Shown here piece by piece: positions 1-64,000 of a DNA stretch of 64,000 bases. The translations under genes were made by a program, and so were the position numbers. How positions within the stretch are numbered: position 1 is the stretch's first letter; the number at the start of each line of letters is the position of its first letter. Below the pieces are notes generated by a model. It had not been told where the DNA came from and made no database searches. It saw only the letters and a program-made list of their open reading frames with translations. The stretch spans positions 1 to 64,000 of the forward strand of contig CANQBQ010000004.1 in NCBI GenBank assembly GCA_947589045.1, in the 5' to 3' direction. Source of the DNA: an uncultured Clostridia bacterium. GTDB lineage: Bacteria; Bacillota; Clostridia; Monoglobales; Monoglobaceae.

Positions 1-78
1 CAGTATGTTGATTAAATTTTAATTAGACTACTATAGCGTGCTTTTTTTGTACTGTCTGTACAAACTGGAGCAGTTCAT

Positions 79-258
79 TTACATCGGACGCTTTTCCTGT
101 GCCTTATGAATGTTCTCCAAAGTCGTGTCTGCCGCTTTTTGAATGGCCGTTTTAACCTTTTCTGCATCCGCTTCCAGAAAGATTTTCAACAAATCGGCGG
201 CTGTGCGTTCCACCGGGTTTGGGTTGTGAAATCGGTAATGTAATCTGCGCTCTGTCAC
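79..258 (-). CDS. Small mobile-element protein, possibly frameshifted
   Basis: A 59-residue reading frame from a GTG codon, rich in Glu, Lys and Arg, with a helical C-terminal half (ending KAQEKRPM). It lies just downstream of the relaxase gene on the same strand. An ATG in another frame (about position 290) has a good AAGGAG-like sequence after it, and the GTGTGACAG stretch could be a 2-nt slippage joining the two frames. The gene may therefore be a slightly longer protein or a frameshifted remnant. I recognise no family beyond resemblance to small proteins carried next to mob genes. Confidence 0.4.
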   Translation of the reverse strand: MTERRLHYRFHNPNPVERTAADLLKIFLEADAEKVKTAIQKAADTTLENIHKAQEKRPM

Positions 259-343
259 ACCGGAGGGATTCTCTCCTTTCTTCCGTTCATACTTGGTCTA
301 TGTTTATGAAGAAAACACGGAAAATAGTACAGGTTTTTCCTGC

Positions 344-1294
344 TCAATGCTCATGTCCACGCTTGGGAGCGGACGCCTGCTGTTCCATTTCCCGCCGAAG
401 TTCCGGTGGAATCCTCTCTGCAAAACGTTTGAGGTTATATAGTTCGCTTTCCAGCCTTGCCCGTTCCATTGTATTTTTTATCTTATTCGCTTCGCCGGCT
501 TTGGCTCTTTCTTCCAAGCGTTTGTTTTCAGCGTCCAAGCTTCGGATGACGCTTTGGTATTTTTTAAGCTGACTACTGAGATTTTCCATTTGCGGAAACC
601 ACTTTTTCAGCATGGCAATGGCCTCCTCTTTTTTCTTTCCGGCATTTAAGACGTTCATGCCGGAAAGTACGGCTTCGATTGCAGTTGCTTGTTTGGAGAG
701 AGAAACCGCCTGTTTAAAAAGCCGGGTGGGTATGTGCTTCCGCCCTGTCTGTCTGGCGCTCTCGCCTCGTTCCAGCTCTGGATATTGTTCTGCCATATAA
801 GCGTGAAAATCGTCCTGCCACTTTGTCAAGCTTGCCCGATTGCCTAAAATCTCTTTTGCACACAGACGGTTATCCTCGGTCAGCGGAACAAAGGTCAGAT
901 GTAAATGCGGCGTTTTCTCGTCCATGTGTACCACCGCCGATATGATATTCTCCCGTCCTACCCGCTGTGACAGAAATTCCGCCGCCCGCCGGAAAAATGC
1001 CGCCGTATCCTTGAGAGATTTTCCTTTGAAAAATTCCGGGCTTGCAGTAATCAGCGTATCTACAAAGCGGGTGCTGTCCCTTCGTGTGCGGCATCCCGCT
1101 TGTTTGATACGTTTTTGAATCAGCTGATAATATCGGCCTTCCGGTTTAACGATATGAAAATTGTATTTGCTTCGTGCGGTATCAATGTCCGGGTTGCTGG
1201 CGTAGCTTTCTTTCTGCCGTTCATGGTGTGATTCCAGCGGCCTTGCTGGGTTGCCCTTGTGTTTTTCAAATCTCAAAATTGCATGTTGTTCCAT
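344..1294 (-). CDS. mobV: MobV (Pre/Mob) family relaxase
   Basis: A DNA relaxase that would nick the element at oriT and pilot the strand during mobilization by a co-resident conjugative element. About 316 aa. The N-terminal relaxase domain includes the conserved histidine motif HMDEKTPHLHL at about residues 123-133. The C-terminal third is a Lys/Glu-rich coiled coil (about 240-300), as is usual for MobV proteins. The start is the ATG at 1294, chosen because AAGGAGAG precedes it; an upstream in-frame ATG at 1333 has no ribosome-binding site. Its cognate oriT sits 6 kb away at 7308-7345, not directly upstream. Mob_Pre membership is read from motif and layout. Confidence 0.88.
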   Translation of the reverse strand: MEQHAILRFEKHKGNPARPLESHHERQKESYASNPDIDTARSKYNFHIVKPEGRYYQLIQKRIKQAGCRTRRDSTRFVDTLITASPEFFKGKSLKDTAAFFRRAAEFLSQRVGRENIISAVVHMDEKTPHLHLTFVPLTEDNRLCAKEILGNRASLTKWQDDFHAYMAEQYPELERGESARQTGRKHIPTRLFKQAVSLSKQATAIEAVLSGMNVLNAGKKKEEAIAMLKKWFPQMENLSSQLKKYQSVIRSLDAENKRLEERAKAGEANKIKNTMERARLESELYNLKRFAERIPPELRREMEQQASAPKRGHEH

Positions 1295-1491
1295 TTCTCT
1301 CCTTTCCTCATTCCAACCCACCAAGTTTTCCACAGGGAAAATCCGGCGAAAAATAGCTTGGATAGGATGGGAATGGATAGAATATAACTAAATATTTTAT
1401 ACTATTTCTTTCTATATTTAATCCGGTTTTGGTACTCCACAGGGCTGATTGCCGTACTTTACGAGTACGGTGTTCAGCCCTCCGGCGTGCC

Positions 1492-1884
1492 TCATCTGTA
1501 ATCCTTGAAGTCGGCATTTGATACCGCTGTGTAGGATTTTGGGTAAATTTTGTTGGGTTTTCCACAGCCCTGTTTACGAATTTCAACCAGTTCCGCATAC
1601 TGCAATTCCCGCAGGGTTCTTATTGCCTTTTGCCGGCCGCAATGGAGCAGAGCCATCACCTCACAGATCGGGTAATACAGATAAATCCGTCCAAATTCGT
1701 CCGCCCATCTGTTTTTGCGGGATAACTCCGTCCGCCGCAGAATAAAGGCATATAGGATTTTCCCTTCGTTGGAAACCTTTTGATAACTGGGCGCTGTAAA
1801 CAGAAAACTGGGAAGCTGAACAAAATTTAGTTTGGGTTCCGCCTGATGCAGATAGATGTATCTCGTCATAGTTTTTGTGGACAA
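1492..1884 (-). CDS. repA: RepA_N-type replication initiator, N-terminal domain only
   Basis: 130 aa matching the N-terminal winged-helix of RepA_N initiators: PSFLFTAP, then KILYAFILRRTELSRKN, then a helix-turn-helix region (LLHCGRQKAIRTLRELQYAELV). Initiators of this family on mobile elements are normally 250-350 aa. Here a stop follows SNADFKDYR, and the next 100 bases contain further stops in that frame, so the C-terminal half is lost or highly diverged. TTTTCCACA sequences resembling DnaA boxes occur at about 1325 and 1557. It could still bind DNA, but autonomous replication is doubtful. Confidence 0.65.
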   Translation of the reverse strand: MSTKTMTRYIYLHQAEPKLNFVQLPSFLFTAPSYQKVSNEGKILYAFILRRTELSRKNRWADEFGRIYLYYPICEVMALLHCGRQKAIRTLRELQYAELVEIRKQGCGKPNKIYPKSYTAVSNADFKDYR

Positions 1885-1977
1885 TAAAAGACCTGTTTTC
1901 CGGGGCGAACAGTATTCTATATTGCCCGCCCCGGTTTTGCATTGAAAAGACCTTGCTGTATCAGCCTTTTTGAGCCT

Positions 1978-2391
1978 TTATTTGTCCACGCCTAACCTCC
2001 GTTTCCGTTCACTTTCTGTCTTTTGCCGCCTGTGAACTTTGACGGCACAATTCGGGCAGTATTTTGCCCGGTTGGATTTTGATACAAAGGAATGTCCGCA
2101 TATCAAACATTGTTTTGCTCTGTCTGTTTGGAAAATTTTCGCTTCCAGCGCTTTATCCAACGGCAGAACGCTGTGTCGGAACCATTTGCAGCAGACGGAA
2201 CAAGAAATACATTGCGTACAGATGTGCGTTTCTCCGTTGTCCTGCAAAATACAGTTTCCGCTGTCATAGTTGCAGCACTCCCGGCGAAGCAGGGCGTTTG
2301 CCTGTTTTCGCTCCGCCGGTTTCATGCGGTAAAGCGAACCATCTGGCTTGCGCTCTATGGGCGGCAGTCCGCAATAGCTTGGCGTGTACAT
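1978..2391 (-). CDS. Cysteine-rich VLP-domain protein of mobile elements
   Basis: 137 aa with clustered cysteines: CCNYDSGNC, CTQCISCSVCC and a C-terminal zinc-ribbon-like CLICGHSFVS...YCPNC. The conserved N-terminal pattern GLPPIERKPDGSLYRM is typical of small cysteine-rich VLP proteins on clostridial conjugative and mobilizable elements. The ATG at 2391 is preceded by AAGGAGGTG at ideal spacing; an upstream extension to 2514 would lack a ribosome-binding site. It lies upstream of repA and mobV on the same strand, so these probably form one mobility operon. Molecular function is unknown. Confidence 0.7.
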   Translation of the reverse strand: MYTPSYCGLPPIERKPDGSLYRMKPAERKQANALLRRECCNYDSGNCILQDNGETHICTQCISCSVCCKWFRHSVLPLDKALEAKIFQTDRAKQCLICGHSFVSKSNRAKYCPNCAVKVHRRQKTESERKRRLGVDK

Positions 2392-2507
2392 ACGCCACCT
2401 CCTTTTCGTTACTGTTTGTCCATCGGTGAACTGATTAAAGTATATACTTTTTGGAACCGCTGTGCCGTATATCCAAAACGTCGGAAAATGAGCCCAAAAG
2501 AACGGCC

Positions 2508-2536
2508 TTGCCACGCTCTTGGATTTATGGTAGAAT
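2508..2536 (+). promoter_or_regulatory. Sigma-A promoter for the XRE regulator
   Basis: TTGCCA and TAGAAT are separated by exactly 17 bp, ending 22 bp before the ATG at 2559. It faces away from the mobility genes, so the 2392-2558 gap is a divergent control region. Confidence 0.65.
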
Positions 2537-2558
2537 ATACAGGAAAGGTGGCGGCAGT

Positions 2559-3371
2559 ATGAAAACAGCCTTAACTATACAGGAAAAGCTAAAGGATTTG
2601 CGGGTGGAAAGAGGGTTGACCCTGGAACAGCTTGCGGCGCAAACCGGACTTTCCCGTTCTGCCCTGGGCAACTATGAAGGCGATGAGAGTAAAGACATCA
2701 GCCTGTTTAATCTTGTAACGCTGGCAAAATTCTACGGTGTATCTGCTGACTATTTACTGGGTCTGACGGAAAGCAAAAAGCATTCAAACGCCGAACTGTC
2801 CGAACTGCATTTGAATGATGAAATGACTGCGCTTTTGAAAAGTGAAAAAATCAATAATCGGCTGCTCTGCGAAATCGCGACGCACAAGGATTTTGCAAAG
2901 CTGCTGGCGGATGTTGAGATTTATGTGGACGGAATTGCCGCCATGCAGATACAAAATCTGAACGCATGGGTAGACGCAGCGAGAAATGAAATCATAGAGA
3001 AATATCAGCCGGAAAAATATGACAAAACGGCTTATCTGCTTAAAGCCGCTCATATTCAAGAGGATGAGTATTTCAGAAATCGGGTACATGCAGATATGGA
3101 TGCCATTATTCGGGATATACGGGAAAATCACAAAAACGATTCTGAGAGCGCACCGGAAAATTCAATCGCAGAAGAATTTAAGCAGGATTTGGAGGAAGCG
3201 GCCAATTTCAAAGGCAGCCGCTTGGAACAGCTCGTGATGATATTCTGTAAACAGACTAAACTGCGCTATGCCAAACTGACAGACGAGGAAAAGCAATGGC
3301 TGATCCGCATCGCACAAAAATCCGAGCTGGCAAAAAGCTATGTTCCGCAAAGAGGGAAAAATCGAAAATAA
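2559..3371 (+). CDS. XRE-family transcriptional regulator (mobile-element control)
   Basis: 270 aa. The N-terminal 70 residues form a classical helix-turn-helix (LRVERGLTLEQLAAQTGLSR, then NYEGDE and VSADYLLGL). A long helical C-terminal region follows with no recognised domain. The start is the ATG at 2559, 8 nt after AAAGGTGG, with a good promoter just upstream. It probably controls the divergent mobility genes and is a candidate maintenance repressor. No ImmR/ImmA-type peptidase partner is present. Confidence 0.8.
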   Translation: MKTALTIQEKLKDLRVERGLTLEQLAAQTGLSRSALGNYEGDESKDISLFNLVTLAKFYGVSADYLLGLTESKKHSNAELSELHLNDEMTALLKSEKINNRLLCEIATHKDFAKLLADVEIYVDGIAAMQIQNLNAWVDAARNEIIEKYQPEKYDKTAYLLKAAHIQEDEYFRNRVHADMDAIIRDIRENHKNDSESAPENSIAEEFKQDLEEAANFKGSRLEQLVMIFCKQTKLRYAKLTDEEKQWLIRIAQKSELAKSYVPQRGKNRK

Positions 3372-3395
3372 ATGTCACATATTGCATTTTAGGGA

Positions 3396-3424
3396 TTGCT
3401 ATTTTTAAAATACCATGTTATAAT
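3396..3424 (+). promoter_or_regulatory. Sigma-A promoter of the restriction-modification operon
   Basis: TTGCTA, 17 bp, then TATAAT. Transcription would begin just before the 12-bp inverted repeat at 3444-3475. Confidence 0.65.
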
Positions 3425-3443
3425 AAAGAAGTAGGGACTATGT

Positions 3444-3475
3444 TTATAATATAAAATAAAAAATTTATATTATAA
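3444..3475. repeat. 12-bp perfect inverted repeat, candidate controller operator
   Basis: Arms TTATAATATAAA and TTTATATTATAA are separated by 8 bases and lie between the operon promoter and the small XRE gene at 3509. The position suits an operator for that regulator or an RNA hairpin in the leader. The region is very AT-rich, so chance symmetry is possible. Confidence 0.45.
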
Positions 3476-3508
3476 CTTAAAACATTGATTCTAATGCGAG
3501 GTACCCTT

Positions 3509-3718
3509 ATGACAATATCAGAACAGATAAAAATCCTATGTGTGCGTTCCAATGTCAGCGCCGCAGAATTGGCAAGGAGAATAGGGACATCTCCGCAAAA
3601 TTTTAATGCAAAGCTAAAAAGAGAAAGTTTTACGATTGCTGAATTAGAGAATATAGCTCAAACCTTAAACTGTTCGTTTGAACGAAAATTTATTCTTCCA
3701 AATGGCGATGAGGTTTAA
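3509..3718 (+). CDS. Small XRE-type regulator, putative controller of the RM operon
   Basis: 69 aa, almost wholly a helix-turn-helix (VSAAELARRIGTSPQNFNAK, then FTIAELENIAQTLNC). Size and position match controller (C) proteins that delay restriction-enzyme synthesis. The ATG at 3509 follows GCGAGG. The stop is 14 bp before the methyltransferase start, so the two are co-transcribed. The control role is inferred from context; the fold call is firm. Confidence 0.7.
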   Translation: MTISEQIKILCVRSNVSAAELARRIGTSPQNFNAKLKRESFTIAELENIAQTLNCSFERKFILPNGDEV

Positions 3719-3732
3719 TCGGGAGGATCACA

Positions 3733-4929
3733 ATGGAAACGCTGCATTTTAAAGATAGCAATAAAAACAGAGATGTCATCTCTTTGTTTTCCGGGGCTAT
3801 GGGGCTTGATATTGGTTTGTCAAAGGCCGGACTAAATGTAATCATAGGGCAGGATTTTGATGCCGCTTGCATTGCTACCATGCGTGCTAACGGCTCCCGC
3901 GTTTTAGGCGGAGATATACGAGCGCTTCAAGCCGAAGATTTATTGGGAATGACAGGGCTAAAACCGGGAGAACCGTTTTTGATTTGTGGCGGACCACCCT
4001 GTCAGCCATTTTCAACGGCGGGAAAAAGATTGGGAATAAATGACCCTCGCGGCAGTTTGTTCATGGATTTTATTCGTATGATAGATTATATCCGTCCGCG
4101 CTTTTTTGTGATGGAAAATGTTAAAGGGATTATGTCTGCCCCCTTAAAACACATTCCAAACACACAGCAAGATGAACAGGACTCCGCTCAGCGTCCCGGG
4201 ACAGTCTTGGAAGTTATCTTGTCAGAATTTGAAAAGTTAGGGTATAAAACTGTTTACGGAATTTTAGATGCAGTTAATTATGGAGTGCCACAATTCAGAG
4301 AACGTTTTGTCTTGATTGGAAGCCGGGATCATGAGGATATATTTTTGCCGATACCAACACATTTCCAAATGCACCAGGATTCAATCTACCGCTGGCAAAC
4401 CCTCTGGGACAACATTAAGGATCTGGAATATCATTGCGGTGAATGTGCATCATTCAGCCAAGAACGTTTAGAGTATTTGCGCCTTGTTCCGGAGGGTGGT
4501 AACTGGAGGGATTTGCCAAGCGAGTTAAAGAGAGCAGCTATGGGCGGCGCATATGAATCCGGAGGCGGAAAGGTAGGCTTTTATAGACGGTTGTCCTACA
4601 ATCAACCCTCTCCCACTTTGGTAACGTCACCGGTTCAAAAGGCCACCATGATGTGTCACCCAAGGCAAAATCGTCCTTTGAGTGTACAAGAGTATGCAAG
4701 AATACAGCAGTTTCCCGATAATTGGGTCTTTCGTGGAACGAGTGCAGCTAAATACAGACAGATAGGGAATGCAGTTCCGGTAGGTCTTGCTGTATCAATC
4801 GGAAAAGTGCTTCTTTCGGTTGCAGATCAATCTTCTGAAATACATACCAAGCGTTTTCGAGGGACAGATGTGCATCAAAAAATCAAAAATGCTATTGAAA
4901 TTGGAGGTAGTAACTATGTCTATAAATGA
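3733..4929 (+). CDS. DNA (cytosine-5-)-methyltransferase of a type II RM system
   Basis: 398 aa. It would methylate cytosine at C5 to protect host DNA from the partner nuclease. Visible motifs: I (DVISLFSGAMGLDIGL, about 14-29), IV with catalytic Cys90 in GGPPCQPFS, VI (ENV, 128-130), VIII (QFRER, 187-191) and X (GNAVPVGLA near 345). The variable target-recognition region lies about 225-300. GGGAGG precedes the ATG. The nuclease gene overlaps its last 14 bases, indicating translational coupling. Target sequence cannot be read from the protein. Confidence 0.95.
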   Translation: METLHFKDSNKNRDVISLFSGAMGLDIGLSKAGLNVIIGQDFDAACIATMRANGSRVLGGDIRALQAEDLLGMTGLKPGEPFLICGGPPCQPFSTAGKRLGINDPRGSLFMDFIRMIDYIRPRFFVMENVKGIMSAPLKHIPNTQQDEQDSAQRPGTVLEVILSEFEKLGYKTVYGILDAVNYGVPQFRERFVLIGSRDHEDIFLPIPTHFQMHQDSIYRWQTLWDNIKDLEYHCGECASFSQERLEYLRLVPEGGNWRDLPSELKRAAMGGAYESGGGKVGFYRRLSYNQPSPTLVTSPVQKATMMCHPRQNRPLSVQEYARIQQFPDNWVFRGTSAAKYRQIGNAVPVGLAVSIGKVLLSVADQSSEIHTKRFRGTDVHQKIKNAIEIGGSNYVYK

Positions 4930-5650
4930 AACATATCAAGAGCAGGCTGTCGTGGAATCCATTGCAGCTGCATTAGACAACTTTTACACCAGCTTGATTG
5001 CTAAAATTGATAGCTTGAATATTAAAAAAGTTATGAAACGAAAGAATCCATACCTGTTTCGCGCAAAAGCGATGAATGGAGCTGCACAAATTGTAGAAGC
5101 CATCCTTGCTGCATTTATATCATCCTCAGAAGAAACCATTTTTGGCAATGTGTTCTTTGAACCGATTGCAACTGCGGCAGCACAAGGACAGAAAGCTTTG
5201 GCAGAGGGTGTGGACATCATGGTGGAACGTGATAACACAATTTATGCCATTGCTGTAAAATCCGGCACAAGCGTTTTCAATGCGGACAGCCGCAAGAAAC
5301 AGGAACAGAATTTTATGGCGGCAAGCAAATTGGCGCAACAGGCAAAGAAACGGTTTGTACCGATTGTAGGATATGGCTACGGAAAAAAGAAAATGTCAAC
5401 CCGTGGCTTGCCTAAATTTTATATGGAACTGGCCGGAAAGGATTTCTGGACGGAGTTGACCGGAGATGAAGAATTTTACATAAAACTCATTCGTTTCATG
5501 GATAAACTGCCTGAAAAATATGTGGAAGATTTTGACGCCTCCTATCAAAAGGCAGCAAACAGATTGGTAAAAGAATTTACACAGGAATTTTGCCTTGAAG
5601 ATGGCAGCATTGATTGGGAAAAACTTGTGAAATTTAATTCGGGGGAGTAA
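4916..5650 (+). CDS. Type II restriction endonuclease, PD-(D/E)XK type (PmeII/TdeIII-like)
   Basis: 244 aa. The N-terminal RKNPYLFRAKAM and SSSEETIFGNVFFEPIA blocks recall the PmeII/TdeIII-like nuclease families. A plausible PD-(D/E)XK core is GVDIMVERDNTIYAIAVKSG, with Asp100 and Lys115. The start is the ATG at 4916, preceded by TTGGAGGTAG; the open frame extends upstream but that part lies inside the methyltransferase gene. It overlaps the methyltransferase by 14 bp, the usual pairing in type II systems. Family name is from memory of motifs; the nuclease role is supported by both motif and position. Confidence 0.8.
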   Translation: MSINETYQEQAVVESIAAALDNFYTSLIAKIDSLNIKKVMKRKNPYLFRAKAMNGAAQIVEAILAAFISSSEETIFGNVFFEPIATAAAQGQKALAEGVDIMVERDNTIYAIAVKSGTSVFNADSRKKQEQNFMAASKLAQQAKKRFVPIVGYGYGKKKMSTRGLPKFYMELAGKDFWTELTGDEEFYIKLIRFMDKLPEKYVEDFDASYQKAANRLVKEFTQEFCLEDGSIDWEKLVKFNSGE

Positions 5651-5668
5651 AGAGGAGGGAATAAAGTC

Positions 5669-6676
5669 ATGACTAAAGAGAAAAAAGAATCAAAGAATAA
5701 ATCTATCGAGCGCAAAGTTTACTACTACAAGGTTACTTGTAGTTGCGATGGAGTGGCAATTTCGATTGGTGAACTTTTTGATTATTACATTAAGCTCTAC
5801 AACAATGACGGAAATAATCTTGAGGCACGCGGACTAGCTATTCCTTTTTATGACAAATTTCATTTTCTTGAGGTTATGCAACATGAATATGATAAAGATG
5901 TTTATCAAGGGAAATTTTATAGCTTGCGTTCCACAGATTTTCCTTATTTATTCAATTTACTAAATGGCAATAGACAAGAGATTGCTGCCGGCGATGATGA
6001 TACTCTTATGGAACAAACACATTTTTGTTGTTTTGTTAGCAAAAATCTTATAGTTAGTGAATTTAATTTTCATGGTGCAAGAATTGAAAGATTGGCTAAT
6101 TATCTTAGCAGTATTATGGGGCGGGTTATGCCCAGCAAAAGCTATCAAATTAGTATTGACCCAATAATTATACCAGATTATTATACTCGTATTGCAAATT
6201 GCCGTTCTCTGTCAAAATTACAGTTTAAGGTTGCGGAACCTGGCTTAAAAGCGTTAAAAGAATCTGGAATTATAAATGGATATGATATACTTACCGGTAT
6301 GGTGGATTCTGAAACGGATTTTTATATTGATATTGAAGTTTCAGGTGGTGGAAGAGGTTCACACGTGCCAATATCCAATCTATCGGCGTTTTTACAAAAA
6401 GTCATAAGCATGATAAAAAAAGTAAAAACAGAAGAAGTGAATGCCGCTGATGGCAGTAAGGAAATTTTTAGGAAGGCAAAGCTTCGTGGCTTAGACGCAG
6501 ATGCCTGCAAGATTATCCCATATGATTTGTTGGATGAAAAATTGGTTCAAACAGAATGGGTTGAGAAAATATCTAATCGTTCAAAATATGTGAATTCTGA
6601 AAAAATGTTTGCTGCACTAATTAAGGCTTATCACGAACAAAAAGACAATGCGTTAAAGTATATGGAGCAGATGTGA
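5669..6676 (+). CDS. Unrecognised 335-aa protein in the defence operon
   Basis: Function not recognised. It begins 18 bp after the endonuclease stop behind AGAGGAGGG. Features: a basic N-terminus (KKESKNKS), a block GKFYSLRSTDFPYLF (about 80-95), then an acidic stretch and VSKNLIVSEFNFHGARIERL (about 128-147), which loosely recalls DUF6731-type proteins. The C-terminal third is charged and helical. No transmembrane segment, nuclease or NTPase motif is obvious. Its stop overlaps the start of a four-helix membrane protein, so the two probably act together. A defence accessory role is an inference from the shared operon. Confidence 0.75.
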   Translation: MTKEKKESKNKSIERKVYYYKVTCSCDGVAISIGELFDYYIKLYNNDGNNLEARGLAIPFYDKFHFLEVMQHEYDKDVYQGKFYSLRSTDFPYLFNLLNGNRQEIAAGDDDTLMEQTHFCCFVSKNLIVSEFNFHGARIERLANYLSSIMGRVMPSKSYQISIDPIIIPDYYTRIANCRSLSKLQFKVAEPGLKALKESGIINGYDILTGMVDSETDFYIDIEVSGGGRGSHVPISNLSAFLQKVISMIKKVKTEEVNAADGSKEIFRKAKLRGLDADACKIIPYDLLDEKLVQTEWVEKISNRSKYVNSEKMFAALIKAYHEQKDNALKYMEQM

Positions 6677-7164
6677 TGAAGAATAGAATCGGTCGTTGGA
6701 TTTATGGTGAGAATTCATACTATATTGCTCATATTTTAATTGGAGCAATTCTAATGGGATGTTTATGGGGGTTAATATATTTCGTTCTTAAGCAACCATT
6801 GAATATAGCTTTGCGTCTAATCTCTAATGAAACAGTAGAACTGTCTGCTTCCTTGCTGGGTTTTCAATTAGCAGGGGTTTCAATTCTTATCTCATTAGAG
6901 GGTAATAAAAAATTGGCTTTACTCAAAAAAATTGAAAGTGATACAATGATCTATAAAATTTTTATTTCTTCCATTACGATGTTTCTGATTTCCGTTGTAC
7001 TCATGCTAATATCAATGAATCTTTTTCCTGTTGAAACAGGCATGACGGAAAATCTGTTACTTGGTAAGAGATTTTTAGATTACTGTTCAATTGTCACTTT
7101 TTTCTATGGAATGGTATTCCTGTTTTCGAGCATCCGACTTCTAAAATGGGCCTGTTCTAAATAA
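6676..7164 (+). CDS. Four-helix membrane protein coupled to the 335-aa protein
   Basis: About 162 aa. Four hydrophobic segments lie near residues 18-40, 55-74, 92-116 and 133-157, with short loops and no recognised family. The ATG overlaps the preceding stop (TGATG), with GGAGCA 6 nt upstream; an in-frame GTG at 6673 is an alternative. A cytosolic protein translationally coupled to a small polytopic protein recalls membrane-effector defence pairs, but I cannot assign it to Kiwa or another named system. Last gene of the operon. Confidence 0.7.
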   Translation: MKNRIGRWIYGENSYYIAHILIGAILMGCLWGLIYFVLKQPLNIALRLISNETVELSASLLGFQLAGVSILISLEGNKKLALLKKIESDTMIYKIFISSITMFLISVVLMLISMNLFPVETGMTENLLLGKRFLDYCSIVTFFYGMVFLFSSIRLLKWACSK

Positions 7165-7201
7165 AACTACATATCCCTCCTGTCACTCCCGAAACCGCCC
7201 G

Positions 7202-7231
7202 GGTTTTTGCGTATTTCCATTCGCAAAAACC
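7202..7231. terminator. Hairpin at the end of the defence operon
   Basis: GGTTTTTGCG pairs with CGCAAAAACC across a 10-base loop, 38 bp after the last gene. There is no long T-run, so it may be a weak terminator or part of the oriT-proximal structure. Confidence 0.35.
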
Positions 7232-7307
7232 TGCCCGTTTTCCTGCCGAGCAAAATAGTCGTTTCCACCCGGTGAAACGATTATTTCGCCCGTCAGTCGT
7301 GACAGCA

Positions 7308-7345
7308 GGTATAACACACTACACTTTGCCAGCAAAGTCGTGTGC
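7308..7345 (-). other. oriT: MobV-type origin of transfer (oriT)
   Basis: On the minus strand GCACACGACTTTG and CAAAGTGTAGTGTG form an imperfect hairpin ending TAGTGTG followed by TTATACC. This closely matches the pMV158-class oriT (RSA) pattern, where the relaxase cuts TAGTGTG/TTA. The predicted nick is between 7315 and 7314 on the minus strand. The element encodes a MobV relaxase, so enzyme and site agree. Further hairpins (CCAAAGG-type at about 7345-7364 and GTTTTGCC/GGCAAAAC at about 7369-7393) adjoin it. The 7165-7472 gap holds no gene. Confidence 0.72.
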
Positions 7346-7399
7346 CAAAGGGGTACCCTTTGGAAACCCCGTTTTGCCGAAGCATTGGCAAAACAAAGA

Positions 7400-7437
7400 G
7401 GCAGGAAATATTCGTCCGAATACCTCCTGCCCCTTTT
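7400..7437 (+). terminator. Hairpin terminator near the element end
   Basis: GGCAGGA pairs with TCCTGCC, with an inner ATTCG/CGAAT pairing, and the rightward strand continues CCCTTTTCT. On the other strand TCTTTGTTTTG follows, so it may work both ways and insulate the element from spoIIID. Confidence 0.5.
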
Positions 7438-7472
7438 CTATGGGTGTCATTGTATCGCCCATATGAACCGTT

Positions 7473-7604
7473 CTATATTGTTACTTCCGTATGTACGGTG
7501 GATTTGCTTATACCGAACTTTTTTGCGGCGTCTCTCACGGTGCATTTATTTTCGACTATGTAGTTTGCAAGCTCTATCGTTCTCTCTTCTATGTAGCTTT
7601 TCAC
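7473..7604 (-). pseudogene. spoIIID: spoIIID, 3'-truncated by the mobile element
   Basis: 43 residues matching the N-terminal half of SpoIIID, the mother-cell sporulation regulator: SYIEERTIELANYIVENK, then TVRDAAKKFGISKSTVHTEV. Intact SpoIIID is about 80-90 aa. Here the frame ends with ATATAG directly after the recognition helix, where normal proteins continue KRL or ERL and a basic tail. The start is GTG at 7604, behind GGGGG; no longer in-frame start exists. Truncation coincides with the mobile-element end, so insertion into spoIIID is the likely cause. The missing 3' half should lie beyond the left edge of the window. Confidence 0.82.
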
Positions 7605-7632
7605 ATACTATGCCCCCAATACTTTTTTATAG

Positions 7633-7667
7633 GTCATATATATGCGAAAAAGCGTTTGTATATTACC
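7633..7667 (-). promoter_or_regulatory. Possible sigma-E-type promoter of spoIIID
   Basis: On the minus strand GTAATATA lies 14 bp upstream of CATATATAT, resembling sigma-E elements (KMATATT and CATACAAT) but with mismatches in the -10. The location fits mother-cell expression of spoIIID. Tentative. Confidence 0.3.
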
Positions 7668-7812
7668 ACTCGCCCTCAATTTAAAACGGGCGGCAATTCC
7701 GGTATGTGTTTCTGCGCTCGATACCGGACGGAGCAATAAATTTTCACTGTCCTTTTTTACGGACACATCATCTGGTAAAATAAAAGCATAAAAAGAAACG
7801 GAGGTATGACAA

Positions 7813-8463
7813 ATGTGCTATTTATTAAAAGACACCGAATTTTTTGTGGGTCAGGGGCTGCGGGGACGACCGGTCGCCGTAAGGGAAATCGGAAAGGCGC
7901 TTAGCTTTAAAACCTCGAGCGCCGCTAAGAATTTTTTAAGATGTATTCCTGGCGAAATTAAAAATTATAATTGGAAAATTTACGATTTGGACGAAAGGAG
8001 CAACGAACATATGATGACGGAAATAAGGGAATTCGGCAATCCGACCAAGACTACTGTCTTAGAGGAGGAAGGCTTTGATATTTGCGAGTTTTTCACTCAG
8101 GCAATTCAAGTAATGTCTCAGATAGACCGTTTTGTTGCAAATATGGAAAGCAACGAGCAAATCGTTGATATGAAAATTCTCGACGTTCGCCACTACATAA
8201 GAGACAGCAGCCATAAGCTGAACGCCATTCAAATGCAAAGACTCGGCTATTACCTTCAAAGCCTCGAAAAAGAGCGTTACGATTACAAAGCCAAAAGACT
8301 TATCGCAACTATATTCGCGAACAATATTGAAGCTCTTAAGGATAAAAACAACATAAACAAGATGAACCATATTATGACAAGCAAATATCTGCCTAAGGTT
8401 TTAGACGATAACGACATAGAATACATTATCAACAAGAAAAAAGACGCTGAATGTATCGCATAA
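7813..8463 (+). CDS. Unrecognised 216-aa protein
   Basis: No family recognised. A clear GGAGG lies 8 nt before the ATG, so it is a real gene. The N-terminal 60 residues (GRPVAVREIGKALSFK, then AAKNFLRCIPG) could be a small DNA-binding or antirepressor-like fold. The C-terminal 100 residues are charged and mostly helical (HYIRDSSHKLNAIQMQRLGY). The gene stands alone, ends at a strong terminator at 8474-8515, and lies just outside the mobile-element boundary. Confidence 0.7.
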   Translation: MCYLLKDTEFFVGQGLRGRPVAVREIGKALSFKTSSAAKNFLRCIPGEIKNYNWKIYDLDERSNEHMMTEIREFGNPTKTTVLEEEGFDICEFFTQAIQVMSQIDRFVANMESNEQIVDMKILDVRHYIRDSSHKLNAIQMQRLGYYLQSLEKERYDYKAKRLIATIFANNIEALKDKNNINKMNHIMTSKYLPKVLDDNDIEYIINKKKDAECIA

Positions 8464-8473
8464 CAAACACAAA

Positions 8474-8515
8474 ATAACCCCGATACGCCTGAAGCCTGTC
8501 GGGGTTATACTTTTT
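8474..8515 (+). terminator. Rho-independent terminator
   Basis: ATAACCCCGA pairs with TCGGGGTTAT (10 bp) followed by ACTTTTT. An A-run on the left side could also make it serve the convergent Hpt gene. Confidence 0.8.
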
Positions 8516-8523
8516 CGTTTGCC

Positions 8524-8862
8524 TTATTTCAACGCTGCCGCGTAACGCTCAAACTCGGCGCGGAGCGACTCCGCACGCTCGGCGCAAAGCCCGCCGTCTC
8601 TATCTTTTGCGGCGGACAAAACGCCGTCGCACGCCGCGCAAAGTCGCTCGAGCCCCAGCTTCGCGCACGCGCCCTTAAAGTTATGCGCCTTGGTAAAAAT
8701 CGAGTCGTATGACTTAATTTTTACCAAATCGAAAAGCTCAATATAATTCTTATTTTTTAAAAGCGCACGAGCCGCAGAAATATAGCTCTCCTCGTCATAA
8801 TCAAAATTTTCTGTGGCGGCGTCAACGTCCGCGCCGTAGCTTTTTAAATTCTCGATAATCAT
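8524..8862 (-). CDS. Hpt (histidine phosphotransfer) domain protein
   Basis: 112 aa, a single four-helix Hpt domain. The phosphoacceptor histidine is in KAHNFKGACAKLGLERL (about residues 59-75), the expected H-x2-K-G spacing. Such proteins relay phosphate between hybrid kinases and response regulators. No kinase or receiver gene is adjacent, so its partners are elsewhere. The gene stands alone, divergent from the malic enzyme gene. Confidence 0.8.
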   Translation of the reverse strand: MIIENLKSYGADVDAATENFDYDEESYISAARALLKNKNYIELFDLVKIKSYDSIFTKAHNFKGACAKLGLERLCAACDGVLSAAKDRDGGLCAERAESLRAEFERYAAALK

Positions 8863-8914
8863 AATTCCGCCTCCCGTTTTTTATTATATTACCCTCCGCC
8901 GCCGTTGTCAACAC

Positions 8915-8942
8915 TTGACGCGGCAACACATCTTGTTATATA
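8915..8942 (+). promoter_or_regulatory. Sigma-A promoter of the malic enzyme gene
   Basis: TTGACG, 16 bp, then TATATA, about 50 bp before the ATG at 8992. Confidence 0.5.
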
Positions 8943-8991
8943 CTTATATCGGCTTTCAATAAGGCGCAGGACGACTGAAAGGGGACTCGTT

Positions 8992-10164
8992 ATGGATAAA
9001 AAAGAGTTTGCACTGAAAAAACATGAGGAATGGCAGGGGAAAATCGAAGTAATCTCCCGTGCAGAGGTCAAAAATCGCGAGCAGCTCTCGGTTGCGTACA
9101 CTCCCGGAGTTGCGGAGCCTTGTCTTGAGATTGCAAAGGACACCGACCTTTCCTACAAATATACCAGACGCGGCAACCTTGTCGCGGTAATCACCGACGG
9201 CACCGCTGTTTTGGGGCTCGGCGACATAGGTCCCGAGGCGGGTATGCCCGTTATGGAGGGAAAGTGCGCGCTTTTCAAAGAGTTCGGAGGCGTGGACGCG
9301 TTTCCGCTCTGCGTGCGTTCCAAGGACGTTGACGAAATAGTAAACACCGTAAAATTGATTGCGGGCAGCTTCGGAGGAATAAATTTAGAGGACATCTCCG
9401 CGCCGCGCTGCTTTGAAATAGAGCGCCGCCTGAAGGCGGAGTGTGACATTCCCGTGTTCCACGACGACCAGCACGGCACGGCGGTAATCGTGCTTGCGGG
9501 TATGATAAACGCGCTCAAGGTCGCGGGCAAAAAAATGTCCGAGATAAAGCTCGTCGTAAACGGCGCGGGCAGCGCGGGCATAGCGGTTACAAAGCTGCTT
9601 ATAAGCGCGGGCGTTAAAAACGTGATTATGTGCGACAAAATCGGCGCGCTCTATGAGGGCGCGGAGGGTATGACCGACGCTCAGGCGGAGATGGCAAAGG
9701 TCACCAACCCCGAAAACAGGCGCGGCACACTTGCGGATATGCTTGTCGGCGCGGATGCGTTCGTGGGAGTTTCTGCTCCCAATCTCGTCACTGCGGAAAT
9801 GGTAAAAACGATGGCAAAGGACCCCGTTATGTTCGCTATGGCAAACCCCGTGCCCGAAATTTTGCCCGACATCGCCGTTGCGGCAGGCGTTAAGGTTATG
9901 GGTACGGGCAGAAGCGACTATCCCAACCAGATAAACAATGTTATGGCGTTCCCCGGTATATTCAAGGGAGCGCTGTCGGTAAGGGCGAGCGACATAAACG
10001 ACGAGATGAAAATGGCGGCGGCGCACGCCATAGCAAGCCTCATTCCCGACGACGAGCTTCGCCCCGACCGCATAGTTCCCGACGTTTTCGACAAGCGTCT
10101 TGCCGAAAACGTAGCGGCGGCGGTCGCAGACGCGGCGCGCAGGTCGGGCGTTGCGAGAATATAG
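8992..10164 (+). CDS. NAD(P)-dependent malic enzyme
   Basis: 391 aa, the short bacterial malic enzyme class that oxidatively decarboxylates malate to pyruvate. Visible features: catalytic Tyr36 in AYTPGVAEPC, a Lys near 91 (VMEGKCALFK), the metal and substrate motif FHDDQHGTA (157-164), and a Rossmann loop NGAGSAG (190-196). ANPVPE and GRSDYPNQINN are conserved C-terminal blocks. The ATG at 8992 follows GAAAGGGG. It is cytosolic and would link four-carbon acids to pyruvate. The phosphatase gene follows within about 15 bp. Confidence 0.95.
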   Translation: MDKKEFALKKHEEWQGKIEVISRAEVKNREQLSVAYTPGVAEPCLEIAKDTDLSYKYTRRGNLVAVITDGTAVLGLGDIGPEAGMPVMEGKCALFKEFGGVDAFPLCVRSKDVDEIVNTVKLIAGSFGGINLEDISAPRCFEIERRLKAECDIPVFHDDQHGTAVIVLAGMINALKVAGKKMSEIKLVVNGAGSAGIAVTKLLISAGVKNVIMCDKIGALYEGAEGMTDAQAEMAKVTNPENRRGTLADMLVGADAFVGVSAPNLVTAEMVKTMAKDPVMFAMANPVPEILPDIAVAAGVKVMGTGRSDYPNQINNVMAFPGIFKGALSVRASDINDEMKMAAAHAIASLIPDDELRPDRIVPDVFDKRLAENVAAAVADAARRSGVARI

Positions 10165-10180
10165 CTAAACGGTGAAGAAT

Positions 10181-10633
10181 ATGACTAAAATATTATTTAT
10201 ATGCTACGGCAACATATGCCGTTCGCCGATGGCGGAATTTTTACTTAAAGATATGGTAAAGCGGCGCGGGATAGACGACGAATTTTTTATCGCGTCAGCC
10301 TCCACAAGCACCGAGGAGATAGGTAATCCCGTCCACTACGGAACGCGTGAAAAGCTCGCGCAGTACGGCATATCCGTCGCGGGAAAACGCGCCGTACGGC
10401 TAACGCGCGAGGACTACCGGAAATATGATTTTATTCTCGGTATGGAAAAAATGAACATATCTCACATTATGCGAATATTGGGCGACGATCCCGAGCATAA
10501 GGTGATGCGCCTGCTCGACTTTTCGGAAAATCCGCGCGATATTGCCGACCCGTGGTACACCCATAACTTTGATAAGACCTACGACGATATTCTTGAGGGC
10601 TGTAACGCCCTGCTGAAACATTTGGGATATTGA
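10181..10633 (+). CDS. Low-molecular-weight protein tyrosine phosphatase
   Basis: About 150 aa. The active-site P-loop C-x5-R-S is at the N-terminus (CYGNICRS, Cys8 and Arg14), with the general-acid Asp in ADPWYT near the C-terminus. It could act on phosphotyrosine proteins or low-molecular phosphoesters. The ATG at 10181 is preceded by GGTGA; an in-frame GTG at 10172 is an alternative. It is probably co-transcribed with the malic enzyme gene, though no functional link is evident. Confidence 0.92.
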   Translation: MTKILFICYGNICRSPMAEFLLKDMVKRRGIDDEFFIASASTSTEEIGNPVHYGTREKLAQYGISVAGKRAVRLTREDYRKYDFILGMEKMNISHIMRILGDDPEHKVMRLLDFSENPRDIADPWYTHNFDKTYDDILEGCNALLKHLGY

Positions 10634-10666
10634 AAAAAAACGACAAAAATCCACGGATTTTTGTCG
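10633..10666 (-). terminator. Terminator hairpin acting leftward
   Basis: CGACAAAAATCC and GGATTTTTGTCG form a 12-bp stem, followed on the minus strand by eight T residues. A near-identical hairpin occurs at 24522-24557. Confidence 0.6.
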
Positions 10667-10809
10667 GAGAGTACCCAACGGGGCACAATTCACACTAAAT
10701 TCGCAAGCATATGGAGCTTGCTCATTAAGTGTTCATTCGAAGCAACCGCCCGAAAGCGCGCCTTTGCCTGAACAAGGCAAAGCAAGCAAAAAGGGCGAGT
10801 TGCGACGAT

Positions 10810-10860
10810 GTAGGGGCGAACCGTGTTCGCCCGCTCGCGGCTACGCCGCGTTTTTTAATT
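10810..10860 (+). repeat. Intergenic repeat, GTAGGGGCG family (copy 1)
   Basis: A GTAGGGGCGAACC...GTTCGCCCG palindrome is followed by CGCGGCTACGCCGCG and a T-run. The same two-hairpin unit occurs inverted at 24427-24475, and related shorter palindromes at 24262-24285 and 41310-41336. The 10634-10879 gap holds only hairpins and this repeat. Confidence 0.7.
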
Positions 10861-10879
10861 TTTTGCGGTGCGTAAAAAT

Positions 10880-12769
10880 TTAAAATTCAGATTTAAATTC
10901 CCCGTTTTCAAGTTTGTAAAGTTTAAATCCGTAGGACGGGAGATGAATGCCGAGCTTAATGTTTTCGCAGTCGACAGTAAAACGGGCTTCGTTATCTCCG
11001 CGGTTGACCGCGCATACAACAGTCTCATCCTTTGCGGGGTTGCCGAGCGCGTCTTTGCCGCCCGATATTGTGCGCTCATAGACGAACACGTCGCCGCTCG
11101 CGCGGAGCGTTTTAAAGCCGCCCGTCCTCAGAGCGGGAGAGGCGTTGCGCAGTTTTGCAAGCGAGCGGTAATGCTCGCGCAATTCGGGGTCTACCGCTCT
11201 CCAGGTGTAGGGCATACGGTTATGCGGGTCGGAAAGGCCCTGCATACCTATCTCATCGCCGTAGTAAATACAAGGTACGCCGAAAAACGTCATCTGCATA
11301 AACGAGATGAGCTTGACTCTCTTTATCGCAAGCGTTTCCTGCGGTGCGGAAAGCCGTGCGGCGGCTTTTTCGTCGCGGCTCATATTTTCTTCTCCGCCAA
11401 GCTCGCCCAAAACGGTCTTTATTCTCTTTGTGTCGTGCGTTCCGACAATATTCATAAGCGAATAGAGAGCCTCGGCGGGGTAGTTTTCTACAAGGCTCAT
11501 AACGCGCCTGTCGAGAGTTTCCGCATCAAAGTTTTTAAGCAGAAAGCCTATGAAGCTGTCTTTTAAAACGTAGTTCATAACGCCGTCCAGCTCTTTGCCG
11601 AAGAAGTATTTTCTCTGTTTTCCGTAAGCTATTTTATTTGAAGCATCCTCCCAGACCTCGCCTATTATTACCGCGTCCGGCTTTACCGACTTGACCTCGC
11701 GGCGCAGAATTTCGATAAATTCGTCGGGCAATTCGTCCGCGACGTCCAATCTCCAGCCCGAAGCGCCCAGCCTGAGCCACTTTTTAACGACCGAGTTTTC
11801 GCCGCGCAAAATAAAGTCGAGGTAGCTGTCGTTCATTTCGTTCACATTGGGCAGATTACTGCAGCCCCACCAACTGTCGTAGCCGCCGTCGCCGTGCAGA
11901 TTGTACCAGCTTCGGTACGGAGAGTGGGGATCGCGGTACGCGCCGCTGTGCTCGCCGTATTTACCGTACTTGTTAAAATACACGCTGTCGCTTCCGGTGT
12001 GGCTGAAAACGCCGTCCAGAATTATTTTTATACCCAACTTTTTGGCTTCGGCGCACAGCTTTGAGAAATCCTTTTCGTCTCCGAACATCGGGTCAATACG
12101 CATATAGTCCGCCGTGTCGTACTTGTGGTTTGAGTATGCGTCGAAAATCGGATTGAGATATATGACGCTTATTCCCAAGTCGTGCAGGTACGGCAGCTTC
12201 GCGGTTATTCCCGCGAGGTTTCCGCCGTAAAAGTCGTTGCACGCGGGACCGTACTCATACGGGTGGTCGTCAAACGCGAGAGGGTCGTACCAGTCGCCGT
12301 GAATGACGTACTCCTCGCGCTTTTTGACGGGTGCGCCGCTGTGTACCCCGAAAAATCTGTCGGGGAAAATTTGGTACATAATGCTGTTTTTGAACCAGTC
12401 GGGCGTTTTAAAGCCGTGCTCGCAGACGGTTATCTGATAGGACTTTAAAATCTCTCCGACTATACTTCCTTCTCCGCCCAGCCCGTCGTCGGCGTTGGAG
12501 TAGAACAGCGTTTCGCCGTCCGCCTCAACCTTAAAGCCGTACCATATGAGCATTGGAGTCGAGGGCGCGTCGAATCCGGCGGAGTAAATATCCCCGCCCT
12601 CGCCGTGCATATCGAGGAGGTGTTCGGTTTCGTCCATCCATAAGCGAAGTTTGACCGACGAAACATAGTTTGCCGTCACCTTTATTTTGATTGTTATGTG
12701 CGTATTCGTCTCCACCGCGCCGAGAGGCGAGCGGTATCGAATATCGCGTGAATTGTGATATAAATTCAT
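10880..12769 (-). CDS. GH13 alpha-glucan hydrolase (neopullulanase/cyclomaltodextrinase-like)
   Basis: 629 aa without a signal peptide, so a cytoplasmic enzyme cutting imported maltodextrins, cyclodextrins or pullulan fragments. An N-terminal beta domain resembling CBM34 (about 1-110) precedes the GH13 barrel. Catalytic residues are visible: nucleophile Asp342 (GWRLDVADE), acid-base Glu371 (IGEVWED) and Asp446 (GTHDTKR). YLNPIFDAYSNHKYDT and GGNLAGI fit the neopullulanase subgroup. The start ATG follows AGGAGCG. Monocistronic and divergent from the HAD phosphatase gene; the pair suggests maltose or maltodextrin use. Confidence 0.93.
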   Translation of the reverse strand: MNLYHNSRDIRYRSPLGAVETNTHITIKIKVTANYVSSVKLRLWMDETEHLLDMHGEGGDIYSAGFDAPSTPMLIWYGFKVEADGETLFYSNADDGLGGEGSIVGEILKSYQITVCEHGFKTPDWFKNSIMYQIFPDRFFGVHSGAPVKKREEYVIHGDWYDPLAFDDHPYEYGPACNDFYGGNLAGITAKLPYLHDLGISVIYLNPIFDAYSNHKYDTADYMRIDPMFGDEKDFSKLCAEAKKLGIKIILDGVFSHTGSDSVYFNKYGKYGEHSGAYRDPHSPYRSWYNLHGDGGYDSWWGCSNLPNVNEMNDSYLDFILRGENSVVKKWLRLGASGWRLDVADELPDEFIEILRREVKSVKPDAVIIGEVWEDASNKIAYGKQRKYFFGKELDGVMNYVLKDSFIGFLLKNFDAETLDRRVMSLVENYPAEALYSLMNIVGTHDTKRIKTVLGELGGEENMSRDEKAAARLSAPQETLAIKRVKLISFMQMTFFGVPCIYYGDEIGMQGLSDPHNRMPYTWRAVDPELREHYRSLAKLRNASPALRTGGFKTLRASGDVFVYERTISGGKDALGNPAKDETVVCAVNRGDNEARFTVDCENIKLGIHLPSYGFKLYKLENGEFKSEF

Positions 12770-12809
12770 AATACGCTCCTATGTCGATAAAGATTCTATC
12801 GAAAAAATC

Positions 12810-12838
12810 TTGCGGAAATTGCAATACTAATATATAAT
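12810..12838 (+). promoter_or_regulatory. Sigma-A promoter of the HAD phosphatase/addB operon
   Basis: TTGCGG, 17 bp, then TATAAT, about 45 bp before the start at 12882. Confidence 0.6.
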
Positions 12839-12881
12839 ATATAAATGTGATACAAATTGTCAAGTGAGGAAGGGCAAAATT

Positions 12882-13523
12882 TTGAAATATGTTATTTTTG
12901 ACGTTGACGGAGTGCTTATAGACTCCGAGAAGGTCATAACCACAGCGGCGAGCCGCGCCCTCGCCGAACGCGGTATAAAAGCCGGACTCAAGGACTTTAT
13001 GCCTTATATCGGCGCGGGCGAGGAAAAATTTATTGTCGAGCTTGCCAAAAAATATGGCAAAGAGGACTTTATTGACGAAATGCTCGAACGTATGTTTGAA
13101 TTTTACGAGCAGACCGTCTATACCGAACTGAAGGTGTTCCCCTCGGTTCTCGGCACGATTGATGAACTTTATGGGCGCGGCGTCTCTCTTGCGATAGCGA
13201 GCAGCGCGACAAGGCGCAAGCTCACGGTTTCGCTCAAGGCGGCGGGTATTGACGAAAATAAGTTTAAGGTTATTTTGTCGGGCGACGACGTTTCGGCAAA
13301 AAAGCCGTCTCCCGAAATATACATAAAGACGGCGGAGGCTCTCTCGGCACCGCCGAGCGAGTGCGTCGTCATAGAGGACGCGCTGAACGGAGTGCGCTCC
13401 GCAAAGAGCGCGGGAATGAAATGCGTCGCGGTGACCACCTCATTTTCGAGAGCGGAGCTTGAGGCGGCGGGCGCGGACGTTGTGATAGACGATATAGGCG
13501 AAATATCAGGCTGTACTTTATAG
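12882..13523 (+). CDS. HAD hydrolase, beta-phosphoglucomutase-like
   Basis: About 213 aa. HAD motif I is FDVDGVLIDSE with the nucleophile and acid-base Asp pair. Motif II Ser is in IASSATRRK, motif III Lys in SAKKPSPEIY and motif IV in VIEDALNGVRSAK. Family members isomerize beta-glucose 1-phosphate or dephosphorylate small sugars. I choose the TTG at 12882 because AGGAAGG lies 8 nt upstream and the protein then begins LKYVIFDVDG, as in the family; GTG at 12864 is the alternative. Its position opposite a GH13 gene favours a maltose pathway role. addB follows after 22 bp. Confidence 0.87.
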   Translation: MKYVIFDVDGVLIDSEKVITTAASRALAERGIKAGLKDFMPYIGAGEEKFIVELAKKYGKEDFIDEMLERMFEFYEQTVYTELKVFPSVLGTIDELYGRGVSLAIASSATRRKLTVSLKAAGIDENKFKVILSGDDVSAKKPSPEIYIKTAEALSAPPSECVVIEDALNGVRSAKSAGMKCVAVTTSFSRAELEAAGADVVIDDIGEISGCTL

Positions 13524-13545
13524 CCTTAAATGTGCGGGGTGCGTT

Positions 13546-16500
13546 ATGTTTTATGCGGTTTACGGCAATGCCGGAGCGGGAAAGACCGAGTATATTTTCC
13601 GCAGGGCTGAGGAAAATATAAAAAATAAAATACGCACGTTCATACTTGTGCCGGAGCAGTTTTCAATGCAGACCGAGCGCGGCGTTATATCGCGGCTCGG
13701 CACGGGCGCACAGACGTATGTTGAGGTGCTGACCTTTTCGCGGCTGTGCAATATGGTTATGAGCATCGCGGGACCTATGCGGATGAAGTACATCGACGGC
13801 GCGGGAAAATATATTGTGGCACAGCGCACTATGCAGCGCCTCGAAAAGAAGCTGTCGGTGTTTGCTTCAAACGTGCATCAGCGGGGCTTTGCGAAAATTG
13901 CCGTGAACGCAATCTCGGAATTTAAGCGTTACGGGGTAACTCCCGACGCGCTCAGAGCCGCCGCCCAAAGCGACAGCGCGAAGGACGCGGGCTTTGCGGA
14001 CAAACTGTGTGAGCTGGCTTTGATTTTTGAGGAATACAGCCTTGCGATAAACGAGAAAAACGCGGACGCAGAGGACAATCTCGCGCTTATTTTGGAGCGC
14101 ATACAAAAGTGCGATTTTTTGCGGGGCAAGCTTTATATAAGCGGCTTTAAGAGCTTTACACCGCTTGAACTTCGGGCGGTGGGTGCGCTTATGAATATGT
14201 GCGAGGTGTGCGTGTCTCTTACGACCGACGATTTGCACTCGACCGAGCCGCACTTTTCTACCGCGTCGGGTACATACCGCCGCCTTTGCGAGGTCGCGCG
14301 CGCCGAGGGCGTGGAAATCGGAGAGCCGATTTTTCTGAACGCCGAGAATAAGTTTGAAAACTCACCCGCGCTCAGACATTTGCGGAACGAGTTTTTCCGC
14401 GTGCCGCCGCGCGAATATCGGGGAGAAGCGGACGGCGAGATACTGCTGTATACGCCGCAGGACTACTACGACGAGGTGCGTACCGCGGCAAAGCTCATTT
14501 TAAAGCTGTGCCGCGAGGAGGGGTACCGCTTCGGCGATATAATGCTCCTCACGCGCTCTGCGGAGAATTACGACCGAATTATACCGTCGGTGTTCGGTCA
14601 GCACGGAATAAACGTATTTTTGGACTCAAAACGCGGCATACTTCAAAATCCGCTTATGAGAAATATTAACGCCGTTCTCGATATTTTGATTTACGGCTTT
14701 TCGTATGAGCGGGTTATGACCGCGCTCCGAAGCGGATTTTATGATGTTACGCCCGACGAGGCGGATATATTTGAAAATTATATTTTGATAGCCGACCCCT
14801 CTCACGCGATGTGGAGCAGGGCGGGAGAGTGGGAGTATAATCCCAATGAGAAAATTTACGATATGGAGCTTATAAACCGCGTTGCGGCGGCGGTGGCAAA
14901 GCCCGTCGCGGAGCTTCGCGGCGCATTTTCGGGCAGAAAGACGTGTACCAAAATTTGCGACGCGCTGTTTGATTGGCTCGAAAAGAGCCGCGCCTGTGAA
15001 ATTATGGCGGACAGGATAAAGCGCTTCGCGGACAGCGGACGGCACGATGCGGCGGCGGAGTACAGGCAGGTGTGGAACAGCACTATAACGCTTATCTCCC
15101 AGCTTTCGGACATTATGGGGGACGATTACATAACCTTTGAGGGCTTTGCCGAGCTGCTCGGCGCGGCGGCAAAGGAATGTCGTGTGGGAATAGTGCCGCC
15201 GTCGCTCGACAGCGTGACGGTCGGAGAGATAGACCGCTTCAGGCGAAACGATGCGAAGGCGGTTATCGTCCTCGGTGTGACCGACGGGATTTTCCCGAAA
15301 AAATATATAGGAGAGGGACTTATTTCCGACTCGGAGAGAGAGGTGCTGTCGCCGCTCGGAGTGGAGCTTGCACCGACCGCGAATATGCGCCGAGCCGAGG
15401 AACAGTCGCTTATATACAGCGTGCTTACCGCGTCGTGCGAAAAGCTGATTTTGTCCGCTCCCGTATCGGACGGCAGGGGCAATTATCTGCGCCCGTCCCC
15501 GGTGTTTGAAACCGTGAAAAAAATATTTAAAATCGAGCCGTGTCCGCTTTCCGAGGAGGACGGGTTTGAGGGTGGCGAGGCGGTGCTTGACCTTCTCGCG
15601 GCGAGAGCGGCGGCGGGTGTGTCGGACGACGAGCCCGTAACCCGTGCGGCACTTGAATATTTCAGTGAAAACGAGCGTTTTAAAAATAAGTTTGATGAAA
15701 TTGAAAATATGCTGGAGCGGGTCGGCAGACGGGAGCTTTTGTCCGAGGACGAGGTAAGGCTTTTGTACGGAGAAACCGCGCGGCTGTCGGTCTCGAAGCT
15801 CGAAAAATACAATTCCTGCGCATTTGCGTACTTTTTGCAGTACGGGCTTATAGTCAGAGAACGCGACCGCGCGGGCTTTGAGCCGAGCAATATGGGTACT
15901 GTTATCCACGCGGCTCTGGAGGGCTATCTGCGCGGACTTAAAGAGAGCGGCGCGGACTACGGAGAGATAAGCCGTGACGAATGTTTCGGCGCGGTCGCGG
16001 AGCTCGTGGAGAAGGCGGCGAGCGGCGACGAGTTTTGCGAAACGTCGTCGTATTACAGATACCTCGTTATGCGTATGAAGCGGATAGCGGGCGCGACGGC
16101 GTGGGAAATAGTGCGTTTTTACAGCCAAAGCGCGTTTCGTCCGCTCGGCTTTGAGATGAGTATAGGCGAGGGCGGAGATTTGCCGCCGCGCGTGATTGAA
16201 ACAGGGAACGGGCGCGCGGTTTTGGAGGGCTTTATCGACCGCGCCGACGCCGCCGAGATAGACGGAGAGAGGTATATGGCGGTCACCGACTACAAGCTGT
16301 CGGGCAAGTCGCTCGATTTGGAGCTTGCGGCGCGCGGACTGCGTTTTCAGCCGCTTATTTACACCGATATTCTCAGGGAACAGGGGTTTTCGCCCGCCGC
16401 TATGCTGTATATGGCGACGAGCGACCCGATAACGAAATTTGCTTCCGAGCCGACAGATGAGGAGCTGGAACTTGCGGTGCGTGAAAATATGCGCGCGCAG

Positions 16501-16782
16501 GGCTGGGTGCTCAGCGACGAAGCGGTGAGGGGCGCGCTTGACGCAAACCTGCTCGAAAAGCGCGGCGAGGCGTTTATCAAGCAGCAGCGCACTCTCAGCC
16601 GGGAGGAGTTTGACGAGACGCTGACCTGCGCCGCAAAACAGGCGGAGGAGACCGCGGAGAACATACTGTCGGGCAAAATCGAGCCAAACCCCGTGGTGAT
16701 AGGAGAGCACGACTCGTGCAAATACTGCAAATTTTCGGCAATCTGCGGGATAAATGACAAAAAAGTTGATTTTAAACGGTAA
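13546..16782 (+). CDS. addB: AddB-type helicase/nuclease subunit B
   Basis: 1078 aa. AddB works with AddA to process double-strand breaks for recombination. A Walker A motif lies at the N-terminus (GNAGAGKTEY), typical of AddB. The C-terminal RecB-like nuclease carries VTDYKLSGK. The iron-sulfur cysteines are visible: one near residue 757 (YNSCAFAYF) and three at the end (CKYCKFSAICG). Length is close to the usual 1100-1170. addA does not follow as it normally does; a cobalamin adenosyltransferase gene comes next, so addA must be elsewhere or absent. Confidence 0.93.
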   Translation: MFYAVYGNAGAGKTEYIFRRAEENIKNKIRTFILVPEQFSMQTERGVISRLGTGAQTYVEVLTFSRLCNMVMSIAGPMRMKYIDGAGKYIVAQRTMQRLEKKLSVFASNVHQRGFAKIAVNAISEFKRYGVTPDALRAAAQSDSAKDAGFADKLCELALIFEEYSLAINEKNADAEDNLALILERIQKCDFLRGKLYISGFKSFTPLELRAVGALMNMCEVCVSLTTDDLHSTEPHFSTASGTYRRLCEVARAEGVEIGEPIFLNAENKFENSPALRHLRNEFFRVPPREYRGEADGEILLYTPQDYYDEVRTAAKLILKLCREEGYRFGDIMLLTRSAENYDRIIPSVFGQHGINVFLDSKRGILQNPLMRNINAVLDILIYGFSYERVMTALRSGFYDVTPDEADIFENYILIADPSHAMWSRAGEWEYNPNEKIYDMELINRVAAAVAKPVAELRGAFSGRKTCTKICDALFDWLEKSRACEIMADRIKRFADSGRHDAAAEYRQVWNSTITLISQLSDIMGDDYITFEGFAELLGAAAKECRVGIVPPSLDSVTVGEIDRFRRNDAKAVIVLGVTDGIFPKKYIGEGLISDSEREVLSPLGVELAPTANMRRAEEQSLIYSVLTASCEKLILSAPVSDGRGNYLRPSPVFETVKKIFKIEPCPLSEEDGFEGGEAVLDLLAARAAAGVSDDEPVTRAALEYFSENERFKNKFDEIENMLERVGRRELLSEDEVRLLYGETARLSVSKLEKYNSCAFAYFLQYGLIVRERDRAGFEPSNMGTVIHAALEGYLRGLKESGADYGEISRDECFGAVAELVEKAASGDEFCETSSYYRYLVMRMKRIAGATAWEIVRFYSQSAFRPLGFEMSIGEGGDLPPRVIETGNGRAVLEGFIDRADAAEIDGERYMAVTDYKLSGKSLDLELAARGLRFQPLIYTDILREQGFSPAAMLYMATSDPITKFASEPTDEELELAVRENMRAQGWVLSDEAVRGALDANLLEKRGEAFIKQQRTLSREEFDETLTCAAKQAEETAENILSGKIEPNPVVIGEHDSCKYCKFSAICGINDKKVDFKR

Positions 16783-16815
16783 AATTCTCATTTGCAAAAG
16801 AGAGGCGTTTCGGGT

Positions 16816-17325
16816 ATGGATAACGGAAAATCACCGCGCATATATACGGGCACGGGCGACGGCGGCAGGTCAGACACCCTCGCTCAAAAGAATATTTCAA
16901 AGGCAAGTCCGATTTTTGAAGTCCTCGGCTCGCTTGACGAGTGCTCGGCGTTCTTGGGGCTTGCGCGGAGCAGTCTTGACGACGAGAGGCTGTGCGCCGA
17001 TATTTTGACTATACAAAAGCGTTTGATAGAGGTATGCGGAGAGCTTGCGGGCGGCGAATGTGCGGTCTGCGAAGGCGATGTGCGCCGCATTGAGGAAGCG
17101 ATTGACGGCTACTGTGCGCTGTCGGGCGGGTTTTGCGGCTTTTCGGTTTCGGGAGCGACGCGGGGCGAAGCGGCGATAAACCTCGCGAGGACAAGTGTGC
17201 GCAGAGCCGAACGCGCGGCGGCGGCGATAGAGGTAACGCCCGAAATGAGAAAGTATATAAATCGGCTGTCCGACTTACTTTATGTGATGGCTGAGTATGC
17301 GGCACATGTGCCGAAAACCCGATAA
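16816..17325 (+). CDS. PduO-type cob(I)alamin adenosyltransferase
   Basis: About 169 aa. It would transfer adenosyl from ATP to cob(I)alamin to make coenzyme B12. Family signatures: an N-terminal ATP-binding block IYTGTGDGGRSDT, GSLDECSAFLGLA, then ARTSVRRAERAA and YINRLSDLLYVMAEYA. The ATG at 16816 is preceded by AGAGAGG; an upstream in-frame start at 16792 overlaps the end of addB less plausibly. No other cobalamin gene or B12 riboswitch is nearby. Confidence 0.92.
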   Translation: MDNGKSPRIYTGTGDGGRSDTLAQKNISKASPIFEVLGSLDECSAFLGLARSSLDDERLCADILTIQKRLIEVCGELAGGECAVCEGDVRRIEEAIDGYCALSGGFCGFSVSGATRGEAAINLARTSVRRAERAAAAIEVTPEMRKYINRLSDLLYVMAEYAAHVPKTR

Positions 17326-17345
17326 ATATGAGGAGGACTGTTTTT

Positions 17346-20300
17346 ATGAAAAAGATTATCATAACTATTTTGATGCTTTTGGTTGCGTCGGCGGTCGGCT
17401 TGGCTGTGTTTGCGGACGGCTCCACCCTCGCGTTCCCCGGAGCCGAGGGCGGCGGAAAGTACGCAACCGGCGCACGCGGTGCGTCGGGGCAAGGCGTGGA
17501 GGTATACCACGTCAATTCTCTTGCGGACTCCGGCGCGGGGTCGTTCCGCGAGGCGGTATCAAAGAGCGGCAGAGTTATAGTCTTTGACGTGAGCGGATAC
17601 ATCAGGCTCAGGAGCGATATTTCGATAAACAGAAGCAATATTACAATCCTCGGTCAGACCGCGCCCGGCGACGGCGTTACGATAACCGGCGGATCGGTTA
17701 TGCTGGGCGACGGCGTGGAAAATGTTATAGTGCGCTATCTCAAGGTGCGCCCGACCGACAACAACGGCGGCGAGCCTGACGGTATGGGCGGACGTTTTAA
17801 CAAAAACGTCATATTCGACCACTGCAGTACGTCGTGGTGCGTTGACGAGCTTCTGACCTTGTATGCGGGACCCGTGAGCCTCGGCACTCCGGGCAGTAAT
17901 CTTACCATACAAAACACCATCGGCTCCGAAAGCCTCAGAATGAGCAACCACGTCAAGGGAGCACACGGCTACGGCGCGATATGGGGCGGCACAAACGCGA
18001 GCTATCTTTACAACCTTTTGGCTCATCACGACAGCCGCAGTCCGAGGCTTGACCGCGAGCTGCTCGGTACCGACGTTATAAACAACGTAATATACGATTG
18101 GGGTCAGACCAACTCGGCATACGGCGCTGAGCCTTACGACACCTCCGAAACGTCGAAGCGCGGCTCCTATATAAACTGGATAGGCAATTACTACAAGGCG
18201 GGACCCGCCACGGCCGACAAGCTGAAAACGCGCGTGTTTGACGTTACGTCTCCGCTTGCGGCGGGCGATCTCAAAACACAGTTGTATTTTAAAGACAACT
18301 ATATAAACGGCAATCTTGTAACGAATTACAAAAACGAGAACTATGTCAGAAATTATCAAAATGCCGACCTGCTCGACGAGAGAATAGATATGGGCGAGTA
18401 CGCGATTGACGAAATTCCCGCGGAGGAGGCATACGAGTACGTTCTGAATAATGCGGGCGCGACGCTTCCGCGCCGAGACGCGACCGACGCGCGCGTGATA
18501 AACGATGTTAAAAACGGCACCGGACGCATAGTAAACAATGCGGCTGAGGTGGGCGGACATATTCCCATCGAGGAAGAGACGCGCGTCTTTGAAGTGCCGA
18601 GCGATTGGCTGGAGGAAAAAGGACTTTCGGGAAAATCCGAGGGAGACATAATAAGCGAGGGCGAGTTTGCGGGCTATTCGGTCATAGAGGCGTATGTCAA
18701 CGAATGGACCGAGGAAAAGAGCAAGACCCCGCCGACAAATCCGAATATAGTTGTGCAGTCTCCCGCTGTTTCTGCTTCGTCGAACACCATAGAAGATTTG
18801 ACGGTCAACGGCGGCGAATGGACGGTAGTAACCGAGGGCGAAAATGTGGAATACAAAGCGGCGGGTATCGCGGTCGGCGGTAACGAGGTCGTAAAGATGG
18901 AGCTTTATGATGGAAATACAAAGCTTGGTGAGTTCGATGGAAATGTTATTGATACCGAGGTGTCTCTGCCCGCCGGAGAGCATTATCTGACTTGCCGTGC
19001 AATAAACACGCTCGGCGAAAAGGCGCAGAGTACCACGGCGATAGTGTATGTAAAGCCTTCCGCGCCTTCGGGCAGTTATTCGTTTACCGAGATACGCGAC
19101 AGCAGCTACAAGGGCTATGTCGGCAAGGGCGGCGCGTCGATGAATGACGACGGCGTTTACACGATTTGCGGCTCGGGGCGCATAACCACAAAGGCGAATG
19201 ACAGCTGCGGATTTATGTATAAAGAGGTCAGCGGCGACTTTGATATAACCGTTCGCGCCGACAAGATACCCAAGTTTGAAAATCAGCAGGTGAGCGGACT
19301 TATGGTTCGCGCCGGACTTGCCTCAAACGACATTATGGCTATGATAGGCGACGGCTGGTGGAAGTACGGCGAGAATATGCGTATATACAGCCGCGCGAAA
19401 AAAGGCGCGACCGCGACAGAAACCTTCTTTAAGGATAAAAACGGCAAAAACTGCGACAACGAAACCGACGAGACTTCTTATTCAATGCCCAAATATATGA
19501 GAATACAGCGAAGCGGCAACAGCTTGACTTTCAGCGTTTCAAATATGGGTATAGACTGGACCGACAACGACCGCCAGCCCGTGACGATCGAGTATGACAA
19601 TTTGCCCGAGGTGATGTATGTCGGACTTGCGACCGACTCTGCAAGCGGCGTTTCGGTGAAAGAGGGCTTCTCTATGGCTAAGTTCAGCCGCCTTACGCTG
19701 AACGGCGAGAGCGACGTTACTGTTGAGGAGGGCAAGGTGCCGTTTACCGACGAGGACTTTGACAACACCGAATGGTATAATGCGATAGGCGAGGTGAGCG
19801 ACCTGCAGACTGCGCCGCGCGGCGGAAATTCGAGCGTCGCTCTGCTGTTCTGGGGCGAGGCTTACCGCAGCTTCAAGCCGCAGGACGAGGGAGTTATAAC
19901 GGCGACCGCCGATTTTTATACGTCGAGCAATTCGAGAGCGGATGTAAATCAGAAGGCGGGCGCGAGATTTATGCTAAGCGGAGCCGACAAGGACGGCAAC
20001 ACCGTAAAAATAAAGAGCATTTACGCACAGCACGACCTGGGCTTTTTCATCGACTATGACGAGGTTGAGCCGCGCCCGACAGCGAAGCCGTACTCCGACA
20101 GCAAATTTGAGCTTGAAAAGTGGTACAAGGTCGAGATGACCTTAAACTACGACACGGGCAAAGGAACTTACTCGTTCAAGCCGTATGAGAAGTACGACTC
20201 CTCAATCGGAGTTTATGAGACGGGTGAGCCGATATTTGAGTACGAATTTGATTTTGATACGAGTATTCCGCTTACACAGCTTCACTTTGAGCGCCGAGGC

Positions 20301-20591
20301 GGCTACGAGATGTATCTCGACAACGTCGGCGTAAGCGTTTACAAAAGACCGATTTGGTTTTTGGAAGGCGGCAAGCCGACCGTTGACAGAGCAAAAACCG
20401 ACGCATCTGTTATTATCGCGTACTATGATGAAAGCGGCACGCTGACAGACGCTCAGTATGCTATGGTTGCGGCGGGCGAAACAAAAAGCGTGGAGCTGAA
20501 TGTGCCGCTCGGAGCGTACAGCGCGAAAGCGTTTTTGTGGGATAAGAATATGGAGCCGCTCGGACTTCCGCTGGAGCCTGAGATAAAGTAG
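17346..20591 (+). CDS. Secreted multidomain pectate lyase (PL1)
   Basis: 1081 aa. A signal peptide (KKIIITILMLLVASAVGLAV) is followed by a PL1-type beta-helix lyase, about 30-420, opening with AFPGAEGGGKYATG and including GQTAPGDGVTITGG and FDHCSTSW. It cleaves polygalacturonate by beta-elimination. After it come an Ig-like domain (about 480-580) and two beta-sandwich, probably carbohydrate-binding regions (about 585-800 and 810-1020). There is no SLH, dockerin or sortase motif, so it is probably released. The ATG at 17346 follows GAGGAGGA. It lies upstream of GH43 and GH28 genes, consistent with pectin use. Confidence 0.9.
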   Translation: MKKIIITILMLLVASAVGLAVFADGSTLAFPGAEGGGKYATGARGASGQGVEVYHVNSLADSGAGSFREAVSKSGRVIVFDVSGYIRLRSDISINRSNITILGQTAPGDGVTITGGSVMLGDGVENVIVRYLKVRPTDNNGGEPDGMGGRFNKNVIFDHCSTSWCVDELLTLYAGPVSLGTPGSNLTIQNTIGSESLRMSNHVKGAHGYGAIWGGTNASYLYNLLAHHDSRSPRLDRELLGTDVINNVIYDWGQTNSAYGAEPYDTSETSKRGSYINWIGNYYKAGPATADKLKTRVFDVTSPLAAGDLKTQLYFKDNYINGNLVTNYKNENYVRNYQNADLLDERIDMGEYAIDEIPAEEAYEYVLNNAGATLPRRDATDARVINDVKNGTGRIVNNAAEVGGHIPIEEETRVFEVPSDWLEEKGLSGKSEGDIISEGEFAGYSVIEAYVNEWTEEKSKTPPTNPNIVVQSPAVSASSNTIEDLTVNGGEWTVVTEGENVEYKAAGIAVGGNEVVKMELYDGNTKLGEFDGNVIDTEVSLPAGEHYLTCRAINTLGEKAQSTTAIVYVKPSAPSGSYSFTEIRDSSYKGYVGKGGASMNDDGVYTICGSGRITTKANDSCGFMYKEVSGDFDITVRADKIPKFENQQVSGLMVRAGLASNDIMAMIGDGWWKYGENMRIYSRAKKGATATETFFKDKNGKNCDNETDETSYSMPKYMRIQRSGNSLTFSVSNMGIDWTDNDRQPVTIEYDNLPEVMYVGLATDSASGVSVKEGFSMAKFSRLTLNGESDVTVEEGKVPFTDEDFDNTEWYNAIGEVSDLQTAPRGGNSSVALLFWGEAYRSFKPQDEGVITATADFYTSSNSRADVNQKAGARFMLSGADKDGNTVKIKSIYAQHDLGFFIDYDEVEPRPTAKPYSDSKFELEKWYKVEMTLNYDTGKGTYSFKPYEKYDSSIGVYETGEPIFEYEFDFDTSIPLTQLHFERRGGYEMYLDNVGVSVYKRPIWFLEGGKPTVDRAKTDASVIIAYYDESGTLTDAQYAMVAAGETKSVELNVPLGAYSAKAFLWDKNMEPLGLPLEPEIK

Positions 20592-20624
20592 TTTGGCAGA
20601 AAGCAGTAAAAAGGAGAAGAACAA

Positions 20625-21023
20625 ATGAAAAAAAGAAATATCATAATTATTTGTGCAATCGCGGCTGCCGCGGCGGTCGTGATAGCTGTTTCGGCGATAG
20701 TTTACCATATATTAAATCCGGGCGGAATTGAGGCAGAGCCGGTCGAGGAGTGGCCCCAAAACAAATACACGCAGGAGATAACTCCGCCGTCTTACGGCAC
20801 GCCCGATTATGTGCTTGAAAATAAGAAGAACAAAAGCTACGCGATATTTTTTAAGGACATAACGCCCGAGCAGAGCGAAGAGTATATCGAGCAGTTAAAG
20901 GCGGACGGCTTTGAGGAGACGAATGACGTGGGCGACGTGATAGGCAGAGCGTTCAAAAAGGGCGACGTTTTGCTCAGCGTCAGCGTTTCAAAGGACGTTA
21001 TGGCGATATATATAATGAAATAG
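20625..21023 (+). CDS. Membrane-anchored DUF6591-like small protein
   Basis: 132 aa. An N-terminal basic segment and one hydrophobic helix (about 5-28) anchor or export it. The extracytoplasmic part has WPQNKYTQEITPP and KDITPEQSEEYIEQLKADGF, similar to DUF6591-type proteins of clostridia. AAGGAG precedes the ATG. It lies 33 bp after the pectate lyase gene and may be co-transcribed. Function unknown. Confidence 0.6.
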   Translation: MKKRNIIIICAIAAAAAVVIAVSAIVYHILNPGGIEAEPVEEWPQNKYTQEITPPSYGTPDYVLENKKNKSYAIFFKDITPEQSEEYIEQLKADGFEETNDVGDVIGRAFKKGDVLLSVSVSKDVMAIYIMK

Positions 21024-21117
21024 CGGGGGTTATAATATTATAATATTTGCGAAAATATAGGAATACGGTCAATATCCGATATATTTTGCCAAATAATCCG
21101 TTATTTGTCAAAAAAAC

Positions 21118-21146
21118 TTGACATTGAGCCTATCGGGTGATATAAT
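21118..21146 (+). promoter_or_regulatory. Perfect consensus sigma-A promoter
   Basis: TTGACA, 17 bp, TATAAT, 34 bp before the next start codon. Strong constitutive expression of the DUF5684 gene is expected. Confidence 0.85.
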
Positions 21147-21179
21147 CAGAACATAAAATTTTATATAGGAGGCAGTTGT

Positions 21180-21581
21180 ATGTTAGCTACGATTGTTGTT
21201 GGTGTTATAATGTGGATAATCTCCATAATTGCATGTTGGGGATTGTTTACCAAGGCCGGCGAGCCCGGCTGGAAAGCTATCATTCCCATCTATTCTACAT
21301 ATGTGATGTTTAAGCTTTCCTGGAAGGTAAGTATGTTTTGGGTTTGGTTTGTTTTGCTGTTTGCATCCGGATTTTTGTCGGGTTTCGACAATCTGGTTGC
21401 AGCAATAATTTCGGTTGTTTTGTCAATAGCCGCAGCTATTCTTGGCATTGTGTTCTACGTTAAGCTGGCAAAGGCATACGGAAAAGGCGGCGGATTTGCT
21501 GTCGGTCTGCTTTTCCTCAATCCCATTTTCCTCTTGATATTGGGACTCGGCAAGTCAGAGTATGTAGGCGTACAGGAATAA
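21180..21581 (+). CDS. DUF5684-type integral membrane protein
   Basis: 133 aa with four predicted transmembrane helices. Conserved signatures of the family are visible: KAGEPGWKAIIPIYSTY after the first helix, KLAKAYGKGGGFAVG, and a closing ILGLGKSEYVG. Function is unknown; some relatives are fused to signal-peptidase or sortase-like domains. A consensus promoter and its own terminator show that it is an independent, probably highly expressed transcription unit. Confidence 0.8.
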   Translation: MLATIVVGVIMWIISIIACWGLFTKAGEPGWKAIIPIYSTYVMFKLSWKVSMFWVWFVLLFASGFLSGFDNLVAAIISVVLSIAAAILGIVFYVKLAKAYGKGGGFAVGLLFLNPIFLLILGLGKSEYVGVQE

Positions 21582-21596
21582 TTTTGTATAAAAAGA

Positions 21597-21631
21597 CGAC
21601 TCCGTTTATATACGGAGTCGCTTTTGCTTTT
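21597..21631 (+). terminator. Rho-independent terminator
   Basis: CGACTCCGT pairs with ACGGAGTCG across a 6-base loop, followed by CTTTTGCTTTT. Confidence 0.85.
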
Positions 21632-21673
21632 ACGGTATTTTTTGGTTTAATTTTACTTTAGGAGGATGACAAA

Positions 21674-24175
21674 GTGAAAAAATCAGGTTTTATAGCTGTT
21701 CTTGTCGTTTTGAGCTTGCTGTTTACGCTTATTCCCGTGTCCGCATCTGCGGAAAGCGCGCCGTCGGAATGGGCGGCGGAAGCCGTGGCGGAGGCGATTG
21801 AAACGGGAATTTCGTGCGCGGACGCCGACTTTACCGCGCCGCTTTTGAGAGGGGATTTTGCCGAATATGCGTGCGAGCTTTTGGACAAAATGGACCTCAT
21901 AACACTGCAAACGCCGACAGAGGTATTTTCAAATCCGTTTCGCGATACAAATTCGCAGTATGTTTTCACCCTCTTTTCGGAGGGCATAATCAAGGGCGAA
22001 AGCGATGTTGAGTTTTGCCCCGACGACAATATAACAAGAGCGGAGGCGGCGACCATACTCGGCAGAATGGTGCGCTTTGCCGATATAAAGGAAACAGATA
22101 CTCAAATTACATACAGCGATGTTGACGACAATGCGTATTACAGCGCCCCGCTTAAAGCGGTGACCAATGCGGGCATTATCAGGGGCAAGGAGGACGGAAC
22201 ATTTGACCCCAACTCTCCGATTTCGGCGGAGGAGCTTATTACCGCCCTTATGCGAATTAAAAACGCCGAGCGCGATGACGGCGCAAGCTATGCGAACATA
22301 TGCGATACGATGAAAAATCTCACGTCATACAAGCGCGGCGCGGGTACGGGTTACGACAAAACGGCTGCCGATATGCTGAAGTCAAAGCTTGAAAGCTACG
22401 GATACGAAGTCTCGGCAGTTCCGTTTGAATTTACCGATAGTGATTTTAACAAACAGCTTTCGTCCGAAAACATTGTCGCGGTGAAAAAGGCTAACGTAAG
22501 CAATCCGGATATACTCTATATATCGGCGCATTACGACTCGGTCTTTACGACAATGGGCGCAAACGACAACGCGACGGGCGCGTCCGCACTCTTGGAGATA
22601 GCAAGACTTCTCAGCGGCGTGTCCTCGGACAGGGAGCTGCGAATTGTTTTCTTCGGCGGCGAAGAAAATCTTATGCAGGGCTCTACCGCGTACTGCCAGA
22701 GCCTTTCGGAGGATGAACTGTCGAGGAGCGTCGGCGCAATCAACATTGATATGGTCGGCGGCATAGACTGCGGAGAAACAGTATTCAACACGATAAACGG
22801 TGTGGAAACCGCGCTCTCAAAGGCAATCAACGAAACAAATCATAAAAATTACCGAATGAAAACAGAGGGTATGAGCGACCACTCCGCGTTCAGCCGCGTC
22901 GGAATACCCGCGACGGGTATAAGCCAGAATATGTGTCCCGTGGGCTACCATACAATTCTTGACCGTATGGAAAATGTGGACGTTTCGGTTGTGCAGGAGG
23001 TATGCCAAAACGTATATAATACGGTTTTGGAGGTGCTGACCGCGCCTGAGGCGCAGTACAGCGCGCTTGCAAAGGAGTCTGCGGATTACGGCAAAATCCA
23101 CTCTGTAACGCGCGATATGCCGGTATTCTTCGGTATGAAGCTCCCGTTTGTGGAGTCGCTTTTGGGAATTAGCTACGACGAAATAGCGCCGCCCGTTTTG
23201 CTTGACGACGGAAGCGAGCTCCACGAATCGACGTATATTTACAATTCGCTTGTTTGGTTTGAAAACGGCGTGCCGTTTAAGACGCTGTTCAGGTATGATA
23301 CATACGACAGTCTTATAGATGTGAATATAAAAATGCAGGATGCCAGATATTCGCAGGATGAGGCGATAAAGATGATTTCGGCGGTTTACGGTGAACCCGT
23401 GCAGGATTACGGCGTGTACACCTGGGAATACCGCGACGCTCTTAAGTGCATAGTGCTTGCGCCTCTTGAGGACGGCGGATATGATGTGTTTATCGACTGC
23501 GACAGAACGCAGGCGCCGAGCAAGATAGTTCCCGTTACGGACGGCAAGCCCGACGGAACGCTTACGAAAAGAGAGCAGGCAATATGGGAAGCGGTAAAAT
23601 CGGTAATCCCTCCGGAGTATCTCAACCATATGAGCTCTATCGGATTTATCAACGACGGTTTGAAAGGCGTTACGGCGACGACCTCTATGACGGACGTCGA
23701 CGGAAAATTTGACGCGAGCAAATATGCCTTGAGCGTTGATATTTATGATTACACCGACGAGGACGGAAATTACACCGAATATAACTCTCTCATTCATACG
23801 ATAGTACACGAGTTCGGACACGCGGTAGAGTACAACAACTGGAACGGAACGCAAATTGAAGGGGACGAATACGGACAGCAAAAGCTGGAAAGTGCGACGG
23901 ATTTGAGCCTGTTGAAGCAGTTCTATGACAAATTCTGCAAGTTGGACAAAGACGATATTTTCATAACGCCGCTTCAGTACACAGACAGGTTTGTTTCAAA
24001 ATATGCCGCAAGTAAAGTCTCAGAGGATTTCCCCGAGGTATTCGCGGCGTTTGTATTGTCGGACAGGTCGTATAATACTTCAAACGCCGACGAACAAATT
24101 AACTGGATGTACACCGTCCCGACCCTTGTGGAAATGAGAGACGCCATACGTTCTCATATGGGACTTGAAGAATAA
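21674..24175 (+). CDS. SLH-anchored M28 aminopeptidase with a second HExxH metallopeptidase domain
   Basis: 833 aa. A signal peptide (about 1-26) is followed by two or three SLH repeats (to about 195; TRAEAATILGRM, then NAGIIRGKEDGTFDP) that bind cell-wall polymers. An M28 peptidase follows (about 205-455), with zinc-site residues in AHYDSV (about 285), NDNATG, GGEEN, NIDMVGG and GYHT. A third region ends in a separate zincin motif HTIVHEFGHAVEY (about 709-721). Two unrelated metallopeptidase sites on one surface protein is unusual. It probably digests peptides at the cell surface. Confidence 0.88.
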   Translation: MKKSGFIAVLVVLSLLFTLIPVSASAESAPSEWAAEAVAEAIETGISCADADFTAPLLRGDFAEYACELLDKMDLITLQTPTEVFSNPFRDTNSQYVFTLFSEGIIKGESDVEFCPDDNITRAEAATILGRMVRFADIKETDTQITYSDVDDNAYYSAPLKAVTNAGIIRGKEDGTFDPNSPISAEELITALMRIKNAERDDGASYANICDTMKNLTSYKRGAGTGYDKTAADMLKSKLESYGYEVSAVPFEFTDSDFNKQLSSENIVAVKKANVSNPDILYISAHYDSVFTTMGANDNATGASALLEIARLLSGVSSDRELRIVFFGGEENLMQGSTAYCQSLSEDELSRSVGAINIDMVGGIDCGETVFNTINGVETALSKAINETNHKNYRMKTEGMSDHSAFSRVGIPATGISQNMCPVGYHTILDRMENVDVSVVQEVCQNVYNTVLEVLTAPEAQYSALAKESADYGKIHSVTRDMPVFFGMKLPFVESLLGISYDEIAPPVLLDDGSELHESTYIYNSLVWFENGVPFKTLFRYDTYDSLIDVNIKMQDARYSQDEAIKMISAVYGEPVQDYGVYTWEYRDALKCIVLAPLEDGGYDVFIDCDRTQAPSKIVPVTDGKPDGTLTKREQAIWEAVKSVIPPEYLNHMSSIGFINDGLKGVTATTSMTDVDGKFDASKYALSVDIYDYTDEDGNYTEYNSLIHTIVHEFGHAVEYNNWNGTQIEGDEYGQQKLESATDLSLLKQFYDKFCKLDKDDIFITPLQYTDRFVSKYAASKVSEDFPEVFAAFVLSDRSYNTSNADEQINWMYTVPTLVEMRDAIRSHMGLEE

Positions 24176-24261
24176 TGATGAATTTTCCGCGCTCTGCGCG
24201 GGACGGGAAATTTGTTTTTAAATGTTTTTAACGCTTTACTAAGCGATTGCATTTTTCCAAT

Positions 24262-24285
24262 GTAGGGGCGCACCGTGTGCGCCCG
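24262..24285 (+). repeat. Intergenic repeat, GTAGGGGCG palindrome (copy 2, short)
   Basis: GTAGGGGCGCACC followed by GTGTGCGCCCG, an almost perfect palindrome related to the unit at 10810 but without the second hairpin. Confidence 0.65.
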
Positions 24286-24313
24286 TTTTGCCCGCGTGAA
24301 ACGCGGACGGGAT

Positions 24314-24415
24314 ATACTTTTCTTGCTATCAAGAAAAGTATCAAAAGAACTATTCAAGGGAACACCCCTTGAAAAACCCCGTTTTAATCGGTAAAAATCC
24401 AATGATTTTTACCGA
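24314..24415. repeat. Three consecutive perfect hairpins
   Basis: ATACTTTTCTTG/CAAGAAAAGTAT, TTCAAGGG/CCCTTGAA and TCGGTAAAAATC/GATTTTTACCGA follow one another in 102 bp. No reading frame covers them. The whole 24176-24597 gap contains only hairpins and repeats. Confidence 0.6.
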
Positions 24416-24426
24416 ACTAAATCGGA

Positions 24427-24475
24427 ATAAAAAACGCGGCAAAGCCGCGAACGGGCGAACACGGTTCGCCCCTAC
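24427..24475 (-). repeat. Intergenic repeat, GTAGGGGCG family (inverted copy of 10810)
   Basis: On the minus strand GTAGGGGCGAACC...GTTCGCCCG is followed by CGCGGCTTTGCCGCG and a T-run, nearly identical to 10810-10860. Confidence 0.7.
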
Positions 24476-24521
24476 GAACTTAAAAAATTACGGCTTTGCG
24501 TAAATATGTCCGCAAAATTAA

Positions 24522-24557
24522 AACCGACAAAAATCCATAGATTTTTGTCGGTTTTTT
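24522..24557 (-). terminator. Bidirectional terminator hairpin
   Basis: AACCGACAAAAAT pairs with ATTTTTGTCGGTT, with T-runs on both strands. It lies 40 bp beyond the stop of the GH43 gene and matches the hairpin at 10641-10666. Confidence 0.7.
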
Positions 24558-24597
24558 TGTGTTTAAATTTAACTCGGGTTACAGCAATTATTTTTCT

Positions 24598-26187
24598 TTA
24601 TTCTACCGTGAACTCTCCGAAGTCTGCGAACGAGTCGCCGGCGCAGAAAAGCGCGAGCTTTGCACCGACCCATTTACCCTCGCGGGCATAGAATATATCG
24701 CCGAGCTGGGTAAAGCTTCTGCCGTCAGTGCTGTACAACATTCTGCACGGAGCGGTTTTGCCGTTGGGCTGACCCATTACCTCGGCTCTGAGATATATCG
24801 TCGTTGTTCCCGCGTCCGCCGAGGCGACTTCATATTCAAAGGTATCTCCGTCCTCCGCCTCGGTTATTCCCGCATCGCTTACCTCAAGGGGAGAATACTG
24901 CTTCACAACGCCGCGCATATGAGATATTCTGCCCTTTCCGTTGATTGCTATATAGTTATAAGTGAGTCCTTCTATCGCTATTCCCGCGTAGGTGTTTTCG
25001 TCGCCGTCGGGAAGCTCCACCTTGACGGTCGCGCTAAGCTGAGGCGCGTGCCAAAGCTGAGTGAGTACATTGGGCATATTCCAAAGATGTCCCTCCATAC
25101 CCTCCTTAACTCCCTGACCGTAAAGTCTGAGACTGCCGGGGTTCGCGGTGAGCGAGTACCAGCTCTCCTGCGGGTTCGCCTGCCACTGCCACTGGAGGTC
25201 AAGCTCCTCTTTATCGAAGTTATCGCCCGCGGGTACCGTGGTTATAGGATATGTGCCGCCCACGTCAGGCTTTTTATACTCCATAACCGGCTGTCCGCAA
25301 TAGCCGTCGTCCACACGCTCGCCCATAACAGGCCAGCCGTCCATCCATTGAACGGGCTGAAGGTGGATAATTCGTCCATATGCCTCAAGGTCCTGGAAGT
25401 GGAGAAACCAGTTCTCGCCGTTTTCAAGCTCTACAAGCGCGCCCTGGTGAGGTCCGTTTATCTCTGTAAGACCCATACGAAGAACTATTCTGTCCTCATA
25501 GGGTCCGTATATATTCTTGGAGCGCAGAGCCACCTGCCAGCCGATAGGAACGCCGCCTGCGGGAGCGAGTATGTAATAATATTCGCCGCGCTTATACATT
25601 TTCGGACCTTCCAGTGTGGTATGGCTTACCTCGCCGTTAAATACAATGGTGTCCTCCGAAATAATCTCTTTGCCGTCGGGAGTCATCTCGCATATTGCAA
25701 GTCTGCTCTTAAATCCGCCCGTGCGGCTGCCCGCATAGGCGTGTACTATATATGCCTTGCCGTCATCGTCCCAGAACGGGCAGGTGTCTATCGTACCCTT
25801 TGCCGATTTAATGAGGGTCAACTCGTCCCACTCACCGTACGGGTCGTCGGTTGAGGTCATATAATATCCGTAGTCGGGGTCGCCGTAGTATATATAATAT
25901 CTGCCGTCGTGAAAACGCATTGACGGAGCCCAAACGCCGCAGCCGTGCTGAGGTGTGTCATACACTTCGGGCAGTCGGCGCGCCGCGTAATTTATAAGCT
26001 CCCAGTTTACCAAATCCTTGGAGTGAAGGATAGGCAGTCCGGGTACGAACGTGAAGCTCGACGCCGTCATAAAGAAGTCGTCACCCACACGAATAACGTC
26101 GGGATCCGAGTAATCGGTGTAAAGAATAGGATTTCTGTAGTTTCCGTTTCCCAGGTCGGCAATCCAGTTGCCGTGTGATAATGGCAT
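24598..26187 (-). CDS. GH43 family glycosidase (GH43_12-like, beta-xylosidase/arabinofuranosidase)
   Basis: 529 aa, no signal peptide, so it acts on imported oligosaccharides. The five-bladed propeller opens with NPILYTDYSDPDVIRVGDDF, which carries the catalytic-base Asp. DTCPFWDDDGKAYIVHAY and TTLEGPKMYKRGEYYYI, with the likely acid Glu, are further conserved blocks. About 330-529 is the C-terminal jelly-roll usual in beta-xylosidase-type GH43 enzymes. GGAGG lies 9 nt before the ATG. It is divergent from the GH28 gene; together they suggest trimming of pectin and xylan side chains. Confidence 0.9.
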   Translation of the reverse strand: MPLSHGNWIADLGNGNYRNPILYTDYSDPDVIRVGDDFFMTASSFTFVPGLPILHSKDLVNWELINYAARRLPEVYDTPQHGCGVWAPSMRFHDGRYYIYYGDPDYGYYMTSTDDPYGEWDELTLIKSAKGTIDTCPFWDDDGKAYIVHAYAGSRTGGFKSRLAICEMTPDGKEIISEDTIVFNGEVSHTTLEGPKMYKRGEYYYILAPAGGVPIGWQVALRSKNIYGPYEDRIVLRMGLTEINGPHQGALVELENGENWFLHFQDLEAYGRIIHLQPVQWMDGWPVMGERVDDGYCGQPVMEYKKPDVGGTYPITTVPAGDNFDKEELDLQWQWQANPQESWYSLTANPGSLRLYGQGVKEGMEGHLWNMPNVLTQLWHAPQLSATVKVELPDGDENTYAGIAIEGLTYNYIAINGKGRISHMRGVVKQYSPLEVSDAGITEAEDGDTFEYEVASADAGTTTIYLRAEVMGQPNGKTAPCRMLYSTDGRSFTQLGDIFYAREGKWVGAKLALFCAGDSFADFGEFTVE

Positions 26188-26255
26188 AATAAAAAACCTC
26201 CAATTCCAAATACTAGGACATTATACAAAAATTTTTCTCAAACGTCAATAAGTAA

Positions 26256-26284
26256 TTGAATTTTTATCAATATTATGGTAATAT
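26256..26284 (+). promoter_or_regulatory. Sigma-A promoter of the GH28 gene
   Basis: TTGAAT, 17 bp, TAATAT, about 50 bp before the ATG at 26334. Confidence 0.65.
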
Positions 26285-26333
26285 GTACTTGGTTTTGATT
26301 ATAAAATTGTTTAAATTTAAGGAGAGAGCAATT

Positions 26334-27635
26334 ATGGACGTTTTCAACATAGCGGATTTTGGCGCAAAAAGCGGCGGAGTTTATAAAAATACGGCAGAAA
26401 TTGCCGCGGCGATAGACGCGGCTTCAAAGTGCGGCGGCACGGTAGTGATACCGCGCGGAATTTGGCTCACCGGACCTATCACGATGAAAAGCGGCGTCAC
26501 CCTCCACGCAGAGGACGGCGCGATAGTTCGCTTCAGCGGCGACGCGGACGACTATCCGCTTGTCAAGACGGACTGGGAGGGCTCGCGCGCGCTCCGCTGC
26601 ACCTCGCCGATAAACGGCTGCAATCTGAGCGACATAGCGATAACCGGCGGCGGCATATTTGACGGCGAAGGCGGCGTGTGGCGCCCGTTAAAGCAGATGA
26701 AAGTCACCGAAAGGCAGTGGAAAAACCTCTTGGCCGGCGGCGGCTGTGTAAAGGACAGCCGCGAGGGCGGCGTGTGGTGGCCTGACGAGTACGCGGCGGA
26801 CGGCGCGAAAGTTATGAAGGAAATAGATATAGAGACTGTCAACCCGAACGACTACATAAAATACAAGCGGTTTTTCAGACCCACCCTGCTCCAGCTTCGC
26901 GAGTGCAAGGGCGTGACGTTAAAGAACGCGACGTTTCAAAACTCTCCCGCGTGGTGCCTGCACCTGTTTATGTGCGAGGACGTAAAGGTGTCCGACATTT
27001 GCGTGCGTAACCCGTGGTTCTCGCAAAACGGCGATGGAATTGACATAGAGTGCTGTAAAAACGTACTGATTGAAAATTCGAGCTTCGACGTGGGCGACGA
27101 CGCGATTTGTATGAAGTCGGGCAAGGACGAATACGGCAGACGGCTCGCCACCCCGACCGAGAATGTGGAAATTAAAAACTGCATCGTATATCACGGTCAC
27201 GGCGGATTTGTCGTGGGAAGCGAAATGTCTGGCGGCGTGCGCGACGTGCGTCTGTACGGCTGCTCGTTTATCGGCACCGACGTGGGTCTGCGCTTTAAAA
27301 GCTGCCGCGGCAGAGGCGGAGTTGTGGAAAACATCAGCATATCGGGAGTAAATATGACCGACATAAAAAACGAGGCGATAATATTCACCACCGCATACGA
27401 CGCGAACGGCACCCCCGACGACAGCACCGAGCGAAGCGAAAAAACGCCCGAATTTAAAAATATAAAAATCGAGGACGTGGTATGCGACGGCTGTAAGACC
27501 CCGATTTCGATTGCGGGACTTCCCGAGCTGCCCATTCACGACGTTGAGCTTCGCAACATCACCATAAGGAGCGCGGGTCAAATCGAAACCTCAAACTGCG
27601 AAAACCTCACACTCGAAAACGTCGAGATAATATAA
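26334..27635 (+). CDS. GH28 polygalacturonase-family glycosidase
   Basis: 433 aa, a right-handed beta-helix without signal peptide, probably an intracellular exo-acting enzyme on galacturonides from the secreted pectate lyase. GH28 motifs: NGDGIDIE, DDAICMKSG (catalytic Asp pair), and HGHGGFVVGSEMSGG. The ATG at 26334 follows AAGGAGAGAG; an upstream frame extension from 26256 overlaps the promoter. The last codons are duplicated at 29036-29064, which shows that an insertion separates this gene from its terminator. Confidence 0.93.
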   Translation: MDVFNIADFGAKSGGVYKNTAEIAAAIDAASKCGGTVVIPRGIWLTGPITMKSGVTLHAEDGAIVRFSGDADDYPLVKTDWEGSRALRCTSPINGCNLSDIAITGGGIFDGEGGVWRPLKQMKVTERQWKNLLAGGGCVKDSREGGVWWPDEYAADGAKVMKEIDIETVNPNDYIKYKRFFRPTLLQLRECKGVTLKNATFQNSPAWCLHLFMCEDVKVSDICVRNPWFSQNGDGIDIECCKNVLIENSSFDVGDDAICMKSGKDEYGRRLATPTENVEIKNCIVYHGHGGFVVGSEMSGGVRDVRLYGCSFIGTDVGLRFKSCRGRGGVVENISISGVNMTDIKNEAIIFTTAYDANGTPDDSTERSEKTPEFKNIKIEDVVCDGCKTPISIAGLPELPIHDVELRNITIRSAGQIETSNCENLTLENVEII

Positions 27636-27645
27636 CGAAAATAAT
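27617..27645 (+). repeat. 29-bp direct repeat, left copy
   Basis: It begins AAAACGTCGAGATAATATAA and covers the last codons and stop of the GH28 gene plus 10 bp. An identical copy lies at 29036-29064. The repeats flank the LRR gene. Confidence 0.9.
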
Positions 27646-27695
27646 ACACTATTTGTTGTAAATATATTTTATAATCATAAACGGGAGGCGTTGAT

Positions 27696-29003
27696 ATGAG
27701 TATTTTTACAGATAAACTCGAAATGAGCAGACGCATTGAGGAGCAGGAGAAAACCATAGCTCTGTTAAACTCGGAAATAGCCGCCCGCAAGAAAGAAATC
27801 GTCAATCTCAACTCAAAGCTCAGAGATACAGAGCGGCAAAACGCCGATTACGAAAGCCGTTATGTTAATACCGGATTGGAGTGTGAATTTTGTTATACCG
27901 TGCTTCAGGAAAATTTTTCATTTTGCCCAAAATGCGGTAAAAAAATAAACAAATCCTCCGTTCCGGCAACAGAAAAATCCGCTGCAAGTCTTTTCACAGC
28001 AGAAGACGATTTAGACGGCGCTCTCATAGTTCGCTATAACGGATTCAGCGACAAAAAAATAACCATACCTTCCTCTGTAAACGGCAAAAGGGTTATAGGC
28101 GTGTGGAACGACGTCTTTAAAAAATGCGTTGATTTGGAAGAAGTAATTTTTGAAGAAGGCTGTCAATATATCGGAAAAAATGCTTTTGCCGGATGCGAAA
28201 ATTTAAAAAAGCTCCGTCTGCCGAAAAGCTTAATCGAAATAGGCGACAGCGCCTTCAGCGGCTGCAAGAGTCTCAGCGAAGCGGCAATTCCGCCGAATGT
28301 CAGAGTGGTCGGGTCATACGCATTTGGTTACTGCACAAACCTAAAAAAGATTTTGCTTCCGGACAGTCTGCAATATATAAGCAGCGGAATGCTTAGCCAT
28401 ACGGGTATATCCGAAATTAACATTCCTCAATCCGTTTTGCATATAGGATACGGTTCATTTTCAGACACGCCGCTCAAGGAAATAGAATTGCCGCGCAATC
28501 TGTATTCGATAAACAGTTTCGCGTTTGACACTCCGTCGCTGGAAAAGATAACTATTCATTCAAACGTAAAAATAATGTGCCGTGATATTTTCAGAAAATC
28601 GGCAAAACCATTGATACAATGCGCCGCAGGTTCAAAGGCGCATCTGTACGCACGAAATTACGGACTGCCGTGCGTTGAAATTCCCGCGCAGCCGCCCGCG
28701 GATATACAAATTTGCTCAAACGGAATTATTATTGATATGAACATATTATCAAAAACAGACGCGCGCCTCAATGAGTTATGGCGCTATATCGGATTGCCGA
28801 AAGCCGCTTCGTGGTCATGGGAGCGCACAGGTATGCTTCCCACAGTACGGATTGAAAAAACAATGCCCGCCGCGGACGCGGAACTTTTGAAAAACAAGCT
28901 TTGCGCATTTCTCGGAACTCCCCAAGCCCCTGCCCGCTTCGGTCCTTTTGGGCGCGTTTCGGAGCTTGCCGTACAGCAGTACTGGGGCGAGTCGGAGGTA
29001 TAG
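27696..29003 (+). CDS. BspA-type leucine-rich-repeat protein with coiled coil and zinc ribbon
   Basis: 435 aa, no signal peptide. An N-terminal coiled coil (about 8-55, RIEEQEKTIALLNSEI) is followed by a zinc ribbon (CEFC and CPKCGKK, about 65-88). LRR_5/BspA repeats (about 125-310, such as IGKNAFAGCENLKKLRLP) come next, then a helical C-terminus. LRR_5 proteins usually mediate binding. The gene is flanked by 29-bp direct repeats and is less GC-rich than its neighbours, so it was probably acquired. GGGAGGCG precedes the ATG. Confidence 0.85.
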   Translation: MSIFTDKLEMSRRIEEQEKTIALLNSEIAARKKEIVNLNSKLRDTERQNADYESRYVNTGLECEFCYTVLQENFSFCPKCGKKINKSSVPATEKSAASLFTAEDDLDGALIVRYNGFSDKKITIPSSVNGKRVIGVWNDVFKKCVDLEEVIFEEGCQYIGKNAFAGCENLKKLRLPKSLIEIGDSAFSGCKSLSEAAIPPNVRVVGSYAFGYCTNLKKILLPDSLQYISSGMLSHTGISEINIPQSVLHIGYGSFSDTPLKEIELPRNLYSINSFAFDTPSLEKITIHSNVKIMCRDIFRKSAKPLIQCAAGSKAHLYARNYGLPCVEIPAQPPADIQICSNGIIIDMNILSKTDARLNELWRYIGLPKAASWSWERTGMLPTVRIEKTMPAADAELLKNKLCAFLGTPQAPARFGPFGRVSELAVQQYWGESEV

Positions 29004-29035
29004 CTCCTGTTTTAGTATTCAATTTAAAATATCAA

Positions 29036-29064
29036 AAAACGTCGAGATAATATAACGAAAATAA
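29036..29064 (+). repeat. 29-bp direct repeat, right copy
   Basis: Identical to 27617-27645. It restores the original GH28 gene end directly in front of the terminator at 29072. Confidence 0.9.
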
Positions 29065-29071
29065 AATTTAA

Positions 29072-29100
29072 AAATCCACCGCGACGGCGGTGGATTTTTT
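29072..29100 (+). terminator. Rho-independent terminator (original GH28 terminator)
   Basis: AAATCCACCGC pairs with GCGGTGGATTT, loop GACG, then a T-run. It follows the duplicated GH28 tail by 7 bp. Confidence 0.85.
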
Positions 29101-29132
29101 ATATGTTTCCCATATGATTAAAGTCCGATTTT

Positions 29133-29451
29133 TTAAGCAAACACACCTTTGCACAGCTTTTCAATCATCTGCTCGCTCCAAACAGCGTTGGGAACGGTCA
29201 CCAGATTTCCGAATTGCCATTTCAATATCATTGAAGGCTCCCCTTCGTTTCGGTCGATAGAATTGTCAAATACATAAAGCTCATCGCATATATCAAACAG
29301 CCGCTTCAAGCGCCGTACATTTTAAATGGCGCTGAATTTCATCCGCATTGACATAATCGCCAATCGGTTTAAACTGTGAGTTTTCGGATATAACCGAACT
29401 TTTGCCCGAGCCGTTTGGTCCGGCAATAACCAAAAGGATGGGGAACTTCAT
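29133..29451 (-). pseudogene. Zeta-toxin kinase remnant with internal deletion
   Basis: The N-terminal 46 codons read MKFPILLVIAGPNGSGKSSV...YVNADEIQRHL, the Walker A P-loop start of zeta-type toxins. A stop follows ALEAAV. In another frame the typical C-terminal end resumes (RLFDICDELYVFDNSIDR...EPSMILKWQFGN) to a stop at 29133. The central kinase portion is missing. The sequence CTTGAAGCGGCT at the break fits both halves, so deletion through microhomology is likely. It starts 8 bp after the antitoxin stop, so it was the toxin of that pair. Confidence 0.75.
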
Positions 29452-29458
29452 AAGGACA

Positions 29459-29770
29459 TTACTCCCTTCTGTTGTTTATTACAATCGGTTCATTTGAAAC
29501 GGGGTCTAAATAGGTAAATCGGTGCGGTATGCCGGTATTGTCGGGATTGGCGATTGCCTTCTTTATTGAAGTCTCTAATTGTCCCGCATCCATAATCGGT
29601 ACAGATTGCGCGCTTGCCGGCGCTACAACACTGAACGGAAATCCTTGGTTCGCGACAAACCTTTTTATAAATATATTCACCGCCGTACTCAACGGAATTC
29701 CTATTTCACTTGCTATTTTATCTGCGTCTCGTTTGACAGAATCTTCCACTCTCGTTGATATTATAGCCAC
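29459..29770 (-). CDS. RelB/DinJ-family antitoxin
   Basis: 103 aa. The N-terminal ribbon-helix-helix is visible (ISTRVEDSVKRDADKIASEI, then GIPLSTAVNIFIKRFV and the family end GFPFSV). The GTG at 29770 lies 9 nt after AAAGGAGG and gives a protein starting at the conserved domain, so I prefer it to the longer frame from 29905. Its toxin gene downstream is broken. A RelB/DinJ-type antitoxin paired with a zeta-type kinase is seen in clostridial genomes. The antitoxin could still repress its promoter or cross-neutralise another toxin. Confidence 0.8.
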   Translation of the reverse strand: MAIISTRVEDSVKRDADKIASEIGIPLSTAVNIFIKRFVANQGFPFSVVAPASAQSVPIMDAGQLETSIKKAIANPDNTGIPHRFTYLDPVSNEPIVINNRRE

Positions 29771-29921
29771 TTCTTTCTTCCTCCTTTGAACCGGAGCGTC
29801 CCCCTTGTCTTTCCTCTCTCCAATCGTTCCCCCGTTACGATTGTTTTTAAAGTCGGTTATATCCGTTTGTCTCTCGCTCCGATACAACATATACATTATA
29901 TACATTGCTTTTTATATTTTT

Positions 29922-29949
29922 AGTATATCACATTTATTAAAAATGTCAA
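29922..29949 (-). promoter_or_regulatory. Sigma-A promoter of the antitoxin operon with repeat motifs
   Basis: TTGACA, 16 bp, TATACT on the minus strand, about 150 bp before the start codon. ACATTT/AAATGT repeats surround the -35 and could be the antitoxin operator. Confidence 0.55.
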
Positions 29950-30011
29950 CACATTTTTTACAAATGTATTACATTATTTTAATAAAAGAATACATTTTCA
30001 TATTTTCGTAT

Positions 30012-31640
30012 TTAATCAAAGTGATACCTTGTCGTCTCGTAAAAGTCCTGCCATTCTATGCCCTCGCCGTCATATATAAGCTCGTAGTCTATATTGTGTT
30101 CGTCAAACCATATTGCGTGGCACGGGAAATCGTTGATATTTAAAAGCACCCTCTGCCCGCTCTCGCGTATTTCGGTCATTTTTTCTTCCAAGCCGACCGT
30201 GGTCATATAAAAATACGTCGGCACGCCTACAAATCCGACCGCGCTGTTTAAAAGCATCACGACCGACACCGCCGCGGCGCATGGCTTTACACCGTCAACG
30301 CACGAAAAGGCGAGCAGAAGCAGACAGGGTATATAATAGACATACGGGCTGTACCTCGCCCACCAGCTTTCGGGAAAAAATATTGCCAAAAGGATAAACA
30401 CCGCGATTGCGGGAATTACGCTCGCCGCGCTTTTTGCCTTAAAAAGCGCGATAAGACCGAGGGCAATCGAAACAAGCAATATGCCGCTGAAAAGCACTCC
30501 GAAGCCGCCCATTCTCACATCGGGAACGCCCATAGCCATAGCCTCGTCAAGTGTAAACGTAAATGGTATTTTAAGCTCGGGCGGTTCAAGCGGCGAATGT
30601 GTCGACTTTGAAAAGAGCGACGTCAAAAGCGCGCCGACGTTGGACATATTGTTAATTTCTTCGGGCGCATTTGCTCCCATAATATCGCATTTGTCCTCTC
30701 CCATAACGGGATGGAAAATATGCTGTCCGTTTTCGATATGCTTTACATACGGGTCTGCGCCCATCACAAAAAAGCCCAAAGCGGCGGCGGTAACAACAAT
30801 TACGCAGGGCTTGAGCAGCTTTCTTCCCCGCGTTTTTATTCCGTATGCAATCCCGAACGACGCAAGGGTAAATCCGCAAAGCACGGGCGCGGTAAACTTT
30901 ATCGCAAACGAAGACGAGAATACCGCGGCGAGGCATATGTAATCCCAATTATCCGCCTTGTCCGAAAAAATCTTCATTCCCAAAAACGCGCACACCATTA
31001 TTACCGCCGCCGTCGGCAGATCGTTCATAAACGTAAAATATTGCGACGCAATCACCGGATTTGCCGTAAACACAAGCGCGAGCAAAAGACAAGTAATTCC
31101 GCGCTTTTCAAAGACCGTCTTTACAGTGTCATACGCGGAGAAAAATAACATCAGTACGAAAATTATATTTGCTCCTTTGGCACACTCGATTTTTCCGCAC
31201 AGAGCGTATATACAGGCGTAAAACGACCAAACTCCCTTGGGATAATTGTCGAGCCACAGGGAAAGCTCCTGCACAGACGCAAGGCGGTCAAAGCCGGACA
31301 ACGGTTCATAAAACGGGTTCCAGCCGTTTGCGATAGCCCACACAGCCTCCTTATGAAAATACATTCCGTCATATGATATGTCATATACAAGCCCCGAAAT
31401 CACCGCCGATATTACAACGGATAAGGCGGTGACCGCAAGCGCAAAAATAAGGGTGCGGTCAAATTTCACACCCAAAATAATTATGACCGCCGCGGCGGCG
31501 AGCAGACTCACAACGACCGTGTGTCCGCCCAGCAAAAATCCCAGTGACGAAACTGCGACTGTCAATGCAAAAAGCAATACAGGAGCGGCGGTAAAACGAT
31601 TATTCAGTGTCATATATTTCCTTATTTCTTCACTTTTCAT
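30012..31640 (-). CDS. Polytopic membrane protein, GT-C glycosyltransferase-like
   Basis: About 542 aa with at least ten hydrophobic helices. After the second pair of helices comes a loop with DISYDGMYFHKEAVWAIANG and NPFYEPLSGF, the layout of GT-C mannosyl or glucosyltransferases that use lipid-linked sugars (an acidic motif in the first large loop). A further loop carries ESWWARYSPYVYYIP. The ATG at 31640 follows GGAGG; an extension to 31718 is unlikely. Monocistronic. The glycosyltransferase assignment is by architecture only. Confidence 0.7.
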   Translation of the reverse strand: MKSEEIRKYMTLNNRFTAAPVLLFALTVAVSSLGFLLGGHTVVVSLLAAAAVIIILGVKFDRTLIFALAVTALSVVISAVISGLVYDISYDGMYFHKEAVWAIANGWNPFYEPLSGFDRLASVQELSLWLDNYPKGVWSFYACIYALCGKIECAKGANIIFVLMLFFSAYDTVKTVFEKRGITCLLLALVFTANPVIASQYFTFMNDLPTAAVIMVCAFLGMKIFSDKADNWDYICLAAVFSSSFAIKFTAPVLCGFTLASFGIAYGIKTRGRKLLKPCVIVVTAAALGFFVMGADPYVKHIENGQHIFHPVMGEDKCDIMGANAPEEINNMSNVGALLTSLFSKSTHSPLEPPELKIPFTFTLDEAMAMGVPDVRMGGFGVLFSGILLVSIALGLIALFKAKSAASVIPAIAVFILLAIFFPESWWARYSPYVYYIPCLLLLAFSCVDGVKPCAAAVSVVMLLNSAVGFVGVPTYFYMTTVGLEEKMTEIRESGQRVLLNINDFPCHAIWFDEHNIDYELIYDGEGIEWQDFYETTRYHFD

Positions 31641-31840
31641 TTTTTCCTCCAAAACGCTTGATTTGTCAAATATCTTTTTTGAATTATAGCATATTGCATT
31701 ATATATTGCAATACACAATCATAAACATTACTATACTTTTTGCATTGCTTGTTTAAATATTTATTATTTTAAATTCTCTAAATATAATAATATTAAATAT
31801 TGTATTGCCGGCGAAGGCAACAAATTAAGGAGAAGCTGTT

Positions 31841-32020
31841 ATGAGAAAATTTAAAATTCCGGTTGCGCCTCATTCCACAAACAAATGTATTCGGTTCCCG
31901 GACGATGTGATAGAGGCGGTTGAAAACGCGATAAAGGGCGTGGACTGCACCTTTTCCGCCTTTGTTGTTGAAGCGGTGCGTGTGGCTCTTGAAAATTTAG
32001 AGGATGATTGTGAAGAATAG
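31841..32020 (+). CDS. Small ribbon-helix-helix-type protein
   Basis: 59 aa. The sequence NKCIRFPDDVIEAVENAIKG followed by CTFSAFVVEAVRVALENL fits a ribbon-helix-helix DNA-binding fold, as in small YlcI/YnfO-type or Arc-like proteins. AAGGAG lies 8 nt before the ATG. About 90 bp separates it from the sirtuin gene on the same strand. Whether it regulates that gene is unknown. Confidence 0.65.
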   Translation: MRKFKIPVAPHSTNKCIRFPDDVIEAVENAIKGVDCTFSAFVVEAVRVALENLEDDCEE

Positions 32021-32111
32021 AGAATAAATAAAATGGGACTATCTCGTTTTAGGGGAATTTATGCCCAAAACACGCAAAATAAAATCGAAAATTGAATTGG
32101 AGGAGTGCATT

Positions 32112-32834
32112 ATGTCGGAAAACGAAAACATTAAAAAATTCTTAGACGCCGTGCACGGAGGCAAGAGGATGGTGTTCTTCGGCGGCGCGGGCGTTTCCAC
32201 CGAGAGCGGAATACCCGACTTTAGAAGCGTCGACGGGCTTTACAATCAAAAATACGACTACCCGCCCGAGGTGATTTTGTCTCACTCGTTTTTCAAGCAC
32301 AAAACCGAGGAGTTTTACAAATTTTACCGCGACAAAATGCTGTGTACCGACGCAAAGCCCAACATTACCCACACCACGCTCGCGCGTCTTGAGCGCGAGG
32401 GAGTCCTCACCGCCGTGGTCACCCAAAACATTGACGGTCTGCACCAAGCGGCGGGAAGCAAAAACGTATTTGAGCTTCACGGGAGCGTACACCGAAATTA
32501 CTGCGAAAAATGCGGTGCGTTCTTCGGCGTTGACGCGATAACGGGCAGTACGGGGATTCCCAGGTGCAGTTGCGGCGGAGTTATAAAGCCCGACGTGGTT
32601 CTCTACGAGGAGGGGCTGGACGACAAGACCGTAAACGGCGCGGTGCGCGCAATCTCAAATGCGGACGTGCTTATAGTCGGCGGGACGTCGCTCTCGGTAT
32701 ATCCCGCGGCGGGACTTATAAAATACTATCGCGGGAAGTCTCTGATTTTAATAAACAAGTCCGCCACGCCTTACGACAAGCTAGCGGATATTGTCATAAA
32801 CGACAGCTTGGGCTCGGTAATGAGTCTGATATAA
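32112..32834 (+). CDS. cobB: Sir2-family NAD-dependent protein deacylase
   Basis: 240 aa. NAD-binding motifs GGAGVSTESGIPDFRS and TQNIDGLHQAAG are visible. The catalytic His is in ELHGSVHRNYC, and four zinc cysteines are seen (CEKC, then CSCGG with the preceding Cys). It removes acyl groups from lysines, yielding O-acyl-ADP-ribose. The ATG at 32112 is preceded by GGAGG. No acetyl-CoA synthetase or acetyltransferase gene is adjacent. Confidence 0.93.
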   Translation: MSENENIKKFLDAVHGGKRMVFFGGAGVSTESGIPDFRSVDGLYNQKYDYPPEVILSHSFFKHKTEEFYKFYRDKMLCTDAKPNITHTTLARLEREGVLTAVVTQNIDGLHQAAGSKNVFELHGSVHRNYCEKCGAFFGVDAITGSTGIPRCSCGGVIKPDVVLYEEGLDDKTVNGAVRAISNADVLIVGGTSLSVYPAAGLIKYYRGKSLILINKSATPYDKLADIVINDSLGSVMSLI

Positions 32835-32858
32835 ATTTTACACCCGGAGGAAATTTCA

Positions 32859-32987
32859 ATGAACTTAAAAAAGAAGCTGCTCGGCGACAAGACTATGATA
32901 CCGGTAAGGGCGGTTTCGGAGGCTCTCGGCTGCATTGTGGACCGGAATAACGACACTATGACCGTAATAATCACGTCGGGAAATTAA
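32859..32987 (+). CDS. Fragment of a copper-amine-oxidase-N-like domain
   Basis: 42 aa with its own GGAGG and ATG. GDKTMIPVRAVSEALGCIVD and TMTVIITSGN are the typical end of a Cu_amine_oxidN1 repeat, a wall or protease-associated domain about 90 aa long. It is far shorter than any functional version and has no signal peptide, so it is most likely a remnant, although it is still translatable. Confidence 0.5.
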   Translation: MNLKKKLLGDKTMIPVRAVSEALGCIVDRNNDTMTVIITSGN

Positions 32988-33004
32988 AAATTAGGTGAAC
33001 AAAA

Positions 33005-33035
33005 ACACCGCATCAAGGTTGATGCGGTGTTTTTT
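33005..33035. terminator. Bidirectional terminator
   Basis: ACACCGCATCA pairs with TGATGCGGTGT, flanked by A5 and T6. It separates the sirtuin unit from the convergent deacetylase end of the long operon. Confidence 0.85.
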
Positions 33036-33862
33036 CATTCACCTACTGTGTTTCTTATCATTTGCAGCAGCTGTGCGCCGGTCGTGCCGCCTATGACGGT
33101 AAGCCGCTTTATCGAGTGCAGTCCGTCCCATTTTACGTTGGCGTAGCTCGGGTCGGAGCTGAGCCTGTCATCCACAAGCACCTCCACCCTGTAGCCCGCA
33201 AGCTCCGCGAGCGGAACCAGCTTTTCGTCATAGCCGCCGTACGGAAACGCTATTACCTCGCAGGTCTTGCCGAGGTACTTTTCAATCATAAACTTCGACA
33301 TACGAAGCTCTTTTTGAATGTCCGACTTGCTCATTTTTGAAAGGTCGACGTGGGACAGGGTATGCGACTCGATGTCTATAAGTCCGCTCTGCTGCATTTC
33401 CAATGCCTGTACCCAGCTAAAGTGAGAATTGTTCACCTTGCCGTCCTCGACCCGCTCCCCGACGGTACCCGTAACCACAAAAATCGTCGCTGGAATTTGC
33501 AGTCGTTTTAAAATCGGATATGCGATTTCGTAGTTGCTCAGATAGCCGTCGTCAAACGTTATTACCAGCGGCTTATCGGGCAAAGTCTTTTCTCCCCTGA
33601 CATATGCTATATAGTCGCTCAGCTTTATTACGTCATATCCCGCGTTTACTATCGCTTTCATATGATTTTCAAAATCCTTTGCCGAGATGTTGGCGAGGTC
33701 GCCCGTGCTGTCGTCCGACGTTATGTTGTGGTACAGCAAAATCGGCACCTTGACCTCGTCGCTCTCGTCAGCGAGCGCACTCAGCATACCGCACTGGAAA
33801 ATAAGTATTGACAGCAGTACGCAAACCGCCCCTCTGAACCATTTTGGCATTTTCATTTTCAT
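33035..33862 (-). CDS. Secreted polysaccharide deacetylase (CE4/NodB)
   Basis: About 275 aa. A signal peptide (FRGAVCVLLSILIFQCGMLS) precedes a NodB domain. Motifs: ILLYHNI, VITFDDGYLSN (catalytic and metal Asp), ESHTLSHVDL (metal His pair) and IAFPYGGYD. It probably N-deacetylates peptidoglycan or a surface polysaccharide. The ATG overlaps the rho stop (TGATG), with GAAAGGG upstream inside rho. It is the last gene of the operon, just before the terminator. Confidence 0.9.
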   Translation of the reverse strand: MKMKMPKWFRGAVCVLLSILIFQCGMLSALADESDEVKVPILLYHNITSDDSTGDLANISAKDFENHMKAIVNAGYDVIKLSDYIAYVRGEKTLPDKPLVITFDDGYLSNYEIAYPILKRLQIPATIFVVTGTVGERVEDGKVNNSHFSWVQALEMQQSGLIDIESHTLSHVDLSKMSKSDIQKELRMSKFMIEKYLGKTCEVIAFPYGGYDEKLVPLAELAGYRVEVLVDDRLSSDPSYANVKWDGLHSIKRLTVIGGTTGAQLLQMIRNTVGE

Positions 33863-35235
33863 CACAAACCCTTTCCGGCAATTTTTATTACTTCGTCATT
33901 GTTCTTTGTGTTTGAAATCAAGTTTAACAGCTTTTCGGTGACCTCGGCGGTATTTTGATTTGACAGCGCGCGCCTTATGCTCCAGACAGCCATAAGCTCG
34001 TCGCCGCGCATCAAAAGCTCCTCGCGCCTCGTGCCCGACTTTGAAATATCTATCGCGGGGAAGATACGCATTTCCTGAAGTCTCCTGTCGAGGTGTATCT
34101 CCATATTGCCCGTACCTTTAAACTCCTCAAAAATTACGTCGTCCATTCGGCTGCCCGTTTCAATCAGGGCTGTCGCCAAAATCGTCAGACTGCCGCCCTC
34201 CTCTATGTTACGCGCCGCGCCGAAAAAGCGTTTCGGGCGGTAGAGCGCGGACGGGTCAAGTCCTCCCGACAGCGTTCTGCCCGACGGAGCAATCGTAAGA
34301 TTATATGCCCTCGCGAGACGGGTCAGGCTGTCGAGCAATATCACGATGTCCTTTTTATGCTCGACCAGTCGTTTCGCACGTTCCAAAACTATTTCGGCAA
34401 CCTTTGTGTGGTTCTGCGGCTCCTCGTCAAACGTGGAGTAGATAACATCGCCTTTTATGGAGCGCTGTATCTCGGTAACCTCCTCCGGGCGTTCGTCTAT
34501 GAGCAAAACAATCAGCTTTATGTCGGGATTTGCATTGGTTATGCTATTGGCAATATGCTTGAGAAGGGTCGTTTTGCCCGCCTTGGGCGGTGCGACGATA
34601 ATTCCTCTCTGCCCCTTGCCGATGGGCGAAACAAGGTCTATCATACGCATAGCATAATCCTTTTCACCAAGCGCGAGCTTCAGTCTTTCGTTGGGGAAAA
34701 TCGGGGTCAAATCGTCAAACGCGGTACGGTGTATCGAAACGTCTATCTTGTCGCCGTTCACCGTCTGAACGTAAAGCAGTGCCTCAAAACGCTCTCCCTC
34801 GTGCTGCATCCTCGTGTTGCCCACAATGTAGTCGCCCGTTTTGAGATTAAAACGCCTTATATGGCTCGATGAAACATAAACGTCGTTCTCACCCGACTGG
34901 TAGTTGTTGGAGCGCAGAAAGCCGTAGCCCTCCGGAAGCACCTCCAAAACGCCGCTTTTCAAATTGGTCTGACGCACAGGGTCGCTGTACTCAATGACCC
35001 TCTCGCGCCTTTCGGGTCTGAACACATTTTCGCGCACCGGCGCGGCAGACTCCGCAACCTCTTCAGCGGGCGTTTCGGCGGGCGTTTCGCTTATCTCATC
35101 CGCGTCGCTGCAAAACGGCTTCAAAAGCTCTATAAGCTCTTTTTTTCGATATTTTGTGACCGACTTTATCCCGTTGTCGTGAGCGAGCTTGTGCAACTCG
35201 GTTATTTTTTTCTTCGCAAGCTCTTCGTACAACAT
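33862..35235 (-). CDS. rho: Transcription termination factor Rho
   Basis: 457 aa. N-terminal SAP-like Rho_N domain (1-45), a short acidic linker (about 45-75), an RNA-binding cold-shock domain ([20 protein letters not shown]), then the RecA-like ATPase. Walker A is [11 protein letters not shown] and Walker B is [16 protein letters not shown]. The Q-loop and R-loop region RTLSGGLDP is present. The enzyme terminates transcription on untranslated RNA. It sits between cvpA and a deacetylase gene in the long operon. Confidence 0.97.
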
Positions 35236-35257
35236 ATTTTTTGTCTCCTTCCGTAAT

Positions 35258-35884
35258 TTATTCGATACTTGTATGGTTTAAAAAATTGATTATGAAATTA
35301 TTATTGTAAATTTGCGATGCCGCGACCGACTGCGAAAGCTGGTCCTCAAAAAATTCGGAGCCGCGGACAGGTTCAAACGCAAAGACCAAAGCGGCGGCTA
35401 TGTACAAAATCAGCACGCCCTCCGCCGCGCCCAACAAGCCGCCGAGCAGCTTGTTGCACTGCTTCACAACGGGCAGACGCGAAGCCATCTTGCACGCTGC
35501 CGCGAGCAGTAAAATCAGCACTCGGCACAAAAGCAGCGTCATAACAAACGCCAAAAGCGCGATTATCACATTTGAGATGCCGAGAGCGGCGGCGTCCGCG
35601 CCGTTGTCTATGCCTGCCTCGACAAAGCCTCTGAAAAGCTCCGGGACCGCGCTCTTTGTCTCAGCCGCCCGAGGCTCGGTAAAGCCCGTTTTTACAGCGT
35701 TTAATATATATTCAAACACGGGGGTGGTTTTCAAAAATTCGGCTACGGGAGAATAAAATATCCACGCCAAAACGGTGGACAAGAGCCAGGAGCATACAGA
35801 CACAACCGTTTTGAGTATTCCCCTTTTAACTCCCCAAATACACATAACCGCGATAACCGCTGCCGCTATTATATCCAAGACCAT
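35258..35884 (-). CDS. CvpA family membrane protein
   Basis: 208 aa with four hydrophobic segments: LDIIAAAVIAVMCIWGVKRG at the N-terminus, then helices near 30-48, 100-130 and 150-170. The opening D-x8-GxxRG pattern is the CvpA hallmark. In other bacteria CvpA is linked to colicin V export or envelope homeostasis; the function in clostridia is unclear. It lies 23 bp before rho and 27 bp after the DUF5711 gene. Confidence 0.8.
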   Translation of the reverse strand: MVLDIIAAAVIAVMCIWGVKRGILKTVVSVCSWLLSTVLAWIFYSPVAEFLKTTPVFEYILNAVKTGFTEPRAAETKSAVPELFRGFVEAGIDNGADAAALGISNVIIALLAFVMTLLLCRVLILLLAAACKMASRLPVVKQCNKLLGGLLGAAEGVLILYIAAALVFAFEPVRGSEFFEDQLSQSVAASQIYNNNFIINFLNHTSIE

Positions 35885-35911
35885 ATAAATTCCTCCGCCG
35901 CAAATCTCCTG

Positions 35912-36991
35912 CTACCTGATTTTAACAATGCTGTATTTACCGCTTCCGCCCGCCGCAAAAACGCGCCGTCCGCCGCCGAACAAACACAGGTCCTTTATTT
36001 CGTGCTCACATTTTTCGGTGTTTCTCAGCTTTCCGCCCGAGCTTATGTAATATATGTCGCGCATAAAACTCGCCGCAATCACGCCGCCGTCCACCGACAA
36101 ATTTTTAAGCTCTCCGCTCGCCTCGTAGCTGCCGCGGAGCTTTCCTCTGCCCGAATATATTTCAAGCGTTGTGTTGTTCTTGCTGTTGACCACCGCAAAC
36201 GCCATATTATTTTCATCATCAATGTTAAACTCGGACACGCTTCGTCCGCCGAAGCTGACTTCAAAGCGCACCTTGCCGTCCTTGTTGTAGCCGACCAGCT
36301 CGCTGTCCGAAACCGTGACGATTTTCCCGCTGTCGGTAAACCTTACCGTCCCCATCACCGTATCGGGGCGGGTCGTCTGTCCGAAAACCGTACCCGCCTT
36401 GGTATCCAAAACGACCAGCTTTGAGCCTGCGGAGCTCTCGTCCGTCGTTATGAGCGACACCGCAACATATCTGCCGTTTGCCGACAAATCCACATCGGTA
36501 AGATAACCCTCGCCGCAGTGCCAGCGGTATTTCTCCCTGCCCTTTTTGTCGAGCAGCACAACCATTCCCTTATAGCCGTCGTCGTCGCACGCAACCGCCA
36601 TATCTCCGCGCTTATTCACGTTCGCGGAAATAATGTTCGTTCCCGAAGCGTACTCGCAAAGCGGTTTGTCGGCATAAGAGAGATTTATTTTGTTGGAGGA
36701 AAAATCGGAAACGAGAATATATTTTCCGCGCGTGCGAACGAGCGCCTCGGAGCTCGGCACGTCAAGCGTCCATTCGGTGTTTCCGCCGCTGTCCACAAGC
36801 CGAAGTCCGTCCGCCGAAACAAGCAATACATTATCATTATACGGCACCGTCTCCTCGGGTATGACTTCTCCGAGCTGTGTTTTTTCGCCGCCCGAAGCGG
36901 AGGATATAAGCGCAAGTATAATTGCCGCAGCCAAAATCGCAACGCCGAGCAAAATCGCCGATTTTTTGTTTTTTATATCTTCTGTTTTCAT
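35912..36991 (-). CDS. DUF5711-type membrane-anchored beta-propeller protein
   Basis: About 359 aa. One N-terminal transmembrane helix (about 12-33) is followed by an extracytoplasmic region with beta-propeller-like repeats (NDNVLLVSADGLRLVDSGGN, GRYVAVSLITTD, GKYSIVKIR). This matches DUF5711 proteins of clostridia. GGAGGAG lies within the end of truA and the ATG is at 36991, adjacent to the truA stop, so the genes are coupled. Role unknown. Confidence 0.75.
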   Translation of the reverse strand: MKTEDIKNKKSAILLGVAILAAAIILALISSASGGEKTQLGEVIPEETVPYNDNVLLVSADGLRLVDSGGNTEWTLDVPSSEALVRTRGKYILVSDFSSNKINLSYADKPLCEYASGTNIISANVNKRGDMAVACDDDGYKGMVVLLDKKGREKYRWHCGEGYLTDVDLSANGRYVAVSLITTDESSAGSKLVVLDTKAGTVFGQTTRPDTVMGTVRFTDSGKIVTVSDSELVGYNKDGKVRFEVSFGGRSVSEFNIDDENNMAFAVVNSKNNTTLEIYSGRGKLRGSYEASGELKNLSVDGGVIAASFMRDIYYISSGGKLRNTEKCEHEIKDLCLFGGGRRVFAAGGSGKYSIVKIR

Positions 36992-36992
36992 C

Positions 36993-37766
36993 TTACTCCT
37001 CCGACAGCAATTTAAAATTTTCATAGTACACTTTTTTGAGAAACAGTCCGTTCGGCGGTGCGGTAATTCCCGCCCGCGAGCGGTCGCACGACTCTATTAC
37101 CGACGGTATCTCCGAGGCGCCTAATCTGCCCGCTCCGACGTATGCCACGGTGCCGGTTATGATACGCACCATATTGTATAAAAACGCATCCGCGGTTATT
37201 TCGAGAGCAAGTATATCGGGATTTTCGGGAAGCCTGTACACCTCGCACTTTGACACGGTGCGCTCGGTGGTCTTTTGAGAGCCGCCCGCCGAGACAAAGC
37301 CCGCGAAATCGTGCCTTCCCTCAAACGCCCTTGCCGCCGCTTGCATATCCGAAAGCTCAAGCGGTCGTGGAATACGCCAGCAGTACCTCTCAATAAACGG
37401 ACTTCGCGCCGCGCCGCCGAAAATATAATAGACGTATGTCTTACCCTTTGCGCAAAAGCGTGCGTCAAATTCGTCCGAGACCTCCGCCGAGCCGAGCGCG
37501 GCAACGCTTTGGCACGGCAGCTTGGTGTTAAGCGCAACCCATATTCTGTCGGGCGGGACCGTGCTCTCTGTTTTGAAATTAAAAACGTATTCAAGCGCGT
37601 GAACACCCGCATCGGTACGACTGCATCCCGTGACCGAGACGCTCTCTCCGGTTATTTCGCCGAGCGCCTCCTCCACCGTCTGCTGAACGCTTATTCCGTT
37701 TTTTTGCCTTTGCCAGCCGTGAAAAGCCGAGCCGTCATAGGTTATTTTAACCGCTATATTTTTCAT
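36993..37766 (-). CDS. truA: tRNA pseudouridine synthase A
   Basis: 257 aa. Catalytic Asp is in GCSRTDAGVHALE. Other conserved blocks are ITYDGSAFHGWQRQ at the N-terminus, RCYW-like RYCWRIP, and FLYNMVRIITG near the end. It modifies U38-U40 of tRNA anticodon arms. It follows the ECF genes by 9 bp, the common clostridial order ecfA-ecfA-ecfT-truA; rplM and rpsI, which usually follow, are absent. Confidence 0.96.
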   Translation of the reverse strand: MKNIAVKITYDGSAFHGWQRQKNGISVQQTVEEALGEITGESVSVTGCSRTDAGVHALEYVFNFKTESTVPPDRIWVALNTKLPCQSVAALGSAEVSDEFDARFCAKGKTYVYYIFGGAARSPFIERYCWRIPRPLELSDMQAAARAFEGRHDFAGFVSAGGSQKTTERTVSKCEVYRLPENPDILALEITADAFLYNMVRIITGTVAYVGAGRLGASEIPSVIESCDRSRAGITAPPNGLFLKKVYYENFKLLSEE

Positions 37767-37775
37767 AGTCCTTCC

Positions 37776-38585
37776 TCAAAACGCAAACAAGAAATTTGTC
37801 GTGAAAACCGCCGCGGTAAACACCGCGAAAATCAGCCACGCATATGCGTCTCTCCTGCCGTACTCCAGCTTGTTGAGACTCGTTCTGTTCTCGCCGCCGC
37901 GGTAGCACCTGCACTCCATGGCGGTCGCCAGCTCGTCAGCTCGGCGGAAAGAGCTTATAAAAAGCGGAATTAAAATCGGCACCATAGCCTTTGCCCGCCT
38001 TATCAGATTTCCGCTGTCAAAATCCGCGCCGCGTGCGCTCTGCGCCTTGATTATCTTATCCGTCTCCTCCAAAAGAGTCGGAATAAACCTCAGCGCAATA
38101 GTCATCATCATCGAAATCTCGTGCGCGGGGACTCCTATCCTGCCGAGCGGACGGAGCAGACGCTCCATACCGTCGGTGAGCAATATCGGCGAAGTGGTAA
38201 GGGTCAAAAGAGACGTTCCCATAATCAGAAACAGCAGTCTCAAAACCATAAACACCGCAAAGCGAAGCCCCTCGTCGGTAATCGTAAATATCCACCAATG
38301 AAAGAGAATTACGCCGCCCGACGTCAGAAACAGATTGAAAAGCGCGGTTATTACGATAAAAAACATCACGGGTTTGAGCCCCTTGAGTATAAATTTCACA
38401 GGCACTCTCGCCATAGCACAGCAGCCTATCACAAAGAGCGCGAGAATAATATATCCCACAAAGCTCTTTACAAAAAACACAACCACGACATAGGCAAGCA
38501 CCAAAAGAATTTTTGTCCGCGGGTCAAGGCGGTGTATAATAGACTCGGCAGGAAAGAACTGACCGATAGTAATATCCGTAATCAT
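37776..38585 (-). CDS. ecfT: ECF transporter transmembrane subunit EcfT
   Basis: 269 aa, five or six membrane helices. The coupling-helix motif with ARG (KAQSARGADFDSG, about 185-197) that contacts the ATPases is clear, and a second conserved patch is AMECRCYRGGENRT. It forms the energizing module with EcfA1/EcfA2 and serves several vitamin-binding S components encoded elsewhere. Its start overlaps the EcfA2 stop by 4 bp. Confidence 0.94.
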   Translation of the reverse strand: MITDITIGQFFPAESIIHRLDPRTKILLVLAYVVVVFFVKSFVGYIILALFVIGCCAMARVPVKFILKGLKPVMFFIVITALFNLFLTSGGVILFHWWIFTITDEGLRFAVFMVLRLLFLIMGTSLLTLTTSPILLTDGMERLLRPLGRIGVPAHEISMMMTIALRFIPTLLEETDKIIKAQSARGADFDSGNLIRRAKAMVPILIPLFISSFRRADELATAMECRCYRGGENRTSLNKLEYGRRDAYAWLIFAVFTAAVFTTNFLFAF

Positions 38586-39445
38586 CGGTTCACCTCTCCT
38601 TCCCTCAAAGCCGCGGCAATTTCTCTCTCCGCTTCTCTGACCGTAAAAATACCCCTCTTCACAGACGGAACTCTCTCTCTGAGATTATCGGTTATCTTAG
38701 TGACCTGCGGCACCGCAAGCCCCATTTTTTCAAGCTCCGCGCCGCGGCTGAACACCTCTCTGACCGAGCCGTCCATCGCCAACGCGCCCTTGTTCATAAC
38801 GATTATACGCTCCGCCAGACGGGCTACGTCCTCCATACTGTGCGTAACCAAAATCACGGTCGCGCCCGTTCTCGCGTGCATATCCTTAATCTTAAACAAA
38901 ATTTCATCTCTGCCCGACGGGTCAAGCCCCGCGGTCGGCTCGTCAAGCACAAGTATTTTCGGCTCCATAGCCAAAATACCCGCTATCGCCGCGCGGCGTT
39001 TTTGCCCGCCCGACATCTCAAACGGCGACTTATCAAGCGCCGCCTCCGACAGCCCGACCATACTCGCCGCAAATCTTACGCGGCGGTCGGTCTCCTCCTC
39101 CGAAAGCCCCATATTCCGAGGTCCGAAGGCGATGTCCTTATATACCGTTTCCTCGAAAAGCTGATATTCGGGGTACTGCATAACCAGACCGACCTTAAAG
39201 CGAACGTCGCGCAGAGATTTTAGCGTGCCTATATCAACGCCGTCGATTAGCACCCTGCCCGACGAGGGCTTAAGCAGTCCGTTAAAAAGCTGAATAAGCG
39301 TGGACTTACCCGAACCCGTGTGACCGATAAGCCCTACGAACTCGCCGTCCTCTACGGTTATATTAACATTTTTGAGAGCCTCTTTTTCAAACGGGCTGCC
39401 CTTTTGGTAAACGTAAGAAACGTCTTCGAGCTTTAACATCTGCAC
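38582..39445 (-). CDS. ecfA2: ECF transporter ATPase EcfA2
   Basis: 287 aa. ABC ATPase motifs: Walker A GHTGSGKST, Q-loop VMQYPEYQLF, signature MSGGQKRR, Walker B ILVLDEPTAGLD, and switch His in VTHSMED. The Q-loop pattern and position after another ATPase identify the A2 partner. GTG start at 39445 behind AAAGGG; ATG at 39439 is an alternative. Confidence 0.94.
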   Translation of the reverse strand: MQMLKLEDVSYVYQKGSPFEKEALKNVNITVEDGEFVGLIGHTGSGKSTLIQLFNGLLKPSSGRVLIDGVDIGTLKSLRDVRFKVGLVMQYPEYQLFEETVYKDIAFGPRNMGLSEEETDRRVRFAASMVGLSEAALDKSPFEMSGGQKRRAAIAGILAMEPKILVLDEPTAGLDPSGRDEILFKIKDMHARTGATVILVTHSMEDVARLAERIIVMNKGALAMDGSVREVFSRGAELEKMGLAVPQVTKITDNLRERVPSVKRGIFTVREAEREIAAALREGEVNR

Positions 39446-39462
39446 TGTACGCCCTTTCTCAC

Positions 39463-40326
39463 TTATTTCCCGGTCTGCATAAGCAGACGCTCAATTTCGG
39501 ATGTGCACTCATCCGCGTTTAAAACATCGGTTTTTATATCAAATCCGTCCTTTGACAAAAGATACGCAAGCTCGGTTGACTGCGGAACGTCAAGACCGAT
39601 TTTCTTCAGCTCGTCCACCCGCGAAAACACCTCCCGCGGCGGAGCGTCGCGCACGATTTCACCGTCGCTTATAACCACTACGCGGTCGGCGCGCACCGCC
39701 TCATCCATATAATGCGTTATAAGTATTACCGTCATACCCTCATCGCGGTTGAGGCGGGAAACCGTGTCCATAATCTCGCGCCTGCCCGACGGGTCAAGCA
39801 TTGCGGTCGGCTCGTCAAGCACTATGACGTCGGGCATCATAGCCAAAACGCCCGCTATGGCGACGCGCTGCTTCTGACCGCCCGACAGGTGGTGCGGCGC
39901 GCTTCGGCGGAACTCGTACATTCCGACGGTTTTAAGCGCGTAATCCACCCTTTTCCGTATCTCGGCGGGCGGAACTCCCATATTTTCGGGAGCGAACGCC
40001 ACGTCCTCCTCCACTATTGTGGTAACGAGCTGATTGTCGGGGTTTTGAAACACCATTCCGACGCGGCTCCTTATGTCAAAAAGTCTGCTCTCGTCCGACG
40101 TGTCTATCCCGTCCGCCAGCACTCTGCCCGACGTAGGCGTGAGTATCGCGTTCATCAGCTTCGCAAGAGTCGATTTGCCCGAGCCGTTATGCCCGAGAAC
40201 CGCCACAAACTCACCTCGGCGCACATTCAGGTTTATATTTTTCAAAACCTCGGTCGACTCGCCCGTCTCCGAATTTGAGTATGAGAAGTTAAGATTTTCA
40301 ATTTTAATTATATCGTCAGTACCCAT
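39463..40326 (-). CDS. ecfA1: ECF transporter ATPase EcfA1
   Basis: 287 aa from the ATG at 40326, which follows GGTGAT; an upstream ATG at 40380 overlaps the preceding gene and has a weak ribosome-binding site. Motifs: Walker [11 protein letters not shown]-loop [10 protein letters not shown], signature LSGGQKQR, Walker [13 protein letters not shown] and ITHYMDEAV. It pairs with EcfA2 to power EcfT and the S components. Confidence 0.94.
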
Positions 40327-40364
40327 ATAATCACCGTAATCCCGATTTAGTATCGGCTTGAATT

Positions 40365-41240
40365 TTAATTTTTTGTCCATCTCGCGGAATAACCGCAGGG
40401 CAGAACCATATTTCCGTTTGTTATCGGCAGCCCCACCTCGTCCGCAGCGGTCTTACCCCCGAAACGTTTTTCCACTGTCAGACGCATAACATTCTTGAGC
40501 GCACTGCACGCAAGTCCGGTGGTATAAGAATTTATAAGGAAAAACAGCGGATTTTCGCTGAGAATGTCACAGCACATTTCGACCAAGCCGAAAAGCTCGT
40601 CCTCGATTTTCCACACCTCGCCCGACGGTCCGCGTCCGTAAGAGGGCGGGTCCATAATTACCGCATCGTAACGCCGTCCGCGTCTGCCCTCGCGGGCGAC
40701 AAATTTTTTCACGTCGTCCACAATGTATCTTATCGGACAGCTTTCCAAACCCGAACGCGCGGCGTTCTCCTTTGCCCAGGCGACCATACCCTTAGCCGCG
40801 TCGACGTGGCAAACGCTCGCGCCCGCCTTCGCCGCCGCGACCGTCGCGCCGCCTGTGTATGCAAAGAGATTGAGCACGCTGACACTGCTTCTGCCGCTGT
40901 TTTTGATAAGCTCCGAAAACCAGTCCCAGTTCACAGCCTGCTCTGGAAACAGCCCCGTATGCTTAAAGCCCATCGGCTTTACGCCGTAGCTCAAATCGCG
41001 GTACTTTATCTCCCAGTCGGGCAGACGTTTGCCGTAATACTCCCAGTGTCCGCCGCCGCTTGAGCTGCGTATATAACGCGCGTCAGCCCTGCACCAGAGC
41101 TTCGACTTCTCTCCCTCGGCAACGCTCCAGACTATCTGAGGGTCGGGACGAACGAGTATAACGTCGCCCCATCTCTCCAGCTTCTCGCCGTCCGACGCGT
41201 CTATTAACTCGTAATCCTGCCACTTGTCCGAAAGAAACAC
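40365..41240 (-). CDS. RlmI-like class I SAM-dependent rRNA methyltransferase
   Basis: About 291 aa. The Rossmann methyltransferase motif [20 protein letters not shown] is clear, followed by [17 protein letters not shown] and the catalytic-loop [11 protein letters not shown]. These fit RlmI/RlmK-type rRNA methyltransferases (PF10672 class), but the PUA domain of RlmI is missing, so the target is uncertain. GTG at 41240 has GGAG 8 nt upstream. It is the first gene of the long leftward operon and its end overlaps a possible extended start of EcfA1. Confidence 0.85.
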
Positions 41241-41309
41241 CGCCCGCACTCCTTGTTTTTAAACATATTTATTTTATTGTACCACTAAATGACATACCGT
41301 GTCAATTTT

Positions 41310-41395
41310 TTATTTACACGGTGCGTCGAGGGCGCCGCACCCTACAATAAAACACGCGCCGCAGGCGCGTAATCTCCCAAAAAGCGACTTGCGCT
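41310..41395. repeat. Hairpin-rich intergenic repeat (GTAGGG-type, copy 3)
   Basis: On the minus strand GTAGGGTGCGGCGCC...GCACCGTGTA resembles the other GTAGGGGCG palindromes. ACGCGCCGCAGGCGCGT and CTCCCAAAAAGCG/TGCGCTTTTTGGGAG hairpins follow. The 41241-41532 gap contains no gene. Confidence 0.55.
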
Positions 41396-41532
41396 TTTTG
41401 GGAGACTTGCGACAACCTTTACACTCATTCACTTTCCCTGTGTTGCCGCATAGTATGTAATTGCGGGATACTGCATATACCTGCAAAAAATAAACGCTGT
41501 AACTCGCTTTAAGCGAAAGGGGAAACATAAAA

Positions 41533-42321
41533 ATGAATTTAAACATATACACGGCGGCGGGTCTGCTCTTGCCGCTGCTCGGAACCTCGCTCGGCGCGGC
41601 TTTGGTATTTTTTCTGAAGAAAACTCTCAATCCGCCGATTGAAAAAATGCTGCTCGGATTTGCGTCGGGCGTGATGATAGCCGCATCGGTATGGTCGCTG
41701 CTCATTCCCGCCATAGAGATGGCTGTGGAACAGGGCAAAAGCGGCTGGATTTCGCCGTCCTTCGGATTTATACTCGGTATTTTGTTTTTGATGCTGCTCG
41801 ACAAGCTCATACCCCACCTGCACCCCGAACAAAACTGCCCCGAAGGAATGCGCGCAAAGCTCAAAAAGACCACAATGATGGTTTTCGCGGTCACGCTCCA
41901 CAACATTCCCGAGGGAATGGCGGTGGGCGTGGTGTTCGCGGGCGCGCTGATGGGAAACGCGGGAATTACCATAACCGGGGCGATAGTTCTCGCGCTCGGA
42001 ATTGCGATACAGAACTTTCCGGAGGGCGCAATCATTTCAATGCCGCTTCGGGGACGCGGAATGTCAAAGCTCAAATCCTTTGTATGCGGATTTATGTCGG
42101 GCATCGTGGAGCCTATCGCGGCGGTGATAACCATATTTTTGACCAACGCCGTCGTATCCGTGCTTCCGTACCTTTTGTCCTTTGCGGCGGGTGCGATGAT
42201 TTATGTGGTCGTGGAGGACCTCATACCCGAAGCGCAGACCGGAAGCCGTACCGACATCGGCACAATAGGCGTGGCGGCAGGATTTATCATTATGATGATT
42301 TTGGACGTCGCCTTAGGCTGA
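41533..42321 (+). CDS. ZIP family metal transporter (ZupT/GufA-like)
   Basis: 262 aa with about eight helices. Metal-site motifs of ZIP transporters are present: TLHNIPEGMAVG in helix 4 and AIQNFPEGAIIS in helix 5. A histidine-containing loop (HLHPEQNCPEG) follows helix 3. It probably imports zinc or other divalent metals. AAAGGGG precedes the ATG. Monocistronic, ended by the terminator at 42392. No Zur-like box was identified. Confidence 0.93.
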   Translation: MNLNIYTAAGLLLPLLGTSLGAALVFFLKKTLNPPIEKMLLGFASGVMIAASVWSLLIPAIEMAVEQGKSGWISPSFGFILGILFLMLLDKLIPHLHPEQNCPEGMRAKLKKTTMMVFAVTLHNIPEGMAVGVVFAGALMGNAGITITGAIVLALGIAIQNFPEGAIISMPLRGRGMSKLKSFVCGFMSGIVEPIAAVITIFLTNAVVSVLPYLLSFAAGAMIYVVVEDLIPEAQTGSRTDIGTIGVAAGFIIMMILDVALG

Positions 42322-42391
42322 AAACAGACGTTGAAAAACGAAGGTATATCTTCCGTTCCGCTTGCGGCAGACCGAGTTTTTCGACATATTA

Positions 42392-42426
42392 AAATCCCGC
42401 GCAGTTTGCGCGGGATTTGTTTTTTC
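42392..42426. terminator. Terminator between the ZIP gene and glgP
   Basis: AAATCCCGCGC pairs with GCGCGGGATTT, loop AGTTT, then TGTTTTTT on the plus strand. On the minus strand TTTTAATATG follows, so it may also end glgP transcripts. Confidence 0.85.
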
Positions 42427-42461
42427 TGCTTGCAATAGACCGAGCTTTTCAGCGTCTGAAG

Positions 42462-44942
42462 TTATTTCAGGTGCCATATGGTCCTGTTGTAGTCGCTGAT
42501 GGTTCGGTCGCTTGAAAATACGCCCGACTTTGCGACGTTGATAACAGCCTTTTTCCACCATACGTTCGGCTTCTCGTACTGGTTGCATACCTCCTGGCAA
42601 GCGTTTACATACGACTCAAAGTCGCGGAGCACCAGATACGGGTCCTCAAATCCGTTCGAGCCGAATATGAGGGAGTGGTATATATCCTGGAACAAATTGG
42701 GCTGGTCTGCCGAGAACGTGCCGTCGATAAGCGTGTCCACAACCGACTTGATTACCATATTCTGAGTGTATATGGTCGAGCTGCCCGACTTGCCGTGCTG
42801 ATATATGCTGAGTACCTCGGGTGCGGTAAGACCAAAGATAAAGATGTTGTCCTTGCCGACCTGCTCCGCAATCTCTACGTTCGCGCCGTCCATGGTGCCG
42901 ATTGTGAGAGAGCCGTTCATCATCAGCTTCATATTTCCTGTACCCGAAGCCTCTTTGCTCGCGGTCGAAATCTGCTCCGAAAGCTCAGCCGCCGCAACGA
43001 TTTTCTGCGCAATGCTTACGTTGTAGTTTTCTATAAATACTACCTTGATGTACTGGCTTGCGACAGGGTCGTTGTTTACAACCTCCGCGACGCTGTTTAT
43101 CAGCTTGATAATCAGCTTCGCCATATGATAGCCCGGAGCGGCTTTCGCGCCGAAGATAAAGGTCTGCTTGGATTTATCCGCGTTCGTGAAGTCCTCCTTG
43201 AGCATTTTATACCTATATATAATATGAAATACCTTGAGGAGCTGACGCTTATACTCGTGCAGTCTCTTTATCTGAACGTCGAACATAGAGTCGGGGTCTA
43301 CGTCTATTCCGTTATGCTCCTTTATATACTTCATAAGAAGCAGCTTGTTGTCGTGCTTGATTTTAGCGAACTTCTCGCAGAACGCCTTGTCGTTTGCAAA
43401 CGGCATCAGTTTTTCAAATTCCTCGGGCTTAACTATCCAGCCGTCGCCTATCGACTCCGAAATCAGGTCTGCAAGGGCGGGGTTCGCGAGCTTCAGCCAG
43501 CGGCGCTGAGTTACGCCGTTGGTCACGTTCTTGAACTTTTTCGGATACATACTGTAATAGTCTTTGAAAGTCTCGGTTTTGAGTATCTCGGTATGCAAAG
43601 CCGCAACGCCGTTAACGCTGTGGCAGGCGGTCAGGCACATATTCGCCATCGAAATCATACTGTTCGATATGATTGACATATAGTCGATTTTGCCCCAGTC
43701 TCCGCCGAAGCGCGCCTGAAGAGCCTCTTTCTGACGGCGGTCTATCTCCCAAACAATCTGATTTATTCTCGGAAGCAGGGTTTCCATCATATTGATAGGC
43801 CATCTCTCGAGAGCTTCCGCCATAATTGTATGGTTCGTGTACGCAAAGGTGCGCGTAACAATGTCCCACGCCTCGTCCCAGCCGAAGCCGTTATCGTCCA
43901 TCAAAAGACGCATAAGCTCGGGGATTGCGATTGTCGGGTGGGTGTCGTTGATGTGGATTTGAACATAGTCGGGCATTTTATTGAGCGGAATACCGCGGCG
44001 CTTCATTCTCTGGAGTATCCACTGTATGCTTGCCGAAACGAAGAAGTACTGCTGCTTCAGTCTGAGCATCTTGCCCTCGTAGTGGTTATCCTCGGGATAG
44101 AGTATCTTGGAGATAACCTCGGCGAGTGCGCGGTCCTCGACCGCCTTCGCGTAGTCGCCCTGATTGAAGCTGCGCATATCCATAATCTTGGGCGAACGCG
44201 CCTTCCAAAGGCGGAGCGTGTTCACCTGGTCAGAACCGTAGCCCGTTATCGGCATATCGAACGGCTCGCCGATTACGGTGTTGTAATCAACGTGTCTGAA
44301 CTTCATTCTGCCGTCCTCGAAGTACTCCTCAATTCTTCCGTTGAAGTGAACCTCGACCTGGTCCTCCGAGCGCTCGACCTCCCATACGTTTCCGCCATCC
44401 TCAAGCCACGGGTCGGGCATCTCTATCTGGAAGCCGTCCACGATTTTCTGCCTGAACAGACCGTACTCATAACGTATTCCGCAGCCGTAAGCCGGAAGTC
44501 CGAGAGTCGAGAGAGAGTCAAGGAAGCACGCGGCAAGTCTGCCGAGACCGCCGTTGCCGAGACCCGCATCGTTTTCTATATCTTCAATCACGTTGAGGTC
44601 CAGACCGCACTCCATAAGAGCCTCGCGGTAGACGTCGGTCTGCATAATGTTCATAAGGTTGTTGCCGAGCGCACGTCCCATAAGGAACTCGAACGAGAAA
44701 TAGTAAAGCTCCTTCTGCTTTGTCTTTTCCTGCTTCTCGCGCGATACCGCCCACTTCTCCATAATCTGGTCCTTGACCGTTATAGCGCACGCCCTGTAAA
44801 TCTGCTGAGGCGTTGCGGTCTCAATGGTCTTGGCAAAATATCGGCGGAGCTTGCCCGAAATTTCACTTTTGATTTCTTCCTTTTTCTTGTCAAATTCTTT
44901 TTTTGACATAGCCGCACTTGCGGCAGTTTTTCCTGTTGCCAT
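42462..44942 (-). CDS. glgP: Glycogen/starch phosphorylase
   Basis: 826 aa, the full family length. It releases glucose 1-phosphate from glycogen. The PLP-binding lysine lies in EASGTGNMKLMMNG, followed by LTIGTMDGANVEI. NGGLGRLAACFLDS and RIKRLHEYKRQLL-type blocks (IKRLHEYKRQLL) confirm the family. GGAGGAG precedes the ATG. It is divergent from glgBCDA, which allows opposite control of breakdown and synthesis from the shared 374-bp region. Confidence 0.97.
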   Translation of the reverse strand: MATGKTAASAAMSKKEFDKKKEEIKSEISGKLRRYFAKTIETATPQQIYRACAITVKDQIMEKWAVSREKQEKTKQKELYYFSFEFLMGRALGNNLMNIMQTDVYREALMECGLDLNVIEDIENDAGLGNGGLGRLAACFLDSLSTLGLPAYGCGIRYEYGLFRQKIVDGFQIEMPDPWLEDGGNVWEVERSEDQVEVHFNGRIEEYFEDGRMKFRHVDYNTVIGEPFDMPITGYGSDQVNTLRLWKARSPKIMDMRSFNQGDYAKAVEDRALAEVISKILYPEDNHYEGKMLRLKQQYFFVSASIQWILQRMKRRGIPLNKMPDYVQIHINDTHPTIAIPELMRLLMDDNGFGWDEAWDIVTRTFAYTNHTIMAEALERWPINMMETLLPRINQIVWEIDRRQKEALQARFGGDWGKIDYMSIISNSMISMANMCLTACHSVNGVAALHTEILKTETFKDYYSMYPKKFKNVTNGVTQRRWLKLANPALADLISESIGDGWIVKPEEFEKLMPFANDKAFCEKFAKIKHDNKLLLMKYIKEHNGIDVDPDSMFDVQIKRLHEYKRQLLKVFHIIYRYKMLKEDFTNADKSKQTFIFGAKAAPGYHMAKLIIKLINSVAEVVNNDPVASQYIKVVFIENYNVSIAQKIVAAAELSEQISTASKEASGTGNMKLMMNGSLTIGTMDGANVEIAEQVGKDNIFIFGLTAPEVLSIYQHGKSGSSTIYTQNMVIKSVVDTLIDGTFSADQPNLFQDIYHSLIFGSNGFEDPYLVLRDFESYVNACQEVCNQYEKPNVWWKKAVINVAKSGVFSSDRTISDYNRTIWHLK

Positions 44943-45047
44943 TATATATACTCCTCCTTTTTATTCTCTTTATATTATTAAAAATCAACTATTATTAAAA
45001 TAATAATTTAATTTTTAACGCATACATTTTTAACAAACACAATGCCG

Positions 45048-45076
45048 ATTATACCACTAAAAATTCAAGTTTGCAA
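45048..45076 (-). promoter_or_regulatory. Sigma-A promoter of glgP
   Basis: TTGCAA, 17 bp, TATAAT on the minus strand, leaving about a 100-nt leader. Confidence 0.7.
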
Positions 45077-45218
45077 GCAAAAAACAAACATTTTGCCCGT
45101 TGTTTACCCCAACATTTTCAAAAAATACGGTTTTTATATTAAAAAAACACATAAAATATTGCAATTTGACAAAAAATTTTTAAAATTTCAAAAAATTTTT
45201 GTGCAAAATATGGACAAA

Positions 45219-45247
45219 TAGACAATTTTGTGTTAAACTGTTATAAA
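45219..45247 (+). promoter_or_regulatory. Sigma-A promoter of the glgBCDA operon
   Basis: TAGACA, 17 bp, TATAAA, with about a 60-nt leader to glgB. The two glycogen promoters are about 140 bp apart in very AT-rich DNA that otherwise shows no gene. Confidence 0.6.
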
Positions 45248-45316
45248 GATTATACGTAATAAAATATACAAATTAAAAATTTCTTCGTTAATTTAACCTA
45301 CGGGAGGGTAAATCCA

Positions 45317-47272
45317 ATGGCAAATGACAACAACAAAAACGGCGGTATGATAAGCGATTTCCCGATGTATATATTCACGCAGGGCGAAAATTACGAGAGC
45401 TATAAGATGCTCGGCGCGCATCCCTGCAAGGGTGAAAACGGGGAGGACGGCTATCTGTTCGCGGTCTGGGCTCCCAACGCAAAGTCGGTGTCGGTGGTTT
45501 GCGATGCAAACGGCTGGAGACGCGAGGACGGCTATATGTTCCTGCACACCGATTTCGGTATATGGGAGCGTTTTATTGAAGGCGCAAAGCCCGGAGAGAA
45601 CTACAAATACAGTATAGAAACGCAGAGCGGCGATATAATTTTAAAAGCCGACCCTTACGCGTTCTTTTCGGAGGTTCGTCCCGCAAACGCTTCGGTGACG
45701 ACCGATTTGAGCTACGACTGGCACGACGAGAAGTGGCTCAAGACCCGCTCCGAAACCGAGCCGTACAGCAGACCGATAAGTATTTACGAGACTCATCTCG
45801 GCTCCTGGAAAACTCACGAGGACGGCAGCTTATACAACTACCGCGAGATGGCTGACGAGCTGGTGTCATATCTCGTTGATATGGGCTACACCCACATCGA
45901 GATTATGCCCATATGCGAGTATCCGTTCGACGGCTCGTGGGGCTATCAGGTAACCGGTTATTACTCGGTCAACAGCCGTTACGGCTCGCCGACCGACTTC
46001 AAATACTTTGTCGATAAGTGCCACGAGGCGGGAATAGGCGTAATTATGGACTGGGTTCCGGCGCACTTCCCAAAGGACGCGTTCGGACTTGCAAAGTTCG
46101 ACGGCACCTGCCTTTACGAGCATCCCGACTCTCGCCGCGGCGAGCATTACGAGTGGGGCACCCTGATATTCAACTGGGAAAAGAGCGAGATTTTCTCGTT
46201 CCTTATATCGAACGCAATCTTCTGGCTTTCGGAGTACCACCTCGACGGTCTGCGCGTAGACGCGGTTTCGAGTATGCTCTACCTCGACTATAACAGGCGC
46301 GACGGCGAGTGGCTTCCGAACAAGTACGGCGGCAAGGAAAATATCGAGGCGATAGAGTTCTTCCGCAAGCTCAACTCGGAGGTGTTCAGGCGTTTCCCGA
46401 ACACACTTATGATTGCGGAGGAGTCCACCGCGTGGGGCGGAGTTACCCACCCCGTACACGAGGGCGGTCTCGGCTTCAACTTTAAGTGGAATATGGGCTG
46501 GATGAACGACATTTTGAAATATATGTCCATGGACCCGTATTTCAGACGTTTTAACCACAACCTCGTGACCTTCTCGTTTATGTACGCATTCTCGGAGAAC
46601 TACATTCTCGCGCTTTCGCACGACGAGGTCGTACACGGCAAAAAGTCGCTCATTGAGAAGATGTACGGCACCTATGAGGAAAAATTCGCGGGGCTTCGCC
46701 TGTTTTACGCGTATATGTTCGCTCACCCGGGCAAAAAGCTCTTGTTTATGGGCGACGATATAGCTCAGTTTATCGAGTGGAGATACTACGAAGGGCTTGA
46801 CTGGCAGCTTTTGGACTACGATATGCACCGAAAGTTCAATTTCTACTGCAAGACGCTCAACGAGTTCTACAAATCTCAGCCCGCGCTCTACGAGAACGAG
46901 CAGGACTGGAACGGCTTCCAGTGGATAAACGCGAACGATGACGAGCACAGCATCATCTCGTTTGTGCGTTACAGTAAAGAAGGCAAGGACAGCGTTATCT
47001 GCGTTGCAAACTTTACGCCGGTGGGCTACAACACCTACACAATAGGCGTTCCGTCGGACGGAATTTACAGCGTTGTGCTCAACACCAACGACGAAAAATT
47101 CGGCGGAGACGGCACGGGAAGCGGCAAATATATGGCTAAAAAAGAGAGCTTCGGAGATTTTGAGTATTCAATCAAGATTACCGTTCCGGCGCTTACAAGC
47201 ATATATCTGAAAAAGGGCGAGCTTGCACACGCCACCAACGCCAAAGGCACAAAGTCCTCGAAAAAGGCGTAA
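45317..47272 (+). CDS. glgB: 1,4-alpha-glucan branching enzyme
   Basis: 651 aa, GH13. CBM48 domain at the N-terminus (about 30-125), then the catalytic barrel. Nucleophile Asp near 314 (DGLRVDAVSSMLYLDY), acid-base Glu near 367 (MIAEESTAW) and the third Asp in LSHDEVVHGK. A C-terminal all-beta domain ends with a Lys-rich tail (KGTKSSKKA). It introduces alpha-1,6 branches. GGGAGG precedes the ATG. First gene of the synthesis operon. Confidence 0.97.
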   Translation: MANDNNKNGGMISDFPMYIFTQGENYESYKMLGAHPCKGENGEDGYLFAVWAPNAKSVSVVCDANGWRREDGYMFLHTDFGIWERFIEGAKPGENYKYSIETQSGDIILKADPYAFFSEVRPANASVTTDLSYDWHDEKWLKTRSETEPYSRPISIYETHLGSWKTHEDGSLYNYREMADELVSYLVDMGYTHIEIMPICEYPFDGSWGYQVTGYYSVNSRYGSPTDFKYFVDKCHEAGIGVIMDWVPAHFPKDAFGLAKFDGTCLYEHPDSRRGEHYEWGTLIFNWEKSEIFSFLISNAIFWLSEYHLDGLRVDAVSSMLYLDYNRRDGEWLPNKYGGKENIEAIEFFRKLNSEVFRRFPNTLMIAEESTAWGGVTHPVHEGGLGFNFKWNMGWMNDILKYMSMDPYFRRFNHNLVTFSFMYAFSENYILALSHDEVVHGKKSLIEKMYGTYEEKFAGLRLFYAYMFAHPGKKLLFMGDDIAQFIEWRYYEGLDWQLLDYDMHRKFNFYCKTLNEFYKSQPALYENEQDWNGFQWINANDDEHSIISFVRYSKEGKDSVICVANFTPVGYNTYTIGVPSDGIYSVVLNTNDEKFGGDGTGSGKYMAKKESFGDFEYSIKITVPALTSIYLKKGELAHATNAKGTKSSKKA

Positions 47273-47332
47273 TAAAACCGAAAACTATCAAACCAAGAAA
47301 CCAATAGGTTACTTAAGGAGGAGAAGTAATAT

Positions 47333-48571
47333 ATGAAATCAAAGGAATGTGTGGCAATGATTCTTGCCGGCGGACAGGGCAGCCGGCTTGGAATTCTCAC
47401 CAAAAACGTGGCTAAGCCCGCGGTTCCGTTCGGCGGAAAATATCGTATCATCGACTTTCCGCTGAGCAACTGCTCCCACTCGGGAATTGATACCGTCGGA
47501 GTTCTGACGCAGTATCAGCCGTTGGAGCTCAACACCTACATAGGCAGCGGAAGCTCGTGGGATTTAAACCGCAAGGACGGCGGCGTTTACGTTCTCCCGC
47601 CCTATCAGACGGCGGAAAAGGGAGAGTGGTACAAGGGTACCGCAAACGCAATCTATCAGAACAAGGGCTTTATAGACCAGTATAACCCCGAGTATGTGGT
47701 TATCCTTTCGGGCGACCACATCTACAAGATGGATTACTCAAAAATGGTTTCGGCGCACAAAAAGGCAAAGGCCGACGCGACCATCGCGGTAATAGAGGTT
47801 CCTTGGGACGAGGCGTCCCGCTTCGGAATTATGAACACCGACGAGGATATGCGCATAACCGAGTTTGAGGAGAAGCCGAAGGAGCCTAAGAGCAACCTCG
47901 CTTCGATGGGCGTTTACGTATTTACCTGGTCGGTGCTTAAAAAGTATCTTATCGCGGACGAGAACGACCCGAACTCCGAGAACGATTTTGGTAAAAACAT
48001 TATTCCGGCGATGCTCGGCGACGGAAAGAAGCTGCTTGCTTACCGCTTCTCGGGCTACTGGAAGGACGTCGGAACCATTCAGAGTCTTTGGGAAGCAAAT
48101 ATGGAGCTGCTTGACGAGACTCCCGCGTTCGAGATAGGCGACGAGTGGCGCGTATACAGCAAAAATCCCGCTCTCCCGCCTCATTTCATAGCAGACACCG
48201 CAAGGGTCAAGAACTGCTTTATAACAGAGGGCTGTGAAATAAAAGGAAGCGTTGAGCGCTCGATAATCTTTGAGGGCGTTACGGTAGAGGAAGGCGCAAT
48301 CGTCAAGGATTCGATTTTGTTCCCGAACTCGTATGTGGGCGCGGGAAGCGTTGTGAGAAAGGCGATTGTCGGAAACGACAGCGTTCTTAAAGACAACGTA
48401 AAAATCGGAACCGACGCGGACGACGCTCTGGACAGCTACACCAACCTTAAAATCTGTTCGGACGGCATAAGCGTTATAGGCGTCGGAATTACAATAGACG
48501 AGGGCATTAAAATAGCTCCTCAGTCTATGGTAACAAGAAGCGTTAAGCAAAAGACCGACGCTAAAAAGTAA
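47333..48571 (+). CDS. glgC: Glucose-1-phosphate adenylyltransferase, catalytic subunit
   Basis: 412 aa. It makes ADP-glucose, the committed step of glycogen synthesis. The nucleotidyltransferase start [12 protein letters not shown] is intact. The IDFPLSNC block, the catalytic-loop [18 protein letters not shown] and the C-terminal left-handed beta-helix ([19 protein letters not shown]) are present. It pairs with the adjacent GlgD. A strong GGAGGAG lies before the ATG, 61 bp after glgB. Confidence 0.97.
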
Positions 48572-48646
48572 AAAGTAATTTATTATAAATTACGGTTTAA
48601 AATTATATATTTGGTAAACACTTAAAATAAATGTGGGGTGAAAACA

Positions 48647-49783
48647 ATGCAAAATAAAGTATTGGGACTCGTATTTGCCGACAATCCGGAAGTAGATTTG
48701 GGCGTTCTTATGAACAACCGTTCTCTCGCCGCGGTTCCGGTCGGCGGAAGATACAGAATTATTGATTTTATACTCTCGAATATGGTAAATTCGGGCATTA
48801 TTAACATAGGAATTACCACTCAGTCGAACTATCAGTCGCTTATGGACCACATCGGCACAGGCCGTTCGTGGGACCTCGACAGAAAGAACGAGGGTCTGTT
48901 CCTGCTCCCGCCGTATATCGAGAGCGCGACCGCGAGCGACACGGTTCTCGGCGGTATCGACACCATTCACGGCGCGATGGATTATCTCAAAAGGAGCCGT
49001 CAGGAATACGTTATCGTGAGCAACTGCAACACGATATGCAACATCGACTACCGCAAGGTATTTAAGGCTCATATCGACAACGACGCGGACATAACAATGG
49101 TATGCTTCAAGGTCGACAAGCTCGAAGAGGCTGAGCTCAAGCGCAGTATTCTCGTCAAAGCAAACGACAAGAGCGGTCTTATATCTGATATTCAGATTTA
49201 TCCGTCAAAGCAGAGCAACAACCTGTCGTATATGCACACCTTCCTCATAAAGCGCGAGCTTCTCATCGATTTGGTTGAGGACTGCGTATCTCACGGCGAG
49301 CATATAATCTCAAAGGATCTGCTCCTTCGCCGCGTAAAGAACGGAAAGGTCTTTGCGTATATATTCGACGGATACAACCAGACCATCGACTCTATTCAGA
49401 CGTTTTTCAAGTTTAATCTTGATTTGCTCAAGAAGGAAATCCGCGACGAGCTTTTCGCAACCGACGGCGACAACAAGATTTACACCAAGCCCAAGGATAT
49501 GACTCCCACCAAGTACGGCAAGGGCGCGGATGTATCGGCTTCGTTTATTGCGGACGGCTGCAAAATCGAGGGCGTTGTCAAAAACAGCATTATCTTCCGA
49601 GGCGTAAACGTCGGCAGCGGCGCGAGCATCGAAAACAGCATAATTATGCAGCAGTCGGATATTATGGACAACTGTATGGTTGAAAACGCGATTTTCGATA
49701 AAGAGGTCATTCTCCGCAGCGGCAAGAAACTGGTAGGTCAGGAAACCTATCCTGTCGTTATCGGCAAGAGAACGGTGGTTTAA
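48647..49783 (+). CDS. glgD: GlgD, regulatory ADP-glucose pyrophosphorylase subunit
   Basis: 378 aa, homologous to GlgC but with the N-terminal GGxGxRL loop replaced by VFADNPEVDLGVL, and with SNCNTICNID in place of the SGDH catalytic motif. This is the standard difference between GlgD and GlgC. In Bacillota the two form a heterotetramer with higher activity. GGGGTG lies before the ATG at 48647; an in-frame GTG at 48638 is the alternative. Confidence 0.96.
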   Translation: MQNKVLGLVFADNPEVDLGVLMNNRSLAAVPVGGRYRIIDFILSNMVNSGIINIGITTQSNYQSLMDHIGTGRSWDLDRKNEGLFLLPPYIESATASDTVLGGIDTIHGAMDYLKRSRQEYVIVSNCNTICNIDYRKVFKAHIDNDADITMVCFKVDKLEEAELKRSILVKANDKSGLISDIQIYPSKQSNNLSYMHTFLIKRELLIDLVEDCVSHGEHIISKDLLLRRVKNGKVFAYIFDGYNQTIDSIQTFFKFNLDLLKKEIRDELFATDGDNKIYTKPKDMTPTKYGKGADVSASFIADGCKIEGVVKNSIIFRGVNVGSGASIENSIIMQQSDIMDNCMVENAIFDKEVILRSGKKLVGQETYPVVIGKRTVV

Positions 49784-49840
49784 TATAGAGCAAAAGTCGA
49801 GAACAATTTAATTATTTAACTTGAAAGGACTGATTTTGCT

Positions 49841-51277
49841 ATGCGTAAGATTTTAATGGTTTCATCGGAAGTTTCACCGTTTGCGAAAACCGGCGGTCTG
49901 GGCGACGTTGTGGGCGCACTCCCGCAGGCTCTGGCAAAGCTCGGCGACAATGACGTAAGAGTCGTTATGCCGCGCTACGGCTGTATTCCGAACGAATACC
50001 GCGAGGCTATGGAGTTTAAGTTCTTCATATACGTTCCGCTCGGCTGGCGGCGCAAATACTGCGGCGTTTTCGAGCTTAAGCGCGACGGCGTGACCTACTA
50101 CTTTATCGACAACGAATACTACTTCGGCGATACCTTTATATATAAGTGGAACGACCTTGAGAGGTTTGCGTTCTTTGACAAGGCGGCTCTGGAAATTCTG
50201 AAAACTCTCGACTTCAAGCCCGACATCATCCATTGCCACGACTGGCAGGCGGGTATGATTCCCGTGGTTTTGAAGGCATATTACTGCAACGATGAGTTCT
50301 ATCAGAATATCGGAACGATATTTACGATACACAACCTTAAGTATCAGGGTATTTACGCTCCGAATTTGGTTGCCGACTTCTTCTCGCTCAACGGCTCGTT
50401 CTTTACGCCGGATAAACTGGAATTTCACGGCTGCGCCAACCTGCTCAAGGGCGGCATAACCTATTCGGACTACGTTACAACGGTCAGCCCGTCGTATGCC
50501 GAGGAAATAAAGACGATAGAGGGCGGCGAACAGCTTGACGGTCTGCTCCGCGCCCGCGACCAGTCGCTCTTCGGAATTATCAACGGAATTGATGAGGACG
50601 TATATAACCCCAAGACCGACAAATATATCTTCAAGAACTTTGACTCGCGCTCTTACTTCGCGGGCAAAAAGGCAAACAAGACCGCGCTCCAGGAACAGCT
50701 CGGACTTGAGGTTGACCCCGACAAGGCTATGATAGGTCTTATCTCCCGCCTTGTTGACCAAAAGGGTCTTGACCTTATTGAAGCGGCGATGGGCGAGCTT
50801 ATGAGTATGGATATTCAGTTCGTCGTTGTGGGAACGGGCGTTGAAAAGTACGAAAACCTGTTCAGACACAACGCGTGGTGCAATCCGCAGAAGCTCTCCG
50901 CAAACATAACCTTCAGCAACGAGCTGGCGCACAAGGTTTACGCGGCAAGCGACATATTCTTAATGCCGTCTATGTTTGAGCCGTGCGGCTTGGGTCAGAT
51001 GATTGCGATGAGATACGGCGCGATACCGCTGGTACGCGAAACGGGCGGTCTGCGCGATACGGTTCAGCCCTACAACGAGTTTGAAAACACCGGCAACGGC
51101 TTCTCGTTCGCTCCGTACAACGCGCACGATATGATGTTCACCTTAAGACGCGCTCTGAATATTTATCCCGACGAAAAGGTTTGGCGCGATCTTATGAAGC
51201 GCGCGATGCAGACCGACTTCTCGTGGAAATCCTCCGCGAATAAGTATGTGGAGCTTTACGACCGTCTTATCGGATAA
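49841..51277 (+). CDS. glgA: Glycogen synthase (ADP-glucose), GT5
   Basis: 478 aa. The ADP-glucose binding motif KTGGLGDVVGALP is at the N-terminus. HCHDWQAGMIPV, TIHNLKYQG and the C-terminal nucleotide site PSMFEPCGLGQMIAMRYG with the acid Glu complete the GT5 pattern. It elongates alpha-1,4-glucan chains. Last gene of the operon; a hairpin without a good T-run lies 40 bp beyond. Confidence 0.97.
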   Translation: MRKILMVSSEVSPFAKTGGLGDVVGALPQALAKLGDNDVRVVMPRYGCIPNEYREAMEFKFFIYVPLGWRRKYCGVFELKRDGVTYYFIDNEYYFGDTFIYKWNDLERFAFFDKAALEILKTLDFKPDIIHCHDWQAGMIPVVLKAYYCNDEFYQNIGTIFTIHNLKYQGIYAPNLVADFFSLNGSFFTPDKLEFHGCANLLKGGITYSDYVTTVSPSYAEEIKTIEGGEQLDGLLRARDQSLFGIINGIDEDVYNPKTDKYIFKNFDSRSYFAGKKANKTALQEQLGLEVDPDKAMIGLISRLVDQKGLDLIEAAMGELMSMDIQFVVVGTGVEKYENLFRHNAWCNPQKLSANITFSNELAHKVYAASDIFLMPSMFEPCGLGQMIAMRYGAIPLVRETGGLRDTVQPYNEFENTGNGFSFAPYNAHDMMFTLRRALNIYPDEKVWRDLMKRAMQTDFSWKSSANKYVELYDRLIG

Positions 51278-51317
51278 ATCATAAATCCTGTTTACTCACT
51301 TGATTTTAATACATAGT

Positions 51318-51351
51318 GCAAACGCCAAAAGACTGTACTTTTGGCGTTTGC
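51318..51351 (+). terminator. Strong hairpin after glgA, T-run poor
   Basis: GCAAACGCCAAAAG pairs perfectly with CTTTTGGCGTTTGC (14 bp). Only CTGTAATT follows, so termination is less certain than the stem suggests. It also lies 25 bp before the rubrerythrin start. Confidence 0.5.
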
Positions 51352-51375
51352 CTGTAATTAAGCGAAAGTGAGGAT

Positions 51376-52041
51376 ATGAAGATGACAAAATACAAATGCA
51401 AGGTGTGCAGCAAAATTTTTGACATACCGCTCGGCGCGCCGGCGGTATGCCCGGTCTGCGGAGTTGCGGGCGACAGCCTCGACATCGTCGCGGAGGAGCC
51501 CCGCACAACAAAATATTCGGGCACCCGAACCGAGAAAAATTTGCAAACGGCGTTTTCGGGAGAGTCCGAGGCGAGAAACAAGTACACATATTTTGCGTCG
51601 GCCGCCAAAAAAGAGGGCTACGAACAGATAGCGGAGCTGTTTCTCAAAACCGCCGAGAACGAAAGAGCGCACGCCAAGCTGTGGTTTCAGGAGCTGGACG
51701 GGCTCCGCGACACCGCAAAAAATCTCTCCGATGCGGCGGACGGCGAACACTACGAATGGAACGATATGTACGCGGGATTTGCAAAGACCGCCGACGAGGA
51801 GGGCTTTTCGGAGCTTGCGGAAAAATTCCGCAAGGTCGCCGCGATTGAAAAAGAACACGAAGAACGCTTCCGCGCTCTGCTCAAAAACGTGGAGACCGCG
51901 CAGGTGTTCGCGCGTAGCGAGGTCAAGATCTGGATTTGCCGCAACTGCGGTCATATAGTCGTGGGCAACTGCGCGCCCGACATATGCCCCGTCTGCGACC
52001 ACCCCCGCGCCTTCTTTGAAATCAAAGCCGAAAACTATTAA
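51376..52041 (+). CDS. Rubrerythrin with rubredoxin-like domains at both ends
   Basis: 221 aa, a cytosolic non-haem iron peroxidase. Residues 1-40 form a rubredoxin-like site (CKVC, then CPVCG). The ferritin-like diiron domain spans about 45-175 ([33 protein letters not shown]). A second rubredoxin ends the protein (CRNCG, then CPVCDHP). Classical rubrerythrins carry only the C-terminal one. GCGAAAGTGAGG precedes the start. It would protect an anaerobe against peroxide. Confidence 0.93.
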
Positions 52042-52047
52042 GGAATG

Positions 52048-52082
52048 GAGCGCATCGCAAAGCGATGCGCTCTTTTGTTGTT
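52048..52082 (+). terminator. Rho-independent terminator
   Basis: GAGCGCATCGC pairs with GCGATGCGCTC, loop AAA, followed by TTTTGTTGTTT. Confidence 0.85.
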
Positions 52083-52219
52083 TGGCGGACATAGCGTTTT
52101 GCCCGCAAATTTCAAGACTTTTATCTATCATATAATTTATAATAAACTCTCGTGTTGTTACTTATAATCCGTTGATGTATTTACTGCAGTTTGATAAAAT
52201 CAACTTTGGGTGATGTTTG

Positions 52220-52465
52220 GTGATAAAAAGAAAAATCGGTGTTCGCATACGCGAATTACGCACTGCTACGGGTTTAAGTCAAGAAAAGTTTGCATTAAAA
52301 ATCGGTATGGATAGAACTTATCTTGCATCGGTAGAACTTGGAAACCGAAATATATCAATAGTTAACCTTGAAAAAATAGTAAGAAATATTAAGAGTCATA
52401 ATTCCATAGCTGACATGGTATATACCGTGGGGGAAAGAGATCGTCAGTGGTTTTTAAAACAATAA
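52220..52465 (+). CDS. XRE-family HTH protein next to an orphan methyltransferase
   Basis: 81 aa. Helix-turn-helix: VRIRELRTATGLSQEKFALK then MDRTYLASVELGNRNISIVN, typical of controller or xre-like regulators that accompany DNA methyltransferases. GTG at 52220 follows GGGTGAT; TTG at 52217 is an alternative. It is convergent with the Dam-like gene, their ends 25 bp apart. The sequence is more AT-rich than the host genes. Confidence 0.75.
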   Translation: MIKRKIGVRIRELRTATGLSQEKFALKIGMDRTYLASVELGNRNISIVNLEKIVRNIKSHNSIADMVYTVGERDRQWFLKQ

Positions 52466-52490
52466 AAATCTATAACAAATCTCCCTGTAA

Positions 52491-53612
52491 TTAAACAGGG
52501 AGGTTTGTTATCAGTAGATGTTCAGCACTTCGTTCATTGCGACTGCGTACATTATAAGTATAACGATTATTAAACGACAGTATATTAAATTTGTCTTTAT
52601 ATAAAGAATATATAAAATCCGTATTTTCAATAACAAGTATAAATTGAGCAACTGTTTTTTTCAATGTATATGCTAATCGCTCCTGATCTTCTTTTGTAAA
52701 GTCTTTTCCCTCGTAATCCGAAAAATCTGTGTCATACGGTGGATCCAAAAATATAAAATCCCTGCTTGTAAGATGCGAATCTTTAATAAAATCCTCAAAA
52801 TCCAAACAATATATATCCGTATTTTTAAATATGTTTTCTACCGCTTCGTTAAACATATTTTCTATTTTACTTTTAAAATTTTTCTTGTTATATGTCATTC
52901 CTCCATATGGAATGTTAAACTCGCCCTTTCGATTATATCTGAACATCGAACCGTAACAATATTCGCGAATAAAACAAAAATTTGCTATTTTATACTGCAA
53001 GGACGGCGTTTTAATTCTTTCAAGGTTTATATCATTATATACCTTTCTGAAATACATATAATAACCGCTTGCAAAACCTGTGATCAAATTGTTTTTTAAG
53101 TCCTCGGCAGAAAAGGATTTTCTTTCATTGTTCTTAATTGTACGCTGTATTTTATCGGAAACCGATTCTTTTATTTGCTGTAAAAACTCTTTTTTATCCA
53201 ATAACAATTTTTCTGAAAATCCGGAGTTGATTTTATCTGTCCAGCTTAATAACAACTCGGATAACTGCAACTCCATTTCGTCTTTGTTAATAATTTTACT
53301 TGACAATTTGCTATACAAATTAAAAACATCCATATAATTGTCACTACATATATCAATAAGATTACAAAAACTATTATTATAGCATAAAAGCATATCATAA
53401 AATAAACGATCTTGACTTTTTATCAATCCGTAAAACTGAATGAGTGATTGAGATATATCATTAACAGCCGCTCTGCAAGGATTAAGATAAAAAAACAAAG
53501 CTCCGCCTCCAAAAAAGGGTTCAATATATCTATCATATTTCGGAATATATTGTTTTATTTTATTTATTTCTCCCGATTTTCCACCCGGCCATTTAATTAA
53601 TGGATTCATCAT
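52491..53612 (-). CDS. D12-class DNA adenine-N6 methyltransferase (Dam-like)
   Basis: About 373 aa. SAM-binding motif PLIKWPGGKSGEI at the N-terminus, motif YIEPFFGGGALFF, and catalytic DPPYDTDFSDYEG. Family length is usually 260-300; here an insert of about 100 helical residues (about 100-190) enlarges the protein. Start at one of two tandem ATGs at 53612 and 53609. The gene is distinctly AT-rich, and no restriction endonuclease is visible beside it, so it is an orphan methyltransferase or the remainder of an RM system. Probably horizontally acquired. Confidence 0.9.
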   Translation of the reverse strand: MMNPLIKWPGGKSGEINKIKQYIPKYDRYIEPFFGGGALFFYLNPCRAAVNDISQSLIQFYGLIKSQDRLFYDMLLCYNNSFCNLIDICSDNYMDVFNLYSKLSSKIINKDEMELQLSELLLSWTDKINSGFSEKLLLDKKEFLQQIKESVSDKIQRTIKNNERKSFSAEDLKNNLITGFASGYYMYFRKVYNDINLERIKTPSLQYKIANFCFIREYCYGSMFRYNRKGEFNIPYGGMTYNKKNFKSKIENMFNEAVENIFKNTDIYCLDFEDFIKDSHLTSRDFIFLDPPYDTDFSDYEGKDFTKEDQERLAYTLKKTVAQFILVIENTDFIYSLYKDKFNILSFNNRYTYNVRSRNERSAEHLLITNLPV

Positions 53613-53770
53613 ATTCACACTCACAAAAAATTCTTTAGTTATTGTATCATATTTATTAAAAATCTTCAAGCCCAAAACAAAATTACATACGCCTATTTAA
53701 TAAATCAATATAGGTAATTCTCTATTTCTTTGCAAAACATAAATAACACCGCTTAGGCTGCACCGTTCTA

Positions 53771-53802
53771 AAAAAAACAACGCCGCCCTCAAACGGGCGG
53801 CG
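53771..53802 (-). terminator. Terminator of the gerA operon
   Basis: CGCCGCCC pairs with GGGCGGCG, loop GTTTGA, followed on the minus strand by TTGTTTTTTTT. It lies 25 bp beyond the gerAC stop. Confidence 0.85.
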
Positions 53803-53826
53803 AGTCATTTGCGGTTATCCTTCCCC

Positions 53827-54951
53827 TTATTGCGGATTTATTGTTACTTTGACGTAAAACTCGGCTTTTTTATATATTTCGCTCCAGTCGGTGCTTTCCC
53901 AGTTATGGTCGGTCAGGCACCTGCGGCGGCAAATGTTGCCGAACCCAAATATATCGGCGTTGTACTCCCGCGCCGAACGGTACAGCAAACTCTCCAGCTC
54001 GGCGCAAAGCGCGTTTTGCGCCTGCGGAGCGGCTCGGCTGTTGACGGTGAGCGACACGTCTACCGATATTTGAGGGATACCGTCCTTTACCGAAACGCGC
54101 TTTGAAACGCGCGGATTTTGGGTAATTTGAAACGCCGCGCCGCCTATCGACAGCGGCAGATTTTTTGCCTTTCCGTCCAGAATTTTAAAAAGCGCGACAT
54201 AGTAGCCCGAAAGCTCTCCCACGAGAGAGCCGTCCTTCATTACGCCCATACCTATAACCTCGGTCTTTTCGCCGCCGCGCCGAGGCTGCTCGCCCGCCGC
54301 GAAATCGACGTTGGCGGGAGCGTTTGAAACGCCGCCCTCCTCCGCCGTTCCCGCGAGGGGAACAACGCAGTCGAGCCACGGGTTCTCAAGCGTCTCGCCG
54401 ACGGTTTTAAGCGCGGTCAGCGGCGCAAACTTGAGCGCCTCGTCGCGAAATAAATTCTCGTAATACTTTGCCGCGCTTATCGACAGTATGGGGTCAACCT
54501 CTCCCAAAAAATTTTCGGCGGTGTCCGACGCAATCAGCACATAGGCGTTCTCGCGTATCTCCCTGTCCGCCAAAAAATCCCGCACAAGGTTTGAAACGCC
54601 CGCCTTCGCGGTATCATACGAAAATATTATGACCTTGGTTTGAGAGAGGTTCACGTTTTTGCCTATGAAGCTGCCGAGCAGACTTTTCGCGGTGTTGAAA
54701 TTTTCAGCGCACAGCGTCACGGTGCCGGAGGAGGATCTGTCTCCGCCGCCGTCCGAATAGATGCTGAGCGGGTTTGAAAACTGAAACGTAAACACATATC
54801 CGCTCTCCGCCGTATCCGCGCCGATTGCTATAACGTAGCTGTCGCTGTCAATCTCCTGCGCGTCGTAACAGCTACTCAAAACGACGCAGGCAAACAGCAC
54901 GGCGCATACCAGGCACAGCGGTTTAAGATGGTTTTTTATAAGCCTTTTAAT
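53827..54951 (-). CDS. gerAC: Ger(x)C-type spore germination lipoprotein
   Basis: About 374 aa. A lipobox (VVLSSC) precedes the mature protein CYDAQEIDSDSYVIAIGAD, the usual Ger(x)C beginning. The C-terminal domain ends with TDWSEIYKKAEFYVKVTI. It would be a lipoprotein of the inner spore membrane. The first standard start is GTG at 54900, which leaves no basic region before the hydrophobic core. I therefore extend to ATT at 54951 (IKRLIKNHLKPL...), placed 5 nt after GGGGGTGAG. That rare start is an inference; 54900 is the conservative limit. Confidence 0.85.
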   Translation of the reverse strand: MKRLIKNHLKPLCLVCAVLFACVVLSSCYDAQEIDSDSYVIAIGADTAESGYVFTFQFSNPLSIYSDGGGDRSSSGTVTLCAENFNTAKSLLGSFIGKNVNLSQTKVIIFSYDTAKAGVSNLVRDFLADREIRENAYVLIASDTAENFLGEVDPILSISAAKYYENLFRDEALKFAPLTALKTVGETLENPWLDCVVPLAGTAEEGGVSNAPANVDFAAGEQPRRGGEKTEVIGMGVMKDGSLVGELSGYYVALFKILDGKAKNLPLSIGGAAFQITQNPRVSKRVSVKDGIPQISVDVSLTVNSRAAPQAQNALCAELESLLYRSAREYNADIFGFGNICRRRCLTDHNWESTDWSEIYKKAEFYVKVTINPQ

Positions 54952-55849
54952 GACCGCTCACCCCCTTATCTCTCAAATTTCGCACGGCGCGAACCGCGTA
55001 ATGTATAGCGGCGGCACAGTAGAGTATTCCCGACATCGCCCAAAACGAGATAAAAAGTGCAGCGGGGTGCTGAAAAAACCGCCCGTACGATATGGATTTT
55101 GTCAGCTTATAAATCGGTATCACCGATATAAGCTCGCTCCTGTTAAGCGTGATGAGCTGAAAGCACAGCGGCACAGCGATATTGAAAATTACCGCAACGA
55201 CCGCCGCCGTCATAGCTATGCCGCGCGGCGGCCGATAGTCGGGGAAGTCCTCTATGACCAAAAACACCAAGATAGCATCGGCATAGACCGAAAGCGCGGA
55301 GAGTATGCCGAGTGGAATTTGTCCGCCGCCGACGCCGAGCAAAGGAAACAAATTTGAAACGTCCGCCCGCGGCAAAGATGACAGGCACAGCACCGCAATC
55401 GCCGCCGCGACAATCGGGAACACTATCGCGTGTGACGCGGCTATCGAGCGTTTCTTGCTCAGCCCGCCGCAGAGCGCGGCGACCGCAAGAAACGCGAAAA
55501 TATACCATATCGGCGTGTTCGGGTACGCGGGATTTTTTATGAGATACGAAAAGTCGTACAGCGTGCATAACACCGAAATAAACAAAAACAGAGCAGCCGC
55601 GCCCGAAAGCAAGCCGCGCACCGACGCCCGCCCCGACACCCTCGTTATCGGCGTAGTGCCGTATTTTTTATAGAGCGTCAGCAGGGCGTAAAGTATGATA
55701 AGCGCGACAATTCCCGCAATTACCGTGCAAAGGGTGCCGCCGCTGCCCGTATGCCGAAAGGCACAGCCCGCCGAATACGTAAGCGAGCGGTGAAGCAAAA
55801 CGTTGGAGAGAATGCACACGCTCTCCCATTTGCTGAATTTATCCTTCAT
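54947..55849 (-). CDS. gerAB: GerAB-type spore germinant permease
   Basis: 300 aa with eight or nine hydrophobic segments, an amino-acid-permease-like subunit that binds germinants. It is shorter than usual (about 360), with reduced N-terminal helices, though LPRADVSNLFPLLGVG, VFLVIEDFPDYRPPRG and the start KFSKWESVCILSNVLLHRSL fit the family. The gerAA stop touches its ATG (TAGATG) and its 3' end overlaps the gerAC signal region. Whether the short form is functional is unclear. Confidence 0.8.
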   Translation of the reverse strand: MKDKFSKWESVCILSNVLLHRSLTYSAGCAFRHTGSGGTLCTVIAGIVALIILYALLTLYKKYGTTPITRVSGRASVRGLLSGAAALFLFISVLCTLYDFSYLIKNPAYPNTPIWYIFAFLAVAALCGGLSKKRSIAASHAIVFPIVAAAIAVLCLSSLPRADVSNLFPLLGVGGGQIPLGILSALSVYADAILVFLVIEDFPDYRPPRGIAMTAAVVAVIFNIAVPLCFQLITLNRSELISVIPIYKLTKSISYGRFFQHPAALFISFWAMSGILYCAAAIHYAVRAVRNLRDKGVSGH

Positions 55850-57340
55850 CTACTTTCGCTCCTCCCACTTTTTAGACATATGAGGCTGTTTTCGTTCGTG
55901 CTTCGCCTTTAATATTTCGGGGCGCATTTCCTTTTTCCACATAGGTCTTACAAACAAGTTGCCGCCAAATCCCGAAATCGGAGCAAGGTACGACGTGCCG
56001 AAGCTCTCCCGTCCGCCGAGATAGAAAATGTTAATCAAAAGCAGGCTCACAATTCCGACAAAGCCGCACAGTGCGGCGGCAATCGTATAGGCAAACCGCA
56101 TAACGCTTATCGAGCGCGAAAGAGCGAGCGACGGCACCGAAAACGCGCCGAGCCCCGCAATCGACACAATTATTATCAAAATCGGGCTGACGATATTCGC
56201 CTCTACCGCCGCCTGCCCCAAAATCAAGCCGCCGATTATGCCTATTGTCGAGCCGACGGGGCTGGGTATCCTGACCGACGCCTCTTTTATAAGTTCGAAT
56301 GCCAGCTCCATCAAAATCAGCTCCACAAACACGGGAAACGGCACGCCCTCACGCGTCGCCTCAATGGACAAAAGCAAATCGGCAGGTATTATGTCGTGGT
56401 GGTAAAGCGCGACCGCCACGAAAAATGCGGGCAGAAACAGCGCCAAAAACGCTCCGAAAAGACGCACCAACCGCATAAAGTTTGCGGCGGGAAAGCGGAC
56501 GTAATTGTCCTCCGACGCTTCGATAAAATCGAGCGCGACCGACGGAAGCACCATAACAAACGGACTTCCCTGAACAATGACCACGCACCGCCCGTCGGCG
56601 AGCGCGCTCGCCGCCTTGTCGGGACGTTCGGTTTTCAGAATTTGCGGCGCGGGATAAAACGAGTTGTCCTCTATTAGCTGCTCCGCCTCGGACACCGAAA
56701 TCAGATATTCAAGCTCTATGCTTTTAAGACGGTAGCGCACATCGCTCACTAAGGCGTTGTTCGCAATATCGGATATATACATAAGCGCGCAGGGGGTTTT
56801 GCTCTTTGTGCCGATTGAAATTTTCTCGGCAATCAAATTCGGGTCCTTTACTATCTTTCGTATCAGCGCGATGTTGGGCATTATGGTCTCGATAAACGCC
56901 TCCTGCGGACCCGAAAGAGACGCTTCGGTGGTCGGCTCGCCCACGCCGCGCTTTTCCCAGCCCTTTGTGTCGGCTACAAAAGCGCACTCGCACCCGTCCA
57001 CAAAAACCGCGCACTCGCCGAACTCAATTCCCTCTATCACCTTGTCCCACTCATACACCTTTGAAAGCTGCCCTGCCGCGATTATGCGCCTGTAAACGCT
57101 CTCCTCGCGGCTCTCGGAGCCGGCACTTTCAATTCCGAGCATCATCGGGTAGAGAATGTTGATGTTTATGAGATTTTGCTGAGACATTCCGTCGTAATAT
57201 ACCAAAAACGCGTCGGCGTAGCCGTCCGAAAAGCGCACCTGAAATTCGCGCAGTACCACGTCAAAGTTTTCGGGTATGCTCAGGGTTTGAACCATACGGT
57301 TTTTGTTCTCGGTCAAATTTTTGCTTACCGTTTTAATCAC
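55850..57340 (-). CDS. gerAA: GerAA-type spore germination protein
   Basis: 496 aa. A soluble N-terminal half contains the conserved CALMYISDIANN and GSPFVMVLPSVALDF. A membrane domain follows (about 285-470) with PVFVELILMELAFELIKEAS and PSPVGSTIGIIGGLILGQAAVEA, the strongly conserved GerA signature. It forms the channel part of the germinant receptor. GTG start at 57340 behind GAGAGGAGAG. First gene of the gerAA-AB-AC operon, divergent from yigZ. Confidence 0.95.
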   Translation of the reverse strand: MIKTVSKNLTENKNRMVQTLSIPENFDVVLREFQVRFSDGYADAFLVYYDGMSQQNLININILYPMMLGIESAGSESREESVYRRIIAAGQLSKVYEWDKVIEGIEFGECAVFVDGCECAFVADTKGWEKRGVGEPTTEASLSGPQEAFIETIMPNIALIRKIVKDPNLIAEKISIGTKSKTPCALMYISDIANNALVSDVRYRLKSIELEYLISVSEAEQLIEDNSFYPAPQILKTERPDKAASALADGRCVVIVQGSPFVMVLPSVALDFIEASEDNYVRFPAANFMRLVRLFGAFLALFLPAFFVAVALYHHDIIPADLLLSIEATREGVPFPVFVELILMELAFELIKEASVRIPSPVGSTIGIIGGLILGQAAVEANIVSPILIIIVSIAGLGAFSVPSLALSRSISVMRFAYTIAAALCGFVGIVSLLLINIFYLGGRESFGTSYLAPISGFGGNLFVRPMWKKEMRPEILKAKHERKQPHMSKKWEERK

Positions 57341-57378
57341 TCTCCTCTCGGAATACCGTTTGCGGAAATCTCGGTTGC

Positions 57379-57407
57379 TTGCTATTTTTTTACGGCTATG
57401 GTAGAAT
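57379..57407 (+). promoter_or_regulatory. Sigma-A promoter of yigZ
   Basis: TTGCTA, 17 bp, TAGAAT, 31 bp before the ATG. The sporulation promoter expected for gerAA on the other strand was not clearly seen. Confidence 0.6.
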
Positions 57408-57438
57408 ATGATTAATATTTCCTATAAGGAGTAATATT

Positions 57439-58062
57439 ATGCGTGACATATACACAACCGTCGGCGGCGAAGCGCAGGCGGAAATAGTTGAAAAACGCTC
57501 CCGCTTTATCGGCGTGGTAATGCCCGTCGCAAGCGAGGAGGAGGCGCAGGCGCGTCTTGAGGAGATAAGAAAAAAGCACCGCGATGCGCGGCACAATATT
57601 TTTGCGTATATAATCGAGGAAAGCGGTCTGGAGCGGTGCAGCGACGACGGCGAGCCCGCGGGTACGGCGGGCGTCCCCGTGCTGAATATACTAAAGCGTG
57701 AGGGGCTTTCCAACGTTCTGGTAGTGGTGACCCGCTATTTCGGGGGCATCCTGCTCGGCACGGGCGGGCTCGTCCACGCCTATTCAAAGGCGGCAAAGGA
57801 GGCTCTTTCGCGCACAACTCCCGTTACAATGCGGCTCTGCCGCGAGGTGCGCATCAGGTGCGAGTACAATCTGCTCGGCAAAATCCAAAACGAGCTGTCC
57901 TCCTTTGACCTTTTGCGCGGCGAAGTCTCATACGCCGAGGACGCCGAAATATCGCTGTATATTCCCGATGCGGACGCGGAGCGGTTTGAGGCGCATATAA
58001 TAGACACGACAAATAACGCCGCCAAGGTCTCCATCGGCGGCAAATGCTACAAAATGTTCTAA
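57439..58062 (+). CDS. yigZ: YigZ/IMPACT family protein
   Basis: 207 aa. N-terminal IMPACT domain: KRSRFIGVVMPV, the signature CSDDGEPAGTAGVPVL and VVTRYFGGILLGTGGLVHAY. The smaller C-terminal ferredoxin-like domain (DUF1949) follows. Family members are linked to translation control or redox roles, but no enzymatic activity is established. AAGGAG precedes the ATG. Monocistronic; the consensus antitoxin promoter begins 6 bp after its stop. Confidence 0.93.
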   Translation: MRDIYTTVGGEAQAEIVEKRSRFIGVVMPVASEEEAQARLEEIRKKHRDARHNIFAYIIEESGLERCSDDGEPAGTAGVPVLNILKREGLSNVLVVVTRYFGGILLGTGGLVHAYSKAAKEALSRTTPVTMRLCREVRIRCEYNLLGKIQNELSSFDLLRGEVSYAEDAEISLYIPDADAERFEAHIIDTTNNAAKVSIGGKCYKMF

Positions 58063-58067
58063 AACTG

Positions 58068-58096
58068 TTGACAAATTAAGGATATGGTATTATAAT
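58068..58096 (+). promoter_or_regulatory. Perfect consensus promoter of the putative antitoxin RNA
   Basis: TTGACA, exactly 17 bp, TATAAT. No reading frame follows before the terminator at 58155-58189, so it should drive a short RNA starting near 58103. Confidence 0.88.
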
Positions 58097-58106
58097 GAGT
58101 ATAGAG

Positions 58107-58141
58107 AAAAGGCAAGACCTTTGAAAAAGCGGTTATGCCAT
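58107..58141 (+). repeat. Direct-repeat pair (antitoxin side)
   Basis: AAAAGGCAAGAC (58107-58118) and GCGGTTATGCCAT (58129-58141). Reverse-complement copies lie at 58322-58333 and 58286-58298 in the toxin leader. Confidence 0.85.
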
Positions 58142-58154
58142 ATAGGGTAGAAAA

Positions 58155-58189
58155 AATAACCCCTATTACGAGCGAGGGGTTATTTTTTT
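58155..58189. terminator. Shared bidirectional terminator of toxin and antitoxin RNAs
   Basis: AATAACCCCT pairs with AGGGGTTATT, loop of 10, with T7 on the plus strand and T6 on the minus strand. The toxin stop codon lies inside the stem. Confidence 0.9.
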
Positions 58190-58248
58190 ATAGAGATGAT
58201 TATTAGAAGCATAATTATCATAAAGGAAATTATGTAATTCAAATCCAT
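58180..58248 (-). CDS. Putative type I toxin, 22-aa hydrophobic peptide
   Basis: The peptide starts MDLNYIISFMIIM, continues with a run of Leu and Ile, and ends in SIKK. This is one transmembrane helix with an acidic start and basic tail, as in small membrane toxins. AAAGGAG lies 11 nt before the ATG at 58248; another ATG 6 bases upstream is too close to it. A promoter at 58361-58389 and a 5' hairpin at 58335-58356 lie upstream. An overlapping 67-codon frame begins about 15 bases upstream of the predicted transcription start and is not credible. No sequence family is claimed; toxicity is inferred from the architecture. Confidence 0.7.
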   Translation of the reverse strand: MDLNYIISFMIIMLLIIISIKK

Positions 58249-58285
58249 AAGCCATCACTCCTTTCCCGAAAAAATCAAGAAATGG

Positions 58286-58333
58286 ATGGCATAACCGCCC
58301 GCGAATAATCGCTGTCAAAGAGTCTTGCCTTTT
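58286..58333 (-). repeat. Direct-repeat pair (toxin mRNA leader side)
   Basis: On the minus strand AAAAGGCAAGAC (58333-58322) and GCGGTTATGCCAT (58298-58286) occur in the same order as in the antitoxin RNA. Confidence 0.85.
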
Positions 58334-58334
58334 T

Positions 58335-58356
58335 ATGTCGGAAAAATTTCCGACAT
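58335..58356 (-). promoter_or_regulatory. 5' hairpin of the toxin mRNA
   Basis: ATGTCGGAAA and TTTCCGACAT form a 10-bp stem with a 2-base loop, at or next to the predicted 5' end. A similar stabilising 5' structure is known in fst RNA I. Confidence 0.6.
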
Positions 58357-58360
58357 AAAT

Positions 58361-58389
58361 ATTATACAACGCTTGGCAAAAAACCGCAA
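58361..58389 (-). promoter_or_regulatory. Sigma-A promoter of the toxin mRNA
   Basis: TTGCGG, 17 bp, TATAAT on the minus strand; start expected near 58354, giving an mRNA of about 200 nt. Confidence 0.7.
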
Positions 58390-58433
58390 TATTTGTAACA
58401 TAATTGAAATAAATCTGAAATATTGCGATAATT

Positions 58434-58706
58434 TTACTCGGACAAAGCGTTGCGAAGCTCGCTCAGCTTTTCAAAACAACTTTCACATATGTGGAAGTTG
58501 TTTATTTTTATTGTGGAATTGTCGGAATTGCAAAAGCAGCACCTGTCGCCCTTTTTGGTGATTATTATTTCGTGCCCGTTTGCCTCTATATTCAGGTATT
58601 CGCCGTCTTTAATATCAAAACGTTTTCGTATGTCAATGGGAATTACCACTCGCCCCATGGATTGCACACATATCTCACCTTTTATGCTTACGTCGTCATA
58701 TCTCAC
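58434..58706 (-). CDS. AbrB/SpoVT-type regulator with C-terminal zinc ribbon
   Basis: 90 aa. Swapped-hairpin DNA-binding domain: EICVQSMGRVVIPIDIRKRF, then DIKDGEYLNIEANGHEIII. A zinc-ribbon tail follows (CCFCNSDN and HICESCFEKL), an architecture common in clostridial AbrB-like proteins. GTG at 58706 follows AAGGAGG at 8 nt; the longer frame to 58799 would cross the leader hairpin. The leader carries a terminator-like hairpin directly upstream of the ribosome-binding site, so transcription attenuation is possible. Confidence 0.85.
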   Translation of the reverse strand: MRYDDVSIKGEICVQSMGRVVIPIDIRKRFDIKDGEYLNIEANGHEIIITKKGDRCCFCNSDNSTIKINNFHICESCFEKLSELRNALSE

Positions 58707-58730
58707 TTCCCGCGCCTCCTTTTTTGCAAT

Positions 58731-58807
58731 AAAAAAATGCATAACAACATTTACGAAGTTATGCATCCCAAAAACGCACGACTTCCAAAATGCTACCACA
58801 CATTCCT
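58731..58807 (-). promoter_or_regulatory. Attenuator-like leader element, copy A
   Basis: On the minus strand a conserved stretch (AATGTGTGGTAGCATT...TTTTTGGGATGCATAAC) ends in the hairpin TGCATAAC/GTTATGCA and T7, just before the AbrB ribosome-binding site. A 14-codon frame (MCGSILEVVRFWDA) spans the element and stops inside the hairpin. Confidence 0.55.
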
Positions 58808-58831
58808 TAACATTCCAAATATTTCGATTAG

Positions 58832-58889
58832 GATAAGTTTAGGGTTAAAGTCAGCGCCTAAGGCAAGGCTAACTTAAACTAATCGAAAA
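58832..58889. repeat. Large imperfect stem-loop
   Basis: TTCGATTAG pairs with CTAATCGAA around inner complementary blocks (AAGTTTAGGGTTA against TAACTTAAAC-type sequence). It lies between the two leader copies; no gene is present in 58707-59166. Confidence 0.5.
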
Positions 58890-59008
58890 AGTTTTCCATA
58901 TTCGGTTTGTTAAAGAATTGTGGTATGATTAAAGATTATCATAATTACGCGGTTTTGTAAAGTGCTTTTCGCAAGTTTCGACATACAGATTACGACATTT
59001 TTCAAAAC

Positions 59009-59080
59009 AAAAAATGCATAACAACGTTACGAAGTTATGCATTCCAAAAACACGCGGCTTTAATGCTACCACACATTCCT
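59009..59080 (-). promoter_or_regulatory. Attenuator-like leader element, copy B (no gene attached)
   Basis: About 85 per cent like copy A by eye, with the same AATGTGTGGTAGCATT start, the hairpin TGCATAAC/GTTATGCA and a T-run. Its short frame reads MCGSIKAACFWNA. It is followed by noncoding sequence, so it may be a terminated small RNA. Confidence 0.5.
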
Positions 59081-59166
59081 AATAATTTCTCCCATAACAA
59101 AAGAAGTTAAATTACAAAGCCGGTGCCTTCAGCAAAGCCGATTGCCGAAAATTACAAGCCGCGCTT

Positions 59167-60192
59167 TTAGCCCGACACTATTCTGAATATATCGTTCCAC
59201 GTTACGAATATCATCAGGAAAATCAGCAGCATCATTCCAATCATATGGACAATTCCCTCTTTTTCGGGGCTGAGCTGTTTAATTCTGAAAAGCCGCAAAA
59301 TCGCGTTGACGATTATAAAGAATATTCGTCCGCCGTCCAGCGCGGGGAGCGGCAGCAGGTTCATAACGCCGATGTTCACGGCGATAAAAGCCGCCAAAAA
59401 TATAAACTGCGAAAAGCCCGTGCTTGCGGCGGTGTTCATAGCGGACACCACGCCGACGGGTCCCGACAAATCCTTAACGCCCGCCTGACCCGAAATCAGC
59501 ATTTGAAGCGCGAGGAACACCATCTGCACCATCCACACCGTCTGGAAAAATGCCTCTTTGATTATCCAAAACACGTTTTTGGTCTGCGCGGCGTTATAGC
59601 CTATGATATATCTTCCCTCGTGAGGCGTGGGCGTTATGCCAAGCGTGAGCTTCTCTCCGCCGCGCCGCACAACGACCGTCGCCTCGCCTTCGCCGAGCGA
59701 GAGAGTTGCGGTGTCGCGCTGAGTGTGTATCGCTTCGCCGTTTATACTCAAAATTCTGTCGCCCTCGTGCAAAACGCCGACGGCGTTCGTACCCTCAACA
59801 ACATTCCCCACGACCGGCACATAAATGCCGCCGTCCGACACCACGCTCGTAACGGTCATGGCAAGGCACACGACAAAGCCGAGCAGGACGTTCATCGCCG
59901 CGCCCGCCGCAAGAATTATGAGCCTTGCATATGCGGGCTTTGAACTAAACGAGCGCGGATTTTCGCTTTCGCCGTCCTCGCCCTCCATCTGACAAAATCC
60001 GCCCATAGGAATTGCGCGCACCGAATAGAGCGTCTCGCCCTTTTGCCTTTTGAAAAGCGCGGGACCCATTCCGATTGCAAACTCGTTCACCTTTACGCCG
60101 AACCACTTCGCAGTCATAAAATGACCCAGCTCGTGCACGAAAATTATCACCGAAAATATTAAAATCGCACCTATAATCGTAATTATCATCAT
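59167..60192 (-). CDS. rseP: Site-2 intramembrane zinc protease RseP/RasP
   Basis: 341 aa. Zinc-binding HExxH in FVHELGHFMTAKWFGVKV at the first helix, a central PDZ domain (about 130-200; LHEGDRILSINGEAI), and the third zinc ligand Asp in NLLPLPALDGGRI. It cleaves anti-sigma factors and signal-peptide remnants in the membrane. GGAGAG precedes tandem ATGs. Last gene of the conserved pyrH-to-rseP operon; proS or ispG, which often follow, are absent here. Confidence 0.95.
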   Translation of the reverse strand: MMIITIIGAILIFSVIIFVHELGHFMTAKWFGVKVNEFAIGMGPALFKRQKGETLYSVRAIPMGGFCQMEGEDGESENPRSFSSKPAYARLIILAAGAAMNVLLGFVVCLAMTVTSVVSDGGIYVPVVGNVVEGTNAVGVLHEGDRILSINGEAIHTQRDTATLSLGEGEATVVVRRGGEKLTLGITPTPHEGRYIIGYNAAQTKNVFWIIKEAFFQTVWMVQMVFLALQMLISGQAGVKDLSGPVGVVSAMNTAASTGFSQFIFLAAFIAVNIGVMNLLPLPALDGGRIFFIIVNAILRLFRIKQLSPEKEGIVHMIGMMLLIFLMIFVTWNDIFRIVSG

Positions 60193-60208
60193 TCACACTC
60201 TCCGCTCT

Positions 60209-61348
60209 TCAGGCGAGACGCTCCCGAACCTCCGCGTTCACCTTTAAAATATCGTCAAGCGACGGATTTTCCGTATTACTGTATTTTCCCAAGGTATCGC
60301 GCACTATATCCTCAATTTGCAAAAAAGAAATTTTTCCGCTTAAAAATTTTGCGACCGCCGCTTCGTTTGCCGCATTCATCACGGTGGGCATAATTCCGCC
60401 CGCGCGCCCCGCTTCGAGCGCGAGAGCAAGGCAGCCGAAAACCTCGTAATCGGGCTTTGCGAACGTGAGCGAGCCTATATCCGTAAGCGACAGCCGCGCG
60501 TCGCGGGAGGGCTGCCTGTGCGGGTAGGTCAGCGCGTGGGAAATCGGCATTTTCATAGACGGACGCGCAAGCTGTGCCATAACGCTCCCGTCGCAGAACT
60601 CCACCATAGAGTGAATGACGCTCTCGCGGTGTACCAAAATCTCAATATCGTCAATATCCACGCCGAACAAATGCTTCGCCTCGATAACCTCAAGCCCCTT
60701 GTTCATCATAGTTGCGCTGTCAATCGTAATTTTCGCACCCATAGACCAGTTCGGATGCTTCAGCGCGTCCGCCGCGCAAACCGATTTAAGCTGCTCGCGC
60801 GAACAGCCGAAAAACGGTCCGCCCGACGCGGTGAGCAGAATTTTCCGCACGCTCTTTTTTTCCTCCCCGTCCAGGCATTGAAATATCGCGCTGTGCTCGC
60901 TGTCGACCGGCAAAAGCCGAACGCCGCGCTCCGAGACGCGTTTGATTACGATGTCGCCCGCGGTAACAAGGGTCTCTTTATTCGCAAGCGCGATGTCCTT
61001 GCCCTCGTCAACGGCGCAAAGGGTCGGGACAAGCCCCGCGAAGCCCACGATTGCCGCCAGAACCATATCCGCCGACGGCTCGGCGGCAACTTCGCAAAGT
61101 CCGCCTTCGCCGCACACAACGCGCGTATCGGTATCCGAAACGGCTGTGCGCAGCTCCGCCGCGCCCGCCTCGTCGAATACCGCCGCGATTTTCGGCTTAA
61201 ATTCGCGTATTTGCTCCTCCAGCAATCGGAGGTTTGTGTTTCCGCTGATTGCCGTGACCTCAATATCAAAAATGCCCTTTAAATCGCGGACGACCTCCAG
61301 AGCCTGCCTGCCTATCGAGCCGGTCGAGCCTAAAATCGAAAGTCTCAT
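60209..61348 (-). CDS. dxr: 1-deoxy-D-xylulose-5-phosphate reductoisomerase
   Basis: 379 aa. NADPH-binding start LSILGSTGSIGRQALEVV, metal and substrate residues in PVDSEHSAIFQCL, SGGPFFG and TIDSATMMNKGLEVIEAKHLF. Second enzyme of the MEP isoprenoid pathway, feeding UppS two genes upstream. AAAGGAG precedes the ATG; 16 bp to rseP. Confidence 0.97.
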   Translation of the reverse strand: MRLSILGSTGSIGRQALEVVRDLKGIFDIEVTAISGNTNLRLLEEQIREFKPKIAAVFDEAGAAELRTAVSDTDTRVVCGEGGLCEVAAEPSADMVLAAIVGFAGLVPTLCAVDEGKDIALANKETLVTAGDIVIKRVSERGVRLLPVDSEHSAIFQCLDGEEKKSVRKILLTASGGPFFGCSREQLKSVCAADALKHPNWSMGAKITIDSATMMNKGLEVIEAKHLFGVDIDDIEILVHRESVIHSMVEFCDGSVMAQLARPSMKMPISHALTYPHRQPSRDARLSLTDIGSLTFAKPDYEVFGCLALALEAGRAGGIMPTVMNAANEAAVAKFLSGKISFLQIEDIVRDTLGKYSNTENPSLDDILKVNAEVRERLA

Positions 61349-61379
61349 AATTTCTCCTTTAATAATTAATAAAACGATA

Positions 61380-62165
61380 TTATCTGAATGTTGTCAAAAT
61401 AAGATATATGACCGGCGCGGCAACGATTATGCTGTCCAGGCGGTCTAAAACGCCGCCGTGTCCCGGCAGCACCTTTCCGTAGTCCTTAACGCCGTACTGC
61501 CTCTTTATAATAGACGCAAACAAGTCGCCGAACTCACACACCACCGCGGTAACCGCGCCCATAAGCGCAAAGCGCTGGATGCTGAAGTGCCCGACATATG
61601 CGAAAACCATAAGTGCCGCCACGCAGCCCAGTACGCCGCCGACCGCACCCGCAACCGTCTTTTTGGGGCTGATTTCGGGGCACATCTTACGTTTGCCGAA
61701 AAGCCGCCCCGCTATGTATGCAAAGGTATCTGCCGAAAACGCCGCCGTCGGCACGAGCCATACATACACGCCGCCTCGGTCGAGCAGGCGTATCGACACC
61801 ATAAACGACAAAAGATACGCGATATATATAACTCCGAACATAACAACCGAAATGTCGGGCAGCGTTATATCCTTATGCCTTCTGAACATCAAAAAGAACA
61901 GTGCAAGCACAATTAAAACGCAGAGCGACTGACAGAGCGAGTGAGGAAACATAAAGTTAAACGGCATAATTGCCGCCGCGATAAGACCCACCGCGCAAAT
62001 TTCCTTCTTGCCGCTCCACAGTCCCGCGGCGCGGTAAAGCTCAAAGACTCCCAACACCGAAAACACAGCCACGCCCGCCGCAATAAAATACGCGTTTGAA
62101 AACCAAAGCCAAACGATAACGAGCGGCAGTCCTATGACTGCGGTTAATATTCTTGATTTCAGCAT
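61380..62165 (-). CDS. cdsA: Phosphatidate cytidylyltransferase
   Basis: 261 aa with about eight membrane helices. The CDP-diglyceride synthetase signature lies near the C-terminus (KDYGKVLPGHGGVLDRLDS), with Asp residues for metal. It makes CDP-diacylglycerol for phospholipid synthesis. GGAGGTG precedes the ATG. It lies between uppS and dxr as in most Bacillota. Confidence 0.95.
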   Translation of the reverse strand: MLKSRILTAVIGLPLVIVWLWFSNAYFIAAGVAVFSVLGVFELYRAAGLWSGKKEICAVGLIAAAIMPFNFMFPHSLCQSLCVLIVLALFFLMFRRHKDITLPDISVVMFGVIYIAYLLSFMVSIRLLDRGGVYVWLVPTAAFSADTFAYIAGRLFGKRKMCPEISPKKTVAGAVGGVLGCVAALMVFAYVGHFSIQRFALMGAVTAVVCEFGDLFASIIKRQYGVKDYGKVLPGHGGVLDRLDSIIVAAPVIYLILTTFR

Positions 62166-62205
62166 ATAAGCACCTCCGGATTAAAGGGTCGGAATGATTG
62201 AAAAA

Positions 62206-62952
62206 TTAAATTCCGCCGAAGCGTCTGTTTCGCGCGGCGAAGTCCTCCACGGCGCGGTCTAAATCGCGCTCGCTAAAGTCAGGCCAGAGCGTGTCCGAAA
62301 ACCAAAGCTCGGCATACGCCGCCTCCCACAGCAAAAAATTTGAAAGCCGATATTCTCCGCTCGGGCGTATTATGAGGTCTACGCTCGGGCAATCGCTCAG
62401 ATACATATATTTTGCGAGATAGTCCTCGTCAATTTTTTCGGGGCTTATCCTGCCCTCCGCCGCGTCACGAGCCGCGCGGCTCGCCGCCTGCGCTATCTCG
62501 CGCCGCCCTCCGTAGTTGAGCGCGATATTGAAGATTATTCCGTCGTTTCCGGCGGTTATTTCTTCGGCGTGGCGTATCGCGCCGAAAAATTTATCGTCAA
62601 ACCGCGACAAATCGCCGATTACGCGGAAGCGGATGTTGCGCCCGCCGAATTTCTTGTCCGCCTGAAGCAGGTAGTTGTAGAGCATATCCATAATCGCGTC
62701 CACTTCCTCTTTGGGGCGGGACCAGTTCTCGGTGGAAAACGCGTAAGCGGTTACCGCCTTCACGCCGATTTTGTCACAGTATTCTATTATTCTCTCCAGA
62801 GTGTCCGCGCCCTTTTTGTGTCCCGCGGTGCGCGGAAGCCCTCTCTTTTGCGCCCAACGCCCGTTGCCGTCCATAATTATGCCGATGTGCTTGGGGACTG
62901 CGGCTTTTGCGCCGCCCTTTTTCGGACTTGTCTTTTTTGTTTTAAACCACAT
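62206..62952 (-). CDS. uppS: Isoprenyl (undecaprenyl) diphosphate synthase
   Basis: About 248 aa. Catalytic Asp in IIMDGNGRWA, then KRGLPRTAGHKKGAD, TAYAFSTENWSRP, ALNYGGRREI and the C-terminal LIIRPSGEYRLSNFLLWE. It makes the C55 lipid carrier for cell-wall synthesis. ATG at 62952 is preceded by GGTGAC; GTG at 62961 is possible. The RLSN in place of the usual RISN is conservative. Confidence 0.96.
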   Translation of the reverse strand: MWFKTKKTSPKKGGAKAAVPKHIGIIMDGNGRWAQKRGLPRTAGHKKGADTLERIIEYCDKIGVKAVTAYAFSTENWSRPKEEVDAIMDMLYNYLLQADKKFGGRNIRFRVIGDLSRFDDKFFGAIRHAEEITAGNDGIIFNIALNYGGRREIAQAASRAARDAAEGRISPEKIDEDYLAKYMYLSDCPSVDLIIRPSGEYRLSNFLLWEAAYAELWFSDTLWPDFSERDLDRAVEDFAARNRRFGGI

Positions 62953-63081
62953 ATATGTCACCGCCTATGGCGATATTAAGAAAACGGACTGTACCGAGAT
63001 GCCCGACACAGGCCAAAGTTCTCAATATAAATTTATTTAACAATGCTCCGCCCACAAGAGACGAAGCAAGTCTTTGCCTGA

Positions 63082-63624
63082 TTATACTTCGAGTATCTCT
63101 TTCTCTTTTCCGTCGGTCAGCTTGTCGATTTCCTTAACAAATTTGTCGGTCAGCTTCTGGATATCCTCCTCAAGCGACGACAAATCATCCTCGGTTATTT
63201 CGTTGTTCTTCTTCTGCGCCTTGAAGCGGTCTATCGCCTCGCGTCTTATGTTGCGCACCGCGACCTTTGCCGCCTCGCCCTTTTTTGAAACGTCCTTCAC
63301 CAATTCGCGGCGGCGTTCCTCGGTGAGCGGCGGGAAGTTAAGCCTTATAACCTTGCCGTCGTTGTTCGGCGTTATGCCTATGTCCGACTTTAAAATCGCC
63401 CTTTCAAGCTCGGAAAGTATCGTCGCATCCCACGGCTGGATAATTATAGTCCTCGCCTCGGGTACCGACACCGAACCGACCTGATTTACGGGCGTGGGTA
63501 CGCCGTAGTAGTCGACCGTCACGCGGTCAAGCAACGCGGGATTTGCGCGCCCCGCGCGGATAGCCGCAAACTCGGAGGTCAGCACATTTATCGCCTTGTT
63601 CATTTTGCTTTCAGCGGTTTTCAT
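63082..63624 (-). CDS. frr: Ribosome recycling factor
   Basis: 180 aa, full length (usual 185). Conserved blocks: [50 protein letters not shown] and VRNIRREA. It splits post-termination ribosomes with EF-G. GGGAGATG precedes the ATG, 26 bp after pyrH. Confidence 0.97.
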
Positions 63625-63650
63625 AATATTTCATCTCCCTCAAAAATTTT

Positions 63651-64000
63651 TCAGCTTACCAACGTGCCTACCTTTTCGCCCAGAATGGCACGCTTTATGT
63701 TCTGCGGCTCGTTAATTCCGAATACGAGCAGCGGAATTTTGTTGTCCATACAAAGCGAGGTCGCCGTGGAGTCCATAACGCCCAAGCCCTGATTTAATAC
63801 CTCTATATAGCTTAAACTTTCGTACTTTTTCGCCTTGGGATTGATGTGCGGGTCGCTGTTATACACACCGTCCACATTTTTCGCGAGCAAAATTATGTCC
63901 GCGTCGATTTCCGCAGCGCGCAGAGCCGCCGTGGTATCGGTCGAGAAAAACGGGTTCCCCGTGCCGCACGCAAAAATTACAACCCTGCCCTTTTCAAGGT
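63651..64000 (-). CDS. pyrH: UMP kinase, C-terminal part (cut by window edge)
   Basis: The last 116 residues of Pyr[22 protein letters not shown], the conserved nucleotide-site region, then [24 protein letters not shown] and the closing GTLVS. The start lies beyond the right edge. It phosphorylates UMP to UDP. It precedes frr, uppS, cdsA, dxr and rseP in one leftward operon. Confidence 0.95.

Follow-up and report, generated by a model that had tools for sequence, protein, structure and literature searches.

A 1.4-kb segment with a single LRR gene, flanked by an exact 29-bp repeat of a GH28 gene end, in an uncultured Clostridia bacterium

An accessory LRR gene stands between a GH28 (pectinase-type) gene and a strong terminator, and the DNA that carries it is flanked by two perfect copies of the end of the GH28 gene. 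We read this arrangement as the insertion of LRR-bearing DNA with a 29-bp duplication, by a one-off illegitimate or break-repair capture in a plastic slot of the genome, and give this reading a probability of roughly 0.6. The locus is ordinary in kind: it adds one more case of an inserted accessory gene, set apart by a perfect duplication of unusual length.

The repeat pair, the insert and the junction it interrupts

The direct repeat, AAAACGTCGAGATAATATAACGAAAATAA, is exact, with 29 of 29 positions identical, and its copies at 27616-27644 and 29036-29064 lie 1420 bp apart. The first point to note is where these copies stand. The upstream one, on the plus strand, is made up of the final GH28 codons, the TAA stop (27633-27635) and the 9 nt that follow; the downstream one, also on the plus strand, is non-coding and stands directly before the terminator, separated from it by 5 nt. 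The original prediction had described an exact 29-bp duplication of this gene end that recurs before a strong terminator, and in this it was right, although the start it gave was one base off. Within the window, by which we mean the whole 64-kb stretch of DNA analysed, this is the longest exact direct repeat, the runner-up measuring 20 bp. In first-order Markov sequences for the same 10-kb region (200 trials), the longest repeat averaged 12.9 in length and never exceeded 15. The Markov trials and the ranking of repeats in the window together rule out a chance origin. A dispersed repeat family, to which the second copy might have belonged, is likewise ruled out, as a whole-genome search allowing up to three mismatches returned only these two copies in 1.8 Mb. 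At the same threshold the congener described below contains no copy. Inverted repeats within the 29 bp are at most 4 bp long, and neither a tRNA nor an Rfam RNA was found at the insertion site. Elsewhere in the window, at 58732-59080, there is an imperfect direct repeat of ∼75 bp, spaced by 273-277 bp.

The GH28 gene itself (26334-27635, plus strand) is intact. It encodes 433 aa from its ATG, matches Pfam Glyco_hydro_28 with E=4.9e-37, and its product has a 94% identical counterpart in the congener. The terminator at 29070-29099 is intrinsic and bidirectional, with a 13-pair stem and T tails on both strands. When one repeat and the 1391-bp insert are removed, the GH28 stop lies 14 nt from this terminator, compared with a median of 17 nt for the 17 genes of the genome that have a strong terminator; the expectation that such a removal recreates a normal junction was thus borne out. 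The 66 nt that separate the LRR gene from the terminator are the longest such spacing. On this spacing test, the terminator is probably the original one of GH28. Its ancestral placement behind that gene is unproven, because no terminator follows within 200 nt in those GH28 homologues of a sister genus whose stop could be located where the gene ends.

Beyond the terminator, on the minus strand, lies a broken P-loop ATPase gene (29110-29460, with the motif AGPNGSGKSS), which in a reading of the frames by eye resembles a zeta-toxin-type kinase with an internal deletion or frameshift. Next to it is a RelB-type antitoxin gene (29459-29905, minus strand; Pfam RelB, 27.8 bits against a cut-off of 22.4). 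Taken together, 29110-29905 resembles in sequence a decayed toxin-antitoxin remnant.

The DNA between the two repeat copies (27645-29035, plus strand, 1391 bp) contains a single ORF. This is an LRR_5 (BspA-type) gene by Pfam, located at 27696-29003 on the plus strand and encoding 435 aa, with a probable ribosome-binding site, GGGAGG, read in the sequence at 27683-27688 on the same strand. The protein is laid out as a coiled-coil-like N-terminus, a weak zinc ribbon match, the LRR_5 part and a C-terminal domain of ∼106 aa, and its sequence is related to those of BspA-type LRR proteins with solved structures, 4fs7 among them. The GC3 of the gene is 0.47, against 0.68 for GH28, 0.61 for GH43 and 0.63 for rho, and a search of ∼390 other genomes of the class gave no convincing homologue of the C-terminal domain, the one 23% match being broken by stops. 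As a result of this lower GC3 and the isolated C-terminal domain, the LRR gene looks foreign both compositionally and phylogenetically, as far as sequence can tell. Searches of phages, plasmids and viral contigs for the cassette or its donor yielded generic LRR_5 matches only, none of which covered 80% of the protein.

We also considered whether the insert has the marks of a known class of small mobile unit. Neither the insert nor those neighbouring genes that were scanned include a recombinase or transposase gene, in agreement with the earlier remark that a transposase is lacking. The suggestion of a non-autonomous cassette is a different matter and stands unproven: no other part of the genome matches the insert DNA, so that a second copy bearing the same ends is lacking, and its ends carry no terminal inverted repeats, the longest inverted match between them being of 8 nt and out of register. 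MITE-like and passenger-carrying non-autonomous transposons do resemble the locus in their transposase-free cargo with a flanking target-like duplication, but differ from it in these same two respects. An integron gene cassette offers the likeness of one gene per inserted unit; in contrast, the repeat at this locus has no attC-like dyad, the scanned genes include no integron integrase and the gene upstream is unrelated.

The genome is in 39 contigs and is probably metagenome-derived, a setting in which an assembly or binning artefact has to be weighed, although we consider one very improbable here. In this genome, contigs break off 72-77 nt into a repeated insertion sequence, which implies an assembly word length of ∼77. 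A word of this inferred length is far above 29 bp and would span the repeat, so that collapse at the repeat is unlikely, and the insert is embedded in an 89-kb contig. Strain mixing at the locus is a separate possibility.

The slot behind GH28 and other LRR genes of the genus

The comparison genome, G001 (CANRNL010000001.1, uncultured Clostridia MAG Lapin-021), is the sole congener found. It has no LRR gene behind GH28. Its homology to the window breaks off precisely at the stop codon of GH28 (between ATATA and G), and the first 19 nt of the upstream repeat copy are conserved. At this same stop codon begins an island of 7.35 kb (G001:C1:31320-38672), unrelated to the insert, which contains an AAA+ ATPase gene and genes without known family; synteny resumes at window position ∼31837, before a Sir2 gene. 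With a different insert from the same stop codon and no LRR gene in the congener, the stretch from GH28 to Sir2 is a plastic slot, whose contents differ between the two species. That two insertions touch one stop codon hints at a preferred site. The empty site that the original prediction proposed to look for in relatives was not seen: the LRR gene is indeed absent from the one congener, but a different insertion takes its place, and for this reason no clean empty site can be read there. No genome was found, one congener being available, in which GH28 is directly followed by this terminator; in the expected empty-site junction, GH28-R would be joined directly to AATTTAAAAATCCACCGC. Nor did a relative carry the LRR gene at the same site with unrelated flanks.

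The main rival to our reading is site-specific integration at the 3′ end of the gene, which we regard as possible but unlikely. The recombinase of a small circular element, or of a larger one of which only a remnant is left, would then have used the GH28 3′ end as attB, and the two repeats would be the resulting attL and attR. The element would bring its own copy of the gene end, GH28 would stay whole and the displaced end would stay at the terminator. The layout of the locus suits this well, with a duplicated gene end, an intact gene and a displaced copy that adjoins native downstream DNA, and the unrelated island of G001 also begins at this stop codon, as would be expected of an attachment hotspot. 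A precedent exists in the ∼50-bp att repeats of ECC at rlmH (PMC6222049). The SCC/ECC elements at the rlmH 3′ end share with our locus the accessory DNA at a gene 3′ end, the repeats that contain the gene end and the intact gene. However, the locus lacks a ccr recombinase, or indeed any recombinase gene in the part scanned; it comprises 1.4 kb and one gene rather than a large island, and its repeats are of 29 bp rather than ∼50 bp, with no dyad. The island of G001 moreover ends without a second copy of the gene end, the best match at its right end being 17/29, a score reached by 10.6% of shuffles, and so lends no support to an attachment-site model.

A further alternative reverses the order of events. 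The LRR gene would already have been present, and template switching or gene conversion would have placed a copy of the 29-bp GH28 end 1.4 kb downstream. Templated copying of short stretches is a known process, and the adjacent broken P-loop gene indicates that small rearrangements have happened here. Nevertheless, such a copy would explain neither the restored 14-nt spacing nor why the LRR gene looks foreign, and the acquisition of the LRR gene would be needed as well, so that we find this order of events improbable. Insertion is favoured by the combination of the restored spacing, the foreign-looking gene and the absence of that gene from G001. We therefore prefer an insertion to a repeat copied afterwards, and a one-off non-autonomous capture to the movement of a dedicated element; as G001 has an insertion of its own at that stop codon, the direction in which the locus changed can only be inferred.

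Other LRR genes of the genus were also compared between the two species. On contig 6, an LRR gene with its own terminator (L086 6798-8462; G000:C6:14797-16461) lies inside a 2.09-kb segment (L086 6482-8570) flanked by a 12-bp repeat, TGATTATTTTTG. This segment is absent from G001, in which the two flanks adjoin each other (L094, reverse strand). It could be a gain in one species, or a deletion between the repeats in the other. The presence of the segment in one species and its absence from the other shows that, within the genus, individual LRR genes are gained or lost between short flanking repeats, with no mobility genes alongside. As a long shot, a trans-acting recombination system not described so far might have single LRR genes as its passengers, dropping them behind genes near terminators and duplicating the gene end; the GH28 site and the contig-6 LRR gene would then be two of its products.

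Two further repeats near LRR genes were tried as analogous cases and rejected. The first is a pair of 54-nt terminators on contig 6, 94% identical (L086 8476-8529 and 9645-9698), which stand behind successive LRR and Gfo/Idh/MocA oxidoreductase-like genes. This repeat is a terminator shared by two genes rather than the trace of an insertion. The second of the two terminators is an IS target in the congener, and, separately, a short remnant similar to both IS ends is present at the right end of the contig-6 LRR segment. The other case concerns two LRR genes on contig 1, 14.3 kb apart, which have leader and signal-sequence DNA in common (L082 5355-5508 and 19661-19814; G000:C1). Each of these two places is occupied by an LRR gene in the congener too, with segments exchanged, and this exchange is gene conversion.

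A resident insertion sequence with long target duplications

Both species contain a multicopy insertion sequence (L097-L146; G000:C4:89182-89258) with the ends TGTAGGTTTGTCAATG...CTATTGTAAACCTACA. Its target duplications measure 25-26 bp in 17 paired flanks. Its right end lies ∼30-32 nt before the −35 hexamer of a sigma-70 promoter of the form TTGACA-N17-TATAAT: a promoter score of at least 10/12 was obtained for 15 of 25 right flanks (60%), compared with 0.46% of 5000 controls and 16% of left flanks. Duplications of 16-28 bp, with no target known, have been described for the IS1202 group (PMC10132070), and a second source gives 24-29 bp (PMC10045372). The resident element fits this group in its TGT...ACA ends and in the length of its duplications, as does the HTH N-terminus seen in a truncated copy from Monoglobus; with its catalytic domain not seen, it is a candidate member. 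Insertion upstream of promoters is a possible target rule for long-duplication IS1202-like elements. The placement of IS duplications directly upstream of a −35 element is a finding more general than the LRR locus.

These elements also bear on the length of the repeat at the GH28 locus. The original prediction held 29 bp to be longer than most IS target duplications. Whilst the length is unusual, it carries less weight than it first seemed to, as duplications of the IS1202 group reach 28-29 bp, and those of the resident element, at 25-26 bp, come close. The 29-bp repeat might on this account be the target duplication of the resident element or of a derivative, a reading to which we attach next to no weight. 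The insert does not have TGTAGGTTT...AACCTACA ends, the duplication is of 29 rather than 25-26 bp, and the site lacks the promoter that the element targets, scoring 7/12 where IS sites average 9.8 and controls 6.7. On its ends, its duplication length and its target, we have rejected the resident element as the cause. The likeness of the locus to IS1202-group elements in general (PMC10132070, PMC10045372) is one of duplication length, which falls in the same range; the insert differs from them in having neither a transposase nor TGT...ACA terminal inverted repeats.

A possible course of the capture and its consequences

In the reading we prefer, that of a one-off capture, a 1.4-kb piece of DNA with one accessory LRR_5 gene and its own leader would have been inserted between GH28 and the terminator. 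At the AT-rich gene end, the target would have been cut with a 29-bp stagger or opened by strand exchange or invasion; a linear piece of DNA with the LRR gene would have been joined in, and fill-in repair would have given each side its copy of the 29-bp gene end. Illegitimate or microhomology-assisted insertions resemble the locus in their short flanking direct repeats, the lack of a mobility gene and the plastic slot, and the contig-6 LRR gene, with its 12-bp repeats and a clean counterpart in G001, points the same way. However, a perfect duplication of 29 bp is long for such events, and the donor was not found among the sequences searched.

The two repeat copies are 100% identical, compared with a divergence of 7% between the GH28 region and that of G001. 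An insertion that predates the species split would be expected to show ∼2 differences, and the identity weakly suggests that this one is younger than the species split.

The duplicated part includes the last codons and the stop of GH28, and the gene has accordingly stayed intact. It would have lost its adjacent terminator, which would now serve the LRR gene, and GH28 may be co-transcribed with that gene. Since the 60-nt leader of the LRR gene contains no strong promoter consensus, its expression may depend on read-through from GH28.

A long flanking repeat does not by itself identify a mechanism, and the locus is a caution in this respect. Strains with the empty site, if found, would make it possible to decide directly whether break-repair capture or site-specific integration took place. 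For the biology of the organism, the locus is a snapshot of an accessory gene added behind a metabolic gene without damage to that gene.

What the first reader, a model, noticed from the sequence alone, without database searches (positions are those of the whole stretch)
58068..58389. Undescribed Fst-like type I toxin-antitoxin module
Two convergent promoters, one a perfect TTGACA-17-TATAAT, drive an RNA of about 88 nt rightward and an mRNA of about 200 nt leftward that end in one shared bidirectional terminator. The leftward mRNA encodes a 22-residue hydrophobic peptide with a strong Shine-Dalgarno. Two repeats (AAAAGGCAAGAC and GCGGTTATGCCAT) occur in the same order in the 5' parts of both RNAs, and a 5' hairpin lies at the start of the mRNA. 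This is the full par/fst architecture of pAD1 (converging RNA I and RNA II, DRa and DRb, common terminator), here chromosomal and with a shorter peptide that I do not recognise. The peptide lies wholly outside normal ORF length cut-offs.
Basis: partly seen in the sequence, partly recalled or inferred. Interest (0 to 1): 0.92.

Follow-up and report, generated by a model that had tools for sequence, protein, structure and literature searches.

The report
New gut-Clostridia type I toxin–antitoxin family

Summary
I found about 100 modules in uncultured gut Clostridia, with eight mRNA-leader copies in this genome. Each has convergent promoters (antitoxin side 12/12 consensus in 83 of 88), a shared terminator, a sequestered Shine-Dalgarno and a 21–38-residue hydrophobic peptide under purifying selection (pN/pS 0.14–0.36). 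A covariance model built without this genome finds the window leader at E=3.4e-12. In the sister species the same locus keeps the RNA gene and has lost the whole toxin gene.

The Fst reading fails. pAD1 needs DNA direct repeats, which give complementary stretches in the two RNAs. Here the repeats are inverted, so both RNAs carry the same sequence. It folds within each RNA into one hairpin (GGYA·A·GACC/GGTT·A·TGCC). The peptide has no Fst similarity, and Rfam, Pfam and NCBIfam give nothing above cut-off.

Best reading: a new type I toxin–antitoxin family with one conserved RNA chassis and interchangeable toxins. The shared hairpin changes in concert in both RNAs of a module, but energies do not support trans pairing through its arms. 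How it works is open, and toxicity and expression are untested.

The parts
58068..58096 (+). antitoxin promoter, TTGACA-17-TATAAT
   Evidence: 12/12 in 83 of 88 family members
58103..58190 (+). predicted antitoxin RNA, about 88 nt (ends inferred from promoter and terminator)
   Evidence: intact in sister species L046
58111..58139 (+). shared hairpin element, antitoxin copy: GGCA-A-GACCTTTGAAAAAGCGGTT-A-TGCC
   Evidence: fold -9.4 kcal/mol; pattern; CM E=0.0011
58151..58188 (.). shared bidirectional intrinsic terminator (14-bp stem, U-tracts both ways)
   Evidence: I2; its U-tract on the antitoxin strand is the reverse complement of the toxin's last codons (IKK-stop)
58180..58248 (-). toxin ORF, MDLNYIISFMIIMLLIIISIKK
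   Evidence: family pN/pS 0.14-0.36
58251..58290 (-). SD-sequestering hairpin (GCCATC...AAAGGAG...GATGGC)
   Evidence: sequence; SD unpaired probability 0.05 in window; 0.215 vs 0.417 with shuffled linker in 92 leaders
58258..58264 (-). Shine-Dalgarno AAAGGAG
58288..58329 (-). shared hairpin element, mRNA copy, with an inner hairpin GCGA/TCGC
   Evidence: fold -12.1 kcal/mol; CM R2 E=3.4e-12 for 58246-58333
58332..58359 (-). 5' end hairpin of the toxin mRNA (13-bp perfect stem)
   Evidence: I5; TCGGA..TCCGA hairpin at the same place in many relatives
58361..58389 (-). toxin promoter, TTGCGG-17-TATAAT
   Evidence: toxin -35 weaker than antitoxin -35 across the family

Best explanation
A chromosomal type I toxin-antitoxin module of a new family. 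The leftward mRNA encodes a 22-residue membrane peptide. Its weak promoter, 5' hairpin and SD hairpin keep it poorly translated. The rightward RNA of about 88 nt, from a perfect promoter, is the antitoxin. Its 3' part is fully antisense to the end of the toxin mRNA through the shared terminator, and I infer that pairing starts there and leads to duplex cleavage. Its apical loop carries an anti-SD-like CCUU/CCUC that may also contact the translation start (weak evidence). Both RNAs begin with the same hairpin, which evolves in concert within a module. I infer that it sets stability or joint recognition of the two RNAs rather than pairing one with the other. Shown here: the anatomy, its conservation, purifying selection on the peptide, SD sequestration in predicted folds, the promoter imbalance, and loss of the toxin with retention of the antitoxin. 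Inferred: toxicity, repression, and the role of the shared hairpin.
For: About 100 modules with the same plan. Antitoxin promoter 12/12 in 83/88, mean -35 score 5.92 vs 4.47 for the toxin, p=1e-14. Peptide pN/pS 0.14, 0.24 and 0.36 in three groups. SD sequestered (p=2e-13). Syntenic sister locus L046 keeps the antitoxin gene and has lost the toxin's leader, start and promoter; further solitary antitoxins L014, L048, L050, L080, L175, L196; promoterless toxins beside intact antitoxins L244, L245, L047, L124. Several toxin types ride on the same leader. Independent CM detection E=3.4e-12. Antitoxin loop vs translation start -7.98 kcal/mol against -6.58 +/- 0.23 for shuffled starts.
Against: No transcript, toxicity or repression data. 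G000:C8:72034 (L243) is a toxin gene with a promoter and no convergent antitoxin, which a strict TA would not tolerate unless another copy protects in trans. Apart from the terminator overlap, no cognate-specific complementarity was found (p=0.034 overall, 0.43 in variant loops). Most hosts are metagenome-assembled genomes.
Confidence: 0.78

Rival explanations
1. A true member of the Fst/par family: RNA II pairs with RNA I through DRa/DRb and the terminator.
For: Convergent promoters, shared terminator, SD-sequestering stem and 5' helix are the same (PMC7472228).
Against: Repeats are inverted in DNA, not direct; cognate trans duplexes are not favoured; no U-turn enrichment in terminator loops; peptide without PXXXG and without an Fst hit.
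Confidence: 0.04
2. Not a toxin: a small membrane peptide (for example a regulator or stress peptide) under ordinary antisense control, the shared hairpin being a protein-binding or stability element.
For: Toxicity is untested; one copy (L243) stands without a convergent antitoxin; the hairpin's 3' arm is nearly invariant, as expected of a bound element.
Against: Antitoxin retained while the toxin gene is lost or loses its promoter; unrelated hydrophobic peptides on the same leader; small hydrophobic peptide with charged C-terminus as in type I toxins (PMC6563280).
Confidence: 0.13
3. Same TA, but the shared hairpin is a 5'-3' lock: toxin mRNA reading through the terminator carries the reverse complement of the antitoxin element at its 3' end and pairs with its own 5' element, as in hok mRNA.
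For: Explains why the elements match within a module even at unpaired positions (GGTTAGCC in both RNAs of L283 and of L265; GGTTGTGCC in both of L290); U-tract weaker in the toxin direction, 5.2 vs 7.9 T.
Against: About half of the modules still have 7 or more T in the toxin direction; gene conversion between the inverted repeats would give the same pattern; L250/L284 change internal-loop size in both RNAs without sequence identity.
Confidence: 0.15
4. The matching elements are only a by-product of template switching or gene conversion between inverted repeats, with no joint function.
For: Short inverted repeats 144-203 nt apart; coordinated change includes a position unpaired in cis.
Against: Conserved over at least 11 families of the class; 5' arm varies almost only in ways that keep pairing; cis pairing kept in divergent families f5 and f6.
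Confidence: 0.12

Closest known systems
par/Fst (pAD1, chromosomal EF0409, PepA1/SprA1)
   Same: convergent promoters, common bidirectional terminator, 5' helix, SD sequestered by a 5' stem-loop, small hydrophobic peptide
   Different: inverted instead of direct repeats (identical, self-pairing element in both RNAs instead of complementary DRa/DRb), unrelated 22-24 aa peptides without PXXXG, no U-turn enrichment
C. difficile type I modules (CD2517.1-RCd8, CD2907.1-RCd9, CD0956.2-RCd10 and others)
   Same: Clostridia, convergent toxin and antitoxin genes, hydrophobic N-terminus, lysine-rich C-terminus (PMC6563280)
   Different: 34-59 aa toxins without similarity reported to others, long complementary region, CRISPR or prophage association; no shared 5' hairpin seen in the passages of that review that I read
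TxpA/BsrG and Hol-Tox/PepG1-type toxins
   Same: single short membrane helix with terminal lysines; the MEYVYIM type scores weakly to Hol_Tox (E=0.025) and PepG1 (E=0.0045), both below cut-off
   Different: 22 aa, below family cut-offs; RNA chassis different
hok/sok (leader-ORF coupling)
   Same: a sub-branch (L087, L250, L275, L281, L284, L285) has an overlapping leader ORF before the toxin start
   Different: unrelated peptide and RNA layout; 5'-3' locking not shown

Membership tests
Fst/par | convergent promoters with shared bidirectional terminator | tested here: met
Fst/par | DNA direct repeats DRa/DRb giving complementarity between the RNAs | tested here: not met
   repeats inverted; trans duplex of arms not cognate
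Fst/par | Fst-type peptide (PXXXG core, conserved Trp, charged tail) or Fst family match | tested here: not met
   sequence lacks the core; no Fst family hit at E<=10 for four peptides incl. the window's or E<=1 for ten more
Fst/par | U-turn in a terminator loop | tested here: not met
   18% of antitoxin and 15% of mRNA loops, shuffles 14% and 16%; not universal in the family either (PMC7472228)
Fst/par | SD sequestered by a 5' stem-loop | tested here: met
   (predicted folds)
type I toxin-antitoxin (general) | antisense RNA complementary to the toxin mRNA | tested here: met
   3' overlap by construction over the terminator, about 40 nt; extent of transcripts inferred
type I toxin-antitoxin (general) | small hydrophobic peptide, translated | tested here: met
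   coding constraint pN/pS 0.14-0.36; translation itself not observed
type I toxin-antitoxin (general) | peptide is toxic and the RNA neutralises it | not testable with these tools
   indirect only: antitoxin kept, toxin lost
Hol_Tox (PF16935) / PepG1 (NF041589) | score above curated cut-off | tested here: not met
   14.9 vs 23.3 bits; 16.6 vs 70 bits
any Rfam RNA family | match at gathering score | tested here: not met
   window and 15 loci, none

The most novel reading that the evidence does not exclude
A toxin-antitoxin family organised around one palindromic RNA hairpin that toxin mRNA and antitoxin both carry and that co-evolves within each module: a 'twin-element' control (a common binding partner or a 5'-3' lock of the toxin mRNA) on which unrelated toxins are exchanged, a regulatory principle not seen in the described type I systems I could check.
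Probability: 0.35. Interest if true: 0.87.

Novelty: new variant of a known kind. Interest (0 to 1): 0.72.

Why it matters
It adds a large, unannotated family of probable type I toxin-antitoxin modules in uncultured gut Clostridia, up to eight leader copies per genome, in loci that length cut-offs hide. It also shows an RNA chassis conserved better than its toxins, with the same hairpin in toxin mRNA and antitoxin, which gives a concrete test of how antisense control evolves and of what these copies do on chromosomes.

Tried and rejected
Fst/par membership: rejected on repeat orientation and peptide. Trans pairing of the shared arms as the specificity device: cognate no better than non-cognate (51% of non-cognate mRNAs are better; p=0.71). 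U-turn in terminator loops: no enrichment. Covariation on alignment A1 alone: mostly one-sided changes, 4 cells with both sides changed, weak; stronger support only came from divergent families f5 and f6. Known riboswitch or RNA family: none. Plasmid or phage record with the module: none, though five IMG/VR contigs carry the element. Hits outside the class: one weak hit, L293, with no module around it. First search with GTTATGCC alone was uninformative. Literature searches found no description of this family in the held library; T1TAdb and the 2009 par-family paper were not held. The conservation of the antitoxin element is partly a result of how the loci were found; the mRNA side and the CM searches are independent of that pattern.

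Full report
Observation. The leftward promoter has a perfect -10 but a poor -35, TTGCGG. Dinucleotide shuffles rarely give such repeats (at least one in 8 of 2000, two or more in 2 of 2000), and both RNAs fold about 5 sd better than shuffles.

What the repeats really are. They are inverted in the DNA, so the two convergent RNAs carry the same sequence, not complementary ones. Within each RNA the first repeat pairs with the second: GGCA-A-GACC with GGTT-A-TGCC around an A.A mismatch. The antitoxin copy closes a short loop; the mRNA copy encloses a further hairpin.

It is a family. A simple pattern found further copies in the same genome and in relatives (67 of 148 genomes with a match, with pairs of convergent copies about 170-200 nt apart; reversed-pattern controls gave mostly 0-1 per genome). 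A pattern scan of 84,980 species genomes gave 106 stretches, almost all uncultured Clostridia, Oscillospiraceae, Monoglobus and Ruminococcus-like MAGs, many from ruminant and rabbit guts, and a scan of IMG/VR gave five contigs. Parsing gave 141 distinct antitoxin elements, 101 with a clear convergent toxin ORF by automatic rules. The toxin-side leader was not used to pick those loci, yet it is strikingly uniform: 5' hairpin, AAAAGGTAAGACTGAAAACAGTGTAAAAGCTGGGCGGTTATGCC, ATCATCTCC...GGAGGTGAT, GCTT, ATG. A covariance model of that leader hits 25 of 51 genomes of the order (the weakest hits, L256 and L257, are not modules), 37 of 391 of the class at E<=1e-4 in at least 11 families, and nothing genuine outside the class (the single weak hit L293 has no module around it). 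Eight leader hits lie in the window's own genome. A second model built without any own-genome sequence finds the window at E=3.4e-12 and the antitoxin copy at E=0.0011.

The peptides. Most are 21-24 aa: type A (MDKEYIILFMIILLLLVISIKK; the window's peptide belongs here), A' (MEYVYIMIYIITLIVLIITIKK), B (MGKYILRIIFLIIVFLIALTKKVR), others (MTVESMILVLIVILFTLYVIKK, MVTEYLLFLTLIFFILVTIKK). Family f5 has a different, 36-38 aa, peptide on the same kind of leader. pN/pS is 0.24, 0.14 and 0.36 in three groups, so the ORFs are under coding constraint. No family in Pfam or NCBIfam reaches its cut-off. In most type A modules the last codons, IKK-stop, are the reverse complement of the antitoxin terminator's U-tract.

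Expression logic. The antitoxin promoter is 12/12 consensus in 83 of 88 modules; the toxin -35 is weaker (mean 4.47 vs 5.92 matches, p=1e-14). The SD is sequestered in predicted folds: unpaired probability 0.215 against 0.417 when the stretch before it is shuffled, lower in 81 of 92 modules; 0.05 in the window. The RNAs overlap at the terminator, giving perfect antisense of about 40 nt.

Decay pattern. In the sister species the same locus, with 92% and 97% identical flanks, keeps the antitoxin promoter, hairpin and terminator, while the toxin leader, start codon and promoter are replaced by a 47-bp hairpin. Other loci have solitary antitoxins (L014, L048, L050, L080, L175, L196) or an intact antitoxin beside a toxin whose promoter and 5' half are replaced (L047, L054, L124, L244, L245). 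Among the copies checked, the clear case of a toxin with its own promoter and no convergent antitoxin is L243 in the own genome, where related antitoxins exist elsewhere; L279 looks like a second, degenerate one. This asymmetry is what a toxin-antitoxin pair predicts.

The shared hairpin. In 88 leaders the 3' arm GGTTATG is almost constant, and the 5' arm varies nearly always between letters that keep the pair. Statistical covariation within the close set is weak, but families f5 and f6 keep the pairing with changed letters in both RNAs (GAGCA..TGCTC; AGC..GTT). Changes tend to occur in both RNAs of the same module: GGTTAGCC in both of L283 while L284 of the same genome has GGTTATGCC in both; the same in L265; GGTTGTGCC in both of L290 and, but for the last letter, of L292. 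Exceptions exist (L251, L260, one L084 module). A within-genome permutation gives p=0.0014 for both arms, 0.003 for the 5' arm and 0.11 for the 3' arm alone; trans-duplex energy shows no cognate preference, p=0.71. That set was partly curated by hand. So the element is coupled within modules, but not by simple pairing of one RNA's arm with the other's. A 5'-3' lock in read-through mRNA, a common partner and gene conversion all remain. The antitoxin loop is more complementary to the translation start than shuffled starts (-7.98 vs -6.58, sd 0.23), mostly through an anti-SD CCUC, with little cognate specificity.

Comparison. par/Fst has the same layout but rests on DNA direct repeats DRa/DRb (PMC7472228), which is tested and not met; the peptide test is not met either. 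C. difficile modules share orientation and peptide character only (PMC6563280). No description was found in the held papers, with the caveat that T1TAdb could not be consulted.

Verdict. A new family of probable type I toxin-antitoxin modules with a new regulatory feature. Toxicity and regulation are untested.

Noticed in passing
L243 (own genome G000:C8:72034-72121): Toxin leader and ORF (MVTEYLLFLTLIFFILVTIKK) with promoter but no convergent antitoxin; related antitoxins sit at L244 and L245 beside toxins whose promoter is replaced: possible protection in trans.
   Followed up: partly
L047, L054, L058, L124, L157, L244, L245, L252: Toxin 5' halves replaced by unrelated, often repeat-like sequence, with junctions clustered just before GGGCGGTTATGCC; mechanism unknown.
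   Followed up: no
L087, L250, L275, L281, L284, L285: Sub-branch with an overlapping leader ORF (MKSKH.. type) starting at the good SD, the toxin ORF (MAKKLL.. type) starting inside it in another frame: hok/mok-like coupling.
   Followed up: partly
window 58180-58190: The toxin's C-terminal Lys-Lys-stop codons and the antitoxin terminator's U-tract are the same DNA; terminator and toxin tail constrain each other.
   Followed up: partly
window 58434-58799(-): Small AbrB/MazE-like DNA-binding domain protein (PF04014, E=2.9e-8) right beside the module.
   Followed up: no
window 58738-58766: Perfect inverted repeat ATGCATAAC...GTTATGCAT inside the 5' part of the longest reading of the AbrB-like ORF; not part of the module.
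   Followed up: no
window 52217-53675: XRE-like ORF next to a D12-class adenine methyltransferase (PF02086, E=1.1e-37) in a stretch of core genes.
   Followed up: no
L208, L209, L210, L211, L212 (IMG/VR): Five viral-collection contigs hold the antitoxin element; four of them were parsed with a type B toxin, so some copies may travel on phages or prophages.
   Followed up: no
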